Assembly: GCA_023954045.1 (NCBI GenBank)
Contig: JAMLIR010000009.1
Location: 62,001 to 126,000 of the forward strand
From: Burkholderiaceae bacterium
GTDB lineage: Bacteria > Pseudomonadota > Gammaproteobacteria > Burkholderiales > Burkholderiaceae_E
DNA length: 64,000 nucleotides
Direction of reading: 5' to 3'
Shown: positions 1 through 64,000 of the stretch, one piece after another
Position numbering within the stretch: position 1 is the stretch's first letter
Layout of the letters: each line of letters starts with the position of its first letter
The notes under the pieces: model-generated
The model's input: the letters and a program-made list of their open reading frames with translations, nothing else
Told to the model about the DNA's origin: nothing
Databases searched by the model: none
Made by a program: the position numbers and the translations under genes

Positions 1-199
1 CGCGCCGGCCGCTTCGCTGAAGGTGGTGCACGGACCGGATCGGAGGGCGCGCATCAAGGCGGGCTGGTGTCCGTGCGCCGTGACGCCACCCTTCTTCCTG
101 CAGCTGCGCCAGCGCCGCTTCGATGCAAAACCGGCTCCCGGCCGCGTTCTGCTCGGCAAGCGTGCGCAGAATCGCCCGCGAGCCGACATGGTGCGCACG

Positions 200-856
200 C
201 TACCGGGTCGGCGACGGCAACGGGGCATGCAGGATGGTCGGCCCTTCCTGGAGCTTCAGGAGTACGGTGCGCACTTCACCGGAGCCAGGCAATTCCTCCG
301 CCGAGAGCGTGCGCGCGAGATCTTCCTCGTTCGTTATGCTCGTTTCGTCGTTCTGGATCGATCTCATGATCCGTCCGCCGATGATCAACGGGTCACTCTG
401 GCCGGTGATGTGCAGCGTGCCGGCATAGACGAGTCGGGCATCTTCCGAAATGTCGAGCCGCCAACGAGGAGCGCTCTTGGTCAATCGTGCGTACGTAAAC
501 ACGTCCGATCGTCGGGGTGGGTAGACAGCGAGATAGTGCGTTCCAGGCGGGAGGACGAAGTACGTCCAGCCGTTCTTGCGCGATTCCGGCGACAGGAAGC
601 GCAGCGACGGCAGGCGCTCGGGTTCACCGCCGGTCCTGAAGGATCCCATGCCGAAACTGATGTTGTCGTCCACCACTTCGCGGCTGAACGGTTCGTAGGG
701 TTGCCCGTTCTCGATCGTGCATTGCACCCTCAGCAGCACGATCGCTTTCTTGCCCGCGCCGATCGCTGTTCTTTCCTCTTCGGTCGGCAAGCCGGTGGAG
801 GCGCAGCCCGAAAGAAAGCCGACGAGCAACGCGACGAGGAAGAGCCTGGCCGTCAA
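200..856 (-). CDS. Putative outer-membrane lipoprotein, function unknown
   Basis: The reading frame gives a protein of about 218 residues with a short hydrophobic N-terminus ending in the lipobox LSGC, Cys at residue 18. It should therefore be exported and lipid-anchored. I chose the TTG start at 856 because it forms a TTGA overlap with the stop of the upstream gene and places the signal peptide at the very N-terminus. An ATG at 910 would add an unlikely polar extension. The mature part (runs such as FVLPPGTHYLAVYPP) looks like a small beta-rich domain, but I do not recognise a family. It is translationally coupled to the lipoprotein gene just upstream, so the two probably work together at the envelope. 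Confidence 0.7.
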   Translation of the reverse strand: MTARLFLVALLVGFLSGCASTGLPTEEERTAIGAGKKAIVLLRVQCTIENGQPYEPFSREVVDDNISFGMGSFRTGGEPERLPSLRFLSPESRKNGWTYFVLPPGTHYLAVYPPRRSDVFTYARLTKSAPRWRLDISEDARLVYAGTLHITGQSDPLIIGGRIMRSIQNDETSITNEEDLARTLSAEELPGSGEVRTVLLKLQEGPTILHAPLPSPTR

Positions 857-1437
857 TGCTGTCCCCGGTTCGATTCCTCGGACGCCTTCGCCCCGGAACC
901 GCGCACCCACTCCTCGAGGAAGTCTCCATACCCCTTGTTCGAGGGCCGAACCGTTCTCTCGAAGCGCTGCACCCGGTCCTCGTCATCGAACCGGATGAGC
1001 AGCATGTACCGTTTGGGCAGGTCCGTCGCGCCGACGGCTCCGGAATAACCGCCGCCTACTGCCCAGATCAGGATTCCCTGCCGCATCACCCAGTCGTAGG
1101 CGAACACGCGAGCTTCTTCCCAGATGACATCCGGATCACCCAGGCGGTCGATGACTTCGCTCCTCGTCGTGACGCCGGGGGACAGGAAAAGCAGTTGTTC
1201 CTCGGATACCGGTGTCCCGGCCAGCACCTTGCGCTCTTGCATGGGAATCGGAAGCAATACGCATCCGGCCTGCAAGACCAGCGCACAGCACAATGAAGCC
1301 AGCGCAGCGCGCTTCGCCTGGTCCTTGCGTTCGACGACTCGCCCCGCGTGCCGTCGAGCGAACGCCGGCAGCTCGGAATGAGTGCGCGTGTCGGCGTCGG
1401 CTGCCTGAACAGGTATGACGTGCATGAGTGTCGTCAA
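853..1437 (-). CDS. BamE/SmpA-like lipoprotein
   Basis: The product is 194 residues with a hydrophobic stretch ending in a lipobox (LQAGC, Cys about residue 59). The segment after it resembles the small SmpA/OmlA/BamE fold: a 'V...LG.P' pattern (EVIDRLGDPDVIW) followed by a Tyr/Trp-containing strand. The 50 residues before the hydrophobic stretch are unusually long for a signal peptide, so the true start may be further in; no good ATG or GTG is visible there. It overlaps the next lipoprotein gene by four bases. BamE-like proteins often act in outer-membrane assembly, but this one is not BamE itself by visible sequence. The function is a guess. Confidence 0.6.
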   Translation of the reverse strand: MTTLMHVIPVQAADADTRTHSELPAFARRHAGRVVERKDQAKRAALASLCCALVLQAGCVLLPIPMQERKVLAGTPVSEEQLLFLSPGVTTRSEVIDRLGDPDVIWEEARVFAYDWVMRQGILIWAVGGGYSGAVGATDLPKRYMLLIRFDDEDRVQRFERTVRPSNKGYGDFLEEWVRGSGAKASEESNRGQH

Positions 1438-1625
1438 TTCTGCGATCGGCGAGCGTCATCGGGTTGACGGCGCGCAAGACGTGCGATGCCCGTAGCCGCA
1501 ACGCGACGGGGAAGATGCGCGCAGCGCCAATGCGGCTGCGCATCCAGCCACAGGCGGGCGAGGATCCTCTCGATGACCGGCCGCCCGAGGTGTAGCATCC
1601 ACGAAGGACTCCAACGGAGGCCGCC

Positions 1626-2234
1626 ATGATCGACGATTCCCTGTATCACGACGGGATGCGCCGGCTTCAGGACGCCCGCGACACGCGGGCGATCGCCGAC
1701 CGGCTCGCTCAGGTCACCGTCCGCACGGCGTTCACCGACGAGGATCGGGCGTTCATCGAATCGCGCCCGGCGTTCTTCGTGGCGACCGCCGACGAGCAGG
1801 GTCGCCCCGATTGCTCGTACAAGGGCGGCCTGCCCGGATTCGTCCGCGTGCTCGACGACCGGACGATCGCCTTTCCCGACTACGACGGCAACGGCATGTA
1901 CCGCTCGTGGGGCAACGTCGTCGTCAACCCGCACGTCGGCCTGCTCTTTCCGGACTTCGAGCATCCGAAGCGACTCCGGGTCAACGGCACGGCATCGATC
2001 AGTGCCGACGATCCGCTGCGCGACGCGTTTCCCGGGGCCGTCTTCATCGTCCGCGTCCTCGCGACGCGCATCTTCCCCAACTGCCCGCGCAACCTTCACC
2101 GGATGCAGCTGGTCGAGCCGTCGGTGTACTCGCCTCGACCCGACTACGAGCCGCCGGTGCCTGCGTGGAAGACGTTCGACGTGTTTCGCGACGCCTTGCC
2201 GGCACGCGATCGCGGCGACGACGCGAAGCGCTGA
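1626..2234 (+). CDS. Pyridoxamine 5'-phosphate oxidase-family (split-barrel flavin) protein
   Basis: A 202-residue protein with the features of the PNPOx-like split-barrel family: an N-terminal helical lead, then 'FIESRPAFFVATADEQGRPDCS' type sequence (residues about 43-65), a 'GNGMYRSWGNVVVNPHVGLLF' type strand pair and a C-terminal 'P.WK..' segment. These proteins bind FMN or F420/haem and often reduce or oxidise small molecules. The exact substrate cannot be read from the sequence. The start ATG follows AACGGAGGCCGCC, a reasonable ribosome-binding site. It stands alone between the lipoprotein pair and the CHRD gene. Confidence 0.8.
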   Translation: MIDDSLYHDGMRRLQDARDTRAIADRLAQVTVRTAFTDEDRAFIESRPAFFVATADEQGRPDCSYKGGLPGFVRVLDDRTIAFPDYDGNGMYRSWGNVVVNPHVGLLFPDFEHPKRLRVNGTASISADDPLRDAFPGAVFIVRVLATRIFPNCPRNLHRMQLVEPSVYSPRPDYEPPVPAWKTFDVFRDALPARDRGDDAKR

Positions 2235-2386
2235 GGCGTTCGGGTTTCCGTCGCAGCCTGGCCGCGGGCAGCGCCCGGCCCGCCGACCCCGTCTCGAGAA
2301 CGGGCGCAGAATCGAACCGGCCGCTCGAGCGGCGTCGCCTGCGCCGGCGGTCGTCCGATCAACCTCGATCAGTTGAGGGATTCGCC

Positions 2387-2818
2387 ATGAGCACACTCGC
2401 GATACTCCGCAGATCCGCATTCCCGATCATCGCCGCGGCCGCGGCGCTCGCGCTCTCGACCGGCGCACTCGCGCAGCAGATGAACCTGAAGCTCGGCGGC
2501 GCCGCCGAAGTGCCGCCGGTCACCACGGCCGCCGCCGGCTCCGGAACCATCACCGTCGGCGCCGACAAGTCGATCAGCGGCTCGGTGACCACGACCGGCA
2601 TGAAGGGCACGATGGCGCACATCCACGAGGGGGCGGCCGGCGCCAACGGCCCGGTGGCCATTCCGCTGGTGCAGGACGGCGACGGCAAGTGGGCCGTGCC
2701 GGCCGGAGCGAAGCTCAACGACGCGCAATACGCGGCCTTCAAGGCCGGCAAGCTGTACGTGAACGTGCACAGCGCGCAGCACCCCGGCGGGGAAGTGCGC
2801 GCGCAACTGATGCCGTGA
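2387..2818 (+). CDS. Secreted CHRD-domain protein
   Basis: The ATG at 2387 follows TTGAGGGA and gives a 143-residue protein with a clear signal peptide, probable cleavage after ALA near residue 29. The mature protein is a single CHRD domain: 'LGGAAEVPPV' near its start, the central 'AHIHEGAAGANGPV' signature and the closing 'VNVHSAQHPGGEVRAQL'. CHRD domains were named from chordin; bacterial single-domain forms are periplasmic or secreted and have no firmly known role. A strong inverted repeat lies just after the stop and probably ends the transcript. Confidence 0.9.
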   Translation: MSTLAILRRSAFPIIAAAAALALSTGALAQQMNLKLGGAAEVPPVTTAAAGSGTITVGADKSISGSVTTTGMKGTMAHIHEGAAGANGPVAIPLVQDGDGKWAVPAGAKLNDAQYAAFKAGKLYVNVHSAQHPGGEVRAQLMP

Positions 2819-2838
2819 CGACGACTTCGTGATCCTGC

Positions 2839-2871
2839 GAGCGGCGCGCCCGGTGCGCGGGCGCGCCGCTC
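2839..2871. terminator. Strong GC hairpin after the CHRD gene
   Basis: Perfect 13-bp arms (2839-2851 and 2859-2871) around a 7-base loop. No T-tract follows, so it may slow or end transcription together with Rho rather than act as a classic intrinsic terminator. It lies between the CHRD stop and the dehydrogenase start. Confidence 0.55.
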
Positions 2872-2913
2872 CACGCTTAGAATCGGCGTTCCCGATCACG
2901 AGCGGAGATTCCG

Positions 2914-3795
2914 ATGCCCGACACCGTCGCCTTCATCGGCCTGGGCGCGATGGGTGCGCCGATGGCGTCCAACCTGCAGGCGGCAGGCTTCGCGCTGCGC
3001 GCCTGGAACCGCACCGCCGATCGCGCGCGTCCGTTCGCCGAGCGCGGCGCGACGGTCTGCGCGTCGATCGCCGAGGCGGTGCAGGGCGCGCGATTCGTCG
3101 TCTCGATCGTCGCTGACGACGAGGCGACGCGCGCGGTGATGCTGGGCGAGCGCGGCGTCGTCGCCAGCGCTGCGCGCGGCACCGTGATCGTCGACTGCAG
3201 CACCAACACCCCGGCGATGGCCCGCGAAGTCGCGCAGGCGGCAGCGGTGCGCGGCCTCGTCTACCTCGACGCGCCGGTGTCGGGCAGCGTGCCGCAGGCG
3301 CGCAATCGCGAGCTGGTGTTCATGGTGGGCGGCGACGCGGTCGCGATCGAGACGGCGCGTCCGCTGTTCGACGCGATGGGACGCATGACGGTGCACGTCG
3401 GCGCGAGCGGCGCGGGCGCGACGATCAAGCTGGTGAACAACATGCTGTCGGGCACGATGACGGCGGCGATGGCCGAGGCGGTGTCGATCGCGCAGGCGGC
3501 CGGCGTCGATCCGGAGGCGGCGCAGGCCGTCCTGGCCGAAGGGCCGGTCGCGTCGAGGCTGCTGCGCACCAAGCTGCCGAAGATGCTCGGGCGCGACTTT
3601 TCCGCGCAGTTCCAGCTGGCGCTGATGGAGAAGGACCTGCGCTATTTCCTGGCGCTGGCCCAGCAGGTCGACCGGCCGGCACCGATGGCTTCGCTGGTGC
3701 GCAGCCAGTTCCAGGCTGCGCGCCGCGCCGGTTTCGGCGCACTGGACACCAGCGCGCTGGTCGCGCACATCGGCGGCGAGGCGCCAAGGGGCTGA
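2914..3795 (+). CDS. NAD(P)-dependent beta-hydroxyacid dehydrogenase (HIBADH family)
   Basis: A 293-residue protein of the 3-hydroxyisobutyrate / tartronate-semialdehyde / 6-phosphogluconate dehydrogenase family, at usual length. The Rossmann fingerprint GLGAMG is at residues 9-14. The substrate-binding motif DAPVSG is at about 119-124, and the catalytic Lys172 lies in IKLVNN with the partner Asn residues. The all-alpha C-terminal dimerisation domain follows. It should oxidise a beta-hydroxy acid to the semialdehyde, or the reverse, in the cytoplasm. Whether the substrate is 3-hydroxyisobutyrate, tartronate semialdehyde or a succinic semialdehyde cannot be decided; the neighbours are not catabolic genes that would help. 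Confidence 0.88.
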   Translation: MPDTVAFIGLGAMGAPMASNLQAAGFALRAWNRTADRARPFAERGATVCASIAEAVQGARFVVSIVADDEATRAVMLGERGVVASAARGTVIVDCSTNTPAMAREVAQAAAVRGLVYLDAPVSGSVPQARNRELVFMVGGDAVAIETARPLFDAMGRMTVHVGASGAGATIKLVNNMLSGTMTAAMAEAVSIAQAAGVDPEAAQAVLAEGPVASRLLRTKLPKMLGRDFSAQFQLALMEKDLRYFLALAQQVDRPAPMASLVRSQFQAARRAGFGALDTSALVAHIGGEAPRG

Positions 3796-3816
3796 GCGGG
3801 CGTCGCCCGACGCGTT

Positions 3817-4779
3817 TCAGCCGGCGTTCGGTCCCGGCACCGCATCGCGTCGATCGTCGGAATCGAGCAGGCGCGCCAGCGCGGCGATCACCACGAGCGT
3901 GACCGCTACGCGGCCCACCAGCACGATCCAGATGTTCGCGCCGAGCGCGACGATCAGCGCGGTGTCCTCGATCAGCGCGTGCGACAGCGACAGCCACGCG
4001 AGCGCGAGGAAGCGCGTTCGCGCCGGGAAGCGCTGGCGCTCGGCCTCCTCGATGATCAGCGCGCCGCCGTAGGTGAGCCCGAGCAGCACGCCGACCGTGG
4101 TCACCGGGGCGGCGCTCGAATCGAGCCCCGACACGCGCAGCAGCGGCGCGAGCGCGTCGGTGATCCGCCGCGTGGCGCCGCTGCGCTCCAACGCATCGAG
4201 TAGCACCAGCAGGCCGACGATGATCGCGAAGGTGACCGCGAGCGAGAACGCGGTGCCTGCGATCCAGCCGACGATTCCGGCGTCCTTGCGGTCGTCTGCC
4301 AGCGCCGAGCCCTGCAGCCAGTCGAGCGCGAGTGGCTCGGTCAGGGTCCCCGACAGCGTGCAGCCCCAGGCGACGGCGCCTCCGTAAGCGAGCGCGACGC
4401 CGATCCGCAGCGCAGCGGTCGCCCAGAAGCTGCTGCCGGCGCGACGCACGATCGCCTGCTCGACCGGAAGCGCGTGCGCGAACAGGATCATCGCGCACAG
4501 CGCGCTGAACTGGCCGGCGCTGATCTCGAGCACGGGCGCGAGGCCGATCAGCGCAGCGATCGCGCCGTAGACCCCGATGAAGACGCCGGTGATCCAGATG
4601 ATTCCGGCCTCGGGTGGCAGTCCGATCCACGCCATCGCCGGCGCGATCGCCCGCCCCAGCGCACCGACCCAGCCGAGCTGCCTGCCGATCTCCACGACGA
4701 CCATGACGGGCAGCATGACCCTGGCCAGCGCGACGAACAGTCGGCGGCTGCGTGTCAGCAGTCGGGCGAGGTACGGCAA
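3817..4779 (-). CDS. Nucleoside-recognition (gate) domain membrane protein
   Basis: A 320-residue integral membrane protein with about eight hydrophobic segments. The N-terminal half holds '[21 protein letters not shown]' type sequence and '[15 protein letters not shown]'. A second half repeats the pattern ('[18 protein letters not shown]'), as in proteins with the nucleoside-recognition 'gate' domain. Family members include spore-maturation proteins and transporter-like proteins of unknown substrate. It is divergent from the phospholipase-D-type gene across about 116 bases that must hold both promoters. The specific function is unknown. Confidence 0.75.
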
Positions 4780-4895
4780 CGAGGGCTTCCGGGCGGCGAT
4801 CGGCGCCGCAGCATACCGGATCGACGGCCTGCGGCGCGCGGCTTTGGGCTATCGTCGCGGTCAGCGACGCTCCCGTCCGTACCCAGGCCGCTCCC

Positions 4896-6458
4896 ATGAC
4901 CACGGTCCGACCCGACGCCCCCGCGCTGCGCATGCTCGCCGAACAGGCGTTCTCGCGCGCCGCCGGCGCCCCGCTGGTGGGGCGCAACGCGATCCGGCTC
5001 CTCAGGGACGCGGGCGAGAACTATCCGGCCTGGCTCGATGCGATCGAGTCGGCGCACCAGTCGGTGCTGTTCGAGAACTACATCGTGCACGACGACGCCG
5101 TGGGTCGCCGCTTCGCCGACGCGCTGGCGGCGAAGGCGCGCCAGGGCGCGCGGGTTCGCGTGATCTACGACTGGTTCGGCTGCCTGGGCACCGCCACGCG
5201 CGCCTTCTGGGAGCGACTGCGCGATGCCGGCGCCGAAGTGCGCGGGTTCAATCCGCCGCGCTTCGACGCGCCGCTCGGCTGGCTCAGCCGCAACCACCGC
5301 AAGTCGCTGTGCGTCGACGACCGCGTCGCCTTCGTCAGCGGGCTGTGCGTCGGGCAGCGCTGGGTCGGCGATCCGCAGCGCGGGTCCGAGCCCTGGCGCG
5401 ACACCGGCGTCGAGGTGCGCGGCCCGGCGGTCGCCGACGTCGCGCATGCGTTCGCGCGCGCGTGGGCCGAGACCGGCGGCTCGATCCCGCCGGGCGAGCT
5501 GCCCGACGCGGCGGCGATCGCCGCCGCGGGCGACGTCGAGCTGCGCGTGCTCGCGACGATGCCCTCGGTCGCGGGCCTGTACCGGCTGGACCAGATGATC
5601 GCCGCCCTCGCGCGGGAAACCCTTTGGCTCACCGACGCCTACTTCGTCGGCACCGCGAGCTACGTGCAGGCGTTGCGCGAGGCCGCGATGGACGGCGTGG
5701 ACGTGCGCCTGCTCGTGCCCGGCGCGAGCGACGTGCCGATTCTGTCGCCGATCACGCGCAGCGGCTATCGGCCCCTGCTCGAGGCGGGCGTGCGGGTGTT
5801 CGAGTGGAACGGCCCGATGCTGCACGCCAAGACCGCGGTGACCGACGGCCGCTGGGCGCGGGTCGGCTCGAGCAACCTGAACGTGGCCAGCTGGCTCGGC
5901 AACTGGGAGCTCGACGTCGCGGCCGATGATGCGGCGTTCGCGCAGCAGATGCAGCGGGCGTACCTGGCCGACCTCGAACGGGCCACCGAGATCCTGCTGG
6001 TCGAACGCAACCGCGTGCGCTGCGCGGGGACTGACCGCGCGCGTCCGCGGTGGCGCCGCGCGGGGTCCGGCGGCGTTACCGCAGGTGCAGCATCGGGCGG
6101 AACATCGGGCGGAACATCGGGCGGAACATCGGGCGCGCGCGGGCCGCGGGGCACGCGCGGACGCGGCGCGCGGGGCAGCGCCGGACAGCTCGCCGCCGGC
6201 GCGATCCGCGTCGGCAACACGTTCGGGGCAGCGATCACGAACCGGCGCGTTCTCGGCGCAGCCGAGGCCAAGACGATGGCGCTCTCAGCGATCGCGCTGG
6301 CCGCGATCGCCTTGGTGGCCGCACTCTGGCCGAAGGTCGTGGCCTGGCCGCTCGGGCTGCTGGCGGCCTGGAGCGCCGCGGCGCTGCTGGTGCGAGCGCG
6401 CCGCCTGCACCGGGCCGCGAGCCCGCCGCCGGACGAATCGGCCGACGCGCGGCGCTGA
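4896..6458 (+). CDS. Phospholipase D-type phosphatidyltransferase (cardiolipin synthase-like)
   Basis: From the ATG at 4896 the product is about 520 residues. Two complete HKD motifs are present: H134-x-K136-x4-D141 (HRKSLCVD) and H310-x-K312-x4-D317 (HAKTAVTD, followed by GSSNLN). These are the catalytic residues of the phospholipase D superfamily, as in bacterial cardiolipin synthases. Residues 399-412 are a low-complexity linker made of repeated Gly-Gly-Thr-Ser, encoded by a 12-bp tandem repeat. After it comes an Arg/Gly-rich stretch and two hydrophobic segments near the C-terminus that would anchor the enzyme to the membrane. Cardiolipin synthases normally carry their membrane segments at the N-terminus, so this C-terminal arrangement is uncommon. 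Confidence 0.85.
6091..6135 (+). repeat. 12-bp tandem repeat within the PLD-type gene
   Basis: About 3.7 direct copies of CATCGGGCGGAA, encoding Ser-Gly-Gly-Thr repeats in the linker between the catalytic part and the C-terminal membrane segments. The unit length is a multiple of three, so copy-number changes would keep the frame. Confidence 0.9.
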
Positions 6459-6527
6459 GCGGACCCCAGGCGCGCGCTCCGCCCGGCCGGGCAGGCGAGG
6501 ATCGGGCCGACGCCGCGCCCGACCGGA

Positions 6528-6947
6528 TCAGTCGCGGTGCCTGCCCTTGCCGTGGCCCTGGCCGCGACCGCGGTCGTCGCCGCGACGGTCGTCCTCTCGA
6601 TAGACCACCGGGCCGGCGCGGTAGCGCGGCACGTAGACCTCGTTGTACCAGCCCTCCTGGACGAAGTAGACCGGGCGCGCGCAGGCGCCGTAGCGGTGGC
6701 AGTGCTTGCGCCAGTTCTTCGCGTGACCGGGTGGCACGTGCAGGTAGACCGGCTGGCGCACGACACCGACCGGCACCGGCTGGATCACCACCGGCTCCGC
6801 ATAGACCACCTGCGGGCGCGGGTAGTTGCCGATGTCGATCTGTCCATAGAAGCCGGGCTGTCCGATGGACACGGACACGCCGACGTCGGCGGCGAGGGTC
6901 GGCGCGGCAAGCGCGGCCAGCGCCGAGGCGAACAGCAGTCTTTTCAT
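6528..6947 (-). CDS. Secreted/periplasmic hypothetical protein, Pro/Tyr-rich with basic tail
   Basis: A 139-residue protein with a typical signal peptide (cleavage likely after TLA-A, about residue 19). The mature part starts with 'VSIGQPGFYGQIDIG', continues through a Pro/Val-rich strand region ('VVYAEPVVIQ', 'VYLHVPPGHAKNW') and contains Cys in 'KHCHRYGACARPVYF', where two cysteines could form a disulfide. The tail is Arg/Asp/Gly-rich and very hydrophilic. Proteins of this layout are common in Burkholderiales without known function. It stands alone, facing away from the MarR unit. Confidence 0.75.
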   Translation of the reverse strand: MKRLLFASALAALAAPTLAADVGVSVSIGQPGFYGQIDIGNYPRPQVVYAEPVVIQPVPVGVVRQPVYLHVPPGHAKNWRKHCHRYGACARPVYFVQEGWYNEVYVPRYRAGPVVYREDDRRGDDRGRGQGHGKGRHRD

Positions 6948-7120
6948 GCGTGGGGACTCCGTCGATCGGTGCGTCGATTGTCGGACGCGGCGTCGCCGAC
7001 ACGGACGACCGACGCTGTCCCGGCATCTCGAACGGTCGGTCCGGGCCGCCGGGCGCGCCCCGGCCAGGCGGTGCCGCGGCCCCTTGCGCGCGTCCCCGCT
7101 GGGTGCCCTCGAGCCTGGCG

Positions 7121-7138
7121 TATAATAAGCATTGCTTA
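7121..7138 (+). promoter_or_regulatory. TATAAT -10 box overlapped by a palindromic operator
   Basis: A perfect TATAAT lies at 7121-7126. Overlapping its last base is TAAGC-ATT-GCTTA (7126-7138), an inverted repeat with 5-bp arms. A transcript would start near 7133, inside the palindrome. I found no good -35 box. The position directly before a MarR-family gene fits autorepression. It also argues that translation begins at the ATG at 7162 rather than at the ATG at 7132. Confidence 0.7.
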
Positions 7139-7161
7139 CTAATTCTCCGGACCTGGCAGCG

Positions 7162-7626
7162 ATGCACTCTCAACACGACGGCCTCGGCTTCCTGCTGGCC
7201 GAAGTCTCGCGCCTGATGCGGCGCGAATTCGCGCAGAGGATGGGCGACAGCATCTCGACGCTCACCTTCGCGCAGGCACGCGTCCTCGTGCACCTGGCGC
7301 GGGAGGAAGGGTTGCGCCAGATCGAGCTGGCCAACCTGCTCGAGGTGCAGCCGATCACGCTGGCCCGCCTTGTCGACCAGCTCGACGCGCGCGGCCTGGT
7401 CGAGCGCAGGCCCGATCCCGAAGATCGCCGCGCGCACCGGCTCTTCCTGACCCCGGCAGCCCGGCCGCACCTGGCGGCGATCCGGACGGTCGCAGCCTCG
7501 GTGCGCGCGCGCGCGCTTCGCGACATCGATGCCGTGCAGGCCGGCGCCCTGTCGACGACGCTGGGCCGAATGCGCGACAACCTCGCGACCAACGCAGGCG
7601 ACGCTGCGCGCGTCGAAGCGCGATGA
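7162..7626 (+). CDS. MarR-family transcriptional regulator of the efflux operon
   Basis: A 154-residue winged-helix regulator. The recognition region reads 'QIELANLLEVQPITLARLVDQL' and the wing 'GLVERRPDPEDRRAHRLFLT' has the conserved D-x-R-D/RA pattern of MarR/SlyA proteins. I chose the ATG at 7162, downstream of the predicted transcription start near 7133. Its stop overlaps the next ATG (ATGA at 7623), so it is co-translated with the two exporter genes. By family analogy (EmrR, SlyA) it should repress the operon and release on binding an aromatic or phenolic ligand. The palindrome over the -10 box is the likely operator. Confidence 0.88.
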   Translation: MHSQHDGLGFLLAEVSRLMRREFAQRMGDSISTLTFAQARVLVHLAREEGLRQIELANLLEVQPITLARLVDQLDARGLVERRPDPEDRRAHRLFLTPAARPHLAAIRTVAASVRARALRDIDAVQAGALSTTLGRMRDNLATNAGDAARVEAR

Positions 7627-8726
7627 GCGACGTGCCCGATCTCGTGCTCGAGCCTTCGCGGCAATCCGCGCACGCGCCGGCCAACGGCCGCGCCAACGGC
7701 CGTCGGCGCGCACTGCGGATCCTGCTGCTGGTCGTCGTCCCTGCGATCGCCGCGCTCGTCGTCGCGATCGTCTGGTTGCAGGGCGGGCGCTTCGTCGAGA
7801 CCGACAACGCCTACGTGAAGGCCGACAAGGTTCCGGTCAGCGCCGAAGTTTCGGGCGCGGTCGCCGAGGTCCTGGTCCAGGAGAACCAGGTCGTCGCGGC
7901 CGGCCAGCCGCTGTTCCGGCTCGATCCGGCGCCGTTCCGCGTCGCCGTCGCCAAGGCCGAGGCGAAGCTCGCACAGGCGCGCACCGACATTGCCGCGATG
8001 AAGGCAAGCTACCGCGAGCGGCAGGCGCAGATCGCGCTGGCCCGAACGAAGCTGGCCTTCGCCGAGAAGGAGCAGCAGCGCCAGGCGGACCTGGCCTCGC
8101 GCAACTTCATCTCGGCGTCCAAGCTCGACGACGCGCGCCAGAGCAGGCAGCTCGCAGCCGAGCAGGTGGTCGCCGACCAGCAGGACCTCGAGCGGATCGC
8201 GACCGCGCTGGGCGGCGGCCCCGACGTGCCGGTCGAGCGCCACCCGGCGTATCTCGCCGCGCTGGCCGAGTTGCGCCAGGCCGAACTCGACCTGTCCCGC
8301 GTCGAAATCCGCGCATCGCTGGCGGGCACCGCGAGCCGGCTGCCGAAGCCGGGCCAGTACGTCGCGGCCGGGGCCACGGCCGCCGCGCTGGTCGCCGACG
8401 AGGCGCCGTGGATCGAGGCCAACTTCCCCGAGACCGACCTCACCTGGGTGCGTCCGGGCCAGCGGGCCGAAGTGCGCATCGACACCTATCCGGGACGAGT
8501 CTGGCGCGGCGAGGTCGAGAGCCTGAGCCCGGCCACCGGAGCGGAGTTCTCGCTGATCCCGGCGCAGAACGCCACCGGCAACTGGGTGAAGATCACGCAG
8601 CGCCTGCCGCTGCGGATCCGGCTCGATCCGCAGCCCGACATGCCGCGGCTGCGCGCCGGCCTGAGCGCGATCGTGCGCATCGACACCGGCCACCGCCGGA
8701 CGCTGTTCGGCTTCTCGGCCAGCTGA
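7623..8726 (+). CDS. HlyD/EmrA-family membrane fusion protein
   Basis: A 367-residue periplasmic adaptor anchored by one N-terminal membrane segment (about residues 29-52). The lipoyl/beta-barrel halves are recognisable: 'DNAYVKADKVPVSAEVSGAV' and 'VAAGQPLFRLDPAPFRV' before the coiled-coil hairpin (about 105-200), then 'ETDLTWVRPGQRAEVRIDTYPG' after it. This is the usual order for EmrA-type proteins that link a 14-TM exporter to an outer-membrane channel. No outer-membrane channel gene is adjacent. Start and stop positions show tight coupling with the MarR gene before and the exporter gene 25 bases after. Confidence 0.92.
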   Translation: MSDVPDLVLEPSRQSAHAPANGRANGRRRALRILLLVVVPAIAALVVAIVWLQGGRFVETDNAYVKADKVPVSAEVSGAVAEVLVQENQVVAAGQPLFRLDPAPFRVAVAKAEAKLAQARTDIAAMKASYRERQAQIALARTKLAFAEKEQQRQADLASRNFISASKLDDARQSRQLAAEQVVADQQDLERIATALGGGPDVPVERHPAYLAALAELRQAELDLSRVEIRASLAGTASRLPKPGQYVAAGATAAALVADEAPWIEANFPETDLTWVRPGQRAEVRIDTYPGRVWRGEVESLSPATGAEFSLIPAQNATGNWVKITQRLPLRIRLDPQPDMPRLRAGLSAIVRIDTGHRRTLFGFSAS

Positions 8727-8751
8727 GGGCCGCCGGGATGAGGGCAGCCGC

Positions 8752-10284
8752 ATGAGCGCCGTTGCGTCGGCCGGCGCGGTGCCGCACGCGCCGGCGCATC
8801 GCGGCCCGATCACCGTCTCGGTGATGCTGGCCACGATCATGCAGGCGCTCGACACGACGATCGCCAACGTCGCGCTGCCGCACATGCAGGGATCGCTGGG
8901 CGCCACCTACGACCAGATCTCGTGGGTGCTGACCTCGTACATCGTCGCGGCGGCGATCGTCATGCCGCTCACCGGTTTCCTGTCGGCGCGCTTCGGCCGC
9001 AAGCGCGTCTTCATGGCGTCGATCGTCGGCTTCACGATCACCTCGATGCTGTGCGGCGCCGCGATGAACCTCACGCAGATCGTGCTGTTCCGGCTGCTGC
9101 AGGGCGTGTTCGGCGCGAGCCTGGTGCCGCTGTCGCAGGCGGTGCTGCTCGACACCTATCCGCGCGAGCGGCACGGCCCGGCGATGGCGCTGTGGGGGCT
9201 CGGCGTGATGGTCGGCCCGATCCTCGGTCCGACGCTCGGCGGCTGGCTGACCGAGTACTACGACTGGCGCTGGGTGTTCTACATCAACCTGCCGTTCGGC
9301 CTGCTCGCGTGGTTCGGGCTCGGGCTGTACGTCCGCGAGACCGAGGTCGACGCGACGCGTCGCTTCGACCTCCTCGGCTTCGCGATGCTGAGCCTGGGCA
9401 TCGGCGCGCTGCAGATGATGCTCGACCGCGGCGGCACGCTCGACTGGTTCGCGAGCACCGAGATCGTCGTCGAGGCGATGCTCGCGGGGCTGGGGCTCTA
9501 CCTGTTCATCGCGCACATCCTCACGCACGAGCATCCGTTCATCGAGCCGGCGCTGTTTCGCGACCGCAACTTCAGCGTCGGCCTGCTTTTCATCTTCGTG
9601 GTCGGGATGATCCTGCTCACCACGATGACGCTGCTGCCGCCGTTCCTGCAGAACCTGATGGGCTATCCGGTCGTCGACGTGGGCATGCTGCTCGCGCCGC
9701 GCGGCGTCGGGACGATGGTCTCGATGTTCGTCGTGGGCCGGCTCTCGGGGCGCGTCGACGCGCGCCTGCAACTGGTGCTCGGGCTGCTGCTCGCCTCGTT
9801 CTCGCAGTGGGAGATGACGCAGTTCGACCTCGACATCACCGGGTGGGACGTGGTGCGCACCGGCGTCGTCCAGGGCCTGGGCCTCGGCTTCCTGTTCGTC
9901 CCGCTGTCGACGATCGCGTTCTCGACGCTGGCGCCGCGGCTGCGCACCGAAGGGACGGCGCTGTTCAGCCTGGTGCGCAACATCGGCATGAGCATCGGCG
10001 TCTCGGTCGTGATCACGATGTTGTCCAGCAACCTGCAGGCCAACCACGCGGGGCTCGCGCAGTTCATCGAGCCGTTCAGCTTCGCGCTGCGGCAGGCCGC
10101 CGCGAGCGGTGCGGTGGATCCGGGTTCGCCGCTGGGCCTGTCGCTGCTCGACGCCGAGGTCACGCGGCAGGCGGCCACGCTCGCCTACCTGCAGGACTTC
10201 CGGATGATGACCTGGGTGACGCTCGCGGCGCTTCCGCTGGTGCTGCTGCTGCGCGGCCGGCCCCACGCCAGGCCGGCCGACTGA
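8752..10284 (+). CDS. DHA2-family (EmrB/QacA-type) multidrug exporter
   Basis: A 510-residue transporter with about 14 membrane segments, the normal size for drug:H+ antiporter-2 proteins. Family motifs are visible: 'QALDTTIANVALPHMQGSLG' near the N-terminus (the D-TI-NVALP motif D1), 'GFLSARFGRKR' (motif A) and 'GVFGASLVPLSQA' with 'LGPTLGGWLTEYYDWRW' (motif C region). It should work with the preceding membrane-fusion protein to expel hydrophobic or aromatic compounds across both membranes. Adjacency to a hydroxycinnamate locus makes phenolics plausible substrates, but this is inference. Confidence 0.92.
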   Translation: MSAVASAGAVPHAPAHRGPITVSVMLATIMQALDTTIANVALPHMQGSLGATYDQISWVLTSYIVAAAIVMPLTGFLSARFGRKRVFMASIVGFTITSMLCGAAMNLTQIVLFRLLQGVFGASLVPLSQAVLLDTYPRERHGPAMALWGLGVMVGPILGPTLGGWLTEYYDWRWVFYINLPFGLLAWFGLGLYVRETEVDATRRFDLLGFAMLSLGIGALQMMLDRGGTLDWFASTEIVVEAMLAGLGLYLFIAHILTHEHPFIEPALFRDRNFSVGLLFIFVVGMILLTTMTLLPPFLQNLMGYPVVDVGMLLAPRGVGTMVSMFVVGRLSGRVDARLQLVLGLLLASFSQWEMTQFDLDITGWDVVRTGVVQGLGLGFLFVPLSTIAFSTLAPRLRTEGTALFSLVRNIGMSIGVSVVITMLSSNLQANHAGLAQFIEPFSFALRQAAASGAVDPGSPLGLSLLDAEVTRQAATLAYLQDFRMMTWVTLAALPLVLLLRGRPHARPAD

Positions 10285-10344
10285 GCAGTCCGGCCCGAGT
10301 GGGACCGTGGCCGGGCGCCGCCCCGCACCAGGCGCCGGCCGATG

Positions 10345-11211
10345 TCAGGCGTCGAGCCCCAGCAGCCGCATCGCGTTGCGCTTGAGGATCAGCGGCTTCA
10401 CCTCGTCGCGGAAACCCGCCTCGTCGAAGTCCTTCATCCAGCGCTCCGGCGTGATCAGCGGAAAGTCCGAGCCGAACAGCATCCGGTCGCGCAGCAACGT
10501 GTTGGCGTACTGCACCAGCTGGGGCGGGAAGTACTTCGGGCTCCAGCCGGACAGGTCGATCCAGACGTTGGGCTTGTGCATCGCGACCGACAGCGCCTCG
10601 TCCTGCCAGGGCCACGACGGATGCGCGATCACGATCTGCATGTCGGGGAAAGCGATCGCCACGTCGTCCAGGTGCATCGGGTTGGAGTACTCCAGGCGCA
10701 GCCCGCCGCCGCAGCGCATCCCGGAGCCGATCCCCGAGTGCCCGCTGTGGAAAATCGCCGGCATCCGGTGCTCGGCGACGACCTCGTAGAGCGGCCAGGC
10801 CATCCGGTCGTTCGGGTGGAAGCCCTGCACCGTCGGGTGGAACTTGAAGCCGCGCACGCCGTGCTCGGCGATCAACCGGCGCGCCTCGCGCGCGCCCATC
10901 TTCCCCTTGTGCGGATCGATGCTCGCGAACGCGATCATCATGTCGGCGTTCTCCCTGGCCGCCGCGGCGATCTCCTCGTTCGGGATGCGCCGCCGCCCCA
11001 GGTGCGATTCCGCGTCGACGGTGAACATCACCAGTCCGACCTTGCGCTCGCGGTAGTAGGCGATCGTCTCGGCGATCGTCGGGCGCCGGTTCGAGCGGAA
11101 GTACTTGTCGGCGGCGCGGTCGTACTCCTCGCCGTAGGCGTCGAACGGGTTCCAGCACGAAACCTCGGCGTGCGTGTGGATGTCGATCGCGACCAGGTCG
11201 GCGGTGTTCAC
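10345..11211 (-). CDS. Amidohydrolase-2 family metal-dependent hydrolase/decarboxylase
   Basis: From a GTG at 11211, preceded by GGGAG, the product is 288 residues. Metal-binding residues of the amidohydrolase TIM barrel are in order: H-x-H in IDIHTH (12-14), 'GFKFHPTVQGFHPND', 'IFHSGHSG', 'VIAHPSW' and the final Asp in 'LFGSDFPL'. This places it in the ACMSD-like group, which contains decarboxylases and hydratases of aromatic or ring-cleavage acids as well as hydrolases. It is divergent from the ferulate-type operon and shares its 236-bp promoter region. A role in the same pathway is likely; the reaction is not known. Confidence 0.82.
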   Translation of the reverse strand: MNTADLVAIDIHTHAEVSCWNPFDAYGEEYDRAADKYFRSNRRPTIAETIAYYRERKVGLVMFTVDAESHLGRRRIPNEEIAAAARENADMMIAFASIDPHKGKMGAREARRLIAEHGVRGFKFHPTVQGFHPNDRMAWPLYEVVAEHRMPAIFHSGHSGIGSGMRCGGGLRLEYSNPMHLDDVAIAFPDMQIVIAHPSWPWQDEALSVAMHKPNVWIDLSGWSPKYFPPQLVQYANTLLRDRMLFGSDFPLITPERWMKDFDEAGFRDEVKPLILKRNAMRLLGLDA

Positions 11212-11246
11212 GGCAGGCTCCCGGCCGCCGCGATCGCGGCGGCGAA

Positions 11247-11264
11247 TGGTTACAAACAATAAGC
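11247..11264 (+). promoter_or_regulatory. Candidate operator copy 1 (GTTA-N6-ATAAGC)
   Basis: The sequence T-G-GTTA-N6-ATAAGC lies 36 bases before the amidohydrolase start codon. It matches a second copy at 11383-11400 in 11 of its 12 non-spacer positions. The ends GTTA and TAAGC are roughly palindromic, as expected for a MarR dimer site. The likely ligand-responsive regulator is the MarR protein encoded at the end of the operon. Confidence 0.45.
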
Positions 11265-11382
11265 ATCGGCTGCGCGAGCGGCGCCCGCGGCGGGATGTCC
11301 CCGATGATGCACCGTAGCCGGGGCCCTTCGCGCCGGGCGACCGGGCGGGTACGGGAAAACCCCAGTTCTGGTTCCGCGAAAA

Positions 11383-11400
11383 TAGTTAATACTCATAAGC
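11383..11400 (+). promoter_or_regulatory. Candidate operator copy 2 (GTTA-N6-ATAAGC)
   Basis: Second copy of the same pattern (T-A-GTTA-N6-ATAAGC), 48 bases before the crotonase start and exactly 136 bases from copy 1. That is close to 13 helical turns, so proteins bound at both sites would face the same side of the DNA. Confidence 0.45.
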
Positions 11401-11447
11401 GAATTCGCCCGACCGTCCCCGACCACCCTCCCGGCGCCCCAACGTCC

Positions 11448-12257
11448 ATGCGTGCCTCGACATCCGGTCAACCCGAGCTGTTGCAGCGCCTCGAGCTGCT
11501 GAAAATCGAGATCGACGGCGCGATCGCGTCGGTGCGGCTGAACCGGCCGGCCAAGCGCAACGCGCTCAGCGACCCGATGATCGCGCAGCTGCACACCTGC
11601 TTCGTCAACCTGCCCGACAGCGTGCGCGCGATCGTGCTCAGCGGCGAGGGCGAGCACTTCTGCGCCGGGCTCGACCTGTCGGAGCTCTCGGAGCACAGCG
11701 TGGCGGGCGGCATCGCGCACTCGCGCTTCTGGCACGCCGCGTTCGACCAGGTCCAGTTCGGCCGCGCGCCGGTCGTGGCGGTGCTGCGCGGCGCGGTGGT
11801 CGGCGGCGGGCTCGAACTGGCCAGCGCGGCGCACGTCCGCGTCGCCGAGGACAGCGCGATCTACGCGCTGCCCGAGGGACAGCGCGGGCTGTTCGTCGGC
11901 GGCGGCGGCTCGGCGCGCGTGCCGCGGCTGATCGGCTTCTCGCGGATGGCCGACATGATGCTCACCGGACGGGTGCTCGACGCCGACGAGGGGCAGCAAG
12001 CGGGGCTCTCGCAATACCGGGTCGCCCAAGGGCAGGGGATGGGCAGGGCGATGGAGCTCGCGCGCCGCATCGCCGAGAACGCACCGATGTCCAATTTCGC
12101 GGTGATGCACGCGCTGCCGCGCATCGCCGACATGTCGCAGTCCGACGGCCTGTTCGTCGAATCGCTGATGGCGGCGATCGCGCAGGCCGAGCCGGCCGCC
12201 AAGGACCGCATGCGCGCGTTCCTCGAAGGCCGGGCCCGCAAGGTGCGCAAGGCATGA
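11448..12257 (+). CDS. Crotonase-family enoyl-CoA hydratase / hydroxycinnamoyl-CoA hydratase-lyase candidate
   Basis: A 269-residue crotonase-fold enzyme. The oxyanion-hole signatures are present: 'SGEGEHFCAGLDLSEL' and 'GAVVGGGLELASAAHVRVAE', followed by 'YALPEGQRGLFVGGGGSARVPRLIG' carrying the Glu used as general acid/base. It is the first gene of an operon with feruloyl-CoA synthase (ATGA overlap at 12254). The expected role is hydration of feruloyl- or coumaroyl-CoA, followed either by retro-aldol cleavage to the aldehyde and acetyl-CoA or by beta-oxidation. No aldehyde dehydrogenase is in the window, so which of the two occurs is open. Confidence 0.85.
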   Translation: MRASTSGQPELLQRLELLKIEIDGAIASVRLNRPAKRNALSDPMIAQLHTCFVNLPDSVRAIVLSGEGEHFCAGLDLSELSEHSVAGGIAHSRFWHAAFDQVQFGRAPVVAVLRGAVVGGGLELASAAHVRVAEDSAIYALPEGQRGLFVGGGGSARVPRLIGFSRMADMMLTGRVLDADEGQQAGLSQYRVAQGQGMGRAMELARRIAENAPMSNFAVMHALPRIADMSQSDGLFVESLMAAIAQAEPAAKDRMRAFLEGRARKVRKA

Positions 12258-14104
12258 GCGGCTATCGCGACGCGCGGGTCGCCGCCTGCCTCGACGCCGA
12301 GTACGCGCGCGGCGCCGACGGCATCGAGCGGCTGTGCTCGACCGTCGCGCTCGGGCCTTACCCGGGCCGGCTCACCGACCGGCTCGAGCACTGGGCCCAC
12401 CTGGCGCCCGATCGCACGCTGGTCGCCCGGCGCGAGCGCGGCGGTGACTGGCGGCGCATCGGCTATGCGCAGATGCTCGAGCGCGCACGCGCGATCGGGC
12501 AGGCGCTGGTCGAGCGCGGACTCTCGCCCGAGCGGCCCGTCGCGATCCTCTCGGGCAACGACCTCGAGCACCTGTCGCTCGCGCTCGGCGCGATGTGGGC
12601 CGGCGTGCCGTATGCGCCGGTGTCGCCCGCTTACTCGCTGCTCTCGCAGGACCACGGCAAGCTGCGCCACGTCCTGAACTCGATCACGCCGGGCCTGCTG
12701 TTCGCGTCTGGCCCCGAATACGCGAAGGCGATCCGCGCGGTGGCCGATCCGGACATCGAACTGGTGATGACCGAGGGCCGCGTCGAGGGCCGGGCGGTCA
12801 CGCCGTTCGCCGCGCTGCTCGGCACCGCGCCGGGCGCCGAGGTCGACGCTGCGCACGCGCAAGTGGGTCCCGACACGATCGCCAAGTTCCTGTTCACCTC
12901 CGGGTCGACGCGGGTGCCCAAGGGCGTGATCAACACGCACCGGATGCTCTGCGCGAACCAGCAGATGCTGTGCCAGGCGATGGCGTTCCTCGCCGACGAG
13001 CCGCCGGTGCTGGTCGACTGGCTGCCGTGGAACCACACGTTCGGCGGCAACCACAACACCGGCATCACGCTCTACAACGGTGGCACCCTCTACATCGACG
13101 ACGGCAAGCCGACCGCGCAGGGCATCGGCGAGACGCTGCGCAACCTGCGCGAGATCTCGCCGACCGTCTACTTCAACGTGCCCAAGGGCTTCGAGGAGAT
13201 CGTCGCGGCGATGCGCACCGACGACGTGCTGCGCCAGTCGCTGTTCGCGCGGGTGAAGGCGTTCATGTTCGCCGGCGCCGGCCTGTCGCAGCCGGTCTGG
13301 GACGAACTCGATCGCATCGCCGAGCAGACGATCGGCGAGCGCGTCCCGATGATCACCGGGCTCGGCATGACCGAGACGGCGCCGTCGTGCACGTTCGCGT
13401 TGCGCGCCGGCGAGGTGCGCTCGGGCCACATCGGACTGCCGTGCCCGGGCGTCGAGGTGAAGCTCGTGCCCGCCGGCGGCAAGACCGAGATCCGCTTCCG
13501 CGGCCCGAACGTGATGCCCGGCTACTGGCGCCTGCCCGAGGCCAGCGTGCACGCGTTCGACGAAGAGGGCTTCTATCGCACCGGCGACGCAGTGAAGTGG
13601 ATCGATCCGGGCGATCCGCGCAAGGGCCTGATGTTCGACGGGCGCATCGCGGAAGACTTCAAGCTCTCCACCGGCACCTTCGTCAGCGTCGGCCCGCTGC
13701 GTGCGCGAATCATCGCCGCCGGCGCGCCCTGCGTGCAGGACGCGGTGATCACCGGCATCGATCGCGACGACGTCGGCATGCTGGTGTTTCCGCGCCTCGA
13801 CGAGTGCCGCAAGCTCGCCGGGCTCGGCGACGACGTCGGCGCCGACGCGGTGCTGCGCCACCCGGCGGTACGCGCGCACTTCCAGTCGCTGGTCGACCGG
13901 ATGTGGCGCGAGGGGACGGGCAGCGCGAGCCGCGTCGCCCGGGCGCACGTGATGTCGGTGCCGCCTTCGATCGACCGCGACGAGGTCACCGACAAGGGCT
14001 CGATCAACCAGCAGGCGGTGCTGCGCCATCGCGCCGCGCTGGTCGAGGCGCTGTACCGCGACGCAGGAACCGACGACGGCATCCTGCTGCCGCGGACCGG
14101 ATGA
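12254..14104 (+). CDS. fcs: Feruloyl-CoA synthase (hydroxycinnamate:CoA ligase)
   Basis: A 616-residue AMP-forming acyl-CoA synthetase. Sequence that I associate with feruloyl-CoA synthases is visible throughout: the P-loop with VINTHRMLCANQQML following it, 'DWLPWNHTFGGNHNTGITLYNGG', 'GLGMTETAPSC' and the C-terminal 'DKGSINQQAVL' with the adenylation Lys. It should activate ferulate, coumarate or caffeate to the CoA thioester using ATP in the cytoplasm. One oddity is the P-loop: it reads TSGSTRVPKG where a Gly normally follows the second Thr. The gene overlaps the crotonase gene by four bases and is followed by the importer genes. Confidence 0.88.
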   Translation: MSGYRDARVAACLDAEYARGADGIERLCSTVALGPYPGRLTDRLEHWAHLAPDRTLVARRERGGDWRRIGYAQMLERARAIGQALVERGLSPERPVAILSGNDLEHLSLALGAMWAGVPYAPVSPAYSLLSQDHGKLRHVLNSITPGLLFASGPEYAKAIRAVADPDIELVMTEGRVEGRAVTPFAALLGTAPGAEVDAAHAQVGPDTIAKFLFTSGSTRVPKGVINTHRMLCANQQMLCQAMAFLADEPPVLVDWLPWNHTFGGNHNTGITLYNGGTLYIDDGKPTAQGIGETLRNLREISPTVYFNVPKGFEEIVAAMRTDDVLRQSLFARVKAFMFAGAGLSQPVWDELDRIAEQTIGERVPMITGLGMTETAPSCTFALRAGEVRSGHIGLPCPGVEVKLVPAGGKTEIRFRGPNVMPGYWRLPEASVHAFDEEGFYRTGDAVKWIDPGDPRKGLMFDGRIAEDFKLSTGTFVSVGPLRARIIAAGAPCVQDAVITGIDRDDVGMLVFPRLDECRKLAGLGDDVGADAVLRHPAVRAHFQSLVDRMWREGTGSASRVARAHVMSVPPSIDRDEVTDKGSINQQAVLRHRAALVEALYRDAGTDDGILLPRTG

Positions 14105-14148
14105 ATCACGAAGGGTCGCACGACCCGCAACACGGAGGTAGACGAGGC

Positions 14149-15285
14149 ATGAAAACCGCACTGAAGCTGCTCGCCGCCGGCCTGGTGGCCAGCGTCGCGA
14201 TGAGCGCACGCGCCGAGCTCACGATCGGCGTCGTCCTGTCCCTGACCGGCCCGGCGTCCGGGCTGGGCATTCCGGTCAACAACGGCTTCAAGCTCTGGCC
14301 CGACACGATCGGCGGGGAGAAGGTGAAGATGGTCGTCCTCGACGACGCCACCGATCCGTCCACCGGCGTGAAGAACGCGCGCCGCCTGGTCACCGACGAG
14401 AAAGTCGACGTGATCCTCGGCTCGTCGACGACGCCGATCTCGGTGGCGATGGCCGAGGTCGCCGCGGAATCGGGCACGCTGCAGATCGCGATCTCGCCGC
14501 CGCCGCTGCCGCCCGGCAAGGACACCTGGACTTTCCGGATGGCGCACTCGGCCACGGTGATCGCGCACCCGATGGTCGCGCACATGAAGAAGCAGGGCGT
14601 GAAGACCGTCGGCTTCCTCGGCTACATCGACGCCTACGGCGAGAGCTGGCTCAAGGAGTTCGGCGCGGTCGCCGAAAAGGCCGGCCTGAAGATCACGACG
14701 GTCGAGCGCTTCCAGCGCACCGACACCAGCGTCACCGGCCAGGCGCTGAAACTCGTCGCGGCGAACCCCGATGCGATCCTGGTCGTGGCCTCGGGCTCGG
14801 GCGCCGCGATGCCGCACCGCGCGCTGGTCGAGCGCGGCTACAAGGGCAAGATCTACCAGACGCACGCGGCCGCGTCGCGCGACCTGATGCGGGTCGGCGG
14901 CAAGGACGTCGAAGGCGGTTACGTCGTCTCGGGCCCGGCGACGGTGGCCGAGCAGTTGCCCGACAGCAATCCGTCGAAGAAGGCGGCGCTCGACTACGTG
15001 CAGAAGTACGACAGGATCTACGGCGCCGGCATGCGCAACCAGTTCGCGGCGCATTCGTACGACACGCTGCTGGTGCTGCAGAAGGTGGTGCCGATGGCAC
15101 TGCAGAAGGCCAGGCCCGGCACGAAGGAGTTCCGCGCCGCGCTGCGCGACGCGATGGAGAACTTCGGGCCGCTGCCGGTGTCGCAGGGCGTGCTGAACTT
15201 CACCAAGACCGACCACTGGGGCTTCACCAACGACAGCGCGGTGGTGCTGAAGGTCGTCAACGGCGACTGGGAGGTCCAGCAGTAG
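14149..15285 (+). CDS. Branched-chain-type ABC transporter substrate-binding protein
   Basis: From ATG 14149, preceded by GGAGGTAGACGAGG, the product is 378 residues with a signal peptide cleaved after ARA (about residue 21). The mature start '[20 protein letters not shown]' is typical of LivJ/LivK-type periplasmic binding proteins (type I fold). Sequence such as '[17 protein letters not shown]' and '[14 protein letters not shown]' follows the family layout. Such proteins next to CoA-ligase genes bind aromatic acids; by context this one should bind a hydroxycinnamate (compare CouP of Rhodopseudomonas). Ligand identity is inferred from context only. Confidence 0.9.
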
Positions 15286-15322
15286 GGCGGCAGGCGCTCC
15301 GGCCCCGCGAGCGGCCCGACGC

Positions 15323-16360
15323 ATGGACATCTCGATCGCCGGCATCCTGCTGCTCGACGGCGTGACCAACGGCGCGATCTACGCGCTGCTGGCCATGGCG
15401 ATCGTGCTGCTGTTCGCGGTCACGCGGGTGATCTTCATCCCGCAGGGCGAGTACGTCGCGTTCGGGGCGCTCACCGTCGGGCTCTTCCAGGCCGGGCAGG
15501 TGCCGGGCACGGTCTGGTTCCTGCTGTGCATGGCCGGCGTCGCGGCGCTGCTCGACCTGGTCGCCGACCTGCGGGCACGCCGCTCGCCCGCGCGAGCGGC
15601 CGGGCGCGCGCTGCGCACGCTGGCCGTGCCGGTGGCGGCGTCGGCGCTGGCGATATGGCTGGCGCCGCAGAAGCCGCCGCTGCTGGTGCAGGCCCTGCTC
15701 ACGCTTGCGCTGGTCACGCCGTTCGGGCCGCTGGTGTACCGGCTGGCGTACCGGTCGCTGGCCGAGGCCAGCGTACTCGTGCTGCTGATCGTCTCGGTCG
15801 GCGTGCACTTCGCGCTCACCGGCCTGGGCCTGTTCTTCTTCGGCGCCGAGGGGTTCCGCAATCCGAGCTTCTGGGACGCACGCTTCGCGCTGGGCGCGCT
15901 GTCGGTGTCGGGCCAGGCGCTGATCATCTTCGCCGCGACGGCCGCGTTGATCGTGATGCTCTGGCTGTTCTTCGAGCGCACGCTGCACGGCAAGGCGCTG
16001 CGCGCCACGGCGGTGAACCAGCTGGGCGCGCGCCTGATGGGCATCTCGACCGAGACGGCAGGGCGGCTGTCGTTCACGATGGCCGCCTTCATCGGCGCAT
16101 TGTCGGGCCTGCTGATCGGGCCCACCACGACGATCTTCTACGACAGCGGTTTCCTGATCGGCCTGAAGGGCTTCGTCGCCGCGGTGTTCGCCGGGCTGGC
16201 CAGCTACCCGGCCGCGATGGCCGGCGCGATGCTGGTCGGCGTCCTCGAGGCGTTCAGCTCGTTCTGGGCGAGCGCGTTCAAGGAGGTGATCGTCTTCACC
16301 TTCATCGTGCCGGTGCTGCTGTGGCGCTCGCTGCGCGACCCGCACGCCGATGAGGAGTGA
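15323..16360 (+). CDS. LivH-type ABC transporter permease
   Basis: A 345-residue membrane protein, longer than the usual 290-300 residues. It starts with '[38 protein letters not shown]', the LivH N-terminal pattern. A hydrophilic stretch around residues 80-100 (Arg-rich) accounts for the extra length. The C-terminal part holds '[22 protein letters not shown]' and '[20 protein letters not shown]', the coupling region for the ATPase. It forms the transmembrane channel with the LivM part of the next gene. Confidence 0.92.
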
Positions 16361-16364
16361 TCGC

Positions 16365-18176
16365 GTGGAGCCGGCATCGGCGGCGCCGGGCGCCGGGCGG
16401 GCGGCAGGGGTGCCGCTGCGCACCGCGATCTTCGGTGCCTTCGTCGCGCTGGCGGTCGTGCTGCCGCAACTGCCGGTGCCCGACTTCTGGATCACGCAGG
16501 CGAACTACATCGGCCTGTACGCGCTGGTCGCGATGGGGCTGGTGCTGCTCACCGGCGTGGCCGGCCTGACCTCGTTCGGGCAGGCCGCCTTCGTCGGGAT
16601 CGGCTCCTACGCGACCGCGTACCTGTCGACGTCGCTCGGCCTGTCGCCGTGGCTGAACCTGTTCGTCGGCCTGGCGCTGACCTGCCTGAGCGCGCTCGTG
16701 CTGGGCTGGATCACGCTGCGCATGAGCGGCCACTACCTGCCGCTGGCGACGATCGCCTGGTGCCTCGCGCTGAACTACACGATGGCCAACATGGAGTGGC
16801 TGGGCAAGTTCGACGGCATCCTGGGCGTGCCGCCGATCACGCTGGGCGCGCTCGACTTCACCGAGGGCCGCAACATCTTCTACCTGATCTGGGGCGCGGC
16901 ACTCGCCGCGGCGGTGGCGCTGGTGAACCTGCTCGACTCACGCGCCGGGCGCGCGATCCGCGCGCTCAACGGCGGCGTCGTGATGGCCGAGGCGATGGGC
17001 GTCTCGACGTTCCGCTACAAGGTGCAGGTCTTCGTGATCGCCGCGCTGCTCGCGGCCGTCTCGGGCTGGCTGTTCGCGCACTTCCAGCGCACCGTGAACC
17101 CGTCGCCCTACGGCATCAAGTGGGGGATCGAGTATCTGATCATGGCCGTGATCGGCGGCGTGGGCAGCGTCTGGGGCGCATTCGCCGGCGCGGCGGTGGT
17201 CAAGTTGATCGAGGACCAGCTGCAGGTGCTGTTGCCGAGCCTGATCGGCACCGCCGGCAACTTCGAGATCGTCGTCTTCGGAATCGCGCTGGTGCTGGTG
17301 CTGAAGTACGCGCCGCAAGGCCTGTGGCCGTACGTGTCGGGCTGGGTGCCCGCGCCGCGGCGCGCGCGTGACTGGGCCGAGGCGCCGCTTCTGGCCGAGC
17401 GCGCGCGGCCGGCGCCGGGCGAGGCGCTGCTCGAGGTCGACATGGTGCGCAAGCAGTTCGGCGGGCTGGTCGCGGTCAACGACGTGAGTTTCGCGATCCG
17501 CGCCGGCGAGATCTGCGGGCTGATCGGCCCCAACGGGGCCGGCAAGTCGACGACCTTCAATCTGGTCACCGGGGTGCTCGCCAAGAGCGGCGGCACGGTG
17601 CGCTTTCGCGGCGAGGACATCACTGCGCTGCGCTCGCGCGAGATCGCGCGGCGCGGCCTCTCGCGCACGTTCCAGCACGTGAGGATGATGCCCGGGATGA
17701 CGGTGCTCGAGAACGTCGCGCTCGGCGGGCACCAGCGCGGCCGCAGCGGCGCGATCCGGGCGATGCTGCGCCTGGACCGCGCCGAGGAGCGGCGGCTGTT
17801 TCGCGAGGCCGAGCGCCAGCTCGCCCGCATCGGCATGGCCGGGCAGGTGCACGAGCTGGCCGGCAACCTCGCGCTCGGCCGGCAGCGGCTGATGGAGATC
17901 GCGCGCGCGCTGTGCACCGACCCGGTGCTGCTGCTGCTCGACGAGCCCGCCGCCGGCCTGCGGCACCTCGAAAAGCAGGCGCTCGCCGACGTCCTGCGGC
18001 AGCTCAAGGCCGAAGGCGTGAGCCTGCTGCTGGTCGAACACGACATGGACTTCGTGATGAACCTGACCGACCGGATCGTCGTGATGGAGTTCGGCACGAA
18101 GCTGATGGAGGGCACGCCCGTCGAGGTGCAGGCCAGTCCCGCGGTGCGTGCCGCGTATCTCGGCACCGAGCACTGA
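16365..18176 (+). CDS. Fused LivM permease - LivG ATPase
   Basis: About 603 residues combining two proteins that are usually separate. Residues up to about 330 are a LivM-type permease ('GQAAFVGIGSYATAYLS', 'GVVMAEAMGVSTFRYKVQVF', 'MAVIGGVGSVWGAFAGA'). From about 345 a LivG-type ATPase follows, with Walker A GPNGAGKST, 'LSRTFQHVRMMPGMTVLENV', a signature loop reading NLALGRQ and Walker B LLLLDEPAAGL. I chose the GTG at 16365 because GAGGAG lies seven bases before it. The ATG at 16350 overlaps the upstream gene and lacks a ribosome-binding site. The fusion fixes a 1:1 permease/ATPase ratio. Confidence 0.93.
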   Translation: MEPASAAPGAGRAAGVPLRTAIFGAFVALAVVLPQLPVPDFWITQANYIGLYALVAMGLVLLTGVAGLTSFGQAAFVGIGSYATAYLSTSLGLSPWLNLFVGLALTCLSALVLGWITLRMSGHYLPLATIAWCLALNYTMANMEWLGKFDGILGVPPITLGALDFTEGRNIFYLIWGAALAAAVALVNLLDSRAGRAIRALNGGVVMAEAMGVSTFRYKVQVFVIAALLAAVSGWLFAHFQRTVNPSPYGIKWGIEYLIMAVIGGVGSVWGAFAGAAVVKLIEDQLQVLLPSLIGTAGNFEIVVFGIALVLVLKYAPQGLWPYVSGWVPAPRRARDWAEAPLLAERARPAPGEALLEVDMVRKQFGGLVAVNDVSFAIRAGEICGLIGPNGAGKSTTFNLVTGVLAKSGGTVRFRGEDITALRSREIARRGLSRTFQHVRMMPGMTVLENVALGGHQRGRSGAIRAMLRLDRAEERRLFREAERQLARIGMAGQVHELAGNLALGRQRLMEIARALCTDPVLLLLDEPAAGLRHLEKQALADVLRQLKAEGVSLLLVEHDMDFVMNLTDRIVVMEFGTKLMEGTPVEVQASPAVRAAYLGTEH

Positions 18177-18185
18177 GGGCGCTCG

Positions 18186-18920
18186 ATGAGCCACGACCTG
18201 CTGCGCGTCGAAGCCCTGCACGCCGGCTATGGCAAGGCCGAGGTACTGCTCGGGCTTTCGCTCCGTGCGGCGCCGGGCAGCGTGGTCACGGTGATCGGTC
18301 CCAATGGCGCCGGCAAGTCGACGCTGCTCAACGCGATGATGGGCGTGCTGCCCTCGCGCGGGCGGGTCGCATACGATGGGCGCGATCTCGGCGACGCTTC
18401 GCTCGAGGAGCGGGTGGCGCTGGGCATGGCGCTGGTGCCCGAGACGCGCGCGCTGTTCGGCTCGATGCCGGTCGAGGACAACCTGCTGCTCGGCGGCTGG
18501 CGGCTGCGCGGGAGCCGGCGCCGCCCGGACGAAGGCCTGGCGCGCGCCTACGAATTGTTCCCGCGCCTGGAGGAGCGTCGCACGCAGCTGGCCGGCACGC
18601 TGTCGGGCGGCGAGCGCCAGATGCTGGCGATCGCGCGCGCGCTGATCGGCGAGCCGCGGCTGCTGATGCTCGACGAGCCCAGCCTGGGGCTCGCGCCGCT
18701 GGTCGTGCGCGACATTTTCCAGGCCATCGACCGGTTGCGCGAGACCGGCGTGACGATCCTGATGGTCGAGCAGAACGCGCGCGCCGCGCTCGAGGTGGCC
18801 GACTACGGCTACGTGCTCGAGACCGGCGAGATCGTGCTCGAGGGGCCGGCGGCCGAGCTGGCGCGCGATGCGCGGATCGTCGAAACCTACCTGGGGGCCG
18901 GCGCCGCGCGCGCCGGGTGA
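18186..18920 (+). CDS. LivF-type ABC transporter ATPase
   Basis: A 244-residue ATPase of LivF type: 'LRVEALHAGYGKAEVLLGLSL', Walker A GPNGAGKST, the signature LSGGERQ, Walker B LMLDEPSLGLAP and the switch region 'ILMVEQNARAALEVADYGYVLETG'. It completes the importer: binding protein, LivH, LivM-LivG fusion and LivF. It starts ten bases after the fusion gene and is followed closely by the acyl-CoA dehydrogenase gene. Confidence 0.95.
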   Translation: MSHDLLRVEALHAGYGKAEVLLGLSLRAAPGSVVTVIGPNGAGKSTLLNAMMGVLPSRGRVAYDGRDLGDASLEERVALGMALVPETRALFGSMPVEDNLLLGGWRLRGSRRRPDEGLARAYELFPRLEERRTQLAGTLSGGERQMLAIARALIGEPRLLMLDEPSLGLAPLVVRDIFQAIDRLRETGVTILMVEQNARAALEVADYGYVLETGEIVLEGPAAELARDARIVETYLGAGAARAG

Positions 18921-18927
18921 CGAGCCG

Positions 18928-20700
18928 ATGTGGCGCTACGAGCCGCCGCTGCGCGAGATGCAGTTCGTCATCGAGGACCTGCTCGGGGCTCCGGCGCAGT
19001 GGGCACAGGTTCCGGGCTTCGCCGGCCTGGACGCCGCCACTGCGCGCAGCGTGCTGGCCGAGGCCGGCCGCTTCGCCGCCGAAGTGCTCGCGCCGACCAA
19101 TGCCGACGGCGACCGCCACGGCTGCAGCTGGGACGAGGGCCGGGTCGCCACCCCGCCGGGCTTTCGCGAGGCCTACCGCGCGTATTGCGACGGCGGATGG
19201 CCGGCGCTCGCCTGCGATCCGGACTGGGGCGGCCAGGGGCTGCCGCTGCTGCTCCACGTCGCGCTGACCGAGATGCTCAATAGCGCGAATCACGCGTGGA
19301 ACATGTACGCGGGGCTCACGCACGGCGCCTACGAGACGCTGCGCGCGCACGCGACGGCCGACCTGCAGCAGCGCTACCTGCCGAAGATCGTGAGTGGCGA
19401 GTGGCTGGCCACGATGTGCCTGACCGAGTCGCACGCCGGCACCGACCTGGGCCTGCTGCGCACGCGCGCCGACCCGGTCGGCGGCGAGCCGCGATCGGGC
19501 AGCGAAGTGCGCGTCAGCGGCACGAAGATCTTCATTTCGGGCGGCGAGCACGACCTGACCGACAACATCGTGCACCTGGTGCTCGCGCGGCTGCCCGACG
19601 GGCCACCCGGCAGCAAGGGCCTGTCGCTGGTGCTCGTGCCCAAGGTCCTGACCGACGGCACGCACAACCGCGTGCACTGCGACGGCATCGAGAAGAAGAT
19701 GGGCCTGGCCGGCAGCGCGACCTGCGTGCTGCGCTTCGACGCCGCGACCGGATGGCTGGTCGGTGAGCCGCATCGCGGGCTGCCGGCGATGTTCGTCATG
19801 ATGAACGCCGCGCGGCTGCTGGTGGGCATGCAGGGGCTCGGCCACCTCGAGATGGCCAGCCAGAACGCGCGGCGCTATGCGCACGAGCGGATGCAGTCGC
19901 GCGCGCCGCAGCGCCCGCCCGGACAGGCTCCGCGCCGCGCCGACCCGATCGCGCTGCATCCGGCGGTGCGGCGCGCGCTGTGGACGCTGCAGGCGCTCGC
20001 CGAAGGCCAGCGCGTGATCGCCTACCGGACCGCGCAGCTGCTCGACGAGGCCGAGCATCATCCGGACGCGGCGCAGCGCGCCCGCGCGCACGAGCTCGTC
20101 GCGCTGCTCACGCCGGTGCTCAAGGCGTTCTGCACCGAGACCGGCCACCTTGGCGCCGACGCGGCGCTGCAGGTCTGGGGCGGCCACGGCTACGTCCGCG
20201 AATACGGCATCGAGCAGTCGGTGCGCGACAGCCGCGTGGCGATGATCTACGAGGGCACGAACGAGATCCAGGCGATCGACCTGCTGCTGCGCAAGGTGCT
20301 CGACGGCGGCGGGCAGCGCCTCGCGCTGCTGATGGACGAGCTCGAGGACGAGGCGGCCCGGTGCGACGCCGATCCGGCGGTCGCCGAGTTCGGGCGCGCG
20401 CTGCGCGAGCATGCCGACGCCCTGGCCGCGGCGACGGTCGAACTCGAGACCGGCCGGGAGGCCGATCCCGAGTGGCCGTACCGCGTCGCCGACGACTACC
20501 TGCGCGCGACCGGCCTGCTGCTGATGGGCTGGGCCTGGGCGCGGACGGCCCGTGTCGCGGCGCCGCGCGCCGGCGACGCCTGGTACGCCGCGCGGCTCGA
20601 CGCGGCGCGCTTCGGATTGCGCTGGCTGCTGCCCGAGATCGACTGGCGCCTGCAGCGCGTGCAGGCCGCCGACGCGCCGCTGCCCTGGGGGCCGGCATGA
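18928..20700 (+). CDS. Acyl-CoA dehydrogenase (large, with C-terminal extension)
   Basis: From ATG 18928 the product is 590 residues, the size of the large acyl-CoA dehydrogenase subgroup with an extra C-terminal helical domain. FAD/substrate signatures are seen: 'MCLTESHAGTDLG' and 'GTKIFISGGEHDLT', then 'LQVWGGHGYVREYGIEQSVRDSRVAMIYEGTNEIQAIDLL', which holds the flavin-contact region and the Glu of the YEGTNE segment. In hydroxycinnamate loci such an enzyme (compare HcaD of Acinetobacter) oxidises phenylpropanoyl-CoA to the cinnamoyl-CoA form. It should let the cell use saturated side-chain analogues such as dihydroferulate. Confidence 0.9.
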   Translation: MWRYEPPLREMQFVIEDLLGAPAQWAQVPGFAGLDAATARSVLAEAGRFAAEVLAPTNADGDRHGCSWDEGRVATPPGFREAYRAYCDGGWPALACDPDWGGQGLPLLLHVALTEMLNSANHAWNMYAGLTHGAYETLRAHATADLQQRYLPKIVSGEWLATMCLTESHAGTDLGLLRTRADPVGGEPRSGSEVRVSGTKIFISGGEHDLTDNIVHLVLARLPDGPPGSKGLSLVLVPKVLTDGTHNRVHCDGIEKKMGLAGSATCVLRFDAATGWLVGEPHRGLPAMFVMMNAARLLVGMQGLGHLEMASQNARRYAHERMQSRAPQRPPGQAPRRADPIALHPAVRRALWTLQALAEGQRVIAYRTAQLLDEAEHHPDAAQRARAHELVALLTPVLKAFCTETGHLGADAALQVWGGHGYVREYGIEQSVRDSRVAMIYEGTNEIQAIDLLLRKVLDGGGQRLALLMDELEDEAARCDADPAVAEFGRALREHADALAAATVELETGREADPEWPYRVADDYLRATGLLLMGWAWARTARVAAPRAGDAWYAARLDAARFGLRWLLPEIDWRLQRVQAADAPLPWGPA

Positions 20701-21182
20701 CCGCCCGCCGCGCCGGCGCCGCCGAGTTGCCCGACGCGAAGCAGGGACTCGACCAGTCGTGCCTGGAGCACGTGCTGGGTTACCAGCTCGCGCAGGCGAA
20801 CGTCCCGATCCGCAAGGTGTTCGTCAAGCACATCGGCGAGCCGCTGCAGCTGAGCACCGTCGAGTTCACCGTGCTGTCGCTGGTCGCGCACAACAGCGGC
20901 GTCACGCCGAAGCAGTTGTCGCAGGCGCTGGCAGTGTCGGCGCCGAACATCACCACGCTGCTCGACCGGCTCGAGCAGCGCGAGTTGCTGACGCGCGTGC
21001 GCAGCGAAACCGACCGGCGCGCCCAGGAGATCCACCTCACGCGCAAGGGCAGCGCGCTGGCGCGCAAGGCGACCGAGGTGTCGCGCACGATGGAGCTCGA
21101 CGTGCTGCGCCACCTCACGGAGGCGGAGCGCGGCATCCTCGTCGAGCTGCTGCAGAAAGTGGCGCGCCATCGGCGCGTGTGA
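20697..21182 (+). CDS. MarR-family regulator of the hydroxycinnamate operon
   Basis: A 161-residue MarR protein starting at the ATGA overlap with the dehydrogenase stop. The DNA-binding region reads 'TPKQLSQALAVSAPNITTLLDRLEQRELLTRVRSETDRRAQEIHLTRKG', the standard recognition helix and wing. Regulators at this position in hydroxycinnamate loci (HcaR, CouR, FerR) repress the operon until a hydroxycinnamoyl-CoA thioester binds. The repeated GTTA-N6-ATAAGC pattern before the operon is a candidate operator. It is the last gene of the + strand operon. Confidence 0.9.
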   Translation: MTARRAGAAELPDAKQGLDQSCLEHVLGYQLAQANVPIRKVFVKHIGEPLQLSTVEFTVLSLVAHNSGVTPKQLSQALAVSAPNITTLLDRLEQRELLTRVRSETDRRAQEIHLTRKGSALARKATEVSRTMELDVLRHLTEAERGILVELLQKVARHRRV

Positions 21183-21209
21183 GCGGGCGCCGAAGGGCGC
21201 CGACGGCCG

Positions 21210-22511
21210 CTACAGCAGCGCCTTCGGCAGGAACAGCACCGTCTCGGGGAAGACCCACATCAGCGCCAGGCAGGCGACGTAGGCCAGCATGAAGTAGGCA
21301 ACCCCGAGGAAGATCGTGTGGATCGGCACGTCGGGCGCCAGGCCGTTGACGATGAACACGTTGACCCCCACCGGCGGCGTGACCGCGCCCATCGTCGTGA
21401 CCACGGTGAGCACGATCGTGAACCAGGTCGGGTCGTAGCCGAGCGCCGCGGCCATCGGGAAGAAGATCGGCACGGTCACGACCAGGAACCCCAGCGCGTC
21501 CATCAGGCAGCCGCCGACCAGGTAGATGGCCACGACGACCATCATGATCGCCAGCGGCGGCACCGGCAGCGCCGCCGCCCAGTCGGCCAGCTCGAACGGC
21601 AGCCGCGAGACGGTCAGGAAGCGGCCGAACAGCACCGCGCCGGTGATCATCAGGACCACCATCGACGAGATGCGCAGCGTCTCCGACGCCGACAGCACGA
21701 TCTCCTTCAGCGACAGCCGGCGCCGCGCCACGCCGATCACCAGCGCGCCGAACGCGCCGGCGGCGCCGGCCTCGGTCGGCGTGAACCAGCCGACGTAGAG
21801 CCCGCCGATCACCAGCACGAACAGGATCAGCGTCTCGACGACGCCGGACAGCGAGGCGAGCTTCTCGCGCATCGACGTCGCCGGTCCGGGCGGGCCGAGC
21901 TCGGGCCGGCGCACGCACATCCACAACACGGTCGCGAGGAACAGCGCGGTGAGGATCAGGCCGGGGACGATGCCGGCGAGGAACAGCTTCAGCAGCGACT
22001 GCTCGGTCTGCACCGCGATCACGATCATCACGACGCTGGGCGGGATCACGACGCCGAGCGTGCCGCCGACCGCGACCGCGCCGGTGGCCAGTGCGCGGTC
22101 GTAGCCGTAGCGACGCATCGACGGCAGCGCGATCGTGCCCATCGTGGCCGCGGTGGCCGAATTCGAGCCGCAGATCGCCGAGAACCCGGCGCAGGCGGTG
22201 ATCGTCGTGCAGGCGAGCCCGCCCGGCATGCGCCCGAACCACTTGTAGGCGGCGTCGTAGAGCCGCTCGGTGACGCCGGCGCGGTAGGCGAACTGGCCCA
22301 TCAGCACGAACAGCGGCACGACGCTGAGCCCGTACGACGAGAACTGCTCCCAGACGTTGGTCGACAGCAGGTGCGTCGCGGCCGGCACCGACAGCAGGTA
22401 GGCGTTGCCGAGCACGCCGGCCAGCAGCATCGCGAAGCCGATCGGCATGCCGAACAGCATCAGCGCGAACATCACCACCAGGCCGATGACGGCGATCGTG
22501 ACCGGGTCCAT
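21210..22511 (-). CDS. TRAP transporter large permease subunit (DctM type)
   Basis: From ATG 22511, with GAGGAG six bases before it, the product is 433 residues with about 12 membrane segments. Family sequence includes 'FGMPIGFAMLLAGVLGNAYL', 'GAVAVGGTLGVVIPPSVVMIVIAVQTEQS', 'GVVETLILFVLVIGGLYVGWFTPTEAGAAGAFGAL' and the final 'FPETVLFLPKALL'. It is the sodium-driven transport subunit of a TRAP importer, and is the last gene of the UbiD-DctP-DctQ-DctM operon. Confidence 0.95.
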   Translation of the reverse strand: MDPVTIAVIGLVVMFALMLFGMPIGFAMLLAGVLGNAYLLSVPAATHLLSTNVWEQFSSYGLSVVPLFVLMGQFAYRAGVTERLYDAAYKWFGRMPGGLACTTITACAGFSAICGSNSATAATMGTIALPSMRRYGYDRALATGAVAVGGTLGVVIPPSVVMIVIAVQTEQSLLKLFLAGIVPGLILTALFLATVLWMCVRRPELGPPGPATSMREKLASLSGVVETLILFVLVIGGLYVGWFTPTEAGAAGAFGALVIGVARRRLSLKEIVLSASETLRISSMVVLMITGAVLFGRFLTVSRLPFELADWAAALPVPPLAIMMVVVAIYLVGGCLMDALGFLVVTVPIFFPMAAALGYDPTWFTIVLTVVTTMGAVTPPVGVNVFIVNGLAPDVPIHTIFLGVAYFMLAYVACLALMWVFPETVLFLPKALL

Positions 22512-22540
22512 CGTTCTCCTCGTCGCGGCCCCGATGCCGC

Positions 22541-23053
22541 CTACCAGCTCTGGCGCTGCGCCGCCCGCAGCCGCGCCACCGACCGGAGGAAGTCGACCAG
22601 CAGCGCGAGCGCAAGCCCTGCAGCGCCCGCGGCCACGACGTAGACCCACGGATAGACGACCGCCTTCAGCGTCTCCGACAGCGATCCGGTCTCGTGCAGC
22701 ACCCGGCCGTAGCGCGCGAGGTACCAGGCGAGGGCTGCGAACAGCAGCAGCGCGAGCAGGCTCGTCAGCAGTTCGACGGCGGCGCGCGCGCGGCCCTGCA
22801 GGCGGGTGGTCAGCAGGTCGATCGCGACGTGCCCGCGGTGCTGCTGGGTGTAGCCGAGCGCGAGCGCCATCGCCGCCGCCGACAGCCAGCCGATGATCTC
22901 GTAGGATCCCGCTACCGGTCGCCCGAGCGCGCGCAGCACCATGTCGGCGACGGTGAACACCATCATCGCGATCAGCGCGAGGCCGGCCCCCCAGGCCAGC
23001 CCCCGGTTCACGAACGCGTCGAACCTCTCGAGCCAGGACATCCGCGGGCGCAC
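22541..23053 (-). CDS. TRAP transporter small permease subunit (DctQ type)
   Basis: A 170-residue protein with four membrane segments, the normal DctQ layout. Typical stretches are 'VFTVADMVLRALGRPVAGSYEIIGW' and 'QQHRGHVAIDLL'. The start is either the GTG at 23053 or the ATG at 23041 (MSWLERF); the second has a more typical N-terminus. It sits between the binding protein and large permease genes and should form the membrane complex with DctM. Confidence 0.9.
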   Translation of the reverse strand: MRPRMSWLERFDAFVNRGLAWGAGLALIAMMVFTVADMVLRALGRPVAGSYEIIGWLSAAAMALALGYTQQHRGHVAIDLLTTRLQGRARAAVELLTSLLALLLFAALAWYLARYGRVLHETGSLSETLKAVVYPWVYVVAAGAAGLALALLVDFLRSVARLRAAQRQSW

Positions 23054-23057
23054 CCGC

Positions 23058-24113
23058 TCACTGCTTCATGTACTGGTCGCGCAGCTCGCGCATCCGCGCG
23101 AGGTACTTCGCCGCAGGCAGGCCCTTGGCGCTCATCTCCTTGACCCACTCGTCTTCCATCGGCTTGAGCTTGGCGTCCCAGGCCGCGCGCTCCTGCGCGG
23201 AGACGGGAACGATCTGCAGGTTGTGGGTCTTCTTCGCCCACTCGAGCGCGCCGCCGACGTTCTGCTTGTCGTGATACTGGCCGGTCCAGACGGCCATCTC
23301 GGGGCCGAGCTCGTCGATCACCTTCTTCACGTCGGCCGGCAGCGCGTCGAAGCGCTTGCGATCCATCACCGCGGCGAAGGTCACGACCACCGTCGGGTAG
23401 TCGGTCACGTACTTCAGCGTCTCGGCGAGCTTGAAATCCTGCAGCACTTCGCGCGAGGTCATCGTGCCGTCGATGACGCCGGTCTGCACCGATTGCGGCA
23501 CCTCGGGCATCGGCATGCCGACCGGTGCCGCGCCGAGCGCCTTGAGCACCGGCACGCCGGTGCCCGCGGCGCGCAGCTTCATGCCGGCCAGCTCGGCTGC
23601 GGTGCCTGCCGGCTTGCGCGACTGGATGTAGCCCGGCTCGGTGGTGAACATCGCGATCACCTTGAAGTTCTCGAATTCCTTGGGCTGGAACTCTTTCGTG
23701 ATCTCCCACAGCACGCGGCTGGCCACCGTCGCGTTCGGGAAGCCGACCGGCAGCGAGACGCCGGAGGTCAGCGGGAAGCGGCCCGGATCGTACGACGGCG
23801 CGCCAAGGCCGATGTCGGCCACGCCCTTGGTCACGCCGTCGTACATCTCGCGCGCGCCGAGCAGCGTGCCGGCGGGGAAGGTCTTCACCGCGACCTTGCC
23901 GTTGGTGCGCTTGGTAATTTCTTCGGCCCAGTGCGCCATCTGCTTGCCGGGGAAGGTGCCGGCCGGTGCGAAGAACGCGTAGGTCAGGTTGATCTCGGCG
24001 GCCTTCGCGGCCAGCGGCGCGGCCAGGGCCATGGCGCCGGCAACCAGCGACGCGGCGAGGCGCCTCGTCATGGGGCCGGGCGCGGAAAGCGGTAGCGACT
24101 GCATGCGGATCAT
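23058..24113 (-). CDS. TRAP transporter substrate-binding protein (DctP type)
   Basis: A 351-residue protein with a signal peptide of about 39 residues (cleavage after AKA). The mature part follows the DctP fold: 'MAHWAEEITKRTNGKVAVKTFPAGTLLGAREMYDGVTKGVADIGL', then 'GMKLRAAGTGVPVLKALGAAPVGMPMPEVPQSVQTGVIDGTMTS'. The Arg in 'KLRAAG' is the residue that normally pairs with the ligand carboxylate. Next to a UbiD decarboxylase, an aromatic or other unsaturated carboxylic acid is the likely ligand. Confidence 0.93.
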   Translation of the reverse strand: MIRMQSLPLSAPGPMTRRLAASLVAGAMALAAPLAAKAAEINLTYAFFAPAGTFPGKQMAHWAEEITKRTNGKVAVKTFPAGTLLGAREMYDGVTKGVADIGLGAPSYDPGRFPLTSGVSLPVGFPNATVASRVLWEITKEFQPKEFENFKVIAMFTTEPGYIQSRKPAGTAAELAGMKLRAAGTGVPVLKALGAAPVGMPMPEVPQSVQTGVIDGTMTSREVLQDFKLAETLKYVTDYPTVVVTFAAVMDRKRFDALPADVKKVIDELGPEMAVWTGQYHDKQNVGGALEWAKKTHNLQIVPVSAQERAAWDAKLKPMEDEWVKEMSAKGLPAAKYLARMRELRDQYMKQ

Positions 24114-24122
24114 GGTCTCACC

Positions 24123-25529
24123 TCACTGTTGTCGGGTCGAAGCGGTTGGCGGAATGACCAGGTCGACGCCGTCCAGGCTCGTCGGCCTGACCCTGGCGCG
24201 GTCGTAGTTGGGCGTGTGCGGGAACGGGCGCGTGGCGTCGAAGCCGACCTTGGCGCCGAGGTAGTTCGGGAACGACGGGTTCAGCCCGTGCCCGAACACG
24301 TTGTCGATCACCATGATTCCCTTCGCCGGGTCGAGCCGGGTCGCCATTGCCCACTCGATGTCGGCAGGATCGCGGATGTCGACGTCGTCGTCGACGACGG
24401 TGACCATCTTCAGCGGCGGAAACGCGGCGAAAGCCGCCATCAGCGCCTGCTTCGCCCAGCCGGCGCGCTTGTGTGCGATCTGCACCACCGCGTGGTAGAA
24501 GCCGCAGCCGCCGTGCGAGAAGTAGACGTCCTTCACGCCCGGCACCTGCTTCTGCAGCAGCGCCAGCACGTTCGCCTCGCCGAGCAGCCCGACCGAGTTG
24601 TAGACCTCGACGCCGGACAGGATGGTCTGGAACACGGGCTGCCGGCGCCGGTGAATGCGGTGCACGCGCACCAGCGGCCGCGGCGCGACGGTGGCGTAGT
24701 AGCCGGTGACCTCGGCGAACGGCCCTTCGTCGTGCAGTTCGCCCGGCACCATCTCGCACTCGAGCGCGAACATCGCGTGCGCGACCATCTCGACCGGCGA
24801 CGTGGTGCCGCGCACCAGCTGCAGCGGCTGGCCGTGGAACTCGCTGGCGATGCCCAGCTCGTCGGTGTCGATCGGCGCGGCCTCGGCCGGCGTGGCGGCC
24901 GAGAAGTGCAGCCCCGGGCCGACGCCGACGTTCAGCGTGAACGGCAGCGACTGCCCGAGCCGCGCCGCCTTTTCGAGGTAGGTCTCGAGGTGCCGGCCGG
25001 CGTCGATGTTGACGGCCAGCCGGTCCTTGCCGATCACCATGAAGCGCTGGATCGACGCGTTGCGCACGCCGGTCTCGGGGTCGCGCGCGATGACCACCGC
25101 CGCATCGAAATATGGCCCGCCGTCCTGCTCGGCGTGGATCGGCACCGGCAGCTTCGACAGGTCGACGCCCGGTTCGGTGACCTGCAGCACCGGCCCGGTG
25201 TCGACGACGACCGGATCGACCGGGCGCTGCTGCCAGTTGCGGATGCACTGCGAGACGTGCTGCGGCAGCGCGTGCTCGGGGCGCCCGAAGAGATCGGCGA
25301 GCAGCTCGCGCGACCAGTACAGGCCGGTGAAGACCGGGTAGCGGCTGCCCTTCACCTTCTCGAACAGCACCGCCTGCGGCCGACCCTCGAAATGCGCGGC
25401 AATCGACGCGAGCTGCCAGGCAGGGTCGACTTCGGAGCGAACGCGAACCAGCCGCCCGCGCCGGTCGAGCGTCTTGATGATCGCGCCGAGGTCGGCGACG
25501 ACGGGCACGCCGGGCGCGCTGCCGGCCAT
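24123..25529 (-). CDS. UbiD-family prenylated-FMN-dependent decarboxylase
   Basis: From ATG 25529, preceded by CAGGAGGGGACC, the product is 468 residues, a normal UbiD length. Family sequence includes 'GPYFDAAVVIARDPETGVRNASIQRFMVIG' (prFMN/metal region), 'GLHFSAATPAEAAPIDTDELGIASEFHGQPLQLV', 'LSGVEVYNSVGLLGE' and 'VVDDDVDIRDPADIEWAMATR'. UbiD enzymes reversibly remove carboxyl groups from aromatic or alpha,beta-unsaturated acids and need prenylated FMN made by UbiX; no ubiX is in the window. It leads a four-gene operon with a TRAP importer, so it should act on the imported acid. The substrate is unknown. Confidence 0.92.
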   Translation of the reverse strand: MAGSAPGVPVVADLGAIIKTLDRRGRLVRVRSEVDPAWQLASIAAHFEGRPQAVLFEKVKGSRYPVFTGLYWSRELLADLFGRPEHALPQHVSQCIRNWQQRPVDPVVVDTGPVLQVTEPGVDLSKLPVPIHAEQDGGPYFDAAVVIARDPETGVRNASIQRFMVIGKDRLAVNIDAGRHLETYLEKAARLGQSLPFTLNVGVGPGLHFSAATPAEAAPIDTDELGIASEFHGQPLQLVRGTTSPVEMVAHAMFALECEMVPGELHDEGPFAEVTGYYATVAPRPLVRVHRIHRRRQPVFQTILSGVEVYNSVGLLGEANVLALLQKQVPGVKDVYFSHGGCGFYHAVVQIAHKRAGWAKQALMAAFAAFPPLKMVTVVDDDVDIRDPADIEWAMATRLDPAKGIMVIDNVFGHGLNPSFPNYLGAKVGFDATRPFPHTPNYDRARVRPTSLDGVDLVIPPTASTRQQ

Positions 25530-25713
25530 GGTCCCCTCCTGGTTGTCGTTGCGCCCCCAGAGCGGCGCGTGCGCGGTCATCGGGAGGGGCGATCGTTTGG
25601 CTGCATGGTAGTGGATGCGTCGGCGGGTGTGAAGTGCGCGAATCACCGCGGCAGTCGCCCGCCGATCGTCGTAGGCTGGCGCCTGCGGGCCGTGGCACGG
25701 CGAGGAGGAGCGA

Positions 25714-26343
25714 GTGAACCGAAGAGCGATTGTCCTGATTTCGATCATTGCCGCGGCGACCGCGGCCGCCCTCGCGGGCCTGCCCCCGGGTTCGACCGCG
25801 CAGGCGCAGGCACAGGCGCAAGCGGTCGACATGGCCGGCATGCGGCGCGGCATGGAACTGCTGCAGGGGCAGATGGCGCTGATGACGCCCGAGCTGGCCG
25901 AACGGGCCAACGCGCTCTCGCCCGAGATCAAGCAGTTCCTGATGCAGGTGGCGCTCAAGCATTCCCGCCAGAGCGACCGGCTGACGCTCAGGCAGGTGAT
26001 GCACGAGATCCTCGCCGACTACCAGGCGGTCGGCGCTGCGATCGCGGTCGACAACGGCGAGCTCGCAGCGGAGGCTGCGCGTCGAATCGCCGATCACCGG
26101 CTGCCGCGCGGCGGCATGCTGCCCTACCTGCCGATCGACAAGGTGTCGACGCAGGCGCTGTCGGTGCTTCCGGCGATGGAGGAGGCGGTCGAGGGCGGCG
26201 CGCGCCAGCTGGCGGCGGCCGCCGAGCGGGGCGACATGGCAGCGGCCGCGCAGCACTTCGGCACCGTCACCGCCGGTTGCGTGGCGTGCCACGCGCACTT
26301 CCGGGGACAGCCTGGCGTCTCGCCCCGGCTGCGCGCGCGCTAG
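25714..26343 (+). CDS. Periplasmic cytochrome c'-like protein with C-terminal haem motif
   Basis: A GTG start after GAGGAGGAGCGA gives a 209-residue protein with a signal peptide ending in an Ala-Gln repeat (TAQAQAQAQA). The rest is predicted all-helical. The only haem motif, CVACH, is near the C-terminus (about residue 190), as in class II cytochromes c (c' and c-556), where the fourth helix of the bundle carries CXXCH. It should be exported and bind haem c. An electron-transfer or gas-binding role is possible; no redox partner is adjacent. Confidence 0.8.
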   Translation: MNRRAIVLISIIAAATAAALAGLPPGSTAQAQAQAQAVDMAGMRRGMELLQGQMALMTPELAERANALSPEIKQFLMQVALKHSRQSDRLTLRQVMHEILADYQAVGAAIAVDNGELAAEAARRIADHRLPRGGMLPYLPIDKVSTQALSVLPAMEEAVEGGARQLAAAAERGDMAAAAQHFGTVTAGCVACHAHFRGQPGVSPRLRAR

Positions 26344-26374
26344 GCGCGGCCCCGTCCCCTGCGAGGGCCGGCGA

Positions 26375-27712
26375 TCAGCGCCCGACCGTCGCCGGGTGCC
26401 GCTTGCCGGCGCCGGAACCGCGCGCCAGGCACCAGGTCGCGAAGTCGCCGGGTGCGAGCGCGGCCGAGACGAACCAGCCCTGCGCGATGTCGCACCCGAG
26501 CGCACGCAGCGCCTGTTCGGACGCCTCGTCCTCGACGCCCTCGGCGACTGCGTGCATCCCGAACGTATGCGCGAGGTCGACCAGCGACTGCACGATGCGC
26601 AGGTCGGCCGCTTCCGAGTTCACGCTTCGGACGAACGACTGGTCGATCTTCAGCTCGTCGAACGAGAACTGGCGCAGGTAGGTGTATGGCGAGTATCCGG
26701 TGCCGAAGTCATCGATCGAGAGCCTGCAACCGAGCCGCTTGAGCTGGTTCATCGTCTCGCGGGCGACCTGCTGGTTGCGGATCAGCGCGCTCTCGGTCAG
26801 CTCGAGCGTCAGCCGGCCGGCCGGGATGTCCCAGGTGTCGAGCGCCTGCGACACCATCAGCGGCAGGCTCGGGTCCGAGAGCGTCGCCGCCGAGAGATTG
26901 ACCGCCACCGCGACGTCGAGTCCCAGCGCGTCCCAGCCCGACATCTGTCGCAGCGTCGTGTGAAGCGTGAAGCGGGTCAGCTGCAGGATCAGGTCGCGCT
27001 TCTCGCAGATCGCGACGATGGACTCCGGGTTGACCGCGCGGCCGTCGGAATGCCGCCAGCGGATCAACGCCTCGGCCGACCGACATTGCCCGCTGCGCAG
27101 GTCGACCTGCGGCTGGAAGTGCACTTCGAGATCGTTGCCGTCGAGGGCGCGGGCCAGGTCGTGCTCGAGCTTCCTCTGCATCGGCGCGTTGTCGCGGGTC
27201 GCGCGCACGCGGCGCACCTGGATGCGCCTGTCGCCGTGGCTGGCGCGCGCCGCGCTCGCCTCGGTCGCAACCGCGAGCACCGACAGCGCGTCGATGTCGT
27301 CCGTTGCCGCGACCCAGGCGATGCCGACCGAAGGGTCGAGCTCGATCGACGCGGCGGGGTGCTGCGGATGAGGCGCCGTGATCGGCCGGCGAAGCCGCTC
27401 GAGCAGCGTGCGGCCGGCAAGCTCGGCCAGCGATTCGCTCGGGAGGTCGGCGAGCAGCACCCAGAGTTCCTCGCGCGACGCGAACGCGTAGCGATCGGCG
27501 GGACGCAGCACGGCCTCGACCCGGCGCTCCACCTCGGCGAGCACGGCGCGCTCGACTCGACCGCGGCCGATCGCCAGCAGCCGGTCCGAGGGGCTCAATT
27601 CGATCGCGAGCAGCGCAGTGCGGGCGCCGTCGGCGCGCGCCGTCCGCTCTCCGAGAAGCCGCAGCAACTCGCCCGGCCGCAGCCGCGGCGATGCGCGCTC
27701 AGGCCGGCGCAA
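26375..27712 (-). CDS. EAL-domain cyclic-di-GMP phosphodiesterase with degenerate GGDEF
   Basis: The C-terminal EAL domain carries all key residues: EALIRW, the Asn in VNLSAATL, LELTESALI, SIDDFGTGYS, ELKIDQSFVR and VAEGVEDE. It should hydrolyse cyclic-di-GMP. The preceding 150 residues look like a GGDEF fold whose signature is absent ('FASREELWVLLADL' occupies that region), so no cyclase activity is expected. I prefer the TTG at 27712, seven bases after GAGGAG; it overlaps the stop of the upstream HD-GYP gene by 14 bases. An ATG at 27748 is the alternative. The two genes form a tightly linked cyclic-di-GMP pair. Confidence 0.88.
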   Translation of the reverse strand: MRRPERASPRLRPGELLRLLGERTARADGARTALLAIELSPSDRLLAIGRGRVERAVLAEVERRVEAVLRPADRYAFASREELWVLLADLPSESLAELAGRTLLERLRRPITAPHPQHPAASIELDPSVGIAWVAATDDIDALSVLAVATEASAARASHGDRRIQVRRVRATRDNAPMQRKLEHDLARALDGNDLEVHFQPQVDLRSGQCRSAEALIRWRHSDGRAVNPESIVAICEKRDLILQLTRFTLHTTLRQMSGWDALGLDVAVAVNLSAATLSDPSLPLMVSQALDTWDIPAGRLTLELTESALIRNQQVARETMNQLKRLGCRLSIDDFGTGYSPYTYLRQFSFDELKIDQSFVRSVNSEAADLRIVQSLVDLAHTFGMHAVAEGVEDEASEQALRALGCDIAQGWFVSAALAPGDFATWCLARGSGAGKRHPATVGR

Positions 27713-29165
27713 GGATCGACTCCTCGGGGGCCGCACTCTCGTCCGCATAGTATTCGCGGGGGCGAAGCCCACGTGCCCCGCTCGGAAGGCCGCGGGCGAT
27801 GCGGACCGGGTGCCCGGTGCCATCGACCGGGCCATTGAGCAGGTCGCGCTCGAAGGGCTCGTCCAGCTGGTTTCCCTTGGTATCGGTCAGCACCAGCACG
27901 CGCGGCTCGAGGCGGCGCACCCGGTTGTGCGCCAGCACGATCGCCGCCTCGCCGTTCGAGAGCTCGATCAGGCTGCCGACCGGGAACACGCCGATCGCCT
28001 GGACGAACTGCTCGAGCAGCGGCTCGTGGAACGACGTGCCGCACCACTGGTACATCTGCATCAGCGCGTCGTGCGGCGACACCGCCCTCGCGTACGGCCG
28101 GTCGGAAATCAGTGCGGCGAAGCAGTCGGCGATCGCGGTCATGCGTCCGAAGATGCCGATTTCCTTGCCCTTGAGCCCGTGCGGATAGCCGGAGCCGTCG
28201 AGCCGCTCGTGGTGCTGCATGATCCCCTGCTCGACGACGCGGTCGAGCGACATGCTCTTGCGCAGCGCCTCGACACCGATCTGCACATGGCGCTTGACCA
28301 CCGCGTGCTCGGCGGGCGTGAGCATCCCCGGCTTCTCGAGCAGCGCGCGCGGCAGGCGGATCTTGCCGACGTCGGCGAGCATCCCGATCTGCCCGAGGCG
28401 GACCAGGTCGTCGCGCGGAAAGCCGATGTGGCGGCCGAGCGCGATCAGGTAGATCGCGACCTTCAGGCAGTGGTGGTAGGTGCTCTTGTCCTGGTCGCGC
28501 AGGCGTGCGACCCACAGCATCGCGTCCGGCGTCTCGACCATGCTCTCGACGAGACCTTCGGCGACTTCGTCGACGTCGCGCAGCTCGGTGTGCGCGTCCT
28601 CGCGCAGGTCGTCCATCAGCGCGCGCAGCGTCTCGGCGCCGCGCGACCAGGACTGGCTCGCGCGGGGAAGTTCGGCCTCGATCGAAACCGGTTCGGCGTA
28701 TGTTTGCAGCCTCGTGGCCGGCGGCAGTTGCAGGCTGGCGGCGATCTCGGCCTTCGGCTCGTCGATGCGTTCGCAGGCGCCGCTGCCGCGCGCGCCGCGG
28801 CCACGCAGCCAGCCGAACAGTCGGCCGAACGCCGACGCGCTTTCGTCGGCGGCCGCACTGCCCGCCGGGGTGCGCCGCGGCCCCGCAGGCACGATATGGC
28901 GCGCCTTCGCCGCGCGCCGGTCGGCGAGGGCGCGGCGCAGCTCGCCGGCGGCCGCGCCGGTCGAGCGTTCGAGGTCGACGTATACGAACTGGCAGTACTG
29001 GCGCAGCGTGCTCAGCTGCGCCTTGTCCCTCACCAGCAGGCCTTCGAGCACGAAAGGGGTGTCGAGCCAGGGGCGGTCGAGCTCCGCGACGAACATCCCG
29101 TAGTCGAGCCGGCCTACCGGCAGTCGGACCCTGGACAGCGAAGAGGGCGTGGGCGGAACGGACAT
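27699..29165 (-). CDS. HD-GYP-domain protein with DUF3391-like N-terminus, altered HD site
   Basis: From ATG 29165 the product is 488 residues. Residues about 10-80 resemble the DUF3391 domain that precedes many HD-GYP domains ('LDYGMFVAELDRPWLDTPFVLEG'), followed by a variable linker. The HD-GYP part begins near 200. HHE (318-320) and DGSGYP (323-328) are intact, but the metal-binding HD pair reads Ala264-Asp265 (LADVGK instead of the usual LHDIGK). Later, 'DCFAALISDRPY' has Ala in place of the common second Asp. One metal ligand is therefore missing, and the protein may be a cyclic-di-GMP sensor or a variant enzyme. It overlaps and is co-transcribed with the EAL gene. Confidence 0.88.
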   Translation of the reverse strand: MSVPPTPSSLSRVRLPVGRLDYGMFVAELDRPWLDTPFVLEGLLVRDKAQLSTLRQYCQFVYVDLERSTGAAAGELRRALADRRAAKARHIVPAGPRRTPAGSAAADESASAFGRLFGWLRGRGARGSGACERIDEPKAEIAASLQLPPATRLQTYAEPVSIEAELPRASQSWSRGAETLRALMDDLREDAHTELRDVDEVAEGLVESMVETPDAMLWVARLRDQDKSTYHHCLKVAIYLIALGRHIGFPRDDLVRLGQIGMLADVGKIRLPRALLEKPGMLTPAEHAVVKRHVQIGVEALRKSMSLDRVVEQGIMQHHERLDGSGYPHGLKGKEIGIFGRMTAIADCFAALISDRPYARAVSPHDALMQMYQWCGTSFHEPLLEQFVQAIGVFPVGSLIELSNGEAAIVLAHNRVRRLEPRVLVLTDTKGNQLDEPFERDLLNGPVDGTGHPVRIARGLPSGARGLRPREYYADESAAPEESILAPA

Positions 29166-29311
29166 CGTTGCGGTGCGGTTCGGTCTCCGGCCATGGTAGG
29201 CAACGCGGCAGGCCGCGCCAAGAAAACCGGCACGCTTTCGACGATGGCCTGCAACGGGCGCCGACGAGTGGCGGCGCCCGCGTCCCGGGCGGTCGACGGC
29301 TCGCCCGGCGC

Positions 29312-30250
29312 TCAGCGCAGACGCAAGCTGCGCCGAAGGAACGGCGTCAGCGCCAGCGGCGCGAAGTACATCGGGATCTGCGTGATGCCGACGTACAGCG
29401 AGAAGGCCTCGCCGGCGGTGCCTGCGGTGATCACGAGCATCAGCCCCATGTTGCGGTTGCCGCTCATCAGCGCGGCGCTGTAGGCCGACGACACGCCGGC
29501 GCGCCGGAACAGCGCGTAGCCGGCGGCGTGCAGCGCCGCGGTCGACAGGCAGGCCATCAGCAGCAGGCCCGTGACGAAGGCCGGGTCGCGCAACAGGCGA
29601 GCGGTCACACCGTCCATGACGGCGATCGCGAACACCACCAGCAGCGCCACGTTCAGCCCCCCGATCGCCTCGTCGTGGCGCGCGAGCCGCTCGGTGCCGA
29701 CGGCGCGCCGCAACACCCAGGCGAGCGCGAACGGAACCGCGACCAGCAGCGCGACGCGCCCGAAGAACGCGGCGAGGTCGACCTGGACGCCCGCCTGCGG
29801 CAGCAGCACGCCGACCAGCGGGGTCAGCGTGAACGGCAGCAGCAGCGTCGTCGAGACGGTTCCGACCACCGCGAGGATGCCGTCGAGGCCGAGGATCAGC
29901 GCGAACACCGCCGCCGACCCGATCGGCGGCGCGGCCGCCTGCAGCACCAGCGCCAGTCGCAATTCGGGCGACAGGCCGGCGAGCGCCGTGCCGAACCAGA
30001 CCAGCAGCGGCGAGACGACGAGTTGCCAGGTCGCGATCGCAGCGGGCAGGGCCGGCCTGCGGGTCCTGTCGGCCAGCCGGTCCCAGTCGAGCCGCAGCAG
30101 CGTCGTGGTCAGCGTGCCGATGACGGCGGCGGTCAGCAGCGGGCGAAGCATTCCGGCCAGGCCGGGCAGCACGACGCCGACGAGGGCGCCGACGGGCAGC
30201 GCCCAGCGCGCCTGACGCCCGAGCACACGGAGCGCGCGCAACGCGGTCAT
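29312..30250 (-). CDS. Bile acid:sodium symporter (BASS)-family transporter
   Basis: A 312-residue membrane protein with about ten hydrophobic segments and the two inverted halves of the BASS/arsenical-resistance-3 fold. 'LQAAAPPIGSAAVFALILGLDG' in the first half and 'AALMSGNRNMGLMLVITAG' in the second match the two crossover regions; the second contains the typical GNRN motif. I start at the ATG at 30250 (MTALRALR) because the upstream extension is polar and shows no family sequence. The substrate is unknown; relatives carry organic anions such as pantoate or pyruvate with sodium. Confidence 0.78.
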   Translation of the reverse strand: MTALRALRVLGRQARWALPVGALVGVVLPGLAGMLRPLLTAAVIGTLTTTLLRLDWDRLADRTRRPALPAAIATWQLVVSPLLVWFGTALAGLSPELRLALVLQAAAPPIGSAAVFALILGLDGILAVVGTVSTTLLLPFTLTPLVGVLLPQAGVQVDLAAFFGRVALLVAVPFALAWVLRRAVGTERLARHDEAIGGLNVALLVVFAIAVMDGVTARLLRDPAFVTGLLLMACLSTAALHAAGYALFRRAGVSSAYSAALMSGNRNMGLMLVITAGTAGEAFSLYVGITQIPMYFAPLALTPFLRRSLRLR

Positions 30251-30594
30251 CGGCCAGGGACGGCCGGCTCCGGCGCCATCGCGTCGATCCGGCTCGCGCG
30301 ACGGCGGGTCTGCCACTCGCGCAGCAGCTTGCCGACCGGCTGGACGTGGCCGAAGTGCATGGGCGCAAACGATAGCGCATGGCGAGCGGCCGCTCCACGA
30401 GCTCCGGCATGCCTGCGAATCCCCGACGCTGCAAAGGTCAAGCTTTGCGAGCCGCGGGTCTCGCGGAGTAACCTGCCCGGCAAGTACTCCGGGGCGATGC
30501 GCGGCTGGGCACGGGCCCGACGCGGGCCCACGATGAATCCGAGTCCGGCGCCCACTCGCGATCGGGCGCCTTGCACCGAAGAGGAGCGCCCATC
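30251..30594. other. Non-coding region between BASS and OsmC genes
   Basis: No convincing gene is visible in these 344 bases. They should hold the divergent promoters of both neighbours. Two inverted repeats stand out: GCAAAG-N6-CTTTGC (30431-30448) and GGGCCCG-ACG-CGGGCCC (30513-30529). The first, in a locally AT-richer stretch, is the better operator candidate; the second is a compact GC hairpin in the OsmC leader. Confidence 0.5.
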
Positions 30595-31020
30595 ATGGCA
30601 GCGATCGAACGCAGCGCATCGGCAACCTGGAAAGGCGACCTGAAGGGCGGGACCGGGCGGATGGACGCGACCAGCGGCGTCCTGAACGCGACGCCCTACA
30701 CCTTCGCGACGCGGTTCGAGAATGCGAAGGGGACCAATCCCGAAGAGCTGATCGCCGCCGCCCACGCCGCCTGCTACAGCATGGCGTTCGCGAACTACCT
30801 GAGCCAGCAGGGACACGTCCCCGAGTCGATCGAGACGCAGGCGACGATCTCGCTCGAGAACGGCTCGATCAACCGGATGCGGCTGCGTACGCGCGGCCGC
30901 GTGAGCGGGCTGGGCGCCGCCGACTTCCGGCGGCTCGCGGAAGAGGCCGAGAAGAAGTGCCCGGTGTCGAACCTGTTGCGCAACGGGCTCGCGATCACGC
31001 TCGAGGCCGAGCTCAGCTGA
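30595..31020 (+). CDS. osmC: OsmC-family peroxiredoxin-like protein
   Basis: The ATG at 30595 follows GAGGAGCG and gives a 141-residue protein of normal OsmC length. Both redox cysteines are present: one in 'AAAHAACYSMAFANYL' (about residue 57) and one in 'EAEKKCPVSNLL' (about residue 122). The Arg/Glu context 'GTNPEELIAAAHA' is also typical. OsmC proteins reduce organic hydroperoxides in the cytoplasm with lipoyl-type reductants. I separate it from Ohr by the general pattern of the N-terminal sequence (WKGDLKGGTG), which is OsmC-like. Confidence 0.92.
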   Translation: MAAIERSASATWKGDLKGGTGRMDATSGVLNATPYTFATRFENAKGTNPEELIAAAHAACYSMAFANYLSQQGHVPESIETQATISLENGSINRMRLRTRGRVSGLGAADFRRLAEEAEKKCPVSNLLRNGLAITLEAELS

Positions 31021-31122
31021 GCATCGGGCCGGATCGGTCTCGCAAACCAATATCGGGGATGGGTGTTATCGGCCCGGCGGGAGCGTCAGGCTCTAGACTC
31101 GCCGCTCGCCACGGGAGACGAC

Positions 31123-31353
31123 ATGTCCGACAAATGGTTGACCAGCCTGCTGACCAGCGGCCCACAGGAAGGCTTCGAACTCGCGATCAAGCTCTCGCGG
31201 ATGGGCGTCAAGTACACCCAGCCTTCCGGCGAGGTGCGTGAGAAGCTGCGCCCGGAATACGCGGAGAGCGCCGACAGCCTGACCGCGGCGTCGCAGGTGA
31301 TCGCGATCAATTTCCAGACCATCGCGGCGGCGAACGGGTACTGGCGCGGCTGA
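31123..31353 (+). CDS. Small conserved-looking hypothetical protein
   Basis: A 76-residue protein starting at an ATG after GGGAGACGAC. It has no signal peptide or membrane segment and is mixed helical (MSDKWLTSLLTSG; the tail ends in QTIAAANGYWRG). I do not recognise it. The good ribosome-binding site, normal codon use and isolated position between two real genes suggest it is expressed. Confidence 0.6.
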   Translation: MSDKWLTSLLTSGPQEGFELAIKLSRMGVKYTQPSGEVREKLRPEYAESADSLTAASQVIAINFQTIAAANGYWRG

Positions 31354-31421
31354 GCGCGCCGCGCGCCGCGCGCGCGGCCGCATCGGTTAAAGTGCGGGGC
31401 AAAGCTTCGGGCCGCGCCCGC

Positions 31422-32792
31422 ATGACCGCACACTCCGACTCCTGGTCCGGACGGGCCGGCTTCATCCTCGCGACGGTCGGCTCGGCCGTCGGCATCGGCA
31501 GCATCTGGAAGTTCCCGTACGAGGTCGGCGCCAACGGCGGCGGCACGTTCGTGCTGTTCTATGTCGCCGGACTCGTCCTGATCGTCGTTCCGCTGATGCT
31601 GGCGGAGTTCGCGATCGGCCGGCGCGGGCGCGCGGATCCCGCTGGCAGCATCGCCGCGGTCGCGATCGCCGAGGGCGCGAGTCGTCACTGGGCGCTGGCC
31701 GGCGCCGCGGGCGTGCTCACGGGTTTCCTGATCCTGAGTTTCTATTCGGTCATCGGCGGCTGGACGATCGGCTACGCGGTCGAGACGCTGCGCCAGGGAT
31801 TGCCGGGCGCCGACGCGCGGGCCGCGCAGGCGCGCTTCGACGCGTTCCTCGGATCGCCGTGGCGGATGCTCGCGTGGCACGCGCTGTTCATGGCGGCCGC
31901 TGCGGCGGTCGTCGCGCGCGGTGTGGCCCGCGGCATCGAGACTGCGTCGATGGTGCTGATGCCGCTGCTCGTCGCACTGATGCTGGCCCTGGCCGCCTAC
32001 TCGGCCATCGAGGGCGACCTCGCGGCGACGCTGCGCTTCCTGCTGAAGCCTGACGCCGCGTACCTGAACGCGCGCACCGCACTCGAGGCGCTCGGTCTGG
32101 GGTTCTTCTCGATCGGCGTCGGCCTCGGGATGATGATCACCTACGCCGCCTACAGTGACGCGACGATCGACCTGAAGCAGGTGGCGGGCGCTTCGGTCAT
32201 CGCCGACACCGTGATCTCTCTGCTGGCGGGGCTCGCCGTGTTTCCGATCGTGTTCGCGCACGGACTGGACCCGGCCGGAGGCCCCGGGCTGGTGTTCGTG
32301 ACGCTGCCGATCGCATTCGCGCGGATGCCGTTCGGGACCGCGGCCGCGGTGGCCTTCTTCGTGCTGCTGTTCGTCGCGGCGCTGGCTTCGGCGATCTCGC
32401 TGCTCGAACTGGTGGTGGCGTACTGCGTGCGGCGGCTGCGGTGGTCCAGGCCGACGGCGACCGGGGCTGCAGCGACGGGCTGCTTTGCCGCGGGGATCGT
32501 CACCGTGCTGTCGTTCAACCTCTGGGCCGGTTGGCATCCGCTGGCGGACCTGGGCCTGGAATCCTCGGCGACGGCCTTCGACCTGATCGACCAGCTGACT
32601 TCGAACCTGTTGCTGCCGCTGGGCGGCCTAGCGATCGCGACCTTCGCGGGCTGGGCGGTGCCCGTGCGCGCGCTCGCCGACGAGCTGCGACTCGCGCCGC
32701 GCGCGACGCTGGCAATGCGCGTGCTCTTGCGCTACGTCGCGCCGGCGGGCATCGCCGCAGCGACGCTGCTGCCCGCGCTGTTGCGGTCCTGA
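31422..32792 (+). CDS. Neurotransmitter:sodium symporter (NSS)-family transporter
   Basis: From ATG 31422 (MTAHSDSW) the product is 456 residues with about 11-12 membrane segments, the LeuT-like bacterial NSS size. The N-terminal signature is clear: 'FILATVGSAVGIGSIWKFPYEVGANGGGTFVLFY'. The later 'GLGFFSIGVGLGMMITYAAY' matches the sodium/substrate-binding TM6-TM7 region, and 'LFVAALASAISLLE' the TM8 sodium site. It should import an amino acid or related amine with sodium. No adjacent gene identifies the substrate. Confidence 0.92.
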   Translation: MTAHSDSWSGRAGFILATVGSAVGIGSIWKFPYEVGANGGGTFVLFYVAGLVLIVVPLMLAEFAIGRRGRADPAGSIAAVAIAEGASRHWALAGAAGVLTGFLILSFYSVIGGWTIGYAVETLRQGLPGADARAAQARFDAFLGSPWRMLAWHALFMAAAAAVVARGVARGIETASMVLMPLLVALMLALAAYSAIEGDLAATLRFLLKPDAAYLNARTALEALGLGFFSIGVGLGMMITYAAYSDATIDLKQVAGASVIADTVISLLAGLAVFPIVFAHGLDPAGGPGLVFVTLPIAFARMPFGTAAAVAFFVLLFVAALASAISLLELVVAYCVRRLRWSRPTATGAAATGCFAAGIVTVLSFNLWAGWHPLADLGLESSATAFDLIDQLTSNLLLPLGGLAIATFAGWAVPVRALADELRLAPRATLAMRVLLRYVAPAGIAAATLLPALLRS

Positions 32793-32988
32793 GACCCGGG
32801 TGCGCGCGGAGCGCACGGCCGCTCGACTTTCCCGCGACGACCGCGCCCACCCTCGCGCTGGCGCTCGCGCCGGGCCGTCCGCGGGCCGCAGTCCCGTTGC
32901 TTCGCGCCGGGTTCGGCGTTAAAACTGCAGCGCGCCCGGCGCTGGCCGCGGACGGCATCGAGCATCGAATCCCCGAACGGAGCAAAGG

Positions 32989-34335
32989 ATGAGCGAAGCA
33001 GAACCGGGCCTCGCGAAGGTGAACCAGCCCGCCGACGAGGCGATGCGGCTGCATCCGTTCTACGGCGGCAAGATGCAGACGCTGCCGAAGTGCGCGATCC
33101 GCTCGTTCGCCGATTTCTCGGTCTGGTACACGCCGGGCGTGGCCGCGCCGTGCAAGGCGATCGAGCGCGAGCCCGATCTCGTCTTCGAGCACACGAACCG
33201 GGGTAACCTGGTCGCAGTGGTGTCCGACGGAACCCGCGTGCTGGGGCTCGGCGACATCGGGCCCGAGGCAGGGCTTCCGGTGATGGAAGGCAAGGCGCTG
33301 CTGTTCAAGTACCTGGGCGGCGTCGACGCGGTGGCGCTGTGCCTGCGCAGCCGCAGCGAGGAGGAGTTCATTCGCGCGGTCGAGATGCTCGAGCCCTCGT
33401 TCGGCGCGATCAACCTCGAGGACATCGCGCAGCCCAAGTGCTTCCGGATTCTCGAGGCGCTGCGCGCGCGGATGAAGATCCCCGTCTGGCACGACGACCA
33501 GCAGGGCACCGCGGTCGTGGTGCTGGCGGGACTGCTCAATGCGCTCGAGGTGGTCGGCAAGCCGCTCGAGCGGGCGCGCATCGCGCTGGTCGGAATCGGG
33601 GCGGCCAACACGGCCAGCTACCGGCTGCTGAAGGCCTGCGGCGCCGACCCGGCGCGCATCGTCGCCTGCGATACGCGCGGCACGCTGCATCGCGGGCGCC
33701 GCGACATCGAGGCGCAGCAGCCGGACCTGGCCCGGAAGTGGGCGATCTGCTGCGAATCGAACGCCGACCGTGTCGAAGGCGGCGTTGCCGAGGCGCTGCG
33801 CGGCGCCGACGTCTGCCTCGCGTTCTCGACGCCCGGACCAGGGACGATCGAGCCCGCCTGGGTCGGGGGGATGGCGCGCGACGCGATCGTGTTCGCCTGC
33901 GCGAACCCGGTGCCCGAGATCTGGCCGCTGGCGGCACGCGAGGCGGGCGCGCGGATCGTCGCCACCGGCCGCGGCGACTTCCCGAACCAGGTCAACAACT
34001 CGCTGTGCTTTCCGGCGGTGTTCCGCGGGGTGCTCGACGTTCGCGCGACGACGATCACCGACGCGATGGCGATCGCGGCGGCGCGCGAGGTCGCCGCGGT
34101 CGCGCGCGAGCGCGGGCTGTCCGCCGAGCGCATCGTGCCGCGGATGGACGATCCCGACCTCTATCCGAGGGTGGCCGCCGCTACCGCGCTGGCCGCGCAG
34201 GCCGAGGGTGTGGCGCGGCTGCGCCTCGGTCGCGAGCAATTGCTGGCGCGGGCTGCGCAGGCGATCGCGGCGGCGCGAGGCGCCACCGACGCGCTGATGC
34301 GCGCCGGCTTCATCGCCCAGCCGCCCGCTGCGTGA
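32989..34335 (+). CDS. Malic-enzyme-family protein (short form)
   Basis: A 448-residue protein after GGAGCAAAGG. It carries the malic-enzyme layout: the catalytic Tyr region 'FSVWYTPGVAAPC', the Lys region 'MEGKALLFKYLGGVDAVALCL', the metal-binding 'INLEDIAQPKC' and 'VWHDDQQGTAVV', a nucleotide fold 'VGIGAANTASYRLL', and 'GRGDFPNQVNNSLCFPAVFRGVLDVRA'. It lacks the phosphotransacetylase-like C-terminal domain of MaeB. The nucleotide motif has Ala-Ala where GAG is common. Oxidative decarboxylation of malate to pyruvate is the expected reaction; a related hydroxy acid is possible, since the usual MaeB fusion domain is absent. Confidence 0.85.
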   Translation: MSEAEPGLAKVNQPADEAMRLHPFYGGKMQTLPKCAIRSFADFSVWYTPGVAAPCKAIEREPDLVFEHTNRGNLVAVVSDGTRVLGLGDIGPEAGLPVMEGKALLFKYLGGVDAVALCLRSRSEEEFIRAVEMLEPSFGAINLEDIAQPKCFRILEALRARMKIPVWHDDQQGTAVVVLAGLLNALEVVGKPLERARIALVGIGAANTASYRLLKACGADPARIVACDTRGTLHRGRRDIEAQQPDLARKWAICCESNADRVEGGVAEALRGADVCLAFSTPGPGTIEPAWVGGMARDAIVFACANPVPEIWPLAAREAGARIVATGRGDFPNQVNNSLCFPAVFRGVLDVRATTITDAMAIAAAREVAAVARERGLSAERIVPRMDDPDLYPRVAAATALAAQAEGVARLRLGREQLLARAAQAIAAARGATDALMRAGFIAQPPAA

Positions 34336-34338
34336 CGA

Positions 34339-35214
34339 TCAGCGCCCGGGCGCGCGCTCGTACCAGTCGCGGCACTCGGCCTCGCGCCCGCGCACGACGC
34401 GCCGGCCCGCGAGCGGGCCGCGGGTCTCGGTGACGACCGTGCGCTGCAACTCCGGCTGCGCGTCCCGGTGGAAGTAGATCACCACCCAGTCGAAGACGCG
34501 GCCGAGTTCGTGGGCGCGCGCGGTATTCGAGTACAGCGCCGTGACGTGCCAGCCGTCCTCGGTCGCGTGCAGCACCGGCAGCCAGGCCTTTCCCTCGGGG
34601 TTGAAGCGCTTCGGCGCGATCGTCGGCAGCTTGTCCGCACCGGCCTCGTCGCGATAGCGGCGATCGGTCTCCAGCAGGACCGACACCGGCGGCTCGACGC
34701 CGGACGGCGGCGCCGGCCCGCGCCTGCGCCGGCGCGAGCGATCGAGCATTGCGGTCAGCGAGTCGCGGATCGCAGCCGCGCGTCGCGGACCGACGCCGGG
34801 CACCCCGGCGAGCCGCCCTTCGTGCCCGGCCACTTCGAGCGCCTCCAGCGTGTCGACTCCGAGGCCGTCGTGCAGTCGCGCGGCGAGCTGCGCGCCCACG
34901 CCGGGGATCGTCCGGAACAGCCGCACCGCGTCGATCGTGCCGCGCAGTCGGTCGAGCTGGCTCCAGCTGCCGCTGGTCAGCATTTCGGCGATCGCGGCCG
35001 CGATGCCGGGCCCGACGTGAGGAATCGCATCGAGCCCCGGCAACCCCTGCGCCTCGAAGATCTCGCGCAGCTCCTGCGGGTGCGCGGCGACCGCGTCGGC
35101 GGCCTTGCGGTAGGCGCCGACGCGAAACGGGTTCGCGCCCTGCGCCTCGAGCAGGTCGGCGCCCTCGCGCAGCCGCTGCGCGATGTCCTGGTTCTCGGCG
35201 CGCGACGAGCTCAT
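34339..35214 (-). CDS. Helix-hairpin-helix protein resembling the PolX N-terminal domain
   Basis: A 291-residue protein. Residues about 8-150 match the DNA polymerase beta/PolX 8-kDa-type and HhH region: 'LREGADLLEAQGANPFRVGAYRKAADAV', 'IPHVGPGIAAAIAEML', 'IPGVGAQLAARLHDGLG' and 'GVPGVGPRRAAAIRDSL', three HhH hairpins in a row. No polymerase or PHP catalytic domain follows; instead there is a domain of about 110 residues ('FNPEGKAWLPVLHATEDGWHVTALYSNT') that I do not recognise. DNA binding without synthesis is likely. It starts seven bases after folE and is probably co-transcribed with it. Confidence 0.78.
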   Translation of the reverse strand: MSSSRAENQDIAQRLREGADLLEAQGANPFRVGAYRKAADAVAAHPQELREIFEAQGLPGLDAIPHVGPGIAAAIAEMLTSGSWSQLDRLRGTIDAVRLFRTIPGVGAQLAARLHDGLGVDTLEALEVAGHEGRLAGVPGVGPRRAAAIRDSLTAMLDRSRRRRRGPAPPSGVEPPVSVLLETDRRYRDEAGADKLPTIAPKRFNPEGKAWLPVLHATEDGWHVTALYSNTARAHELGRVFDWVVIYFHRDAQPELQRTVVTETRGPLAGRRVVRGREAECRDWYERAPGR

Positions 35215-35221
35215 TGCAGGC

Positions 35222-35800
35222 TCAGCGTGCCCGCTCCAGCGACAGCAGCTCGGTGCGCATCCCGAGGTTCGTGAGCAGCTCGCCGAGCATCGCCGAGGTG
35301 ACGGTCTCCTCGCCGATCGCGCGGATGCCGCGGCTCTCCATGCACATGTGGCGGCAGCGGATCACCACGCCCACCGCGGTCGGCTCGAGGTGCGTCATCA
35401 GCGCGTCGGCGATCTGGCGCGTCAGTCGTTCCTGCACCTGCAGCCGCTTGGCGAAGCAGTCGACCAGGCGCGTGAGCTTCGACAGGCCGACGATCGCGCC
35501 CTTGGGCACGTAGCCGACGGTGGCGGTGCCGAAGAACGGCGCGAGGTGGTGCTCGCAGTGGCTGTAGACGGGGATGCCGCGCACCACGATCAATTCGCTG
35601 TACTGCTCGGCGCCGTCCTCGAACACCTTCAGGATCTCGGCCGGATCCTGCGCGTAGCCCGAGGTCCAGTGCTCCCAGGCGCGCTCGACCCGCGCGGGCG
35701 TCTCGCGCAGGCCCGGCCGGTCGGGGTCCTCGTGCAGGCTTCGCAACAGGCGGCGCCAGTCGGAGCGGTTGAACGGTCGATCGTCGGAAGTGTCGTCCAT
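35222..35800 (-). CDS. folE: GTP cyclohydrolase I
   Basis: From ATG 35800, preceded by AGGAGGCGAGACAGC, the product is 192 residues. Zinc and active-site residues are seen: 'YSHCEHHLAPFFGTATVGYVP' with the C-E-H-H group, 'RLTRQIADAL' and 'CRHMCMESRG' with the second zinc Cys. The enzyme converts GTP to dihydroneopterin triphosphate, the first step of tetrahydrofolate or tetrahydrobiopterin synthesis. The start is fixed by the strong ribosome-binding site and by the conserved N-terminal 'LLRSLHEDPDRPGLRETPARV'. Confidence 0.95.
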   Translation of the reverse strand: MDDTSDDRPFNRSDWRRLLRSLHEDPDRPGLRETPARVERAWEHWTSGYAQDPAEILKVFEDGAEQYSELIVVRGIPVYSHCEHHLAPFFGTATVGYVPKGAIVGLSKLTRLVDCFAKRLQVQERLTRQIADALMTHLEPTAVGVVIRCRHMCMESRGIRAIGEETVTSAMLGELLTNLGMRTELLSLERAR

Positions 35801-35873
35801 GCTGTCTCGCCTCCTGCGATGGTGATTCGGGAGTCTACTGGACGCGGGCGGAGGATCCGGTAGCATCCGGGCC

Positions 35874-36524
35874 ATGGTCAAGCCCGCTCCTCTCCGGGAC
35901 CGGACGGTCACCCGCGATCCCGACGCCACCCGCGAGGCCATCCTCTCCGCAGCCACCGACGAGTTCGCCCAGCACGGCCTCGCCGGCGCGCGCGTCGACC
36001 GAATCGCCGAACGCGCCGGGGTCAACAAGCGGATGCTGTACTACTACTTCGGCCAGAAGGAGAGCCTGTTCCTGGCCGTGCTCGAAGGCGCCTACCACCG
36101 GATCCGCGACGAGGAGCATCGGCTGAACCTGGCGCAGGTCGAGCCCACCGAGGCGATCCGCCGGCTGGTCGCGTTCACCTGGAACTACTACATCGCCCAC
36201 CCCGAGTTCCTCACGCTGCTGAACACCGAGAACCTGCACCGGGCCCGCCACCTGAAGAAGTCGTCGAAGGTGCGCACGATGCACTCGCCGTTCGTCGCCT
36301 CGATCGCCGAAGTGCTCGAGCGCGGACGCACGGCCGGCGTGTTCCGTGCCGGCGTCGACCCGGTGCAGCTCTACATCTCGATCGCCGGGTTGTCGTACTT
36401 CTACCTGAGCAACAACTTCACGCTGTCGACGATCTTCGACCGCGACCTGATGTCGCCGAAGGCGAAGGTCGAACGGCTGTCGCACATGACCGACCTGGTG
36501 CTCGGCTACCTGGTGCGCGACTGA
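35874..36524 (+). CDS. TetR-family (RutR-like) transcriptional regulator
   Basis: A 216-residue TetR protein. The N-terminal HTH is complete: 'TREAILSAATDEFAQHGLAGARVDRIAERAGVNKRMLYYYFGQKESLF'. The C-terminal ligand-binding part, with 'FVASIAEVLERGRTAGVFRAGVDPVQLYISIAGLSYFYLSNNFTLSTIF', resembles the RutR/YcdC type. RutR of E. coli binds TTGACCA-NN-TGGTCAA, i.e. six-base half-sites with a four-base spacer. The three operators found in this region have the same half-site and spacer architecture (near TTAACC-N4-GGTTAA). It converges on the ABC transporter operon and is the best candidate regulator for the whole 36-47 kb block. Confidence 0.88.
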   Translation: MVKPAPLRDRTVTRDPDATREAILSAATDEFAQHGLAGARVDRIAERAGVNKRMLYYYFGQKESLFLAVLEGAYHRIRDEEHRLNLAQVEPTEAIRRLVAFTWNYYIAHPEFLTLLNTENLHRARHLKKSSKVRTMHSPFVASIAEVLERGRTAGVFRAGVDPVQLYISIAGLSYFYLSNNFTLSTIFDRDLMSPKAKVERLSHMTDLVLGYLVRD

Positions 36525-36531
36525 GCGCCGC

Positions 36532-37299
36532 TCAGTCCATTCCGAGCAGCTTGTAGATCCGCCGCGTATAGGCGCCGAAACGCTCGCTGGTCTTCATGTC
36601 GAGCGTGCGCGGATGCGGCAGGTCGATCTCGAAGTTGTCGGCCATTCGCGCAGGACCGGCGGTGAACACCACCACGCGACTGCCGAGGAAGACCGCCTCG
36701 GAGATCCCGTGCGTGACGAAGATGATCGTCTTTCCGGATTCCTTCCAGATCCGCAGCAGCTCGAGATTCATCTTCTCGCGCGTGAGCGCGTCGAGCGCGC
36801 CGAAGGGCTCGTCCATCAATACCAGCTTCGGATCGTGGACCAGCGCGCGCGCGATCGCCGCCCGCTGCTGCATCCCGCCCGAGAGCTCGTACGGGTACTT
36901 GTCCTCGTAGCCCGCGAGCCCGACCAGCGCGAGCAGCTCGCGGCCGCGCCGCTTCGCCTCGGCCATCGGCAGCCCGAGCAGTTCCGCGGGCAGCAGCACG
37001 TTGTCCAGGATGCGGCGCCACTTCAGCAGCAGCGGCGCCTGGAACACCATGCCGATGTCCCGCGCCGGGTCGAACGGGTGGGTGGACGAGCCGATGCGCA
37101 CCTCGCCGCCGTCGTGCGGATGCAGCCCGGCCAGGATCTTCAGCAGCGTCGACTTGCCGCAGCCCGACGGGCCGACCAGCGCGACCAGCTCGCCGGGCAT
37201 CACGTCGAAGCTGGCGTCCGAGATCGCGAGGTGCTCCTTGCGCCCGGTGCGGTAGACCTTGGTGACGCCCGATAGGTGAATGAAGGGTTCGACGCTCAT
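36532..37299 (-). CDS. ABC transporter ATPase (nitrate/taurine/NMT1-type importer)
   Basis: A 255-residue ATPase like SsuB/TauB: Walker A GPSGCGKST, the Q-loop 'GMVFQAPLLLKWRRILDNVLLP', signature LSGGMQQ, Walker B LVLMDEPFGALD and 'IIFVTHGISEAVFL'. It overlaps the permease gene by ATGA (37296-37299) and is last in the operon that begins with a DHDPS-family gene. The operon is transcribed away from the binding-protein gene at 39329, with which it shares a promoter region. Confidence 0.95.
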   Translation of the reverse strand: MSVEPFIHLSGVTKVYRTGRKEHLAISDASFDVMPGELVALVGPSGCGKSTLLKILAGLHPHDGGEVRIGSSTHPFDPARDIGMVFQAPLLLKWRRILDNVLLPAELLGLPMAEAKRRGRELLALVGLAGYEDKYPYELSGGMQQRAAIARALVHDPKLVLMDEPFGALDALTREKMNLELLRIWKESGKTIIFVTHGISEAVFLGSRVVVFTAGPARMADNFEIDLPHPRTLDMKTSERFGAYTRRIYKLLGMD

Positions 37300-38063
37300 C
37301 CGACGCGCGCGTCCTTCGGGACCAGCAGGCGCTCCATGCCGAGCACCAGCCCGTAGAGGATCATCCCGAGCAGCGTGATCAGGATGACCGCCATGAACAT
37401 CGCCGGCGTGTCGAGCGTGACCTGCACCTGCAGCATCAGGTAGCCCAGCCCCTTGTCGGAACCGAGGAACTCGCCGACGATCGCGCCAGCGACTGCGAGG
37501 ATCGCGGCGACCTTCATGCCGGCGAAGATGTAGGGCAGCGAGCCGGGCAGCTGGATCTTGGTGAACAGCTGCCAGCGCGAGCCGCGCAGCGACCGGACCA
37601 GGTCGAGCAGGTCGGGCTCGATCTCGCGCAGGCCGCGCGCGGTAGTCAGCAGGATCGGGAACACCGCGATCGAGAAGGCCATGATCGTGTTCGGGAACAC
37701 GCCGTACTTGAACCAGACGATGATCAGCGGGCCGAGCGCCACCTTCGGGATCATGTTCAGCGTGACGAGGATCGGCATGAACAGCGATTCGAGCGTCTTC
37801 GACCAGGTGAAGACGAGTGCGAGCAGGACGCCGATGACCAGCGCGAGAAAGTAGCCGCCGAAGATCTCGGTCGCGGTCACCGAAACGTTCGCCCACCAGT
37901 CGTAGCTGGGCGAGAGCAGCGCCTCGAACGTCGCTCCCGGCGACGGCATCACGAACTTGGGCACGTCGCCGAGGCGCACGAACAGGTACCAGACGACGAG
38001 CAGCCCGAGGTGCGCGAGCACCGCGAGCGCGTAGCGGCCCAGCGTCGTGTGGAGGCGGTCCAT
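37296..38063 (-). CDS. ABC transporter permease (SsuC/TauC type)
   Basis: A 255-residue permease with six membrane segments. The binding-protein-dependent transport signature is visible around 'GMKVAAILAVAGAIVGEFLGSDKGLGYLML', with the preceding 'RSLRGSRWQLFTKIQLPGSLPYIFAG' coupling helix. The ATG at 38063 follows a GAC/GGAC-type sequence rather than a strong Shine-Dalgarno. It overlaps the ATPase gene and follows the DHDPS-family gene by 14 bases, showing a single transcript. Confidence 0.93.
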   Translation of the reverse strand: MDRLHTTLGRYALAVLAHLGLLVVWYLFVRLGDVPKFVMPSPGATFEALLSPSYDWWANVSVTATEIFGGYFLALVIGVLLALVFTWSKTLESLFMPILVTLNMIPKVALGPLIIVWFKYGVFPNTIMAFSIAVFPILLTTARGLREIEPDLLDLVRSLRGSRWQLFTKIQLPGSLPYIFAGMKVAAILAVAGAIVGEFLGSDKGLGYLMLQVQVTLDTPAMFMAVILITLLGMILYGLVLGMERLLVPKDARVG

Positions 38064-38077
38064 CGTGCGCAGGCCCC

Positions 38078-39139
38078 TCAGGCGAGCCACTTCGACAGGT
38101 TGGCCGCGACGAACGCGTCGTCCGAGAGGTCGGCGTGCTCGCGGCAGACGCGGTCGATCTCGTCGGCCTGCCCCGGCGACAGGGTCTCGTGGGGATCGAG
38201 GCACCAGGTGCCGGCCATCAGACCCTGGCGCCGCAGCACTTCGTGGCAGCCGGGGATGCATCCGGCGAAGTCGTGCGCGACGTCGAAGAACGCGCTGTTG
38301 CAGTCGGTCACGCGCGAATCCAGCGCGAGCAGTTCGTCGTCGACGCGCCCGGCCGCGATCGCGGCGTGGATCCGCTCGAGCAGCCCCACCGCGCCCTTCG
38401 TCCAGACGCTCCAGTGGCCGAGCAGCCCGCCGCGGATGCGCACCGTGACCTCCTCGTCGCCGCGGCGCACGACGAACGGCGCCAGCAGGTCGAGCACGAT
38501 GTGGTCGTCGTTGCCGGTGTACAGCGTCACCCTGTCCTCTGCGCGCGCCGCCACCACGCCGCGCACCACGTCGAGCGTGCGATAGCGATCGAACGGCGCC
38601 ATCTTGATCGCGACGACGTTGTCGATCGATGCGAAGCGGCGCCAGAACTCGGCGGGCAGCGCAATGCCGCCCACCGCGGTCTGCAGGTAGAAGCCTACCA
38701 GCGGAATGACGCGCGCGACCGCCTCGCAGTGCGCGACGAGCTCGTCGATCGACGCGCCCTTCATCGCGGCAAGCGACAGCAGGCCCGCGTGGTAGCCGTG
38801 GCCGAGCGCGACCTGCGCCTCGCGGCACGCCTGCCCGGTGCGCCCGGCGAGTCCGGCAATCATGACCAGCGGCCGGTCGGTGGCCTCGCGCGCGGTGCGG
38901 GCGGCGAGCTCGAGCACCGGCTCGTAGAGGCCGACGTCACGGATCGCGAACTGCGTCGAGTGCACGCCCACGGCCAGCCCGCCCGAGCCCGCGTCGACGT
39001 AGTACCGGGTGAGCGCGCGCTGCCGCAGTCGATCGAGTTTTCGGGCGGCGTCGAGCGCGAGCGGATGCGCCGGGATCACGGTGCCGCGCCGCAGCAGCGC
39101 GAGCACCTCGGCGGGAAGCTCCGACCGGTGAAGGGGCAT
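38078..39139 (-). CDS. Dihydrodipicolinate synthase-family aldolase/dehydratase
   Basis: A 353-residue TIM-barrel protein of the DHDPS/N-acetylneuraminate lyase superfamily, longer than the usual 290-300 residues. Near residue 180 'NVVAIKMAPFDRYRTLDVVRG' carries the Schiff-base Lys, and the preceding 'IPLVGFYLQTAVGGIALPAEFW' holds the region with the catalytic Tyr. The N-terminal 'YYVDAGSGGLAVGVHSTQF' replaces the common GTTGE loop. These enzymes cleave or form C-C bonds in keto-sugar acids or dehydrate them. It is first in the operon with the importer genes, so it likely acts on the imported compound. Confidence 0.85.
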   Translation of the reverse strand: MPLHRSELPAEVLALLRRGTVIPAHPLALDAARKLDRLRQRALTRYYVDAGSGGLAVGVHSTQFAIRDVGLYEPVLELAARTAREATDRPLVMIAGLAGRTGQACREAQVALGHGYHAGLLSLAAMKGASIDELVAHCEAVARVIPLVGFYLQTAVGGIALPAEFWRRFASIDNVVAIKMAPFDRYRTLDVVRGVVAARAEDRVTLYTGNDDHIVLDLLAPFVVRRGDEEVTVRIRGGLLGHWSVWTKGAVGLLERIHAAIAAGRVDDELLALDSRVTDCNSAFFDVAHDFAGCIPGCHEVLRRQGLMAGTWCLDPHETLSPGQADEIDRVCREHADLSDDAFVAANLSKWLA

Positions 39140-39174
39140 GACGGGAAGGTGTTCTATCGGGCCGGGCGTTCGGC

Positions 39175-39206
39175 TATACTGATCGACGATGTAACCAGAC
39201 AGTTAA
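39175..39206 (+). promoter_or_regulatory. Divergent promoter with RutR-like operator (site A)
   Basis: TATACT (39175-39180) is a good -10 box for the binding-protein gene; the -35 is weak. Just downstream lies the inverted repeat GTAACC-AGAC-AGTTAA (39191-39206), 10 of 12 matches to TTAACC-N4-GGTTAA. It lies between the DHDPS-family gene (start 39139, opposite strand) and the binding-protein gene (start 39329), so it can control both. Confidence 0.6.
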
Positions 39207-39328
39207 TTTACTCTAACGCAGCGGCCCTCCAGCGTCAACGATTGCGGCGCGTTGACGATGCTTCGAGCGCGCCGATAACATCGCCGTCACATCGGCATTG
39301 CACAGCCGCGCTCGACCCAGGAGACACC

Positions 39329-40321
39329 ATGTTCGCGCGAACGATCCTAACGGCTGCCGTCGCGGCCATCGCCTTCGCCTCGGCGCCGGCCCAGGCCCAG
39401 CAGAAGCTCGACTTCATCCTCAACTGGGTCCCCGGCGGCGACCACGCCCCGTACTACTACGCGAAGAAGCTGGGCTGGTATGCCAAGGAAGGCATCGACC
39501 TGAACATCGAGCCCGGCAAGGGCTCGGCGCTGGCCACGCAGAAGGTCGGCGCGGGCGCCAATCCGGTCGGCCTCGCCGACATGGCCGGCGTGCTGGTCGC
39601 CAAGGGCAAGGGCGCCGACACGGTCGCGGTCTACAACGTCTACGCCAACTCGCCGCAGGGCATGTACTGGCTGAAGAGCTCGGGCATCAAGGGCGTGAAG
39701 GACTTCGTCGGCAAGAAGATCGGGAACCCGGCGGCCGACGGCGCGCGCGTGATGTGGCCGGCGCTCGCCAAGGCCAACGGCATCGACCCGAAGTCGGTCA
39801 CCTGGGTCAACATCGACGCCAACGCGAAGCTGGCGGCGCTGAAGGCGAAGTCGATCGACGTGACGACCTCGTTCTACAACCTGCACCACGTCTTCCAGCG
39901 CGAGCTCGGCGACGACATGGGCTTCCTCGCCTGGCGCGACGCGGGCCTGAACCCGTACGGCAACTCGATCATCGTCAACGCGAAGTTCCTCGAGGCGAAC
40001 CGCGCGACGATCGACAAGTTCGTCAAGGTCACGCAGCGCGCGTTCGCCGCCTGCGTGAAGGAGCCCGAGCCCTGCGTGCAGGCACTGGTCGACGCCAACG
40101 GGGCGCTGAAGTTCGACAACGAGCTCACCAACTGGAAGCTCGTCGAGGTGCTGATGAGCGACAAGTTCTCGCGCGAGATGGCGCTGGGCATCCACGAAGA
40201 CGGCCGGATGAAGGCCGACTACGAGCTGGTGCGCGAGTACATCGGGCTGGACAAGCCGTTCGACGTGAAGACGGTGTACACGAACGAGTTCCTGGATCGC
40301 TCGATCAAGATGGCCAAGTGA
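39329..40321 (+). CDS. ABC transporter substrate-binding protein (NMT1/THI5-like)
   Basis: From ATG 39329, after AGGAGACACC, the product is 330 residues with a signal peptide cleaved after AQA (about residue 23). The mature part shows the NMT1/THI5 pattern: 'LDFILNWVPGGDHAPYYYAKKLGWYAKEGIDLNIEPGKGSALATQKVGAG', then 'GVKDFVGKKIGNPAADGARVMWPAL'. Relatives bind pyrimidine precursors, riboflavin, sulfonates or aromatic compounds. It pairs with the permease and ATPase encoded divergently. The ligand is unknown; the adjacent sugar-acid-type enzymes make a polyol or sugar-acid derivative plausible. Confidence 0.92.
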   Translation: MFARTILTAAVAAIAFASAPAQAQQKLDFILNWVPGGDHAPYYYAKKLGWYAKEGIDLNIEPGKGSALATQKVGAGANPVGLADMAGVLVAKGKGADTVAVYNVYANSPQGMYWLKSSGIKGVKDFVGKKIGNPAADGARVMWPALAKANGIDPKSVTWVNIDANAKLAALKAKSIDVTTSFYNLHHVFQRELGDDMGFLAWRDAGLNPYGNSIIVNAKFLEANRATIDKFVKVTQRAFAACVKEPEPCVQALVDANGALKFDNELTNWKLVEVLMSDKFSREMALGIHEDGRMKADYELVREYIGLDKPFDVKTVYTNEFLDRSIKMAK

Positions 40322-40324
40322 GCT

Positions 40325-41314
40325 TCAGCCGAGCTCCGGGCCGGCGACCAGGATGATCCGGCTGGGGTCGCCGGGGGCGGTCTTGAGGCCGCGCACCATC
40401 CGGGTGAAGGGGCGCTGGTAGGCGAAGCCGCGGGCCTGCAGCCACGGGACCAGTTCGGCGAAGCGGTCGGCGAGGTCCAGGTAGACCGGGCCCGAGACGC
40501 TCGAAAGGGCGGCCTCGAGCAGCGCGCCGGCGGTCGCGAGATCGGATGCGACCAGCGGGCCGATCTGGGTCGCCTCGCGGCCGTCGCGGCCGAAGACGAA
40601 GCCGACGAGGCGGCCGCCGCGCTCCGCGACGTGGGCGGCGCGCGGCAGGCGTGCCGCAAGCGAGCGCAGCAGCGCTTCGCGGTCGGCGCCGAAGGCGGGG
40701 CGATCGATGCCGAGGATCGCGGGCCAGTCGGCATCGCCTGGCGCGCGCACGGCGGCTGCGGGCGCCTCGCGACCGGACGCACGCGCGGCTGCGGCGGGCG
40801 GCGGCGCCGCGGGCGCGGGGGCGGGCGCCTCGCGGCGATAGCGACGGAAGCCCCAGCTGTCGACGAACCCGAGCGGCACATAGATCGGGTGACCTGCCGG
40901 GGTCGCATCGAGAATGGCCCCGATGCCTCGCCAGGCGAGCTCGTTCAGCGCGTGGGCGAGCAGCCGTGACGCGTAGCCGCGGCCGCGGAACTCGGGGAGC
41001 ACCAGCACCATGCTGACCCACGCGAACTCGCTGCCGTAGGGCAGCGCGACGACCGAAGCGGCGAGCCGCTCGCGCCCCGCCGCGTCGGTCGCGCGGATGC
41101 CCCAGGCGCGCCCCAGCGTCAGCATCAGCCGCCAGTCGGCCTCGTTCTGGTTCCACGATGCGGAGGCCGACAGTTCGATCGCGCCGGCCAGGTCGGCGAC
41201 GCTGAGCGGCACGATCGGCGTGGCGTCGGGCTGGCCGGGCGCCCCGGTCCCGTTCGCCGGCCCGACGACCGCGCGCCTGGCCCGGCGCTCGCGGCGATCC
41301 TCAGTACTTCCCAT
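40325..41314 (-). CDS. Tandem GNAT-type acetyltransferase protein
   Basis: A 329-residue protein with two GNAT folds joined by an Ala/Pro-rich linker (about residues 165-190). The first carries the acetyl-CoA loop 'VLVLPEFRGRGYASRLLAHAL' (the R-G-x-G pattern) and 'PIYVPLGFVDSWGFRRYRRE'. The second ('AHVAERGGRLVGFVFGRDG' and 'ALSSVSGPVYLDL') lacks the R/Q-x-x-G-x-G/A loop and is probably structural. It is last in the MetE-like operon, overlapping the epimerase gene by 14 bases. A role in modifying the pathway substrate is possible, but nothing in the sequence fixes it. Confidence 0.82.
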   Translation of the reverse strand: MGSTEDRRERRARRAVVGPANGTGAPGQPDATPIVPLSVADLAGAIELSASASWNQNEADWRLMLTLGRAWGIRATDAAGRERLAASVVALPYGSEFAWVSMVLVLPEFRGRGYASRLLAHALNELAWRGIGAILDATPAGHPIYVPLGFVDSWGFRRYRREAPAPAPAAPPPAAAARASGREAPAAAVRAPGDADWPAILGIDRPAFGADREALLRSLAARLPRAAHVAERGGRLVGFVFGRDGREATQIGPLVASDLATAGALLEAALSSVSGPVYLDLADRFAELVPWLQARGFAYQRPFTRMVRGLKTAPGDPSRIILVAGPELG

Positions 41315-42341
41315 CGCGAGTCGCGAAGTGCGTGGGCTTGCCCAGGCTCGGCTGTCCGCGCTCGACCCAGTCGGCGACCCAGTCGATCATCTGCTCGATC
41401 GGCACGCGCGGCTTGCCGAACAGCCGCTGCGATTCGCGGGTGTCCTCGAGCCACGCGGTCGCGGCCTCCTGCCCGACGAGCACCGGCGCGCGCCCGAAGC
41501 GCTTGCCGAACTCGCCGGCGAGCCAGCGGATGCTCGTGTGCTCGGGGCCCGTGACGTTGATCGGCGACGTGGGCGTCGTGCAGTGCGCGAGCAGGCGCAG
41601 CGACTGCTCGTTCGCGTCGCCTTGCCAGATCACGTCGGCATGGCCCATCGTCAGGTCGAGCGGCGTGCCGCCGAACACCGCGGTCGCGACGTCGAACAGG
41701 ACGCCGTAGCGCATGTCGATCGCGTAGGACAGGCGCACCAGCCGGCCCGGCGTGCCGTACCTGCGCGAGCCGTACTCGAACATCCGCTCGCGGCCGACGC
41801 ACGAGTTCGCGTAGTCGCCCGCCGGCGGCGTGGCAGGCGTGCGCTCGTCGGCGCCCGGGCCGTCGACCGGCACGAACGGGTACACGCAGGCGGTCGAGAA
41901 CGCGACGATGCGCATTTCGCGGAACGTCTCGGCGACCATCATCGGGACGCCGACGTTCATCATCCAGGTGAGCGAGGCGTTGTCGGCCGCGCCGAACTTG
42001 TGCCCGGCCATGAAGACCAGGTTGCGCACGCCGTCGCCGACGTTGGGCAGGTGCTCGAGGGCCGCGCGGTCGAGCAGGTCGCACGCGATGCATTCGACTC
42101 CGTGGCGCTCGAGCGAGGCGACGAGGCTCGGGTCGGAGAAGCGCGCGACGCCGATGACCCGGCGACCCGGCGCGGCGCGGCGCGCCATCCGTGCCAGCGT
42201 CGGGCCCATCTTGCCGCCGACGCCGAGCACCATGATGTCGCCGTCGACGCGCTCGAGGTCGGCCACGAGCGCCGGCGTCGGCTCGCTCATGAAGGTCTCG
42301 AGCGCCTCGACATCGTCGAAGCGCTTCGGCAGAGCGGACAT
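41301..42341 (-). CDS. NAD-dependent epimerase/dehydratase-family (SDR) protein
   Basis: From ATG 42341, after CAGGAGACCCCG, the product is 346 residues. The nucleotide-binding motif GVGGKMG is at about residues 40-46, preceded by an extra N-terminal helix. 'VGDGVRNLVFMAGHKFG' holds the N-terminal acidic-contact strand, and 'FSTACVYPFVPV' replaces the usual S-SSVYG. The catalytic YxxxK is not clear: 'YANSCVGRERMFEYGSRRYG' has Cys-Val-Gly-Arg-Glu where Tyr-xxx-Lys normally stands, so the enzyme may be an atypical SDR. It is the middle gene between MetE-like and GNAT genes. The reaction is unknown. Confidence 0.82.
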   Translation of the reverse strand: MSALPKRFDDVEALETFMSEPTPALVADLERVDGDIMVLGVGGKMGPTLARMARRAAPGRRVIGVARFSDPSLVASLERHGVECIACDLLDRAALEHLPNVGDGVRNLVFMAGHKFGAADNASLTWMMNVGVPMMVAETFREMRIVAFSTACVYPFVPVDGPGADERTPATPPAGDYANSCVGRERMFEYGSRRYGTPGRLVRLSYAIDMRYGVLFDVATAVFGGTPLDLTMGHADVIWQGDANEQSLRLLAHCTTPTSPINVTGPEHTSIRWLAGEFGKRFGRAPVLVGQEAATAWLEDTRESQRLFGKPRVPIEQMIDWVADWVERGQPSLGKPTHFATRDGKY

Positions 42342-42391
42342 CGGGGTCTCCTGGAAGTGTTGCGGCGGCGCGCGGCGCGCCCGGAGCCGGA

Positions 42392-43408
42392 TCAGGCGGA
42401 ATTGTGCCTCGTGATCCCCTCGAACCGGTCGCGACCGGCCGCCAGCGCGCGGATCTTCGCGTCGGCGATCGAGCGCTTGAGCATCCAGAAGCCGCAGTCG
42501 GGATGAATGTATCGGACGCGCCCGGCGCCCAGCGTCTTCTCGGCGCGCTCGATCGCGCGGGCCACGTCGTCGGCGCTCTCGACGTCGGTCGTCTTGATGT
42601 CGACCACGCCGAGACCGAAGCCGATGCGCGGATCGAGGTCCGCGAAGGCCTTCAGCTCTTCGGGCGGGCGGTGGGCGCACTCGAGGACGACGTGGTCGGC
42701 GTGAAGCGCGTTCAGGTAGCGGATCAGCTTGTCCCAGGTGCCCTTCTGCACCGACTGTCCGCCGTAGTTGCCGAAGCACAGGTGCACCGCCGGGATGCCC
42801 TTGACCGCGTCGAGCACGCGATTGATCGCCGAGGCCGCCCACTCCCATTCCTCCGGGTGGCCGGGCAGGTTCGCCTCGTCGACCTGCACGACGTCGGCGT
42901 CCAGGTGCCGCACTTGCGAGGCGAGTACGTCGGCGAGCGCGTGCGCGAGCTCGGCGGTGTCGCGATAGTGCTTGTCCATCAGCGTCTTGGCCAGCATGTG
43001 CGGGCCGGTGACCGTGAACTTGAACGGCTTCGTCGCGAGCGCTTTGGCGCGCGCGCAGGCCAGCGGCAGGTCGAGACTGCCGTGGCCCAGCGGCCCGACC
43101 ACGGTGCCCGGCGGGCGCGTGCGGAACTTCATGCCGCTCTTCGAGCGGTAAGCGATCAGCTCGTCGAACGAGAAGCGCTGCGTGACGCCATCCATCGGGC
43201 GCACGAAGTATTCGATCATCCCGTTGGTCTCGGGATGGTTGATGTCGAAGCGCGAGAGCTCGCCGTCGCAGACGACGTCGATGCCGGCCTGCTCCTGGAT
43301 CCCGATCACGACGCGCGTGGCGTCGAGCAGCGCGTGCTCCGAGGGGCTCGCGACGAGCCAGTCGGGCACGGGATACGAGCCGACGACGGTGGTGCGGATT
43401 CTGGGCAT
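42392..43408 (-). CDS. Orphan MetE-type (cobalamin-independent methionine synthase) catalytic-domain protein
   Basis: A 338-residue protein matching only the C-terminal catalytic barrel of MetE, without the N-terminal half. The zinc-binding residues of the family appear in order: His and Cys in 'VHLCFGNYGG', Glu in 'VVLECAHRP' and the last Cys in 'YIHPDCGFW'. The N-terminal 'TTVVGSYPVPDWL' and 'QEQAGIDVVCDGELSR' also fit. Stand-alone forms use varied thiol or methyl-transfer substrates. It starts the operon reading away from the oxidoreductase gene, 15 bases from operator B. Methionine synthesis is less likely than a role in breaking down the imported compound, for example methyl transfer; this is inference. 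Confidence 0.83.
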   Translation of the reverse strand: MPRIRTTVVGSYPVPDWLVASPSEHALLDATRVVIGIQEQAGIDVVCDGELSRFDINHPETNGMIEYFVRPMDGVTQRFSFDELIAYRSKSGMKFRTRPPGTVVGPLGHGSLDLPLACARAKALATKPFKFTVTGPHMLAKTLMDKHYRDTAELAHALADVLASQVRHLDADVVQVDEANLPGHPEEWEWAASAINRVLDAVKGIPAVHLCFGNYGGQSVQKGTWDKLIRYLNALHADHVVLECAHRPPEELKAFADLDPRIGFGLGVVDIKTTDVESADDVARAIERAEKTLGAGRVRYIHPDCGFWMLKRSIADAKIRALAAGRDRFEGITRHNSA

Positions 43409-43422
43409 CTGGGCGTCGTTTG

Positions 43423-43438
43423 TTAACCGAATGGTGAC
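43423..43438. promoter_or_regulatory. RutR-like operator (site B)
   Basis: TTAACC-GAAT-GGTGAC, 10 of 12 matches to the palindrome TTAACC-N4-GGTTAA. It ends 15 bases before the MetE-like start codon, where a bound dimer would block transcription or translation start. Confidence 0.6.
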
Positions 43439-43479
43439 AAGTCGATGGTATCGCGCCGGTCCGTGGCCTTCAAGCTGCC

Positions 43480-43527
43480 TTGACGGGGCGCCGCCGGCGG
43501 CCGTAGACTAATTAACCAACAAGTTAC
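43480..43527 (+). promoter_or_regulatory. Sigma-70 promoter with operator over the start site (site C)
   Basis: TTGACG (43480-43485) and TAGACT (43504-43509), 18 bases apart, make a good promoter with a start near 43516. The inverted repeat TTAACC-AACA-AGTTAC (43512-43527) covers that start. This is a textbook repression layout for the oxidoreductase operon that begins at 43579. Confidence 0.65.
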
Positions 43528-43578
43528 AAACGCCTGGCAACAGAACCAGGCGGCGCATCGCCCGAACCGGAGCAACTC

Positions 43579-44730
43579 ATGAGCACTCGACGACTCGGCA
43601 TCGTGATGCATGGCGTCACGGGCCGCATGGGGATGAACCAGCACCTGATCCGCTCGATCGTCGCGATCCGCGAGCAGGGCGGCGTGAGGCTGGCCGACGG
43701 CGACCGCGTGATGCCCGATCCGATCCTGATCGGACGCGGCGCCGAGCGGATGGAGGCGCTCGCGAAGGCGCACGGCGGGCTGCGCTGGGGCACCGATCTC
43801 GATCGCGCGCTGGCCAATCCGGACGACACGGTGTTCTTCGACGCCGCGACGACGCAGATGCGCCCGACGCTGGTCAAGAAGGCGATTGCCGCCGGCAAGC
43901 ACGTCTACTGCGAGAAGCCGTCGGCGACCAACCTCGCCGAGGCGATGGAGATCTACGAGGCGGCCCGCAAGGCGGGCGTCAAGCACGGCGTCGTGCAGGA
44001 CAAGCTGTGGCTCCCGGGGCTGTTGAAGCTGAAGATGCTGATCGACTCGGGCTATTTCGGCCGCATCCTGTCGGTACGCGGCGAGTTCGGCTACTGGGTG
44101 TTCGAGGGCGACCTGCAGCCCGCGCAGCGGCCGTCGTGGAACTACCGCAAGGAAGACGGCGGCGGGATCATCCTCGACATGCTGTGCCACTGGCGCTACG
44201 TGGTCGACAACCTGTTCGGCGAAGTGAAGAGCGTCTCGTGCCTGGGCGCGACGCACATCCCGCAGCGCCGGGACGAACACGGCAAGCCGTACACGGCCAC
44301 CGCCGACGACGCCGCCTACGCGACCTTCGTGACCGACCAGGGCGTCATCGCCCACTTCAACAGCTCGTGGTGCGTACGCGTGCGTCGCGACGACCTGCTC
44401 ACGCTGCAGGTCGACGGCACGCACGGCTCGGCGGTGGCCGGGCTGCGCGGCTGCCGCACGCAGCCGCGCGTGAACACACCCAAGCCCGTGTGGAATCCCG
44501 ACCTTCCGCAGCCGATCGACTTCTTCGAAGGCTGGCAGGAAGTGCCCGACAGCGTCGCGTTCGACAACGCGTTCAAGGCGCAATGGGAGCTCTTCATCCG
44601 CCACGTCGTCGAGGACGCCCCGTTCCCCTGGAACCTGCGCGAGGGCGCCAAGGGCGTGCAGCTGGTCGAGGCCGGGCTGCAGTCGTGGCGCGAGCGGCGC
44701 TGGGTCGACCTCGGGGCGCTGCCCGCGTGA
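43579..44730 (+). CDS. Gfo/Idh/MocA-family oxidoreductase
   Basis: A 383-residue protein with an N-terminal nucleotide fold that starts unusually ('[22 protein letters not shown]', with GVTGRMG as the dinucleotide loop). It carries the family hallmark '[23 protein letters not shown]', with the EKP lysine. The C-terminal beta-sheet domain includes '[21 protein letters not shown]', whose Asp and His are the usual active-site acid/base. It should oxidise or epimerise a polyol, sugar or sugar acid with NAD(P). First gene of a three-gene + strand operon behind operator C. Confidence 0.9.
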
Positions 44731-44741
44731 CGGGGATCGCG

Positions 44742-45920
44742 ATGCCGACGCTGATCCTTCCCGCCGTCGACGGCGCGCTGCGCCCGTTCACGCTGTCCGC
44801 GCCGAGGGGCTACGCGCTGCGCGCAACCGGCCCGTTCAACCGGATCGCCTACTCGGCCGCGCACGTCGTCGCCGATCCGCTGTCGCCGGTCGACCCGTGG
44901 ATCGGCTGCGCGATCGACTGGGACACGACGATCGCGTACCGGAAGCGCCTGTGGGGGCTGGGGCTCGGCGTCGCCGAAGCGATGGACACCGCGCAGCGCG
45001 GGATGGGCCTCGACTGGCCGACCTCGCTCGAGCTGATCCGCCGCTCGATCGACGCGGCGCGCGACCACCCGGGCGCGCTCGTCGCGTCGGGCTGCGGCAC
45101 CGACCACGTCGCGCCCGATCCGTCGATGTCGATCGACGCGGTGATCGCGGCCTACGAATCGCAGATGGAGGCGATCGAGGCGCTCGGCGGCCGACTGATC
45201 CTGATGGCGAGCCGCGCGCTGGCCGCTTGCGCCACGTCGCCCGACGACTACGGCCGCGTCTACGACAGGCTGCTGTCGCAGGTGCGCGAGCCGGTGATCA
45301 TCCACTGGCTCGGCGACATGTTCGACCCGGCGCTGGCCGGCTACTGGGGCCACGCCGACCCGATGGCGGCGATGGACGTCGCGGTCGACATCCTGAATCG
45401 CAACGCCGCGCGCGTCGACGGCGTGAAGATCTCGTTGCTGGACAAGGACAAGGAGATCGCGATGCGCAGGCGCCTCGCGCCCGGCATCCGGATGTACACC
45501 GGCGACGACTTCAACTTCGCCGAGCTGATCGCCGGCGACGAGCAGGGGCATTCCGACGCGCTGCTCGGCATCTTCGATGCGATCGCGCCGGCGGCGTCGG
45601 CAGCGCTCGCCGCGCTGGCTCGCGGCGACACCGCGCGCTTCCACGAGATCCTCGGCCCGACGGTGCCGCTGTCGCGGCACGTCTTCTGCGCGCCGACGCG
45701 CTTCTACAAGACCGGCGTCGTCTTCATGGCCTGGTTGAACGGCCAGCAGGACCACTTCGTGATGGTCGGCGGACAGCAGTCGACGCGCAACATCCGGCAC
45801 CTGGCCGAGCTGTTCCGGCTCGCCGACGCGGCCGGCCTGATCGAAGACCCGGAGCGCGCCTGCACGCGCATGGCGCAGCTGCTGGGCACGCAGGGCATCG
45901 ACGCGCGGGTGGCGAAATGA
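44742..45920 (+). CDS. DUF993-type DHDPS-superfamily protein
   Basis: A 392-residue TIM-barrel protein of the DUF993 type ('dihydrodipicolinate synthase family'). The N-terminus reads 'LPAVDGALRPFTLSAP', and the segment 'FNRIAYSAAHVVADPL' starts the barrel. Later 'VDGVKISLLDKDKEIAMRRRL' holds the Lys at the Schiff-base position, and 'MYTGDDFNFAELIAGDEQGHSDALLG' follows. I chose ATG 44742, which has GGGGA in front; a GTG at 44727 overlaps the upstream stop and is possible. It is unrelated in detail to the DHDPS-family protein at 38078, so the locus has two different lyase-type barrels. Function is not established for this family. Confidence 0.85.
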   Translation: MPTLILPAVDGALRPFTLSAPRGYALRATGPFNRIAYSAAHVVADPLSPVDPWIGCAIDWDTTIAYRKRLWGLGLGVAEAMDTAQRGMGLDWPTSLELIRRSIDAARDHPGALVASGCGTDHVAPDPSMSIDAVIAAYESQMEAIEALGGRLILMASRALAACATSPDDYGRVYDRLLSQVREPVIIHWLGDMFDPALAGYWGHADPMAAMDVAVDILNRNAARVDGVKISLLDKDKEIAMRRRLAPGIRMYTGDDFNFAELIAGDEQGHSDALLGIFDAIAPAASAALAALARGDTARFHEILGPTVPLSRHVFCAPTRFYKTGVVFMAWLNGQQDHFVMVGGQQSTRNIRHLAELFRLADAAGLIEDPERACTRMAQLLGTQGIDARVAK

Positions 45921-46771
45921 GCGCGCCGTCGCCCGAGCTGTTGTCGCTCAATACGGCGACCGTGCGCGAACAGTGGAACCTGCGGCAGATGATCGAGGGC
46001 TGCGCGCGGCACGGCATCCGCGGCATTTCGCCATGGCGCGACAAGCTCGACGAGCTCGGTGCGGCCGAAGCCGCGCGGCTGATCCGGCAGCACGGCCTGA
46101 CCGTCACCGGCCTGTGCCGCGGCGGGATGTTCCCGGCGGCCGATGCCGCCGGGCGTCGCGCGGCGATCGACGACAACCGGCGCGCGATCGACGATGCGGC
46201 GACGATCGGCGCGCGCTGCCTGGTGCTGGTGGTCGGCGGCCTCCCCGCCGGTTCGAAGGACCTCGCCGGCGCGCGGCAGATGGTCATCGACGGAATCGCG
46301 CAGGTCCTCGACCATGCGCGTGGCTGCGGCGTGCCATTGGCGATCGAGCCGCTGCACCCGATGTACTGCGCCGACCGCGCCTGCGTGAACACCCTCGACC
46401 AGGCGCTCGACATCTGCGACGGGCTCGACCCGGCGCCTTCGGGCGCCGCGCCGTCCGGCGCGATCGGCGTCGCGGTGGACGCCTACCACGTCTGGTGGGA
46501 CCCGAACCTGGCGCGGGCGCTCGAGCGCGCACGCCCCGAGCGGCTGCTCGCCTACCACATCTGCGACTGGCTGGTGCCGACGACCGACCTGCTGCTCGAC
46601 CGCGGGATGATGGGCGATGGCGTCATCGACCTGCCGGCGCTGCGCGCGCTGGTCGAGGGACACGGGTATCGCGGCTTCCACGAGGTCGAGATCCTGTCGA
46701 CGCGCTGGTGGCAGCGCGATCCCGACGAGGTGCTGCGGATCGCGCGCGAGCGCCACCTGCGCTGCAGCTGA
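45917..46771 (+). CDS. Sugar phosphate isomerase/epimerase-like TIM-barrel protein
   Basis: A 284-residue protein of the AP-endonuclease-2/xylose-isomerase-like barrel, starting at an ATGA overlap. Metal-binding positions are seen: Glu and His in 'PLAIEPLHPMY' (about residue 139), Asp/His in 'GVAVDAYHVWWDPNL', 'LLAYHICDW' and the final 'FHEVEIL' Glu. This is the normal set for a 2-keto-sugar isomerase/epimerase or 3-keto-sugar-related lyase. With the oxidoreductase and the DUF993 protein it suggests oxidation, isomerisation and retro-aldol cleavage of a sugar- or inositol-like compound. Confidence 0.88.
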   Translation: MSAPSPELLSLNTATVREQWNLRQMIEGCARHGIRGISPWRDKLDELGAAEAARLIRQHGLTVTGLCRGGMFPAADAAGRRAAIDDNRRAIDDAATIGARCLVLVVGGLPAGSKDLAGARQMVIDGIAQVLDHARGCGVPLAIEPLHPMYCADRACVNTLDQALDICDGLDPAPSGAAPSGAIGVAVDAYHVWWDPNLARALERARPERLLAYHICDWLVPTTDLLLDRGMMGDGVIDLPALRALVEGHGYRGFHEVEILSTRWWQRDPDEVLRIARERHLRCS

Positions 46772-46895
46772 GGGCGGTGCGCGAGGTCCGCCGGCGCGGC
46801 CGCGAATGTCCAGGCGAACCGATCGCCGGGCACGCGAGCTTGGGATGAGCCGCTCCGTGGCATAGAATGCCGATTCCAACCCGGATCGTCTCAGC

Positions 46896-47744
46896 ATGGC
46901 GGATTGCCTGTCGAACCTGCTCGCCCGTTTCAGCGCCGCGGCCCACGTCGACCGGACCGGCGCCCTGCACCACGCCGCGTCCTTCGACGCCTCACACGAC
47001 GCGGGACGTCTGCACCTGTTGCGCAGCGGCGCGGCCCAGGTGCTGCATGCCGGCTGGTCGCCGCTGAAGCTGTCGCGGCCGAGCCTGCTGTTCTATCCGC
47101 GGCCGTTCGCGCATCGCCTGCAGCCCGACCCGGGGCCGGCGGTCAGCCTGGTCAGCGCCGGGATCCGCTTCGACGGCGGCTCGGTCAGCCCGCTCGCGGC
47201 GGCGCTGCCGCCGCTGCTGGTGCTGCCGCTCGAAGTGCTCGTCGACGCGCGCACCACGCTCGAGCAACTGTTCGACGAGGCTGACGCCGCCCGCTGCGGG
47301 CGCCGCATCGCGCTCGATCGCCTCTGCGACCTGCTGCTGGTCCAGGTGCTGCGGCACGTGATCGACCGTTCGCTCGCCAGCAGCGGCATGCTCGCCGGGC
47401 TCGCCGACGCGCGCCTGTCGAAGGCACTGAGTGCCTTGCACGACCAGCCCGAGCGCGACTGGAAGCTCGAAGACCTCGCTGCGCGCGCCGGGATGTCGCG
47501 GGCGCGTTTCGCGGCGCGCTTCAAGCAGGTGGTCGGCATCGCGCCGGGCGAGTACCTGACGCGGTGGCGGATCAGCCTCGCCCAGCACCTGCTGCAGCAG
47601 GGGCGGCCGGTCAAGGAGGTCGCGGGCGAAGTCGGCTACGCGAGCCCGGCCGCGCTCGGCCGGGTGTTCGCCACGCGCACCGGCGCGACGCCGAAAGCCT
47701 GGGCGCACACGCGCACGCAGGCCGTGGCCACCGAAGAGGCCTGA
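46896..47744 (+). CDS. AraC-family transcriptional regulator (cupin N-terminus)
   Basis: A 282-residue regulator. The N-terminal half is a cupin-type sensor ('SRPSLLFYPRPFAHRLQPD', typical of the AraC 'cupin_6' group). The C-terminal half holds the two HTH motifs: 'WKLEDLAARAGMSRARFAARFKQVVGIAPGEYLTRWRI' and 'VKEVAGEVGYASPAALGRVFATRTGATPKAW'. It follows the isomerase operon by 124 bases on the same strand. It could be a second regulator of the 36-47 kb block or act elsewhere; the inverted repeats found there fit a TetR dimer better than AraC direct repeats. Confidence 0.9.
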   Translation: MADCLSNLLARFSAAAHVDRTGALHHAASFDASHDAGRLHLLRSGAAQVLHAGWSPLKLSRPSLLFYPRPFAHRLQPDPGPAVSLVSAGIRFDGGSVSPLAAALPPLLVLPLEVLVDARTTLEQLFDEADAARCGRRIALDRLCDLLLVQVLRHVIDRSLASSGMLAGLADARLSKALSALHDQPERDWKLEDLAARAGMSRARFAARFKQVVGIAPGEYLTRWRISLAQHLLQQGRPVKEVAGEVGYASPAALGRVFATRTGATPKAWAHTRTQAVATEEA

Positions 47745-47858
47745 CCGGCACATCGGCGGCCGGTCCGGCTCGCGTTCGCAAAGGGACTTGTACAGCGGCT
47801 GAGCGGATCCACCGTCCCCAGGGTCGGCGCCGCCGGTCGCGCGGGTAGAATCGCCCGC

Positions 47859-48947
<1,089 letters not shown>

Positions 48948-49337
48948 GCCCGGCGCAGCATCGGCGCGGCTTGCGAAGCCGCGAAAAATGTGGTTTGCGA
49001 AGCGGGCAACCGCTGACTTATGCACAGTGGCCGCCCGCTCGCCCAGCGGCGCACAGGGTTTTTGCCGGGTTCCGGCCGCGTGGCGCAACTCCTTGATTTA
49101 TATGGGGTTAGGTCTGACCAAAAAACGGGCAAACGACCGCAGTGCGTGATCTGGCGGGCACTTGCGGTCGATGTGGACGGCTTGCCCACAATTTTATCCA
49201 CAGCTTTTGTGAACGACTTCCAAAAGCGCTTTGAGTGCCGGGTCTTAAGGTCAGAACTTAAACCAAAATCTCACAAGCCCCGGCCGTCCGGACGAGTTCC
49301 GGGCCGCTAGAATCGACCGCCCACCCGCGCATCGTCC
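48948..49337. other. Low-G+C non-coding region between hemE and priA with DnaA-box-like sites
   Basis: 390 bases without a convincing gene. Bases 49081-49260 have about 51% G+C by my count, against about 70% around them. TTATGCACA (49018-49026) and TTATCCACA (49194-49202) both fit the DnaA-box consensus TTWTNCACA. A weaker TTGCCCACA (49182-49190) lies 12 bases before the second in the same direction. An AT-rich run is at 49093-49103, and inverted repeats are at 49223-49232 (AAAGCGCTTT) and 49241-49264 (TTAAG-N7-CTTAA core). It must also hold the priA promoter. It could be a replication origin, a DnaA-controlled promoter or a DnaA-titration site. Confidence 0.5.
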
Positions 49338-51471
<2,134 letters not shown>

Positions 51472-51473
<2 letters not shown>

Positions 51474-51495
51474 GCCGGCGGCCGGCCGCCGGCTC
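51472..51495. terminator. Perfect 24-bp palindrome at the priA stop
   Basis: Two perfect 12-base arms (51472-51483, 51484-51495) overlap the last two bases of the priA stop codon and end five bases before the convergent gene. With no spacer, the centre would form the loop. It can serve as a two-way terminator for the convergent genes. Confidence 0.5.
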
Positions 51496-51499
51496 GCGC

Positions 51500-51853
51500 C
51501 TAGCGGCGGCGCGGGCGGTCGACGCGCCTGTCGCCATCGAAGTCGTGCTGGCGATCGTGCTTCTGGCGCGCAATACGCGCGCTCTGCACGTCCTGCGCCC
51601 GGTGCAGGCGGGCGCGCTCGGCGCGCGTGACCGCGCCGTCGGACTTCGCGCGGTCTTCCATCCGTTCGACGCGCGCCTGCCCGGCCTCGAGGCGATTGAC
51701 TTCGCGCGCCGTGAGCGCGCCGGAGCGCTCGCCCTGCTCGATGCGGCGTTCCTGGTTGAGCTGGCGCTGTTCGACGCCGGGGGTATTGGCCTGCGCGAAT
51801 GCGGCGCCGGTGGCGGCGGCGAGCAGACCTGCAATGGCGAGATTCCTGAGCAT
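51500..51853 (-). CDS. Small secreted charged helical protein
   Basis: From ATG 51853 the product is 117 residues with a signal peptide cleaved after AFA (about residue 19). The rest is very rich in Arg, Glu, Gln and Asp and is predicted helical ('QERRIEQGERSGALTAREVNRLEAGQARVERMEDRAKSDG'), with repeated Leu/Ala spacing of coiled-coil type. Ends in a basic tail. Such small periplasmic proteins with a 'RRIEQGxxSGxLT..E...L' repeat are frequent in Burkholderiales but have no known function. Confidence 0.75.
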   Translation of the reverse strand: MLRNLAIAGLLAAATGAAFAQANTPGVEQRQLNQERRIEQGERSGALTAREVNRLEAGQARVERMEDRAKSDGAVTRAERARLHRAQDVQSARIARQKHDRQHDFDGDRRVDRPRRR

Positions 51854-51956
51854 GACGGGCTCCGTGGGTTGAGGTGGAGCCAATCTAGGCCGATGCCGCC
51901 GCCGGGCACAGGCCCGCAGCGGTAAAGGCTGTAAGCGGAGGTAAGCCGCCGCGGGC

Positions 51957-52265
51957 TCAGTCGCCGCCGAGCGCCTTCAGTTGCACCCGCAGTCGCTGGA
52001 CCTCCTCGATCAGGTCGGCGACCAGCGCCGCGAGTTCCTCGTTGGCCTCGAAATCGCGCTCGAGCGCAGCCATGCGCCGCGCGCGCACCAGTTGCGCGCT
52101 AGCGAAGCGCAACGGGGTCGTCGCTCCCGGCGCGCATTCGAGCAGGCCCGCCTCGACGCGCAGCTCGATCCAGCGCGGCTCGACCGCGCAGGCGAGCGCG
52201 AGCTCGTCGAGCGTCAGCATCGCCTCGTCGACCGCGACGGCGTTCGGAATGTCTTCGGGGGTCAT
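51957..52265 (-). CDS. cbpM: Chaperone modulator CbpM (MerR-like)
   Basis: A 102-residue protein with an N-terminal helix-turn-helix-like part ('LTLDELALACAVEPRWIELRVEAGLLEC') and a C-terminal helix ('LIEEVQRLRVQLKALGG'). It begins 21 bases after the cbpA-type gene, the standard cbpA-cbpM arrangement. CbpM binds the J-domain of CbpA and holds back its co-chaperone and DNA-binding activity. Length and position match well. Confidence 0.88.
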   Translation of the reverse strand: MTPEDIPNAVAVDEAMLTLDELALACAVEPRWIELRVEAGLLECAPGATTPLRFASAQLVRARRMAALERDFEANEELAALVADLIEEVQRLRVQLKALGGD

Positions 52266-52286
52266 CGCTCGGTGCTCCGCTCGCGT

Positions 52287-53231
52287 TCAGAGGTGCCGGC
52301 GCGGATCGAAGGCGAGCTCGCGCGCCATCGTTTCGTACAGCTTGCGCGCCGTCTCGTCGTCGGCAGGCGGCAGCACGACCTCGAGTTGCAGATACAGCGA
52401 TCCGGGCGGATCGCCGGGGATGCCGCGCCCCTTCAGGCGCAGCTTGCGGCCAGTCTGCGAGCCGGCCGGCACGTTCACCTGCACGCGTCCCGAAGGTGTC
52501 GGCACCTCGATGGTCGCGCCGAGCGCCGCTTCCCACGGCGCGACCGGAATCGTCTCGAAGACGTCGCGACCCTGGATCCGGTAGCGGGGGTCAGGGCGGA
52601 ACTGCACTTCGAGGTAGAGGTCGCCGGGCGGTCCGCCGCCGAGGCCGGGGGCACCCTGCCCGGCCAGGCGGATCTGCTGGCCCTCGGCGAGTCCTTTCGG
52701 AATGCGTACGTCGAGCACGCGCTCCTCGGTGACCACGCGCCCGGCGTCGTCGAGCCGCGCGCCGCGCAGCGTGATCGCGCGCGTGGAGCCCCCGTACACG
52801 TCGGCCAGGTCCACGAGGATGCGCGCGTGGTGGTCGCTGCCGCGCATCCGGTGCGCACCGGTGCCGCCCGCGCCGCGCCCGCGGCCAGCGCGCCCGAACA
52901 GGCTCGAGAAGAAGTCGCTGAACGCCTCGTCGCGCATTCCCGGGCCGCCGTCGGCGCCCGAGAACTCGAAGCCCGCTCCCCAGTCCGGGGGCGGCTGGAA
53001 CTCCTGTCCGGCGCCGTAGCGGTTGCCGAGCTCGTCGTAGGCGGCGCGCTTCTCGGGGTCGGACAGCACCGCGTAGGCCTCGTTGACCTCGCGCATCCGC
53101 GCCTCGGCGTCGGACTCCTTGCTGACGTCGGGGTGGTACTTGCGAGCGAGTTTGCGGTAGGCCTTCTTGACCTCGTCGGTCGACGCGCCGCGCGCGACGC
53201 CCAGCGTCTGGTAATAGTCGCGGAATTCCAT
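52287..53231 (-). CDS. cbpA: DnaJ-type co-chaperone CbpA
   Basis: A 314-residue protein with an N-terminal J-domain (residues 1-70), including the HPD triad in '[26 protein letters not shown]', then a Gly-rich linker with '[20 protein letters not shown]' and the C-terminal peptide-binding beta domains ('[37 protein letters not shown]'). No zinc-finger CXXCXGXG repeats are present, so it is CbpA rather than DnaJ. It stimulates DnaK. The operon continues into cbpM. Confidence 0.94.
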
Positions 53232-53237
53232 CTTCGG

Positions 53238-53645
53238 TCAGCGGTCGATCAACACCAGCTGGGTCTGGGTGACGACCGCGCACAGCCTGCCGGAATCCAG
53301 TCGCACCAGCGTCTGCCAGACCATCGTCGACCGGCCGCGGTGGAACGCGGTGCACTCGCCGGTGACGACGCTGCCCGCCGGCGCGCCGGTGATGAACTTG
53401 GTGCTCGAGTCGGTGGTCGTGGTGCGCCCGCCGGGCGGCAGGTTCAGCACGGTGCCCACCGCACCCAGCGTGTCGGCGAAAGCCATGACCGCGCCGCCGT
53501 GCAGGATACCGCCGGCGGTGCAGAGGTCGGGGCGTACCGTCATGCGCGCGACGACGCGATCGGGAGCGGCCTCGGTCAGCTCGACGCCCATCAGGCCCGG
53601 AAACAGCGGCGCGAGCCGCGCGTGGAGGTCTGCGAGATCGATCAT
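53238..53645 (-). CDS. PaaI-family hotdog-fold thioesterase
   Basis: From ATG 53645 the product is 135 residues. The hotdog helix 'TAGGILHGGAVMAFADTLGAVG' carries the HGG motif with the catalytic Asp/Gly region, and 'TTDSSTKFITGAPAGSVVTGECTAFHRGR' follows. These enzymes hydrolyse acyl- or aryl-CoA thioesters, often 4-hydroxybenzoyl- or phenylacetyl-type. It sits upstream of cbpA on the same strand, six bases before it. The substrate is not known. Confidence 0.9.
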   Translation of the reverse strand: MIDLADLHARLAPLFPGLMGVELTEAAPDRVVARMTVRPDLCTAGGILHGGAVMAFADTLGAVGTVLNLPPGGRTTTTDSSTKFITGAPAGSVVTGECTAFHRGRSTMVWQTLVRLDSGRLCAVVTQTQLVLIDR

Positions 53646-53794
53646 GGCGGGAAGGCTATGACGGCGAAGGGCCGGGGTCAAATTCCGCGGTCGGGCCCGC
53701 AAGAACGGCAAATGCCGCGGGAACGAAACGCACGGCCGGCGCATCCAATGCACGAGACCCGAATCGTCCCGCTCACTGCTTCCCGGGAGTCGTC

Positions 53795-54505
53795 ATGAAC
53801 CTCGCCGCCGCCGCCGTGCCCGACCCGAATCGCTACTCCGACGCGGAGCTCGCCCGGGCCGTCGCGGCCGGCGATCGCGGTGCGTTCGGCGTCATGATGA
53901 AGCGCTACAACCAGCTGCTCTACCGGACGGCCCGCAGCGTCCTCAGGGACGATGCCGATGCCGAAGACGCCGTCCAGGACGCGTGGCTGCACGCGTGGCG
54001 CGCCATGGACGGTTTTCGCGCCGAGGCGAGGCTGTCGACCTGGCTGGTGCGGATCGCGGTCAACGAGGCGCTCGGTCGCCTGCGCGCCGCGCCCCATCGC
54101 GCCGACGTGATTCCTCTGGACACGACCCACGACGCCGAGTTGCTGGCGGCGGAGACGACCATGCAGCAGCCCGAAGCCCAACGGCCCGAGTCGATCGCCG
54201 AGCGCGCCGAGTTGCGGCGCATCCTGGAAGCCTGCATCGACGAACTGCCGGTGGCATTCCGGACGGTGTTCGTGCTGCGCGCCGTGCACGACATGAGCGT
54301 CGAGGAGGCCGCCGCCAGTCTCGGCCTGCCCGAGGCGACGGTGCGCACGCGGCACTTCCGCGCGCGCGCCATGCTGCGCGCGTCGCTCGCGCGCGGGATC
54401 GACCTCGCGGTCGCGGATGCTTTCTCCTTCGCCGGCGCGCGCTGCGATCGCATCAGCGCGCGCGTGTTCGAACGGCTCGACGCCGAACGTCCCGACGGCG
54501 GCTGA
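53795..54505 (+). CDS. ECF-type RNA polymerase sigma factor
   Basis: A 236-residue sigma-70 family protein. Region 2 reads 'FGVMMKRYNQLLYRTARSVLRDDADAEDAVQDAWLHAWRAMDGFRAEARLSTWLVRIAVNEALGRLR', and region 4 reads 'LRRILEACIDELPVAFRTVFVLRAVHDMSVEEAAASLGLPEATVRTRHFRARAMLRASL'. A tail of 30 residues follows. No anti-sigma factor gene is next to it. The ferritin-like and cytochrome genes just downstream on the same strand are likely targets, but a strong palindrome lies between. It probably responds to redox or metal stress. Confidence 0.92.
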   Translation: MNLAAAAVPDPNRYSDAELARAVAAGDRGAFGVMMKRYNQLLYRTARSVLRDDADAEDAVQDAWLHAWRAMDGFRAEARLSTWLVRIAVNEALGRLRAAPHRADVIPLDTTHDAELLAAETTMQQPEAQRPESIAERAELRRILEACIDELPVAFRTVFVLRAVHDMSVEEAAASLGLPEATVRTRHFRARAMLRASLARGIDLAVADAFSFAGARCDRISARVFERLDAERPDGG

Positions 54506-54509
54506 CGCG

Positions 54510-54529
54510 GCGGGCCCGGCCGGGCCCGC
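54510..54529. terminator. Perfect 20-bp GC palindrome after the sigma factor gene
   Basis: Perfect 10-base arms (54510-54519, 54520-54529), four bases after the sigma-factor stop. It may end or attenuate transcription before the ferritin-like gene. No T-run follows. Confidence 0.45.
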
Positions 54530-54607
54530 GTCGTGCACCGGGCGCATCGCGCCCCCGGCCATCGCGGTGGCCGGCTCCTTCCCCCCTTCTGCTCGATGGA
54601 GTCCATC

Positions 54608-55186
54608 ATGTCCTTCTTCGTCCATTGCAATGGTGTCATCGCTCCCGCGGGCCGCCGCGCGCTGCTCGGCCAGTCGGCCCGGCTGCTGTCCGGCGCCGCC
54701 GTCGCGTTGCTGGCCGGCCGCGGGTCGCTGGCCGCCGAGACCAACGACGCAGCGAGCCAGGACGTGCGCATCCTGAACACCGCGCTCGGCGCGGAGCTCG
54801 AAGCGATCGCCGCCTACCAGCTGGGCGCCGACAGCGGCCTGCTGCAGAAGCCGGTGCGCGAGCTCGCGCTGACCTTCCAGGGCCACCACAAGGAGCACGC
54901 CGACGTGCTGGCGAAGACCGTCGCGAAGCTGGGCGGCAAGGCCGTGACGGCGAAGGCGAAGTACACGTTCCCGACGGACACGCTGAAGACGCAGGCCGAC
55001 GTGCTGCGCTTCGCGGCCGCACTGGAGAAGGGCGCGGTCAGCGCCTACCTCGGAGCGGTGCCGGTGTTCGGCAACCGCGACCTGGCGAAAGCGGCGGCGA
55101 GCATCCTCGGCGACGAGGCGATGCACTGGGCGATCCTGCGCAATGCGGTGGGCGAGGTGGCCGTGCCGTCCGCGTTCGTGTCGTGA
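54608..55186 (+). CDS. Periplasmic ferritin-like domain protein
   Basis: From ATG 54608, with GGAG seven bases before, the product is 192 residues. An N-terminal Arg-Arg-containing hydrophobic segment ('GRRALLGQSARLLSGAAVALLAG') resembles a Tat-type signal, with cleavage after SLA. The mature part is a four-helix ferritin-like fold: 'LNTALGAELEAIAAYQLGADSG', 'FQGHHKEHADVLAKTVAKLGG', 'ALEKGAVSAYLGAVPVF' and 'ILGDEAMHWAILRNAVG'. The Glu and His residues of the helices (EAIAAY, HHKEH, EKGAVSAY, DEAMHW) could bind a di-metal centre. It overlaps the following cytochrome gene. Confidence 0.83.
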   Translation: MSFFVHCNGVIAPAGRRALLGQSARLLSGAAVALLAGRGSLAAETNDAASQDVRILNTALGAELEAIAAYQLGADSGLLQKPVRELALTFQGHHKEHADVLAKTVAKLGGKAVTAKAKYTFPTDTLKTQADVLRFAAALEKGAVSAYLGAVPVFGNRDLAKAAASILGDEAMHWAILRNAVGEVAVPSAFVS

Positions 55187-55665
55187 GCGCGCTCGTGGGT
55201 TCGCGCGTCGCTGCGCTGGCGCTGGCAGCCGGTTTCGCCGCGGCGCTCTGTGCGCCCGCGCGAGCGGCCGCCGTCGCCGAGGCCACCGGCGTCGCGACCA
55301 CCAGCGCCAGGTCCGGCGCCAGGTCCGGCGCGATCGCGCGCGGCGATCCCGCGAACGGCGCGCGGATCTACGAGCGCTGCCTGGCGTGCCACGCGCTGCA
55401 ATACGACCGGACCGGTCCGCGGCACTGCGGGCTGTTCGGTCGTAAGGCAGGCAGCGTTCCGGGCTTCGACTACTCGGAGGCGATGAAGCGCTCGGGCATC
55501 GTGTGGAACGCGACGACGCTCGACCGCTTCCTCGCCAACCCGCTCGGCGCGGTGCCGGGCACCACGATGGGATATGCGGGCATCGCCGACGCGCGCGAGC
55601 GCGCTGACCTGATCGCGTACCTCGGGCAGGCGAAGTGCGCCACGGCCGCGAATCCGGCTCGCTAG
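55183..55665 (+). CDS. Periplasmic class I cytochrome c
   Basis: A GTG at 55183, in a GTGA overlap with the previous stop, gives a 160-residue protein. It has a signal peptide cleaved after ARA and an Ala/Ser/Gly spacer with a short duplicated segment (SARSGARSG). The haem motif CLACH (about residues 66-70) sits in 'NGARIYERCLACHALQYDRTGPRHCGLFGRKAG', and Met in 'PGTTMGYAG' is the likely sixth ligand. This matches soluble cytochromes c2/c-551-like electron carriers. It is probably co-transcribed with the ferritin-like gene. Confidence 0.88.
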   Translation: MSALVGSRVAALALAAGFAAALCAPARAAAVAEATGVATTSARSGARSGAIARGDPANGARIYERCLACHALQYDRTGPRHCGLFGRKAGSVPGFDYSEAMKRSGIVWNATTLDRFLANPLGAVPGTTMGYAGIADARERADLIAYLGQAKCATAANPAR

Positions 55666-55704
55666 CATGTTGCTAGAATCCGGCTCCGCCCCCGCAGCTC
55701 CCCG

Positions 55705-57750
55705 ATGTCCGCCCAGCTCAATCCCGCGCAGCGCGAAGCGATCCGCTATCTCGATGGTCCCTGCCTCGTCATCGCCGGCGCCGGAAGCGGCAAGACGCGC
55801 GTCATCACGCAGAAGATCGCGCACCTGATCTCGGCCGGCTTCAGCCCCCAGGCGATCGGCGCGATCACGTTCACCAACAAGGCCGCGCAGGAGATGGCGG
55901 AGCGGCTGGGAAAGATGGTGAAGCTGCCCGAGGGGCAGCGGCCGCTGGTGAGCACCTTCCACTCGCTGGGCGTGCAGATGCTCCGGCGGGACGGCCAGTC
56001 GCTGGGCCTGAAGCGCAACTTCTCGATCCTCGACGGCGACGACTCGGCCAACATCCTGCAGCAGGCGCTGGGCACCACCGACCGCAAGGTCGCGCGCGCG
56101 GCGCAGCACCGGATTTCGCTGTGGAAGAACGCGCTGGTCGATCCCGACCGCGCGGCGGCCGACGCGAAGGACGGCATCGAGCACGGCATCGCGCGCGCGT
56201 ATCGCGACTACGCGGCCACGCTCGCGGCCTACCAGTCGGTCGACTTCGACGACCTGATCCGGCTGCCGGTGCAGCTGCTGCGCGAGCACGCCGAGGTCGC
56301 GCAGGCCTGGCGCGAGAAATTGCGTTACCTGCTCGTCGACGAGTACCAGGACACCAACGCCTGCCAGTACGAGCTGCTGAAGCTGCTGGTGGGCCCGCGC
56401 GCCGCGTTCACCGCGGTGGGCGACGACGACCAGTCGATCTACGGCTGGCGCGGCGCGACGCTCGAGAACCTCAATCGCCTGTCGACCGACTATCCGGGGC
56501 TGAAGGTGGTCAAGCTCGAGCAGAACTATCGCTCGAGCGTGAGCATCCTGACCGCCGCGAACCGGCTGATCGCGCACAACCCGAAGCTGCACGAGAAGAG
56601 GCTGTGGTCCGAGCACGGCATCGGCGATCCCGTTCAGGTCGTGCCGTGCGAACACGACGAGGCCGAGGCCGAGTCGGTGGTGATGCGGCTGCAGGCGCAC
56701 CGCTTCGAGCGCCGCACGAAGTTCTCGGACTACGCGATCCTGTATCGCGGCAACCACCAGGCACGCACGTTCGAGCAGGTGCTGCGCAAGGAGAAGATTC
56801 CCTACGTGCTGTCGGGCGGGCAGTCGTTCTTCGAGCGCGCCGAGATCCGCGACCTGATGGCCTACCTGCGGCTCGTCGCCAACGACGACGACGACCCCGC
56901 GTTCATTCGCGCGATCACCACCCCGAAGCGCGGCGTCGGCACGACGACGCTGCAGGCGCTGGGCACCTACGCCGGCGAGCGGCACGTGTCGATGTTCGCG
57001 GCGCTGTTCGAGTCGGGCGCCGAGCAGCGGATCGGGCCGCGCCAGCTCGAGCCGTTGCGCGAGTTCGGCAACTTCGTCAACCGCATCGGCTGGCGCGCCG
57101 CGAAGGAGCCCGCCGCGCAGGTGCTCGACGACCTGCTGAAAGCGATCGACTACCGCTCGCACCTGTTCGCGACCGCCGACGACAAGGTCGCAGCCGCGCG
57201 CTGGCAGAACGTGTCCGACTTCGTCGACTGGCTGAAGAAGCGCGCCGAAGAAGACGGCTCGACGCTGGTGCAGCTTGCGCAGACGGTGTCGCTGCTGTCG
57301 CAGCTCGATCGCAAGGACGGCGAGGTCGATGCCGTGCGGCTGACGACCATCCACGCGTCGAAGGGGCTGGAGTTCCCGCACGTATTCGTCGTGGGCTGCG
57401 AGGAGGGGCTGCTGCCGCACCACGGCGGCGCCGCGGCCGCGCCGAGCGACGATGCCGACGACGCGGCGGGCGCCGCTTCCGCGCAGACCGACGCCGCGCG
57501 CATCGAGGAAGAGCGCCGCCTGATGTACGTCGCGGTCACCCGCGCGCAGCGCAGCCTCACGCTGACCTGGTGCCGCGAGCGCAAGCGCGGGCGCGAGAAA
57601 TACGCGCAGATGCCGTCGCGTTTCCTGGCCGAGATGGAGCTCGATGCCCGGCCGAAGCCCGGCGCGACCGTGAGCGCCGACGCCGCGAAGGCAAGACTGG
57701 CGGGGCTGCGGGAACTGCTGACAGCGGGCGCCGGTTCCAGGGCGCGCTGA
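55705..57750 (+). CDS. rep: UvrD/Rep-family ATP-dependent DNA helicase
   Basis: A 681-residue superfamily 1A helicase. Walker A AGAGSGKT is at residues 24-31, then 'FTNKAAQEMAERLG' (motif Ia), 'LLVDEYQDTN' (Walker B), 'GDDDQSIYGWRGA' (motif III), 'LEQNYRSS' (motif IV), 'LTTIHASKGLEFPHVFVVGCEEGLLPHH' (motif V) and 'EEERRLMYVAVTRAQRSLTLTW' (motif VI). Length and N-terminal 'LNPAQREAIRYLDGPCLV' favour Rep over UvrD or PcrA. It unwinds DNA 3'-5' and helps forks past blocks. Confidence 0.94.
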   Translation: MSAQLNPAQREAIRYLDGPCLVIAGAGSGKTRVITQKIAHLISAGFSPQAIGAITFTNKAAQEMAERLGKMVKLPEGQRPLVSTFHSLGVQMLRRDGQSLGLKRNFSILDGDDSANILQQALGTTDRKVARAAQHRISLWKNALVDPDRAAADAKDGIEHGIARAYRDYAATLAAYQSVDFDDLIRLPVQLLREHAEVAQAWREKLRYLLVDEYQDTNACQYELLKLLVGPRAAFTAVGDDDQSIYGWRGATLENLNRLSTDYPGLKVVKLEQNYRSSVSILTAANRLIAHNPKLHEKRLWSEHGIGDPVQVVPCEHDEAEAESVVMRLQAHRFERRTKFSDYAILYRGNHQARTFEQVLRKEKIPYVLSGGQSFFERAEIRDLMAYLRLVANDDDDPAFIRAITTPKRGVGTTTLQALGTYAGERHVSMFAALFESGAEQRIGPRQLEPLREFGNFVNRIGWRAAKEPAAQVLDDLLKAIDYRSHLFATADDKVAAARWQNVSDFVDWLKKRAEEDGSTLVQLAQTVSLLSQLDRKDGEVDAVRLTTIHASKGLEFPHVFVVGCEEGLLPHHGGAAAAPSDDADDAAGAASAQTDAARIEEERRLMYVAVTRAQRSLTLTWCRERKRGREKYAQMPSRFLAEMELDARPKPGATVSADAAKARLAGLRELLTAGAGSRAR

Positions 57751-57872
57751 GCCCGCGGGCGTGGCCCGCACTTTTGCCCGCGCCAGCCTCGGCAGTATGG
57801 CGATCCGCCAATCTCGGTCTATCCTTCGGCTGGACGCATCTCCTCGAGCCCTCCAGCGGAGACCAATTCACG

Positions 57873-58571
57873 ATGGGACTGTTCCGACGAAGCGGGCCGG
57901 TGGTCTTCGAGCGCCACGCCTACGGCAGGCGGCGCTCATGGACCGTGCCGCGCTGGCTGCTGCTGCTGCTCGCCGGCATCGCGATCGGGGCGGGCGGCCT
58001 GTTCTACGCCCAGGAGGAGTACCTGCCGCCGCGCCTGACACCCGCCGAGTCGCAGCAGTTGCAGGCACGCCTGAACGAGGTCACCGCCGAGCGCCAGCGG
58101 CTGAAGCTGGCGCTCGACCAGGCCACCGCCGAGGCCAAGGCAGCGCGCGCCGACGGCGAGCGGCTCGCCGCCGAACTGGCCGAAGCCCGGCAGTCGGTCG
58201 ATCGGCTCCAGAAGGACGTCGCGCTGTTCGACGACGTGATGCCGCCGGACCCCCGAGGCGGAGCGATCGCGGTGCGCGGGGCAAAGTTCGCCAACGAGAA
58301 CGGGCAGCTCGCCTACCACGTGCTGGTCACCCGCGAGCGCAAGGGCGGCAAGCCGTTCAAGGGCGTGATGGAGCTGGCCGTCGCCGGCGACCGGGGCGGG
58401 CGCAACGAGACGATCACGCTGGGCCCGGTGGACGTGAACCTCGCCGGCTACCAGCACCTCAGCGGAAGCCTGCCGCTGCCGGCCGGTTTCACGGGGCGCC
58501 AGGCCACGATCCGCGTGCTCGACCGGCCCGGCGGCACGCTGCAGGGCATGCGCGTCATCAACGTGCGTTGA
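57873..58571 (+). CDS. Single-pass membrane protein with coiled coil, function unknown
   Basis: From ATG 57873 the product is 232 residues. After a basic N-terminus there is one membrane segment (about 29-46, 'WLLLLLAGIAIGAGGLFYAQ'). A coiled coil follows (about residues 59-115, Glu/Ala/Leu/Gln/Arg-rich heptads), then a beta-rich domain of about 110 residues ('LAYHVLVTRERKGGKPFKG', 'GPVDVNLAGYQHLSGSLPLPAGFTG'). I do not recognise the family with confidence. The layout is that of a periplasmic envelope protein. It converges on and overlaps the dehydrogenase gene by 14 bases. Confidence 0.72.
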   Translation: MGLFRRSGPVVFERHAYGRRRSWTVPRWLLLLLAGIAIGAGGLFYAQEEYLPPRLTPAESQQLQARLNEVTAERQRLKLALDQATAEAKAARADGERLAAELAEARQSVDRLQKDVALFDDVMPPDPRGGAIAVRGAKFANENGQLAYHVLVTRERKGGKPFKGVMELAVAGDRGGRNETITLGPVDVNLAGYQHLSGSLPLPAGFTGRQATIRVLDRPGGTLQGMRVINVR

Positions 58572-59544
58572 TCACGCGGATCGGCGCGCCGTCGAGCCAC
58601 GCGGCGAGCGCGTCGACGATGCCCTGGAAGAAGGCCGCGAACACCTGGGCGTTCACGTAGCCGAGGTGGGGCGAGATCGTGACGTTCGGCAGCCCGAAGA
58701 GCGGGTGGCCGGCCGCGACCGGTTCCGCGTCGAAGACGTCGAGCGCCGCGCCACCCGGCCGGCCCGCGGCGAGCGCCTCGGCGAGCGCCCGCTCGTCCAA
58801 CAGCCCCGAGCGCGAGGTGTTGACGATCACCGCGTCGGAGCGCATCCGCGCAAGATCGGCCGCGCCGACGATGCCGCGCGTGCGCGCCGACAGCACGAGG
58901 TGCAGCGACACCGCGGCGCTGGTCTCGAAGAGCTCCTCCTTCGGCACCCGGCGCACGCCGACCTCGGCCGCTCGCGCGTCGTCGAGATTCTGGCTCCACG
59001 CGACCACGTCCATGCCGAAGGCCTGCCCGACGCGGGCGACCCGGGCGCCGATCTGCCCCAGGCCGACGAGGCCGAGACGCTCGCCGGCCAGGTTCGCGGG
59101 CAGCGGGTAGCCGCGCCCCTCGGCGTCGCCGCGCCAGTGGCCGCGCCGCGTGCCGGCGTCGGCCTGCACGAGGCGCCTGGTCGCGGCCAGGATCAGCGCC
59201 CAGGTCAGCTCGGCGGTCGAGGCCTTCGACGGTCCTCCGGGCGTGAACGACACCGGGATGCCGCGGCGCGCCGCCGCCTCGTGGTCGACCGCGGCATTGC
59301 GCTCGCCGGTGAAGACGACGAACTTCAGCCGCGGCAGCGCGTCGATGACCGACGCCGGGAACGGCGTGCGCTCGCGCATCAGGCAGACCGCGTCGAAATC
59401 GGCTAGCGCCGCGACCGCGTGCCCGGCGCTGCCGAACGGCTGCTCGAAGACGACGACGTCTGCGCGCTCGCGCACCGCGGTCCAGTCGGCGGACGAGAAG
59501 GCCGCGCGCTCGTAGTCGTCGCAGACCGCGATGCGGGGGCGCAT
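58558..59544 (-). CDS. D-isomer-specific 2-hydroxyacid dehydrogenase
   Basis: From ATG 59544 (TGATG overlap with the kinase gene) the product is 328 residues. The nucleotide motif is GLGQIGARVARVGQAFGM (G-x-G-x-x-G). 'VVFTGERNAAVDHEAAARRGIPVSFTPGG' follows the family pattern, 'LLDERALAEALAAGRPGGAALDVFDAEP' has the catalytic Glu region, and the catalytic His is in 'NVTISPHLGYV'. The general Arg is likely in 'VNTSRSGLLDE'. Substrate cannot be told among phosphoglycerate-, glycerate- or hydroxypyruvate-type; the length favours a catabolic member over SerA. Confidence 0.9.
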   Translation of the reverse strand: MRPRIAVCDDYERAAFSSADWTAVRERADVVVFEQPFGSAGHAVAALADFDAVCLMRERTPFPASVIDALPRLKFVVFTGERNAAVDHEAAARRGIPVSFTPGGPSKASTAELTWALILAATRRLVQADAGTRRGHWRGDAEGRGYPLPANLAGERLGLVGLGQIGARVARVGQAFGMDVVAWSQNLDDARAAEVGVRRVPKEELFETSAAVSLHLVLSARTRGIVGAADLARMRSDAVIVNTSRSGLLDERALAEALAAGRPGGAALDVFDAEPVAAGHPLFGLPNVTISPHLGYVNAQVFAAFFQGIVDALAAWLDGAPIRVINAR

Positions 59545-60320
59545 CAGAACTTCTCCTTGATCGGCTTGACCGGCCCGCCGAAGCGCTCGGTGCCCGGCTT
59601 GCCCTTCAGCGGCGGCAGATCGAGCTGCTCGATCGGCACCTTGCGGTCGGGCACCTGGTCGAGCAGGTGGCGGATCAGGTTCAGCCGCCCGCGGCGCTGG
59701 TCGTCGAAGTTCACCAGGTGCCAGGGCGCGTGCTTCGTGTGCGTGGCCTCGAACATCGCGTCGCGCGCGCGCCCGTAGTCGCCATAGTGCTCGCGCGACT
59801 TCAGGTCGATCGGCGAGAGCTTCCAGCGCTTCAGCGGGTCTTCGGCGCGCTCGGCGAAGCGCTCTTCCTGGTAGACCTGGTCGACCGCGAGCCAGTACTT
59901 GTAGAGCAGGATGCCGTCGTCGACGAGCAATTTCTCGAACACCGGCACCTGCTTCAGGAACAGCCGGTACTGCTCGTCGGTGCAAAAGCCCATCACCCGC
60001 TCGACGCCCGCGCGGTTGTACCAGCTGCGGTCGAACAGCACCATTTCGCCGGCTGCGGGCAGGTGCGCCGCGTACCGCTGGAAGTACCACTGGGTGGCCT
60101 CGCGCTCGGTGGGCTTGGGCAGCGCGACGATGCGCACCTGGCGCGGATTCAGGTATTCGGCGATCGTGTGGATCACGCCGCCCTTGCCCGCGGTGTCGCG
60201 GCCCTCCAGCAGCACCATCATCCGCTTGCCGGTGTGGGCGAGCCAGTGGGCGAGGTCGTTCAACTCGAGCTGCAGCGGCTCGAGCGCCGCCTCGTAGTCC
60301 TTCTTCTTCATGGGCTTCAT
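59544..60320 (-). CDS. ppk2: PPK2-family polyphosphate kinase
   Basis: A 258-residue protein. Walker A is in 'VLLEGRDTAGKGGVIHTIAEYLNPRQVRIVALPKPTEREATQWYFQRYAAHLPAAGEMVLFDRSWYNRAGVERVMGF', which also holds the Walker B Asp and lid module. It is a single-domain PPK2, using polyphosphate to phosphorylate nucleoside mono- or diphosphates, or the reverse. The N-terminal 'MKKKDYEAALEPLQLELNDLAHW' is typical of class I. It is followed directly by the 2-hydroxyacid dehydrogenase gene. Confidence 0.95.
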   Translation of the reverse strand: MKPMKKKDYEAALEPLQLELNDLAHWLAHTGKRMMVLLEGRDTAGKGGVIHTIAEYLNPRQVRIVALPKPTEREATQWYFQRYAAHLPAAGEMVLFDRSWYNRAGVERVMGFCTDEQYRLFLKQVPVFEKLLVDDGILLYKYWLAVDQVYQEERFAERAEDPLKRWKLSPIDLKSREHYGDYGRARDAMFEATHTKHAPWHLVNFDDQRRGRLNLIRHLLDQVPDRKVPIEQLDLPPLKGKPGTERFGGPVKPIKEKF

Positions 60321-60383
60321 CGCCGGGCCTCCGTCTTGCGCGGACCGGGAGAGGATAGCCCGACTCGGACGCTCGCGCCGGCC

Positions 60384-61718
60384 TCAGGCCTGCTGCACGT
60401 CGTCCAGCCCGAACGAGGCCCAGACCGCGAGCGCGCACATCGCGGCGAACAGCGCGACGACCGCGACCTCGCCGAAGCGTTGGTCCACGGCGCCGAACAC
60501 CCCGGCGCCGAGCATCACGATGCCGGTGATCGTGTTCGACAGCGCGGTGTACGCGGCGCGTCGCTGCGGATCGGCCATGTCGACCACGTGCGTCGTGCGC
60601 CCGAGCCGCACGCCCTGTTCGGCGATCGTCAGCGCGAACACCAGCGCCGGCAGCACCCAGGCCGACGCGAGCATCGATCCGGCCGTGGCGCCGCGGCCGG
60701 CGCCGACGGCCGCGGCGATCGCGAGCGCCGCGGCGCCGATCGACCCCGCGACCAGCAACACCCGCCGGCTCGACAGGTCGGCCAGCCGGCCCCAGACGTA
60801 GCTGCTGGCGATCGTCGCGAGCGCCGAAGCGATGACGAACGGGCCGAGGCCGGCCGCCTGCCCGCCCGACGCGCGCCCGCCCATCGCCAGCAGGAACGGC
60901 GGCGCCAGCGTGGTCGCCAGCAGCAGGCAGCGGACCACGACGAAGCGCACCAGCTGCGGGTCTTCGCGCAGCAGACCGAACTGCGCGATCGCGACCGCCA
61001 GCGGGTTGCCGCCGCCCTCGGTCGCGCCGGGCTGCTCGGCCAGCGACGCGAACAGCAGCGCCGAGCCGATCCACAGCGCGCCGGCCACCCCGAGCGCCAC
61101 CGCGATCACGCCGACCGAGCGCTCGACCAGCCCGCTGCCGAGCAGCGCACCGAACCCGAGCAGCAGCAGCGCCGCGACGGTGCTCGCGGTGCCGGTCGCG
61201 GTGCCGCGCGTCGATTTCGACACGGTCTTGCCGAGCACGTCCTTGTGCGCGATCGAGCAGCCGCTGCGCGCCAGCGCGAGCACGGCCAGCAGCGCGAGGA
61301 TCGTCCAGCCGGCCGGCGCGCCTTCGAGCGTCGCGGCCGCCAGCGCGATGCCGGCCGCGCACAGCCCCTGGACCACGCTCCCGGCCGCCCAGACCCACTT
61401 GCGCACCGGCAGCGACCGGATCCCTGCAGCGATGACCAGCTGCGGGAGCAGGGCGCCGGCCTCGCGAACCGGCACCAGCAGGCCGACCATGAAGAGCGGG
61501 GCCCCGAGCGCCCCGAGCAGCCACGCGAGCACCAGCTTCGGGTCGAGCAGGCCGTCGGCGGTCTTGGTCGCGGCGAGGCTCGCCACGTGCGTCAGGAAGT
61601 TGCGCGGCTGCTCGCTGCAGGCCTCTTCGGGGATGTCGCGGCAGACCCGGCCCTGGTCCTCGCCGGTCAGCACTTCGTAGATGCGCTCGTGCGCATCGCG
61701 GACGGGGATGCTCGGCAT
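60384..61718 (-). CDS. Major facilitator superfamily transporter
   Basis: From ATG 61718 the product is 444 residues with about 12 membrane segments after a soluble N-terminal stretch of some 45 residues ('IPVRDAHERIYEVLTGEDQGRVCRDIPEEACSEQPRNFL'). Membrane sequence includes 'GAPLFMVGLLVPVREAGALLPQLV' and 'LSSRRVLLVAGSIGAAALAIAAAVGAG'. The N-terminal soluble part, with two Cys, is unusual for the superfamily and may be regulatory. The substrate is unknown. It diverges from the sigma-54 activator gene; only 33 bases separate the two start codons. Confidence 0.82.
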   Translation of the reverse strand: MPSIPVRDAHERIYEVLTGEDQGRVCRDIPEEACSEQPRNFLTHVASLAATKTADGLLDPKLVLAWLLGALGAPLFMVGLLVPVREAGALLPQLVIAAGIRSLPVRKWVWAAGSVVQGLCAAGIALAAATLEGAPAGWTILALLAVLALARSGCSIAHKDVLGKTVSKSTRGTATGTASTVAALLLLGFGALLGSGLVERSVGVIAVALGVAGALWIGSALLFASLAEQPGATEGGGNPLAVAIAQFGLLREDPQLVRFVVVRCLLLATTLAPPFLLAMGGRASGGQAAGLGPFVIASALATIASSYVWGRLADLSSRRVLLVAGSIGAAALAIAAAVGAGRGATAGSMLASAWVLPALVFALTIAEQGVRLGRTTHVVDMADPQRRAAYTALSNTITGIVMLGAGVFGAVDQRFGEVAVVALFAAMCALAVWASFGLDDVQQA

Positions 61719-61751
61719 CCCCGGATTATGCCCGTGGGCTATGATCGCCCG

Positions 61752-63317
<1,566 letters not shown>

Positions 63318-63369
63318 GGCAAACGCGAGTTGTAACGAGATATCCGCAACGTGGACGGGCACCGAAGCG

Positions 63370-64000
63370 ATGCGAAACATCTTCCTGCTGTACATGCCGC
63401 CGAACAACCTGGAGGCGATGACGCACTACCAGGACACGATTCACAGCAAGGTACCGTTCGAGCGGATCGCGCCCCACGTATCGCGCGACGTCGCGTCTCG
63501 ACTCCGGAACATTTTCGGCGAGCGTCCGATCGCGGTTTGGGGGTCGCGCGACGGCAGGTCGAACCGCAGCAAGTTCGAAAAGATGGCCGAGGGCGACGAC
63601 CTGCTGATCGTCGAGGACGAAACGATCCGGCTCATGGGGAAAATCGCGTTGAAGACCGTCAACGCCGATCTGTCCCGCGAGCTCTGGCGCAACCTGAATC
63701 CCGCGACTCCGGACGGATGGAACCTGATCTACTTCATCGCCAATCCGGTCGAGATCGACGTTCCGTTCAGGGAATTCTGCGCGCTGTTCGGCTACGAGCC
63801 GAGCTATCGACTGCGTGGATTCACGACCGTGGGCGGCGACAAACTCGGGGAGTTCTACGACCGGTACGACGACCTCTACTCGATCCTGATGCGGATCCGG
63901 GCCGGGGAGCCGATCGTTCGGAAGGCTGCGCCGTCCGAGATCGAGAAGCTGCCCGAACGGCTCGTCGAGATTCAGGCAGAGGACGTCGCCCAGGTGCTGC
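63370..64000 (+). CDS. Partial gene: protein with EVE-like N-terminal domain, runs off the right edge
   Basis: An open frame of 210 codons starts at ATG 63370 and continues past the window end. The first 150 residues show the spacing of EVE/PUA-like modified-base readers: 'AVWGSRDGRSNRSKFEKMAEGDDLLI' (Trp, Asn, Phe, Met, Gly-Asp), then 'GKIALKTVNADLSRELW', 'GWNLIYFIANPVEI' and 'LRGFTTVGG'. Such domains are found before nucleases and in restriction proteins, but no catalytic part is in view. G+C is about 60%, lower than the neighbouring genes, which fits a transferred gene. Function is uncertain. Confidence 0.65.
   Translation, partial: MRNIFLLYMPPNNLEAMTHYQDTIHSKVPFERIAPHVSRDVASRLRNIFGERPIAVWGSRDGRSNRSKFEKMAEGDDLLIVEDETIRLMGKIALKTVNADLSRELWRNLNPATPDGWNLIYFIANPVEIDVPFREFCALFGYEPSYRLRGFTTVGGDKLGEFYDRYDDLYSILMRIRAGEPIVRKAAPSEIEKLPERLVEIQAEDVAQVL

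Follow-up and report, generated by a model that had tools for sequence, protein, structure and literature searches.

RutR, the repressor of pyrimidine use in E. coli (TIGR03613), belongs to the TetR family and recognizes a box of the form TTGACCA-NN-TGGTCAA, with half-sites TTGACC. The mycobacterial TetR repressor BkaR acts through a palindrome with a 16-bp core, GTTA(N)T(N4)A(N)TAAC. In addition to its own gene it controls about ten genes, mostly nearby, that are linked to branched-chain keto-acid metabolism (PMC3920632). The RutR box is palindromic and about 16 bp long (PMC10891134). Here we analyze a 64-kb stretch of a Burkholderiaceae genome (the window). Its proposed regulon resembles that of BkaR in pairing a TetR repressor and a 16-bp palindromic core with about ten genes, and differs from it in core sequence and in that the BkaR genes are linked to branched-chain keto-acid metabolism. 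Three palindromes in the window are very probably the operators of a TetR-family repressor encoded at 35874-36524 (plus strand), whose dimer would block transcription of ten genes until a ligand releases it.

The palindromes lie where a preliminary description of this DNA had placed them, each matching TTAACC-N4-GGTTAA at 10 of 12 positions with exactly two mismatches, and they are confined to two divergent regions, with no other match at up to two mismatches on either strand of the 64 kb. Predicted operator A (GTAACC-AGAC-AGTTAA, 39191-39206) occupies the divergent region between a DHDPS-like gene and an NMT1-like gene, predicted operator B (TTAACC-GAAT-GGTGAC, 43423-43438) lies 14 bp upstream of the start codon of a METE-like gene, and predicted operator C (TTAACC-AACA-AGTTAC, 43512-43527) precedes the GFO operon. 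Three matches at up to two mismatches compare with 0.05 expected on both strands of the window, and none of 100 shuffled windows reached three; at up to three mismatches, six were found against 0.99 expected, the additional ones being at 11539, 12893 and 34589. A matrix built from relatives' sites, which were chosen with the consensus of the preliminary description but from other genomes, scores A, B and C at 28.5, 23.5 and 25.8 bits, against 2.8 bits for the next-best position in the window. Among relatives, the position of A is kept in loci L067, L068, L074, L051, L078 and L096, that of B in L068, L042, L069 and L051, and that of C in L051 (one mismatch) and L068 (three mismatches); in L068 and L051, each of the three sites recurs at its corresponding gene start.

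The ten genes, apparently serving the uptake and breakdown of a compound, point away from the two divergent regions. On the minus strand, the predicted left operon begins with a DHDPS-family lyase-like enzyme (38078-39139; PF00701, with a weak PDB match to N-acetylneuraminate lyase) and continues with an ABC permease (37296-38084; PF00528, 106 bits) and an ABC ATPase (36532-37290; PF00005), the start ends of both being provisional; the best NCBIfam matches of the ATPase, from the longer ORF 36532-37896, are of Tau/Sao/Ntr types and all subthreshold. Facing away on the plus strand is an NMT1/THI5-like substrate-binding protein (39329-40321; PF09084), whose PDB matches comprise 4nmy, THI5 and the N-formyl-aminopyrimidine-binding protein 3ix1. 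From the second region, the minus strand carries a short MetE-like protein with the catalytic domain of cobalamin-independent methionine synthase (METE, 42392-43408; PF01717), an NAD-dependent epimerase/dehydratase (EPIM, 41301-42341; PF01370) and a GNAT protein with Acetyltransf_18 and a second GNAT domain (40325-41314; PF18014 and others). The predicted right operon, on the plus strand, starts with a Gfo/Idh/MocA-type oxidoreductase (GFO, 43579-44730; PF22725, PF02894), followed by a DUF993 protein (44742-45920; PF06187, 606 bits), whose plasmid homologues are annotated as dihydrodipicolinate-synthase-like and whose PDB search returned the uncharacterised structure 4dnh alone, and by a sugar phosphate isomerase/epimerase-like TIM barrel (45917-46771; PF01261, 134 bits). 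These enzyme types weakly suggest a polyhydroxylated acid or sugar derivative as the substrate. A relative's enolase-like protein has a weak PDB match to muconate cycloisomerase.

Site C begins two bases past the -10 hexamer of a predicted promoter, TTGACG-N18-TAGACT (43480-43509, plus strand; a consensus match), and thus overlies the point where transcription of the GFO operon is expected to start, as the preliminary description had it. Alignment shows the order TTGAC(A/G), -10, operator in L068, L051 and also L172, where the operator has decayed. An equivalent consensus match that the preliminary description lacks, TTGACG-N17-TAGAGT (39210-39238, minus strand), faces the DHDPS-like operon with operator A three bases past its -10, and both hexamers are retained in the alignment of L067 and L068. 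Each of A and C immediately follows a predicted -10 box, so the repressor most likely acts at these two sites by blocking RNA polymerase, judging from position. Toward NMT1, a possible -10 box, TATACT (39175-39180, plus strand; weak -35), lies 10 bases left of operator A and is also found in aligned L067, L068, L069 and L042; it may serve this gene. A second promoter-like consensus match in the same direction, TTGACG-N18-TAACAT (39252-39281, plus strand), lies to the right of operator A at a distance of 45 bp, and therefore outside its cover. In the METE direction, a consensus scan found no convincing promoter around site B.

From this layout we infer that a TetR dimer binds each 16-bp site through half-sites of about TTMACC around a 4-bp centre. 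Transcription would be blocked by A and C immediately downstream of the predicted -10 boxes and by B immediately ahead of the start codon of METE, so holding off all ten genes. The ligand, probably the compound taken up or one of its first breakdown products, would free the genes by releasing the repressor. The preliminary description had this TetR protein controlling ten genes from both regions: its gene count was correct and the sites are conserved, whereas control of NMT1 and METE is suggested by site position, with no clear promoter in either direction.

The regulator itself belongs to the TetR family, with an N-terminal helix-turn-helix (TetR_N, PF00440, 59.2 bits, cut-off 24) and a TetR-type C-terminal domain (TetR_C_29, PF17938, 160 bits, cut-off 26.2); its best sequence matches among solved structures, 3npi and 2d6y, bear no more specific name than TetR family or putative TetR regulator. 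The context of its orthologues ties it to the sites. A blind search of 59 regions upstream of these orthologues, the window excluded, covered all 6-bp half-sites with spacers of 0-10 bp (45,056 models, up to two mismatches) and ranked TTAACC-N4 first, in 37 of 59 regions; the maximum after one mononucleotide shuffle per region was 8. The expectation that the sites would be conserved in relatives keeping the genes was borne out: 75 of 80 named loci hold 126 exact sites, against a median of 1 over 720 permutations of the half-site letters, and 109 of the 126 immediately precede a TetR gene or a transporter or enzyme gene belonging to the cluster, the others being inside a homologue (1) or without an assigned target (16). 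A site precedes the TetR gene in 67 of 80 loci (in 8 of these only at three mismatches), the usual sign of a cognate regulator. The TetR gene co-occurs with the cluster, homologues of GFO and of DUF993 each occurring in 64 of the 80 loci, some of which end at contig ends. Sites accompany the same genes in Sinorhizobium (three loci), Pararhizobium, Azospirillum and Pseudoroseomonas and, at one mismatch to the pattern, in Rhizobium lusitanum and Nitratireductor; in Erwinia, an orthologous TetR is accompanied by sites with a changed half-site. Most site-bearing orthologues shown have the recognition region NKR(M/L)(L/I)Y; two enterobacterial relatives combine NKQLIY with TCAACC-type half-sites. 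Predicted palindromic operators lie near the regulator's own or adjacent genes in orthologues and at adjacent genes only in the window, where no site was found upstream of the TetR gene, nor of those of L067 and L068, so that self-control is missing here.

If the cluster were a genuine RutR regulon for pyrimidine catabolism, with the sites as RutR boxes, that would account for the 6-4-6 form of the operator (in the relatives' consensus TTMACC-ANNT-GGTKAA, half-site position 3 is the one point of departure from the RutR box), for the helix-turn-helix similarity (50.5 bits over 55 aa) and for the likeness of the substrate-binding protein to THI5-type pyrimidine binders. This reading is nonetheless highly improbable: the protein scores 66.8 bits on the RutR model against a cut-off of 368, on which we rejected this assignment, and no protein anywhere in its genome exceeds that cut-off. 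The match to RutR structures falls mostly in the DNA-binding head; the relatives' sites carry A or C and almost never G at position 3, and so are not TTGACC half-sites in a 16-bp box; and no rut gene or carAB was recognized among the ten (Pfam for all, NCBIfam for all except DUF993). The term RutR-like in the preliminary description therefore suits the operator and the DNA-binding head, and does not extend to the whole protein. Slightly less remote, yet still very unlikely, is another regulator of the same sites. An AraC-type gene (46896-47744) starts some 125 bp past the end of the right operon, and a TetR paralogue, C34 (49% identical), is the sole other match to the TetR protein in the genome at E 1e-20. 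We rejected the AraC-type protein, as none of the 80 TetR loci contains a homologue of it, 37 of them including the isomerase-like gene with 1.2 kb or more past it; the paralogue and two similar proteins have a different recognition region, SSERMVY, and no such site upstream, and it is orthologues of the protein at 35874 that the site precedes.

Chance palindromes in AT-richer promoter DNA are the least credible reading, of negligible probability. The loose consensus does occur genome-wide at control frequency: at up to two mismatches it has 12 distinct places in the 4.02-Mb genome versus 18 for the reversed pattern. Two exact patterns composed after the fact so as to include A, B and C, KTWACCNNNNRGTKAM and KTMACYNNNNRGTKAM, each match four places, three of them here, and the reversed control gives one forward and two reverse matches for the former and likewise four for the latter. 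The weight therefore rests on clustering in 4.3 kb and on conservation in relatives, and not on the genome-wide count. In the genome scan that the preliminary description proposed, the loose consensus was no commoner than the control, and three of four exact matches were these sites; in relatives, exact sites occupy intergenic DNA ahead of TetR or cluster genes (109 of 126). The excess in the window and the matrix scores contradict chance, and the blind search and conservation in relatives led us to reject it. That the TetR protein activates, or acts both ways in the divergent regions, is unlikely, though it is the likeliest of the alternatives: no clear promoter with a site behind its -10 was seen toward METE and NMT1, and one NMT1 promoter match lies downstream of site A. 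Against this, A and C fall where transcription of the DHDPS and GFO operons is expected to start, which is where a repressor would sit, and relatives keep this layout. Repression by the TetR protein at 35874 is the reading we retain.

The regulatory logic is ordinary for TetR proteins, and the regulon is apparently undescribed. We think it rather probable that it constitutes a new proteobacterial regulon, in which a TetR subfamily with the predicted operator TTMACC-N4-GGTKAA (TCAACC-N4-GGTTGA in two Enterobacterales plasmids) guards exchangeable importers and a catabolic core made up of a Gfo/Idh oxidoreductase, a DUF993 protein and a sugar-phosphate-isomerase-like protein, often joined by an unusual member of the enolase superfamily. 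Literature searches on DUF993, the enzyme and transporter types and the motif returned nothing on the cluster among the listed titles and abstract beginnings; PMC9736018 deals with a different motif, and an earlier in-silico prediction, for example in RegPrecise or in comparative-genomics work, is possible. The operator gives access to what is apparently an uncharacterised catabolic pathway, with DUF993 at its centre and seen in alpha-, beta- and gammaproteobacteria: operator scans of genomes can reveal missing pathway genes, and repressor, operator and promoter are portable into a reporter, so the substrate can be screened for directly.

Several matches stand apart. In the same genome, C21:29662 (TTCACTCATCAGTTAA) is an exact match between a PMT_2 gene and a glycosyltransferase gene, which as a single site without support we do not claim as a regulon member; nor do we claim C3:53227, which adjoins another TetR-type gene. 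Nine other loose matches fall in likely genes (six) or received no assignment from the ORF filter (three). Across whole loci at up to two mismatches, the permuted half-sites CATCAT (203) and CTTCAA (149) outnumber TTAACC (100), perhaps reflecting conserved coding sequence. A Paraburkholderia plasmid (L187) was left out of the site table, its TetR protein being 28% identical over 88 residues only; it has a single two-mismatch match, far from the cluster. L050 (TetR 61% identical) has no match at all, and the Chelatococcus locus (58% identical) no 6-4-6 site, with AGTAACT-N8-AGTTACT before its ABC genes. In six GFO clusters the stretch read shows no TetR homologue, and three of these still have one-mismatch matches.

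Three palindromes had been described around a set of divergent genes, and we find them where they were reported: sites A (39191..39206), B (43423..43438) and C (43512..43527) are putative operators of the TetR-family regulator (TetR) encoded at 35874..36524 on the plus strand. Each has two mismatches to TTAACC-N4-GGTTAA, and at that threshold they are the only matches in the window (3 versus 0.05 expected); allowing three mismatches gives six, the extra ones at 11539, 12893 and 34589. Leftward of site A, on the minus strand, lie genes for a DHDPS-like protein, an ABC permease and an ABC ATPase, and rightward lies the substrate-binding protein gene NMT1. Sites B and C separate METE-like, epimerase and GNAT genes on their left from genes for a Gfo/Idh/MocA-type oxidoreductase (GFO), a DUF993 protein and a sugar-phosphate-isomerase-like protein on their right, and the earlier count of ten genes is correct. 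TetR itself sits at the far left of the block, convergent with the ATPase gene. Short gaps and overlaps between genes suggest that they form operons. Directly past the right operon, at 46896-47744, is an AraC-type regulator with a Cupin_6 domain, which has no homologue in relatives' TetR loci (best 80 of at least 591).

The position of the sites suggests how they may act. Site C lies two bases from a -10 box, TAGACT, and site A three bases from TAGAGT, the -10 box of a promoter on the minus strand; both promoters are consensus matches, of which the 5 kb scanned holds four versus 0.3 expected. A dimer at either site would cover the transcription start, and GFO promoters in two relatives' loci (L068 and L051) keep the order -35, -10, site. 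Site B is 14 bp ahead of the METE start codon, without a clear promoter. NMT1 has two candidate promoters. If it uses the TATACT box that lies 10 bases to the left of site A and is shared with the relatives' loci L067, L068, L069 and L042, a single operator would close two facing promoters; the other candidate, at 39252-39281, lies outside site A, and being uncovered would count against simple blocking as the means of NMT1 control.

Genome-wide, the consensus put forward in the preliminary description proved unspecific at up to two mismatches, with 12 distinct places versus 18 for its reversed control. Two exact patterns that we wrote to cover the three sites each occur at four places in the genome, three of them the sites in this block (reversed controls: 1 and 2 for the first pattern, 4 and 4 for the second). 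The notable point is that two promoter regions inside 4.3 kb account for three of the four exact places.

The sites are also conserved in relatives that keep the genes, where they recur beside TetR and cluster homologues. Of 399 genomes of the order, 44 (own genome counted) matched the TetR protein at E ≤1e-40, and we fetched 20 regions. Of these, 17 came from the best-matching other genomes, one per genome; the remaining three surround TetR paralogues at 49-53% identity, and one of the three is from the window's own genome. Where TetR is 61-73% identical, 13 of 14 regions have at least one match at up to three mismatches (L050 has none), and in all 13 a match lies no more than about 150 bp from where a TetR, METE or other cluster homologue starts. 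In the 53-56% group, L052 has one 2-mismatch match ahead of its TetR, L053 six 3-mismatch matches, one of them upstream of the GFO homologue, and L054 one 3-mismatch match. A scan of named genomes with an alignment of 14 TetR proteins confirmed at least 591 relatives, of which the best 80 were kept. Among these 80, 67 carry a site (up to three mismatches) at -260 to +60 of the approximate TetR start, 12 with 0-1 mismatches, 47 with 2 and 8 with 3; in 65 loci the site starts between -50 and -13, and GFO and DUF993 homologues are each found in 64.

A blind motif search recovered the same palindrome. Reducing the upstream stretches (-180 to +6) of the 80 TetR genes left 59 non-redundant regions, window excluded, in which we compared all 4096 six-base half-sites with spacers of 0-10. 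With up to two mismatches allowed, the best model is TTAACC with spacer 4 (37 of 59 regions), followed by TTCACC with spacer 4 (35), while the maximum is 8 in the control of one mononucleotide shuffle per region; at up to one mismatch the leaders, ATTCAC-N6 (12) and ATTAAC-N6 (11), are a one-base-shifted form of it. A matrix built from the 45 regions having a site at up to three mismatches gives the consensus TTMACC-ANNT-GGTKAA with AT-rich flanks, and scores site A at 28.5, site C at 25.8 and site B at 23.5 bits, the next-best position in the window reaching 2.8. Since the matrix regions were chosen with the consensus of the preliminary description, the cleaner of these two tests is the blind search.

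Across the same 80 loci (1.47 Mb; best of at least 591 relatives), we counted 126 occurrences of the exact pattern KTMACYNNNNRGTKAM, spread over 75 loci: 109 lie up to 330 bp upstream of a cluster homologue, 1 inside one and 16 without an assigned target. One site may have two targets; the main ones are TetR, with 48, and, with 44, a TctC-type receptor gene that precedes GFO in many relatives, followed by permease (8), DHDPS (5), NMT1 (5), GFO (4) and METE (1). When the half-site letters are permuted, the 720 orderings have a median count of 1, and the runners-up (115, 64 and 61) overlap the same site. In a looser count (up to two mismatches, whole loci), permuted half-sites exceed TTAACC (100), with CATCAT at 203 and CTTCAA at 149, perhaps owing to conserved coding sequence.

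Individual sites recur at matching places. L068 (Burkholderiales bacterium 70-64) and L051 (same order) have a site at the DHDPS/NMT1, METE and GFO starts, with 1, 2 and 3 mismatches in L068 and 1 each in L051; site A recurs in L067, L074, L078 and L096, and site B in L042 and L069. Between the window, L067 and L068, differences in site A are confined to the spacer and one half-site position, at which L068 is closer to consensus.

Most site-bearing TetR orthologues shown carry the recognition region NKRMLYYYF or near variants; the own-genome paralogue and two similar proteins carry SSERMVYYYF, with no such site upstream. Alphaproteobacterial plasmids have sites of the same form beside the same genes: three Sinorhizobium, Pararhizobium and Pseudoroseomonas match the pattern exactly, Rhizobium lusitanum and Nitratireductor at one mismatch, and Azospirillum has a perfect TTAACC-AGCC-GGTTAA ahead of ABC genes. 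The sole exception among eleven plasmid loci tabulated is Chelatococcus (TetR 58% identical), with no 6-4-6 site; ahead of its ABC genes (L184:4652-4890) stands AGTAACT-N8-AGTTACT, which may reflect either wider spacing or another regulator. Erwinia and Chimaeribacter have a TetR about 43% identical, with NKQLIYYYF and half-sites of TCAACC type. Their Enterobacterales plasmids (L186:8811-8895, L195:5810-5894) each carry two TCAACC-N4-GGTTGA-type palindromes, with a few bases varying, between TetR and GFO; here the DNA code of a related TetR is shifted. In the Chimaeribacter arupi plasmid (L195:9431-10478) the DUF993 homologue matches as two adjoining pieces, at a place where the gene table, itself incomplete, gives no gene.

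GFO clusters lacking a TetR homologue in the stretch read, some stretches stopping at contig ends, occur in six genomes. Three (G571, G627, G495) have no match to the pattern at up to one mismatch; G482 has two, G331 one and G512 one, the G331 match and one of those in G482 lying within about 35 bp of an enolase-like gene start. The G482 cluster keeps near-consensus sites, and contig C68 of that genome (L199) has a 68-aa open frame corresponding to the C-terminal part of a close TetR orthologue, at 62% over 61 residues. G331 has a distant TetR with a different recognition region; in G512 a search found neither a TetR piece nor a distant TetR. As a control these clusters are mixed, neither proving nor excluding dependence on TetR. 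This weak control leaves the odds on a regulon unaffected, because they are based on the blind search, matrix and conservation. Taken together, a local TetR regulon of ordinary type is a well-supported prediction from sequence.

The preliminary description had called the regulator RutR-like. The operator form does resemble the RutR box, and the DNA-binding head of TetR resembles that of RutR; the likeness does not extend to the whole protein, whose 66.8 bits against a RutR model cut-off of 368 rule out a true RutR. No other gene of the own genome exceeds that cut-off. One account describes the RutR box as a palindrome of about 16 bp (PMC10891134).

Importers differ among clusters (NMT1-type ABC, sugar ABC, tripartite TctC type, MFS), while the oxidoreductase, DUF993 and isomerase-like proteins recur, often with an enolase-superfamily protein; from these enzyme types we would guess at a polyhydroxylated acid or sugar derivative as substrate. 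A literature search found no account of this cluster among the titles and abstract openings listed. The enolase-superfamily protein recurrent beside the regulon in relatives (478 aa in L048:3980-5416, Pfam match to the C-terminal domain only) is absent from the window by tblastn (E 1e-5).

Elsewhere in the own genome, the fourth exact pattern match (C21:29662; L175:1501-1516) lies in the intergenic stretch from which PMT_2 and glycosyltransferase family 2 genes diverge. On contig C3, a TetR-type protein (L001:1513-2613) has an integrase-like Arm-DNA-bind_3 ahead of TetR_N and TetR_C_24 in its frame, and a near-palindrome, GTTACC-GATC-GGTTAC, overlaps the 3' end of its gene and precedes a Peripla_BP_6 gene by about 80 bp.
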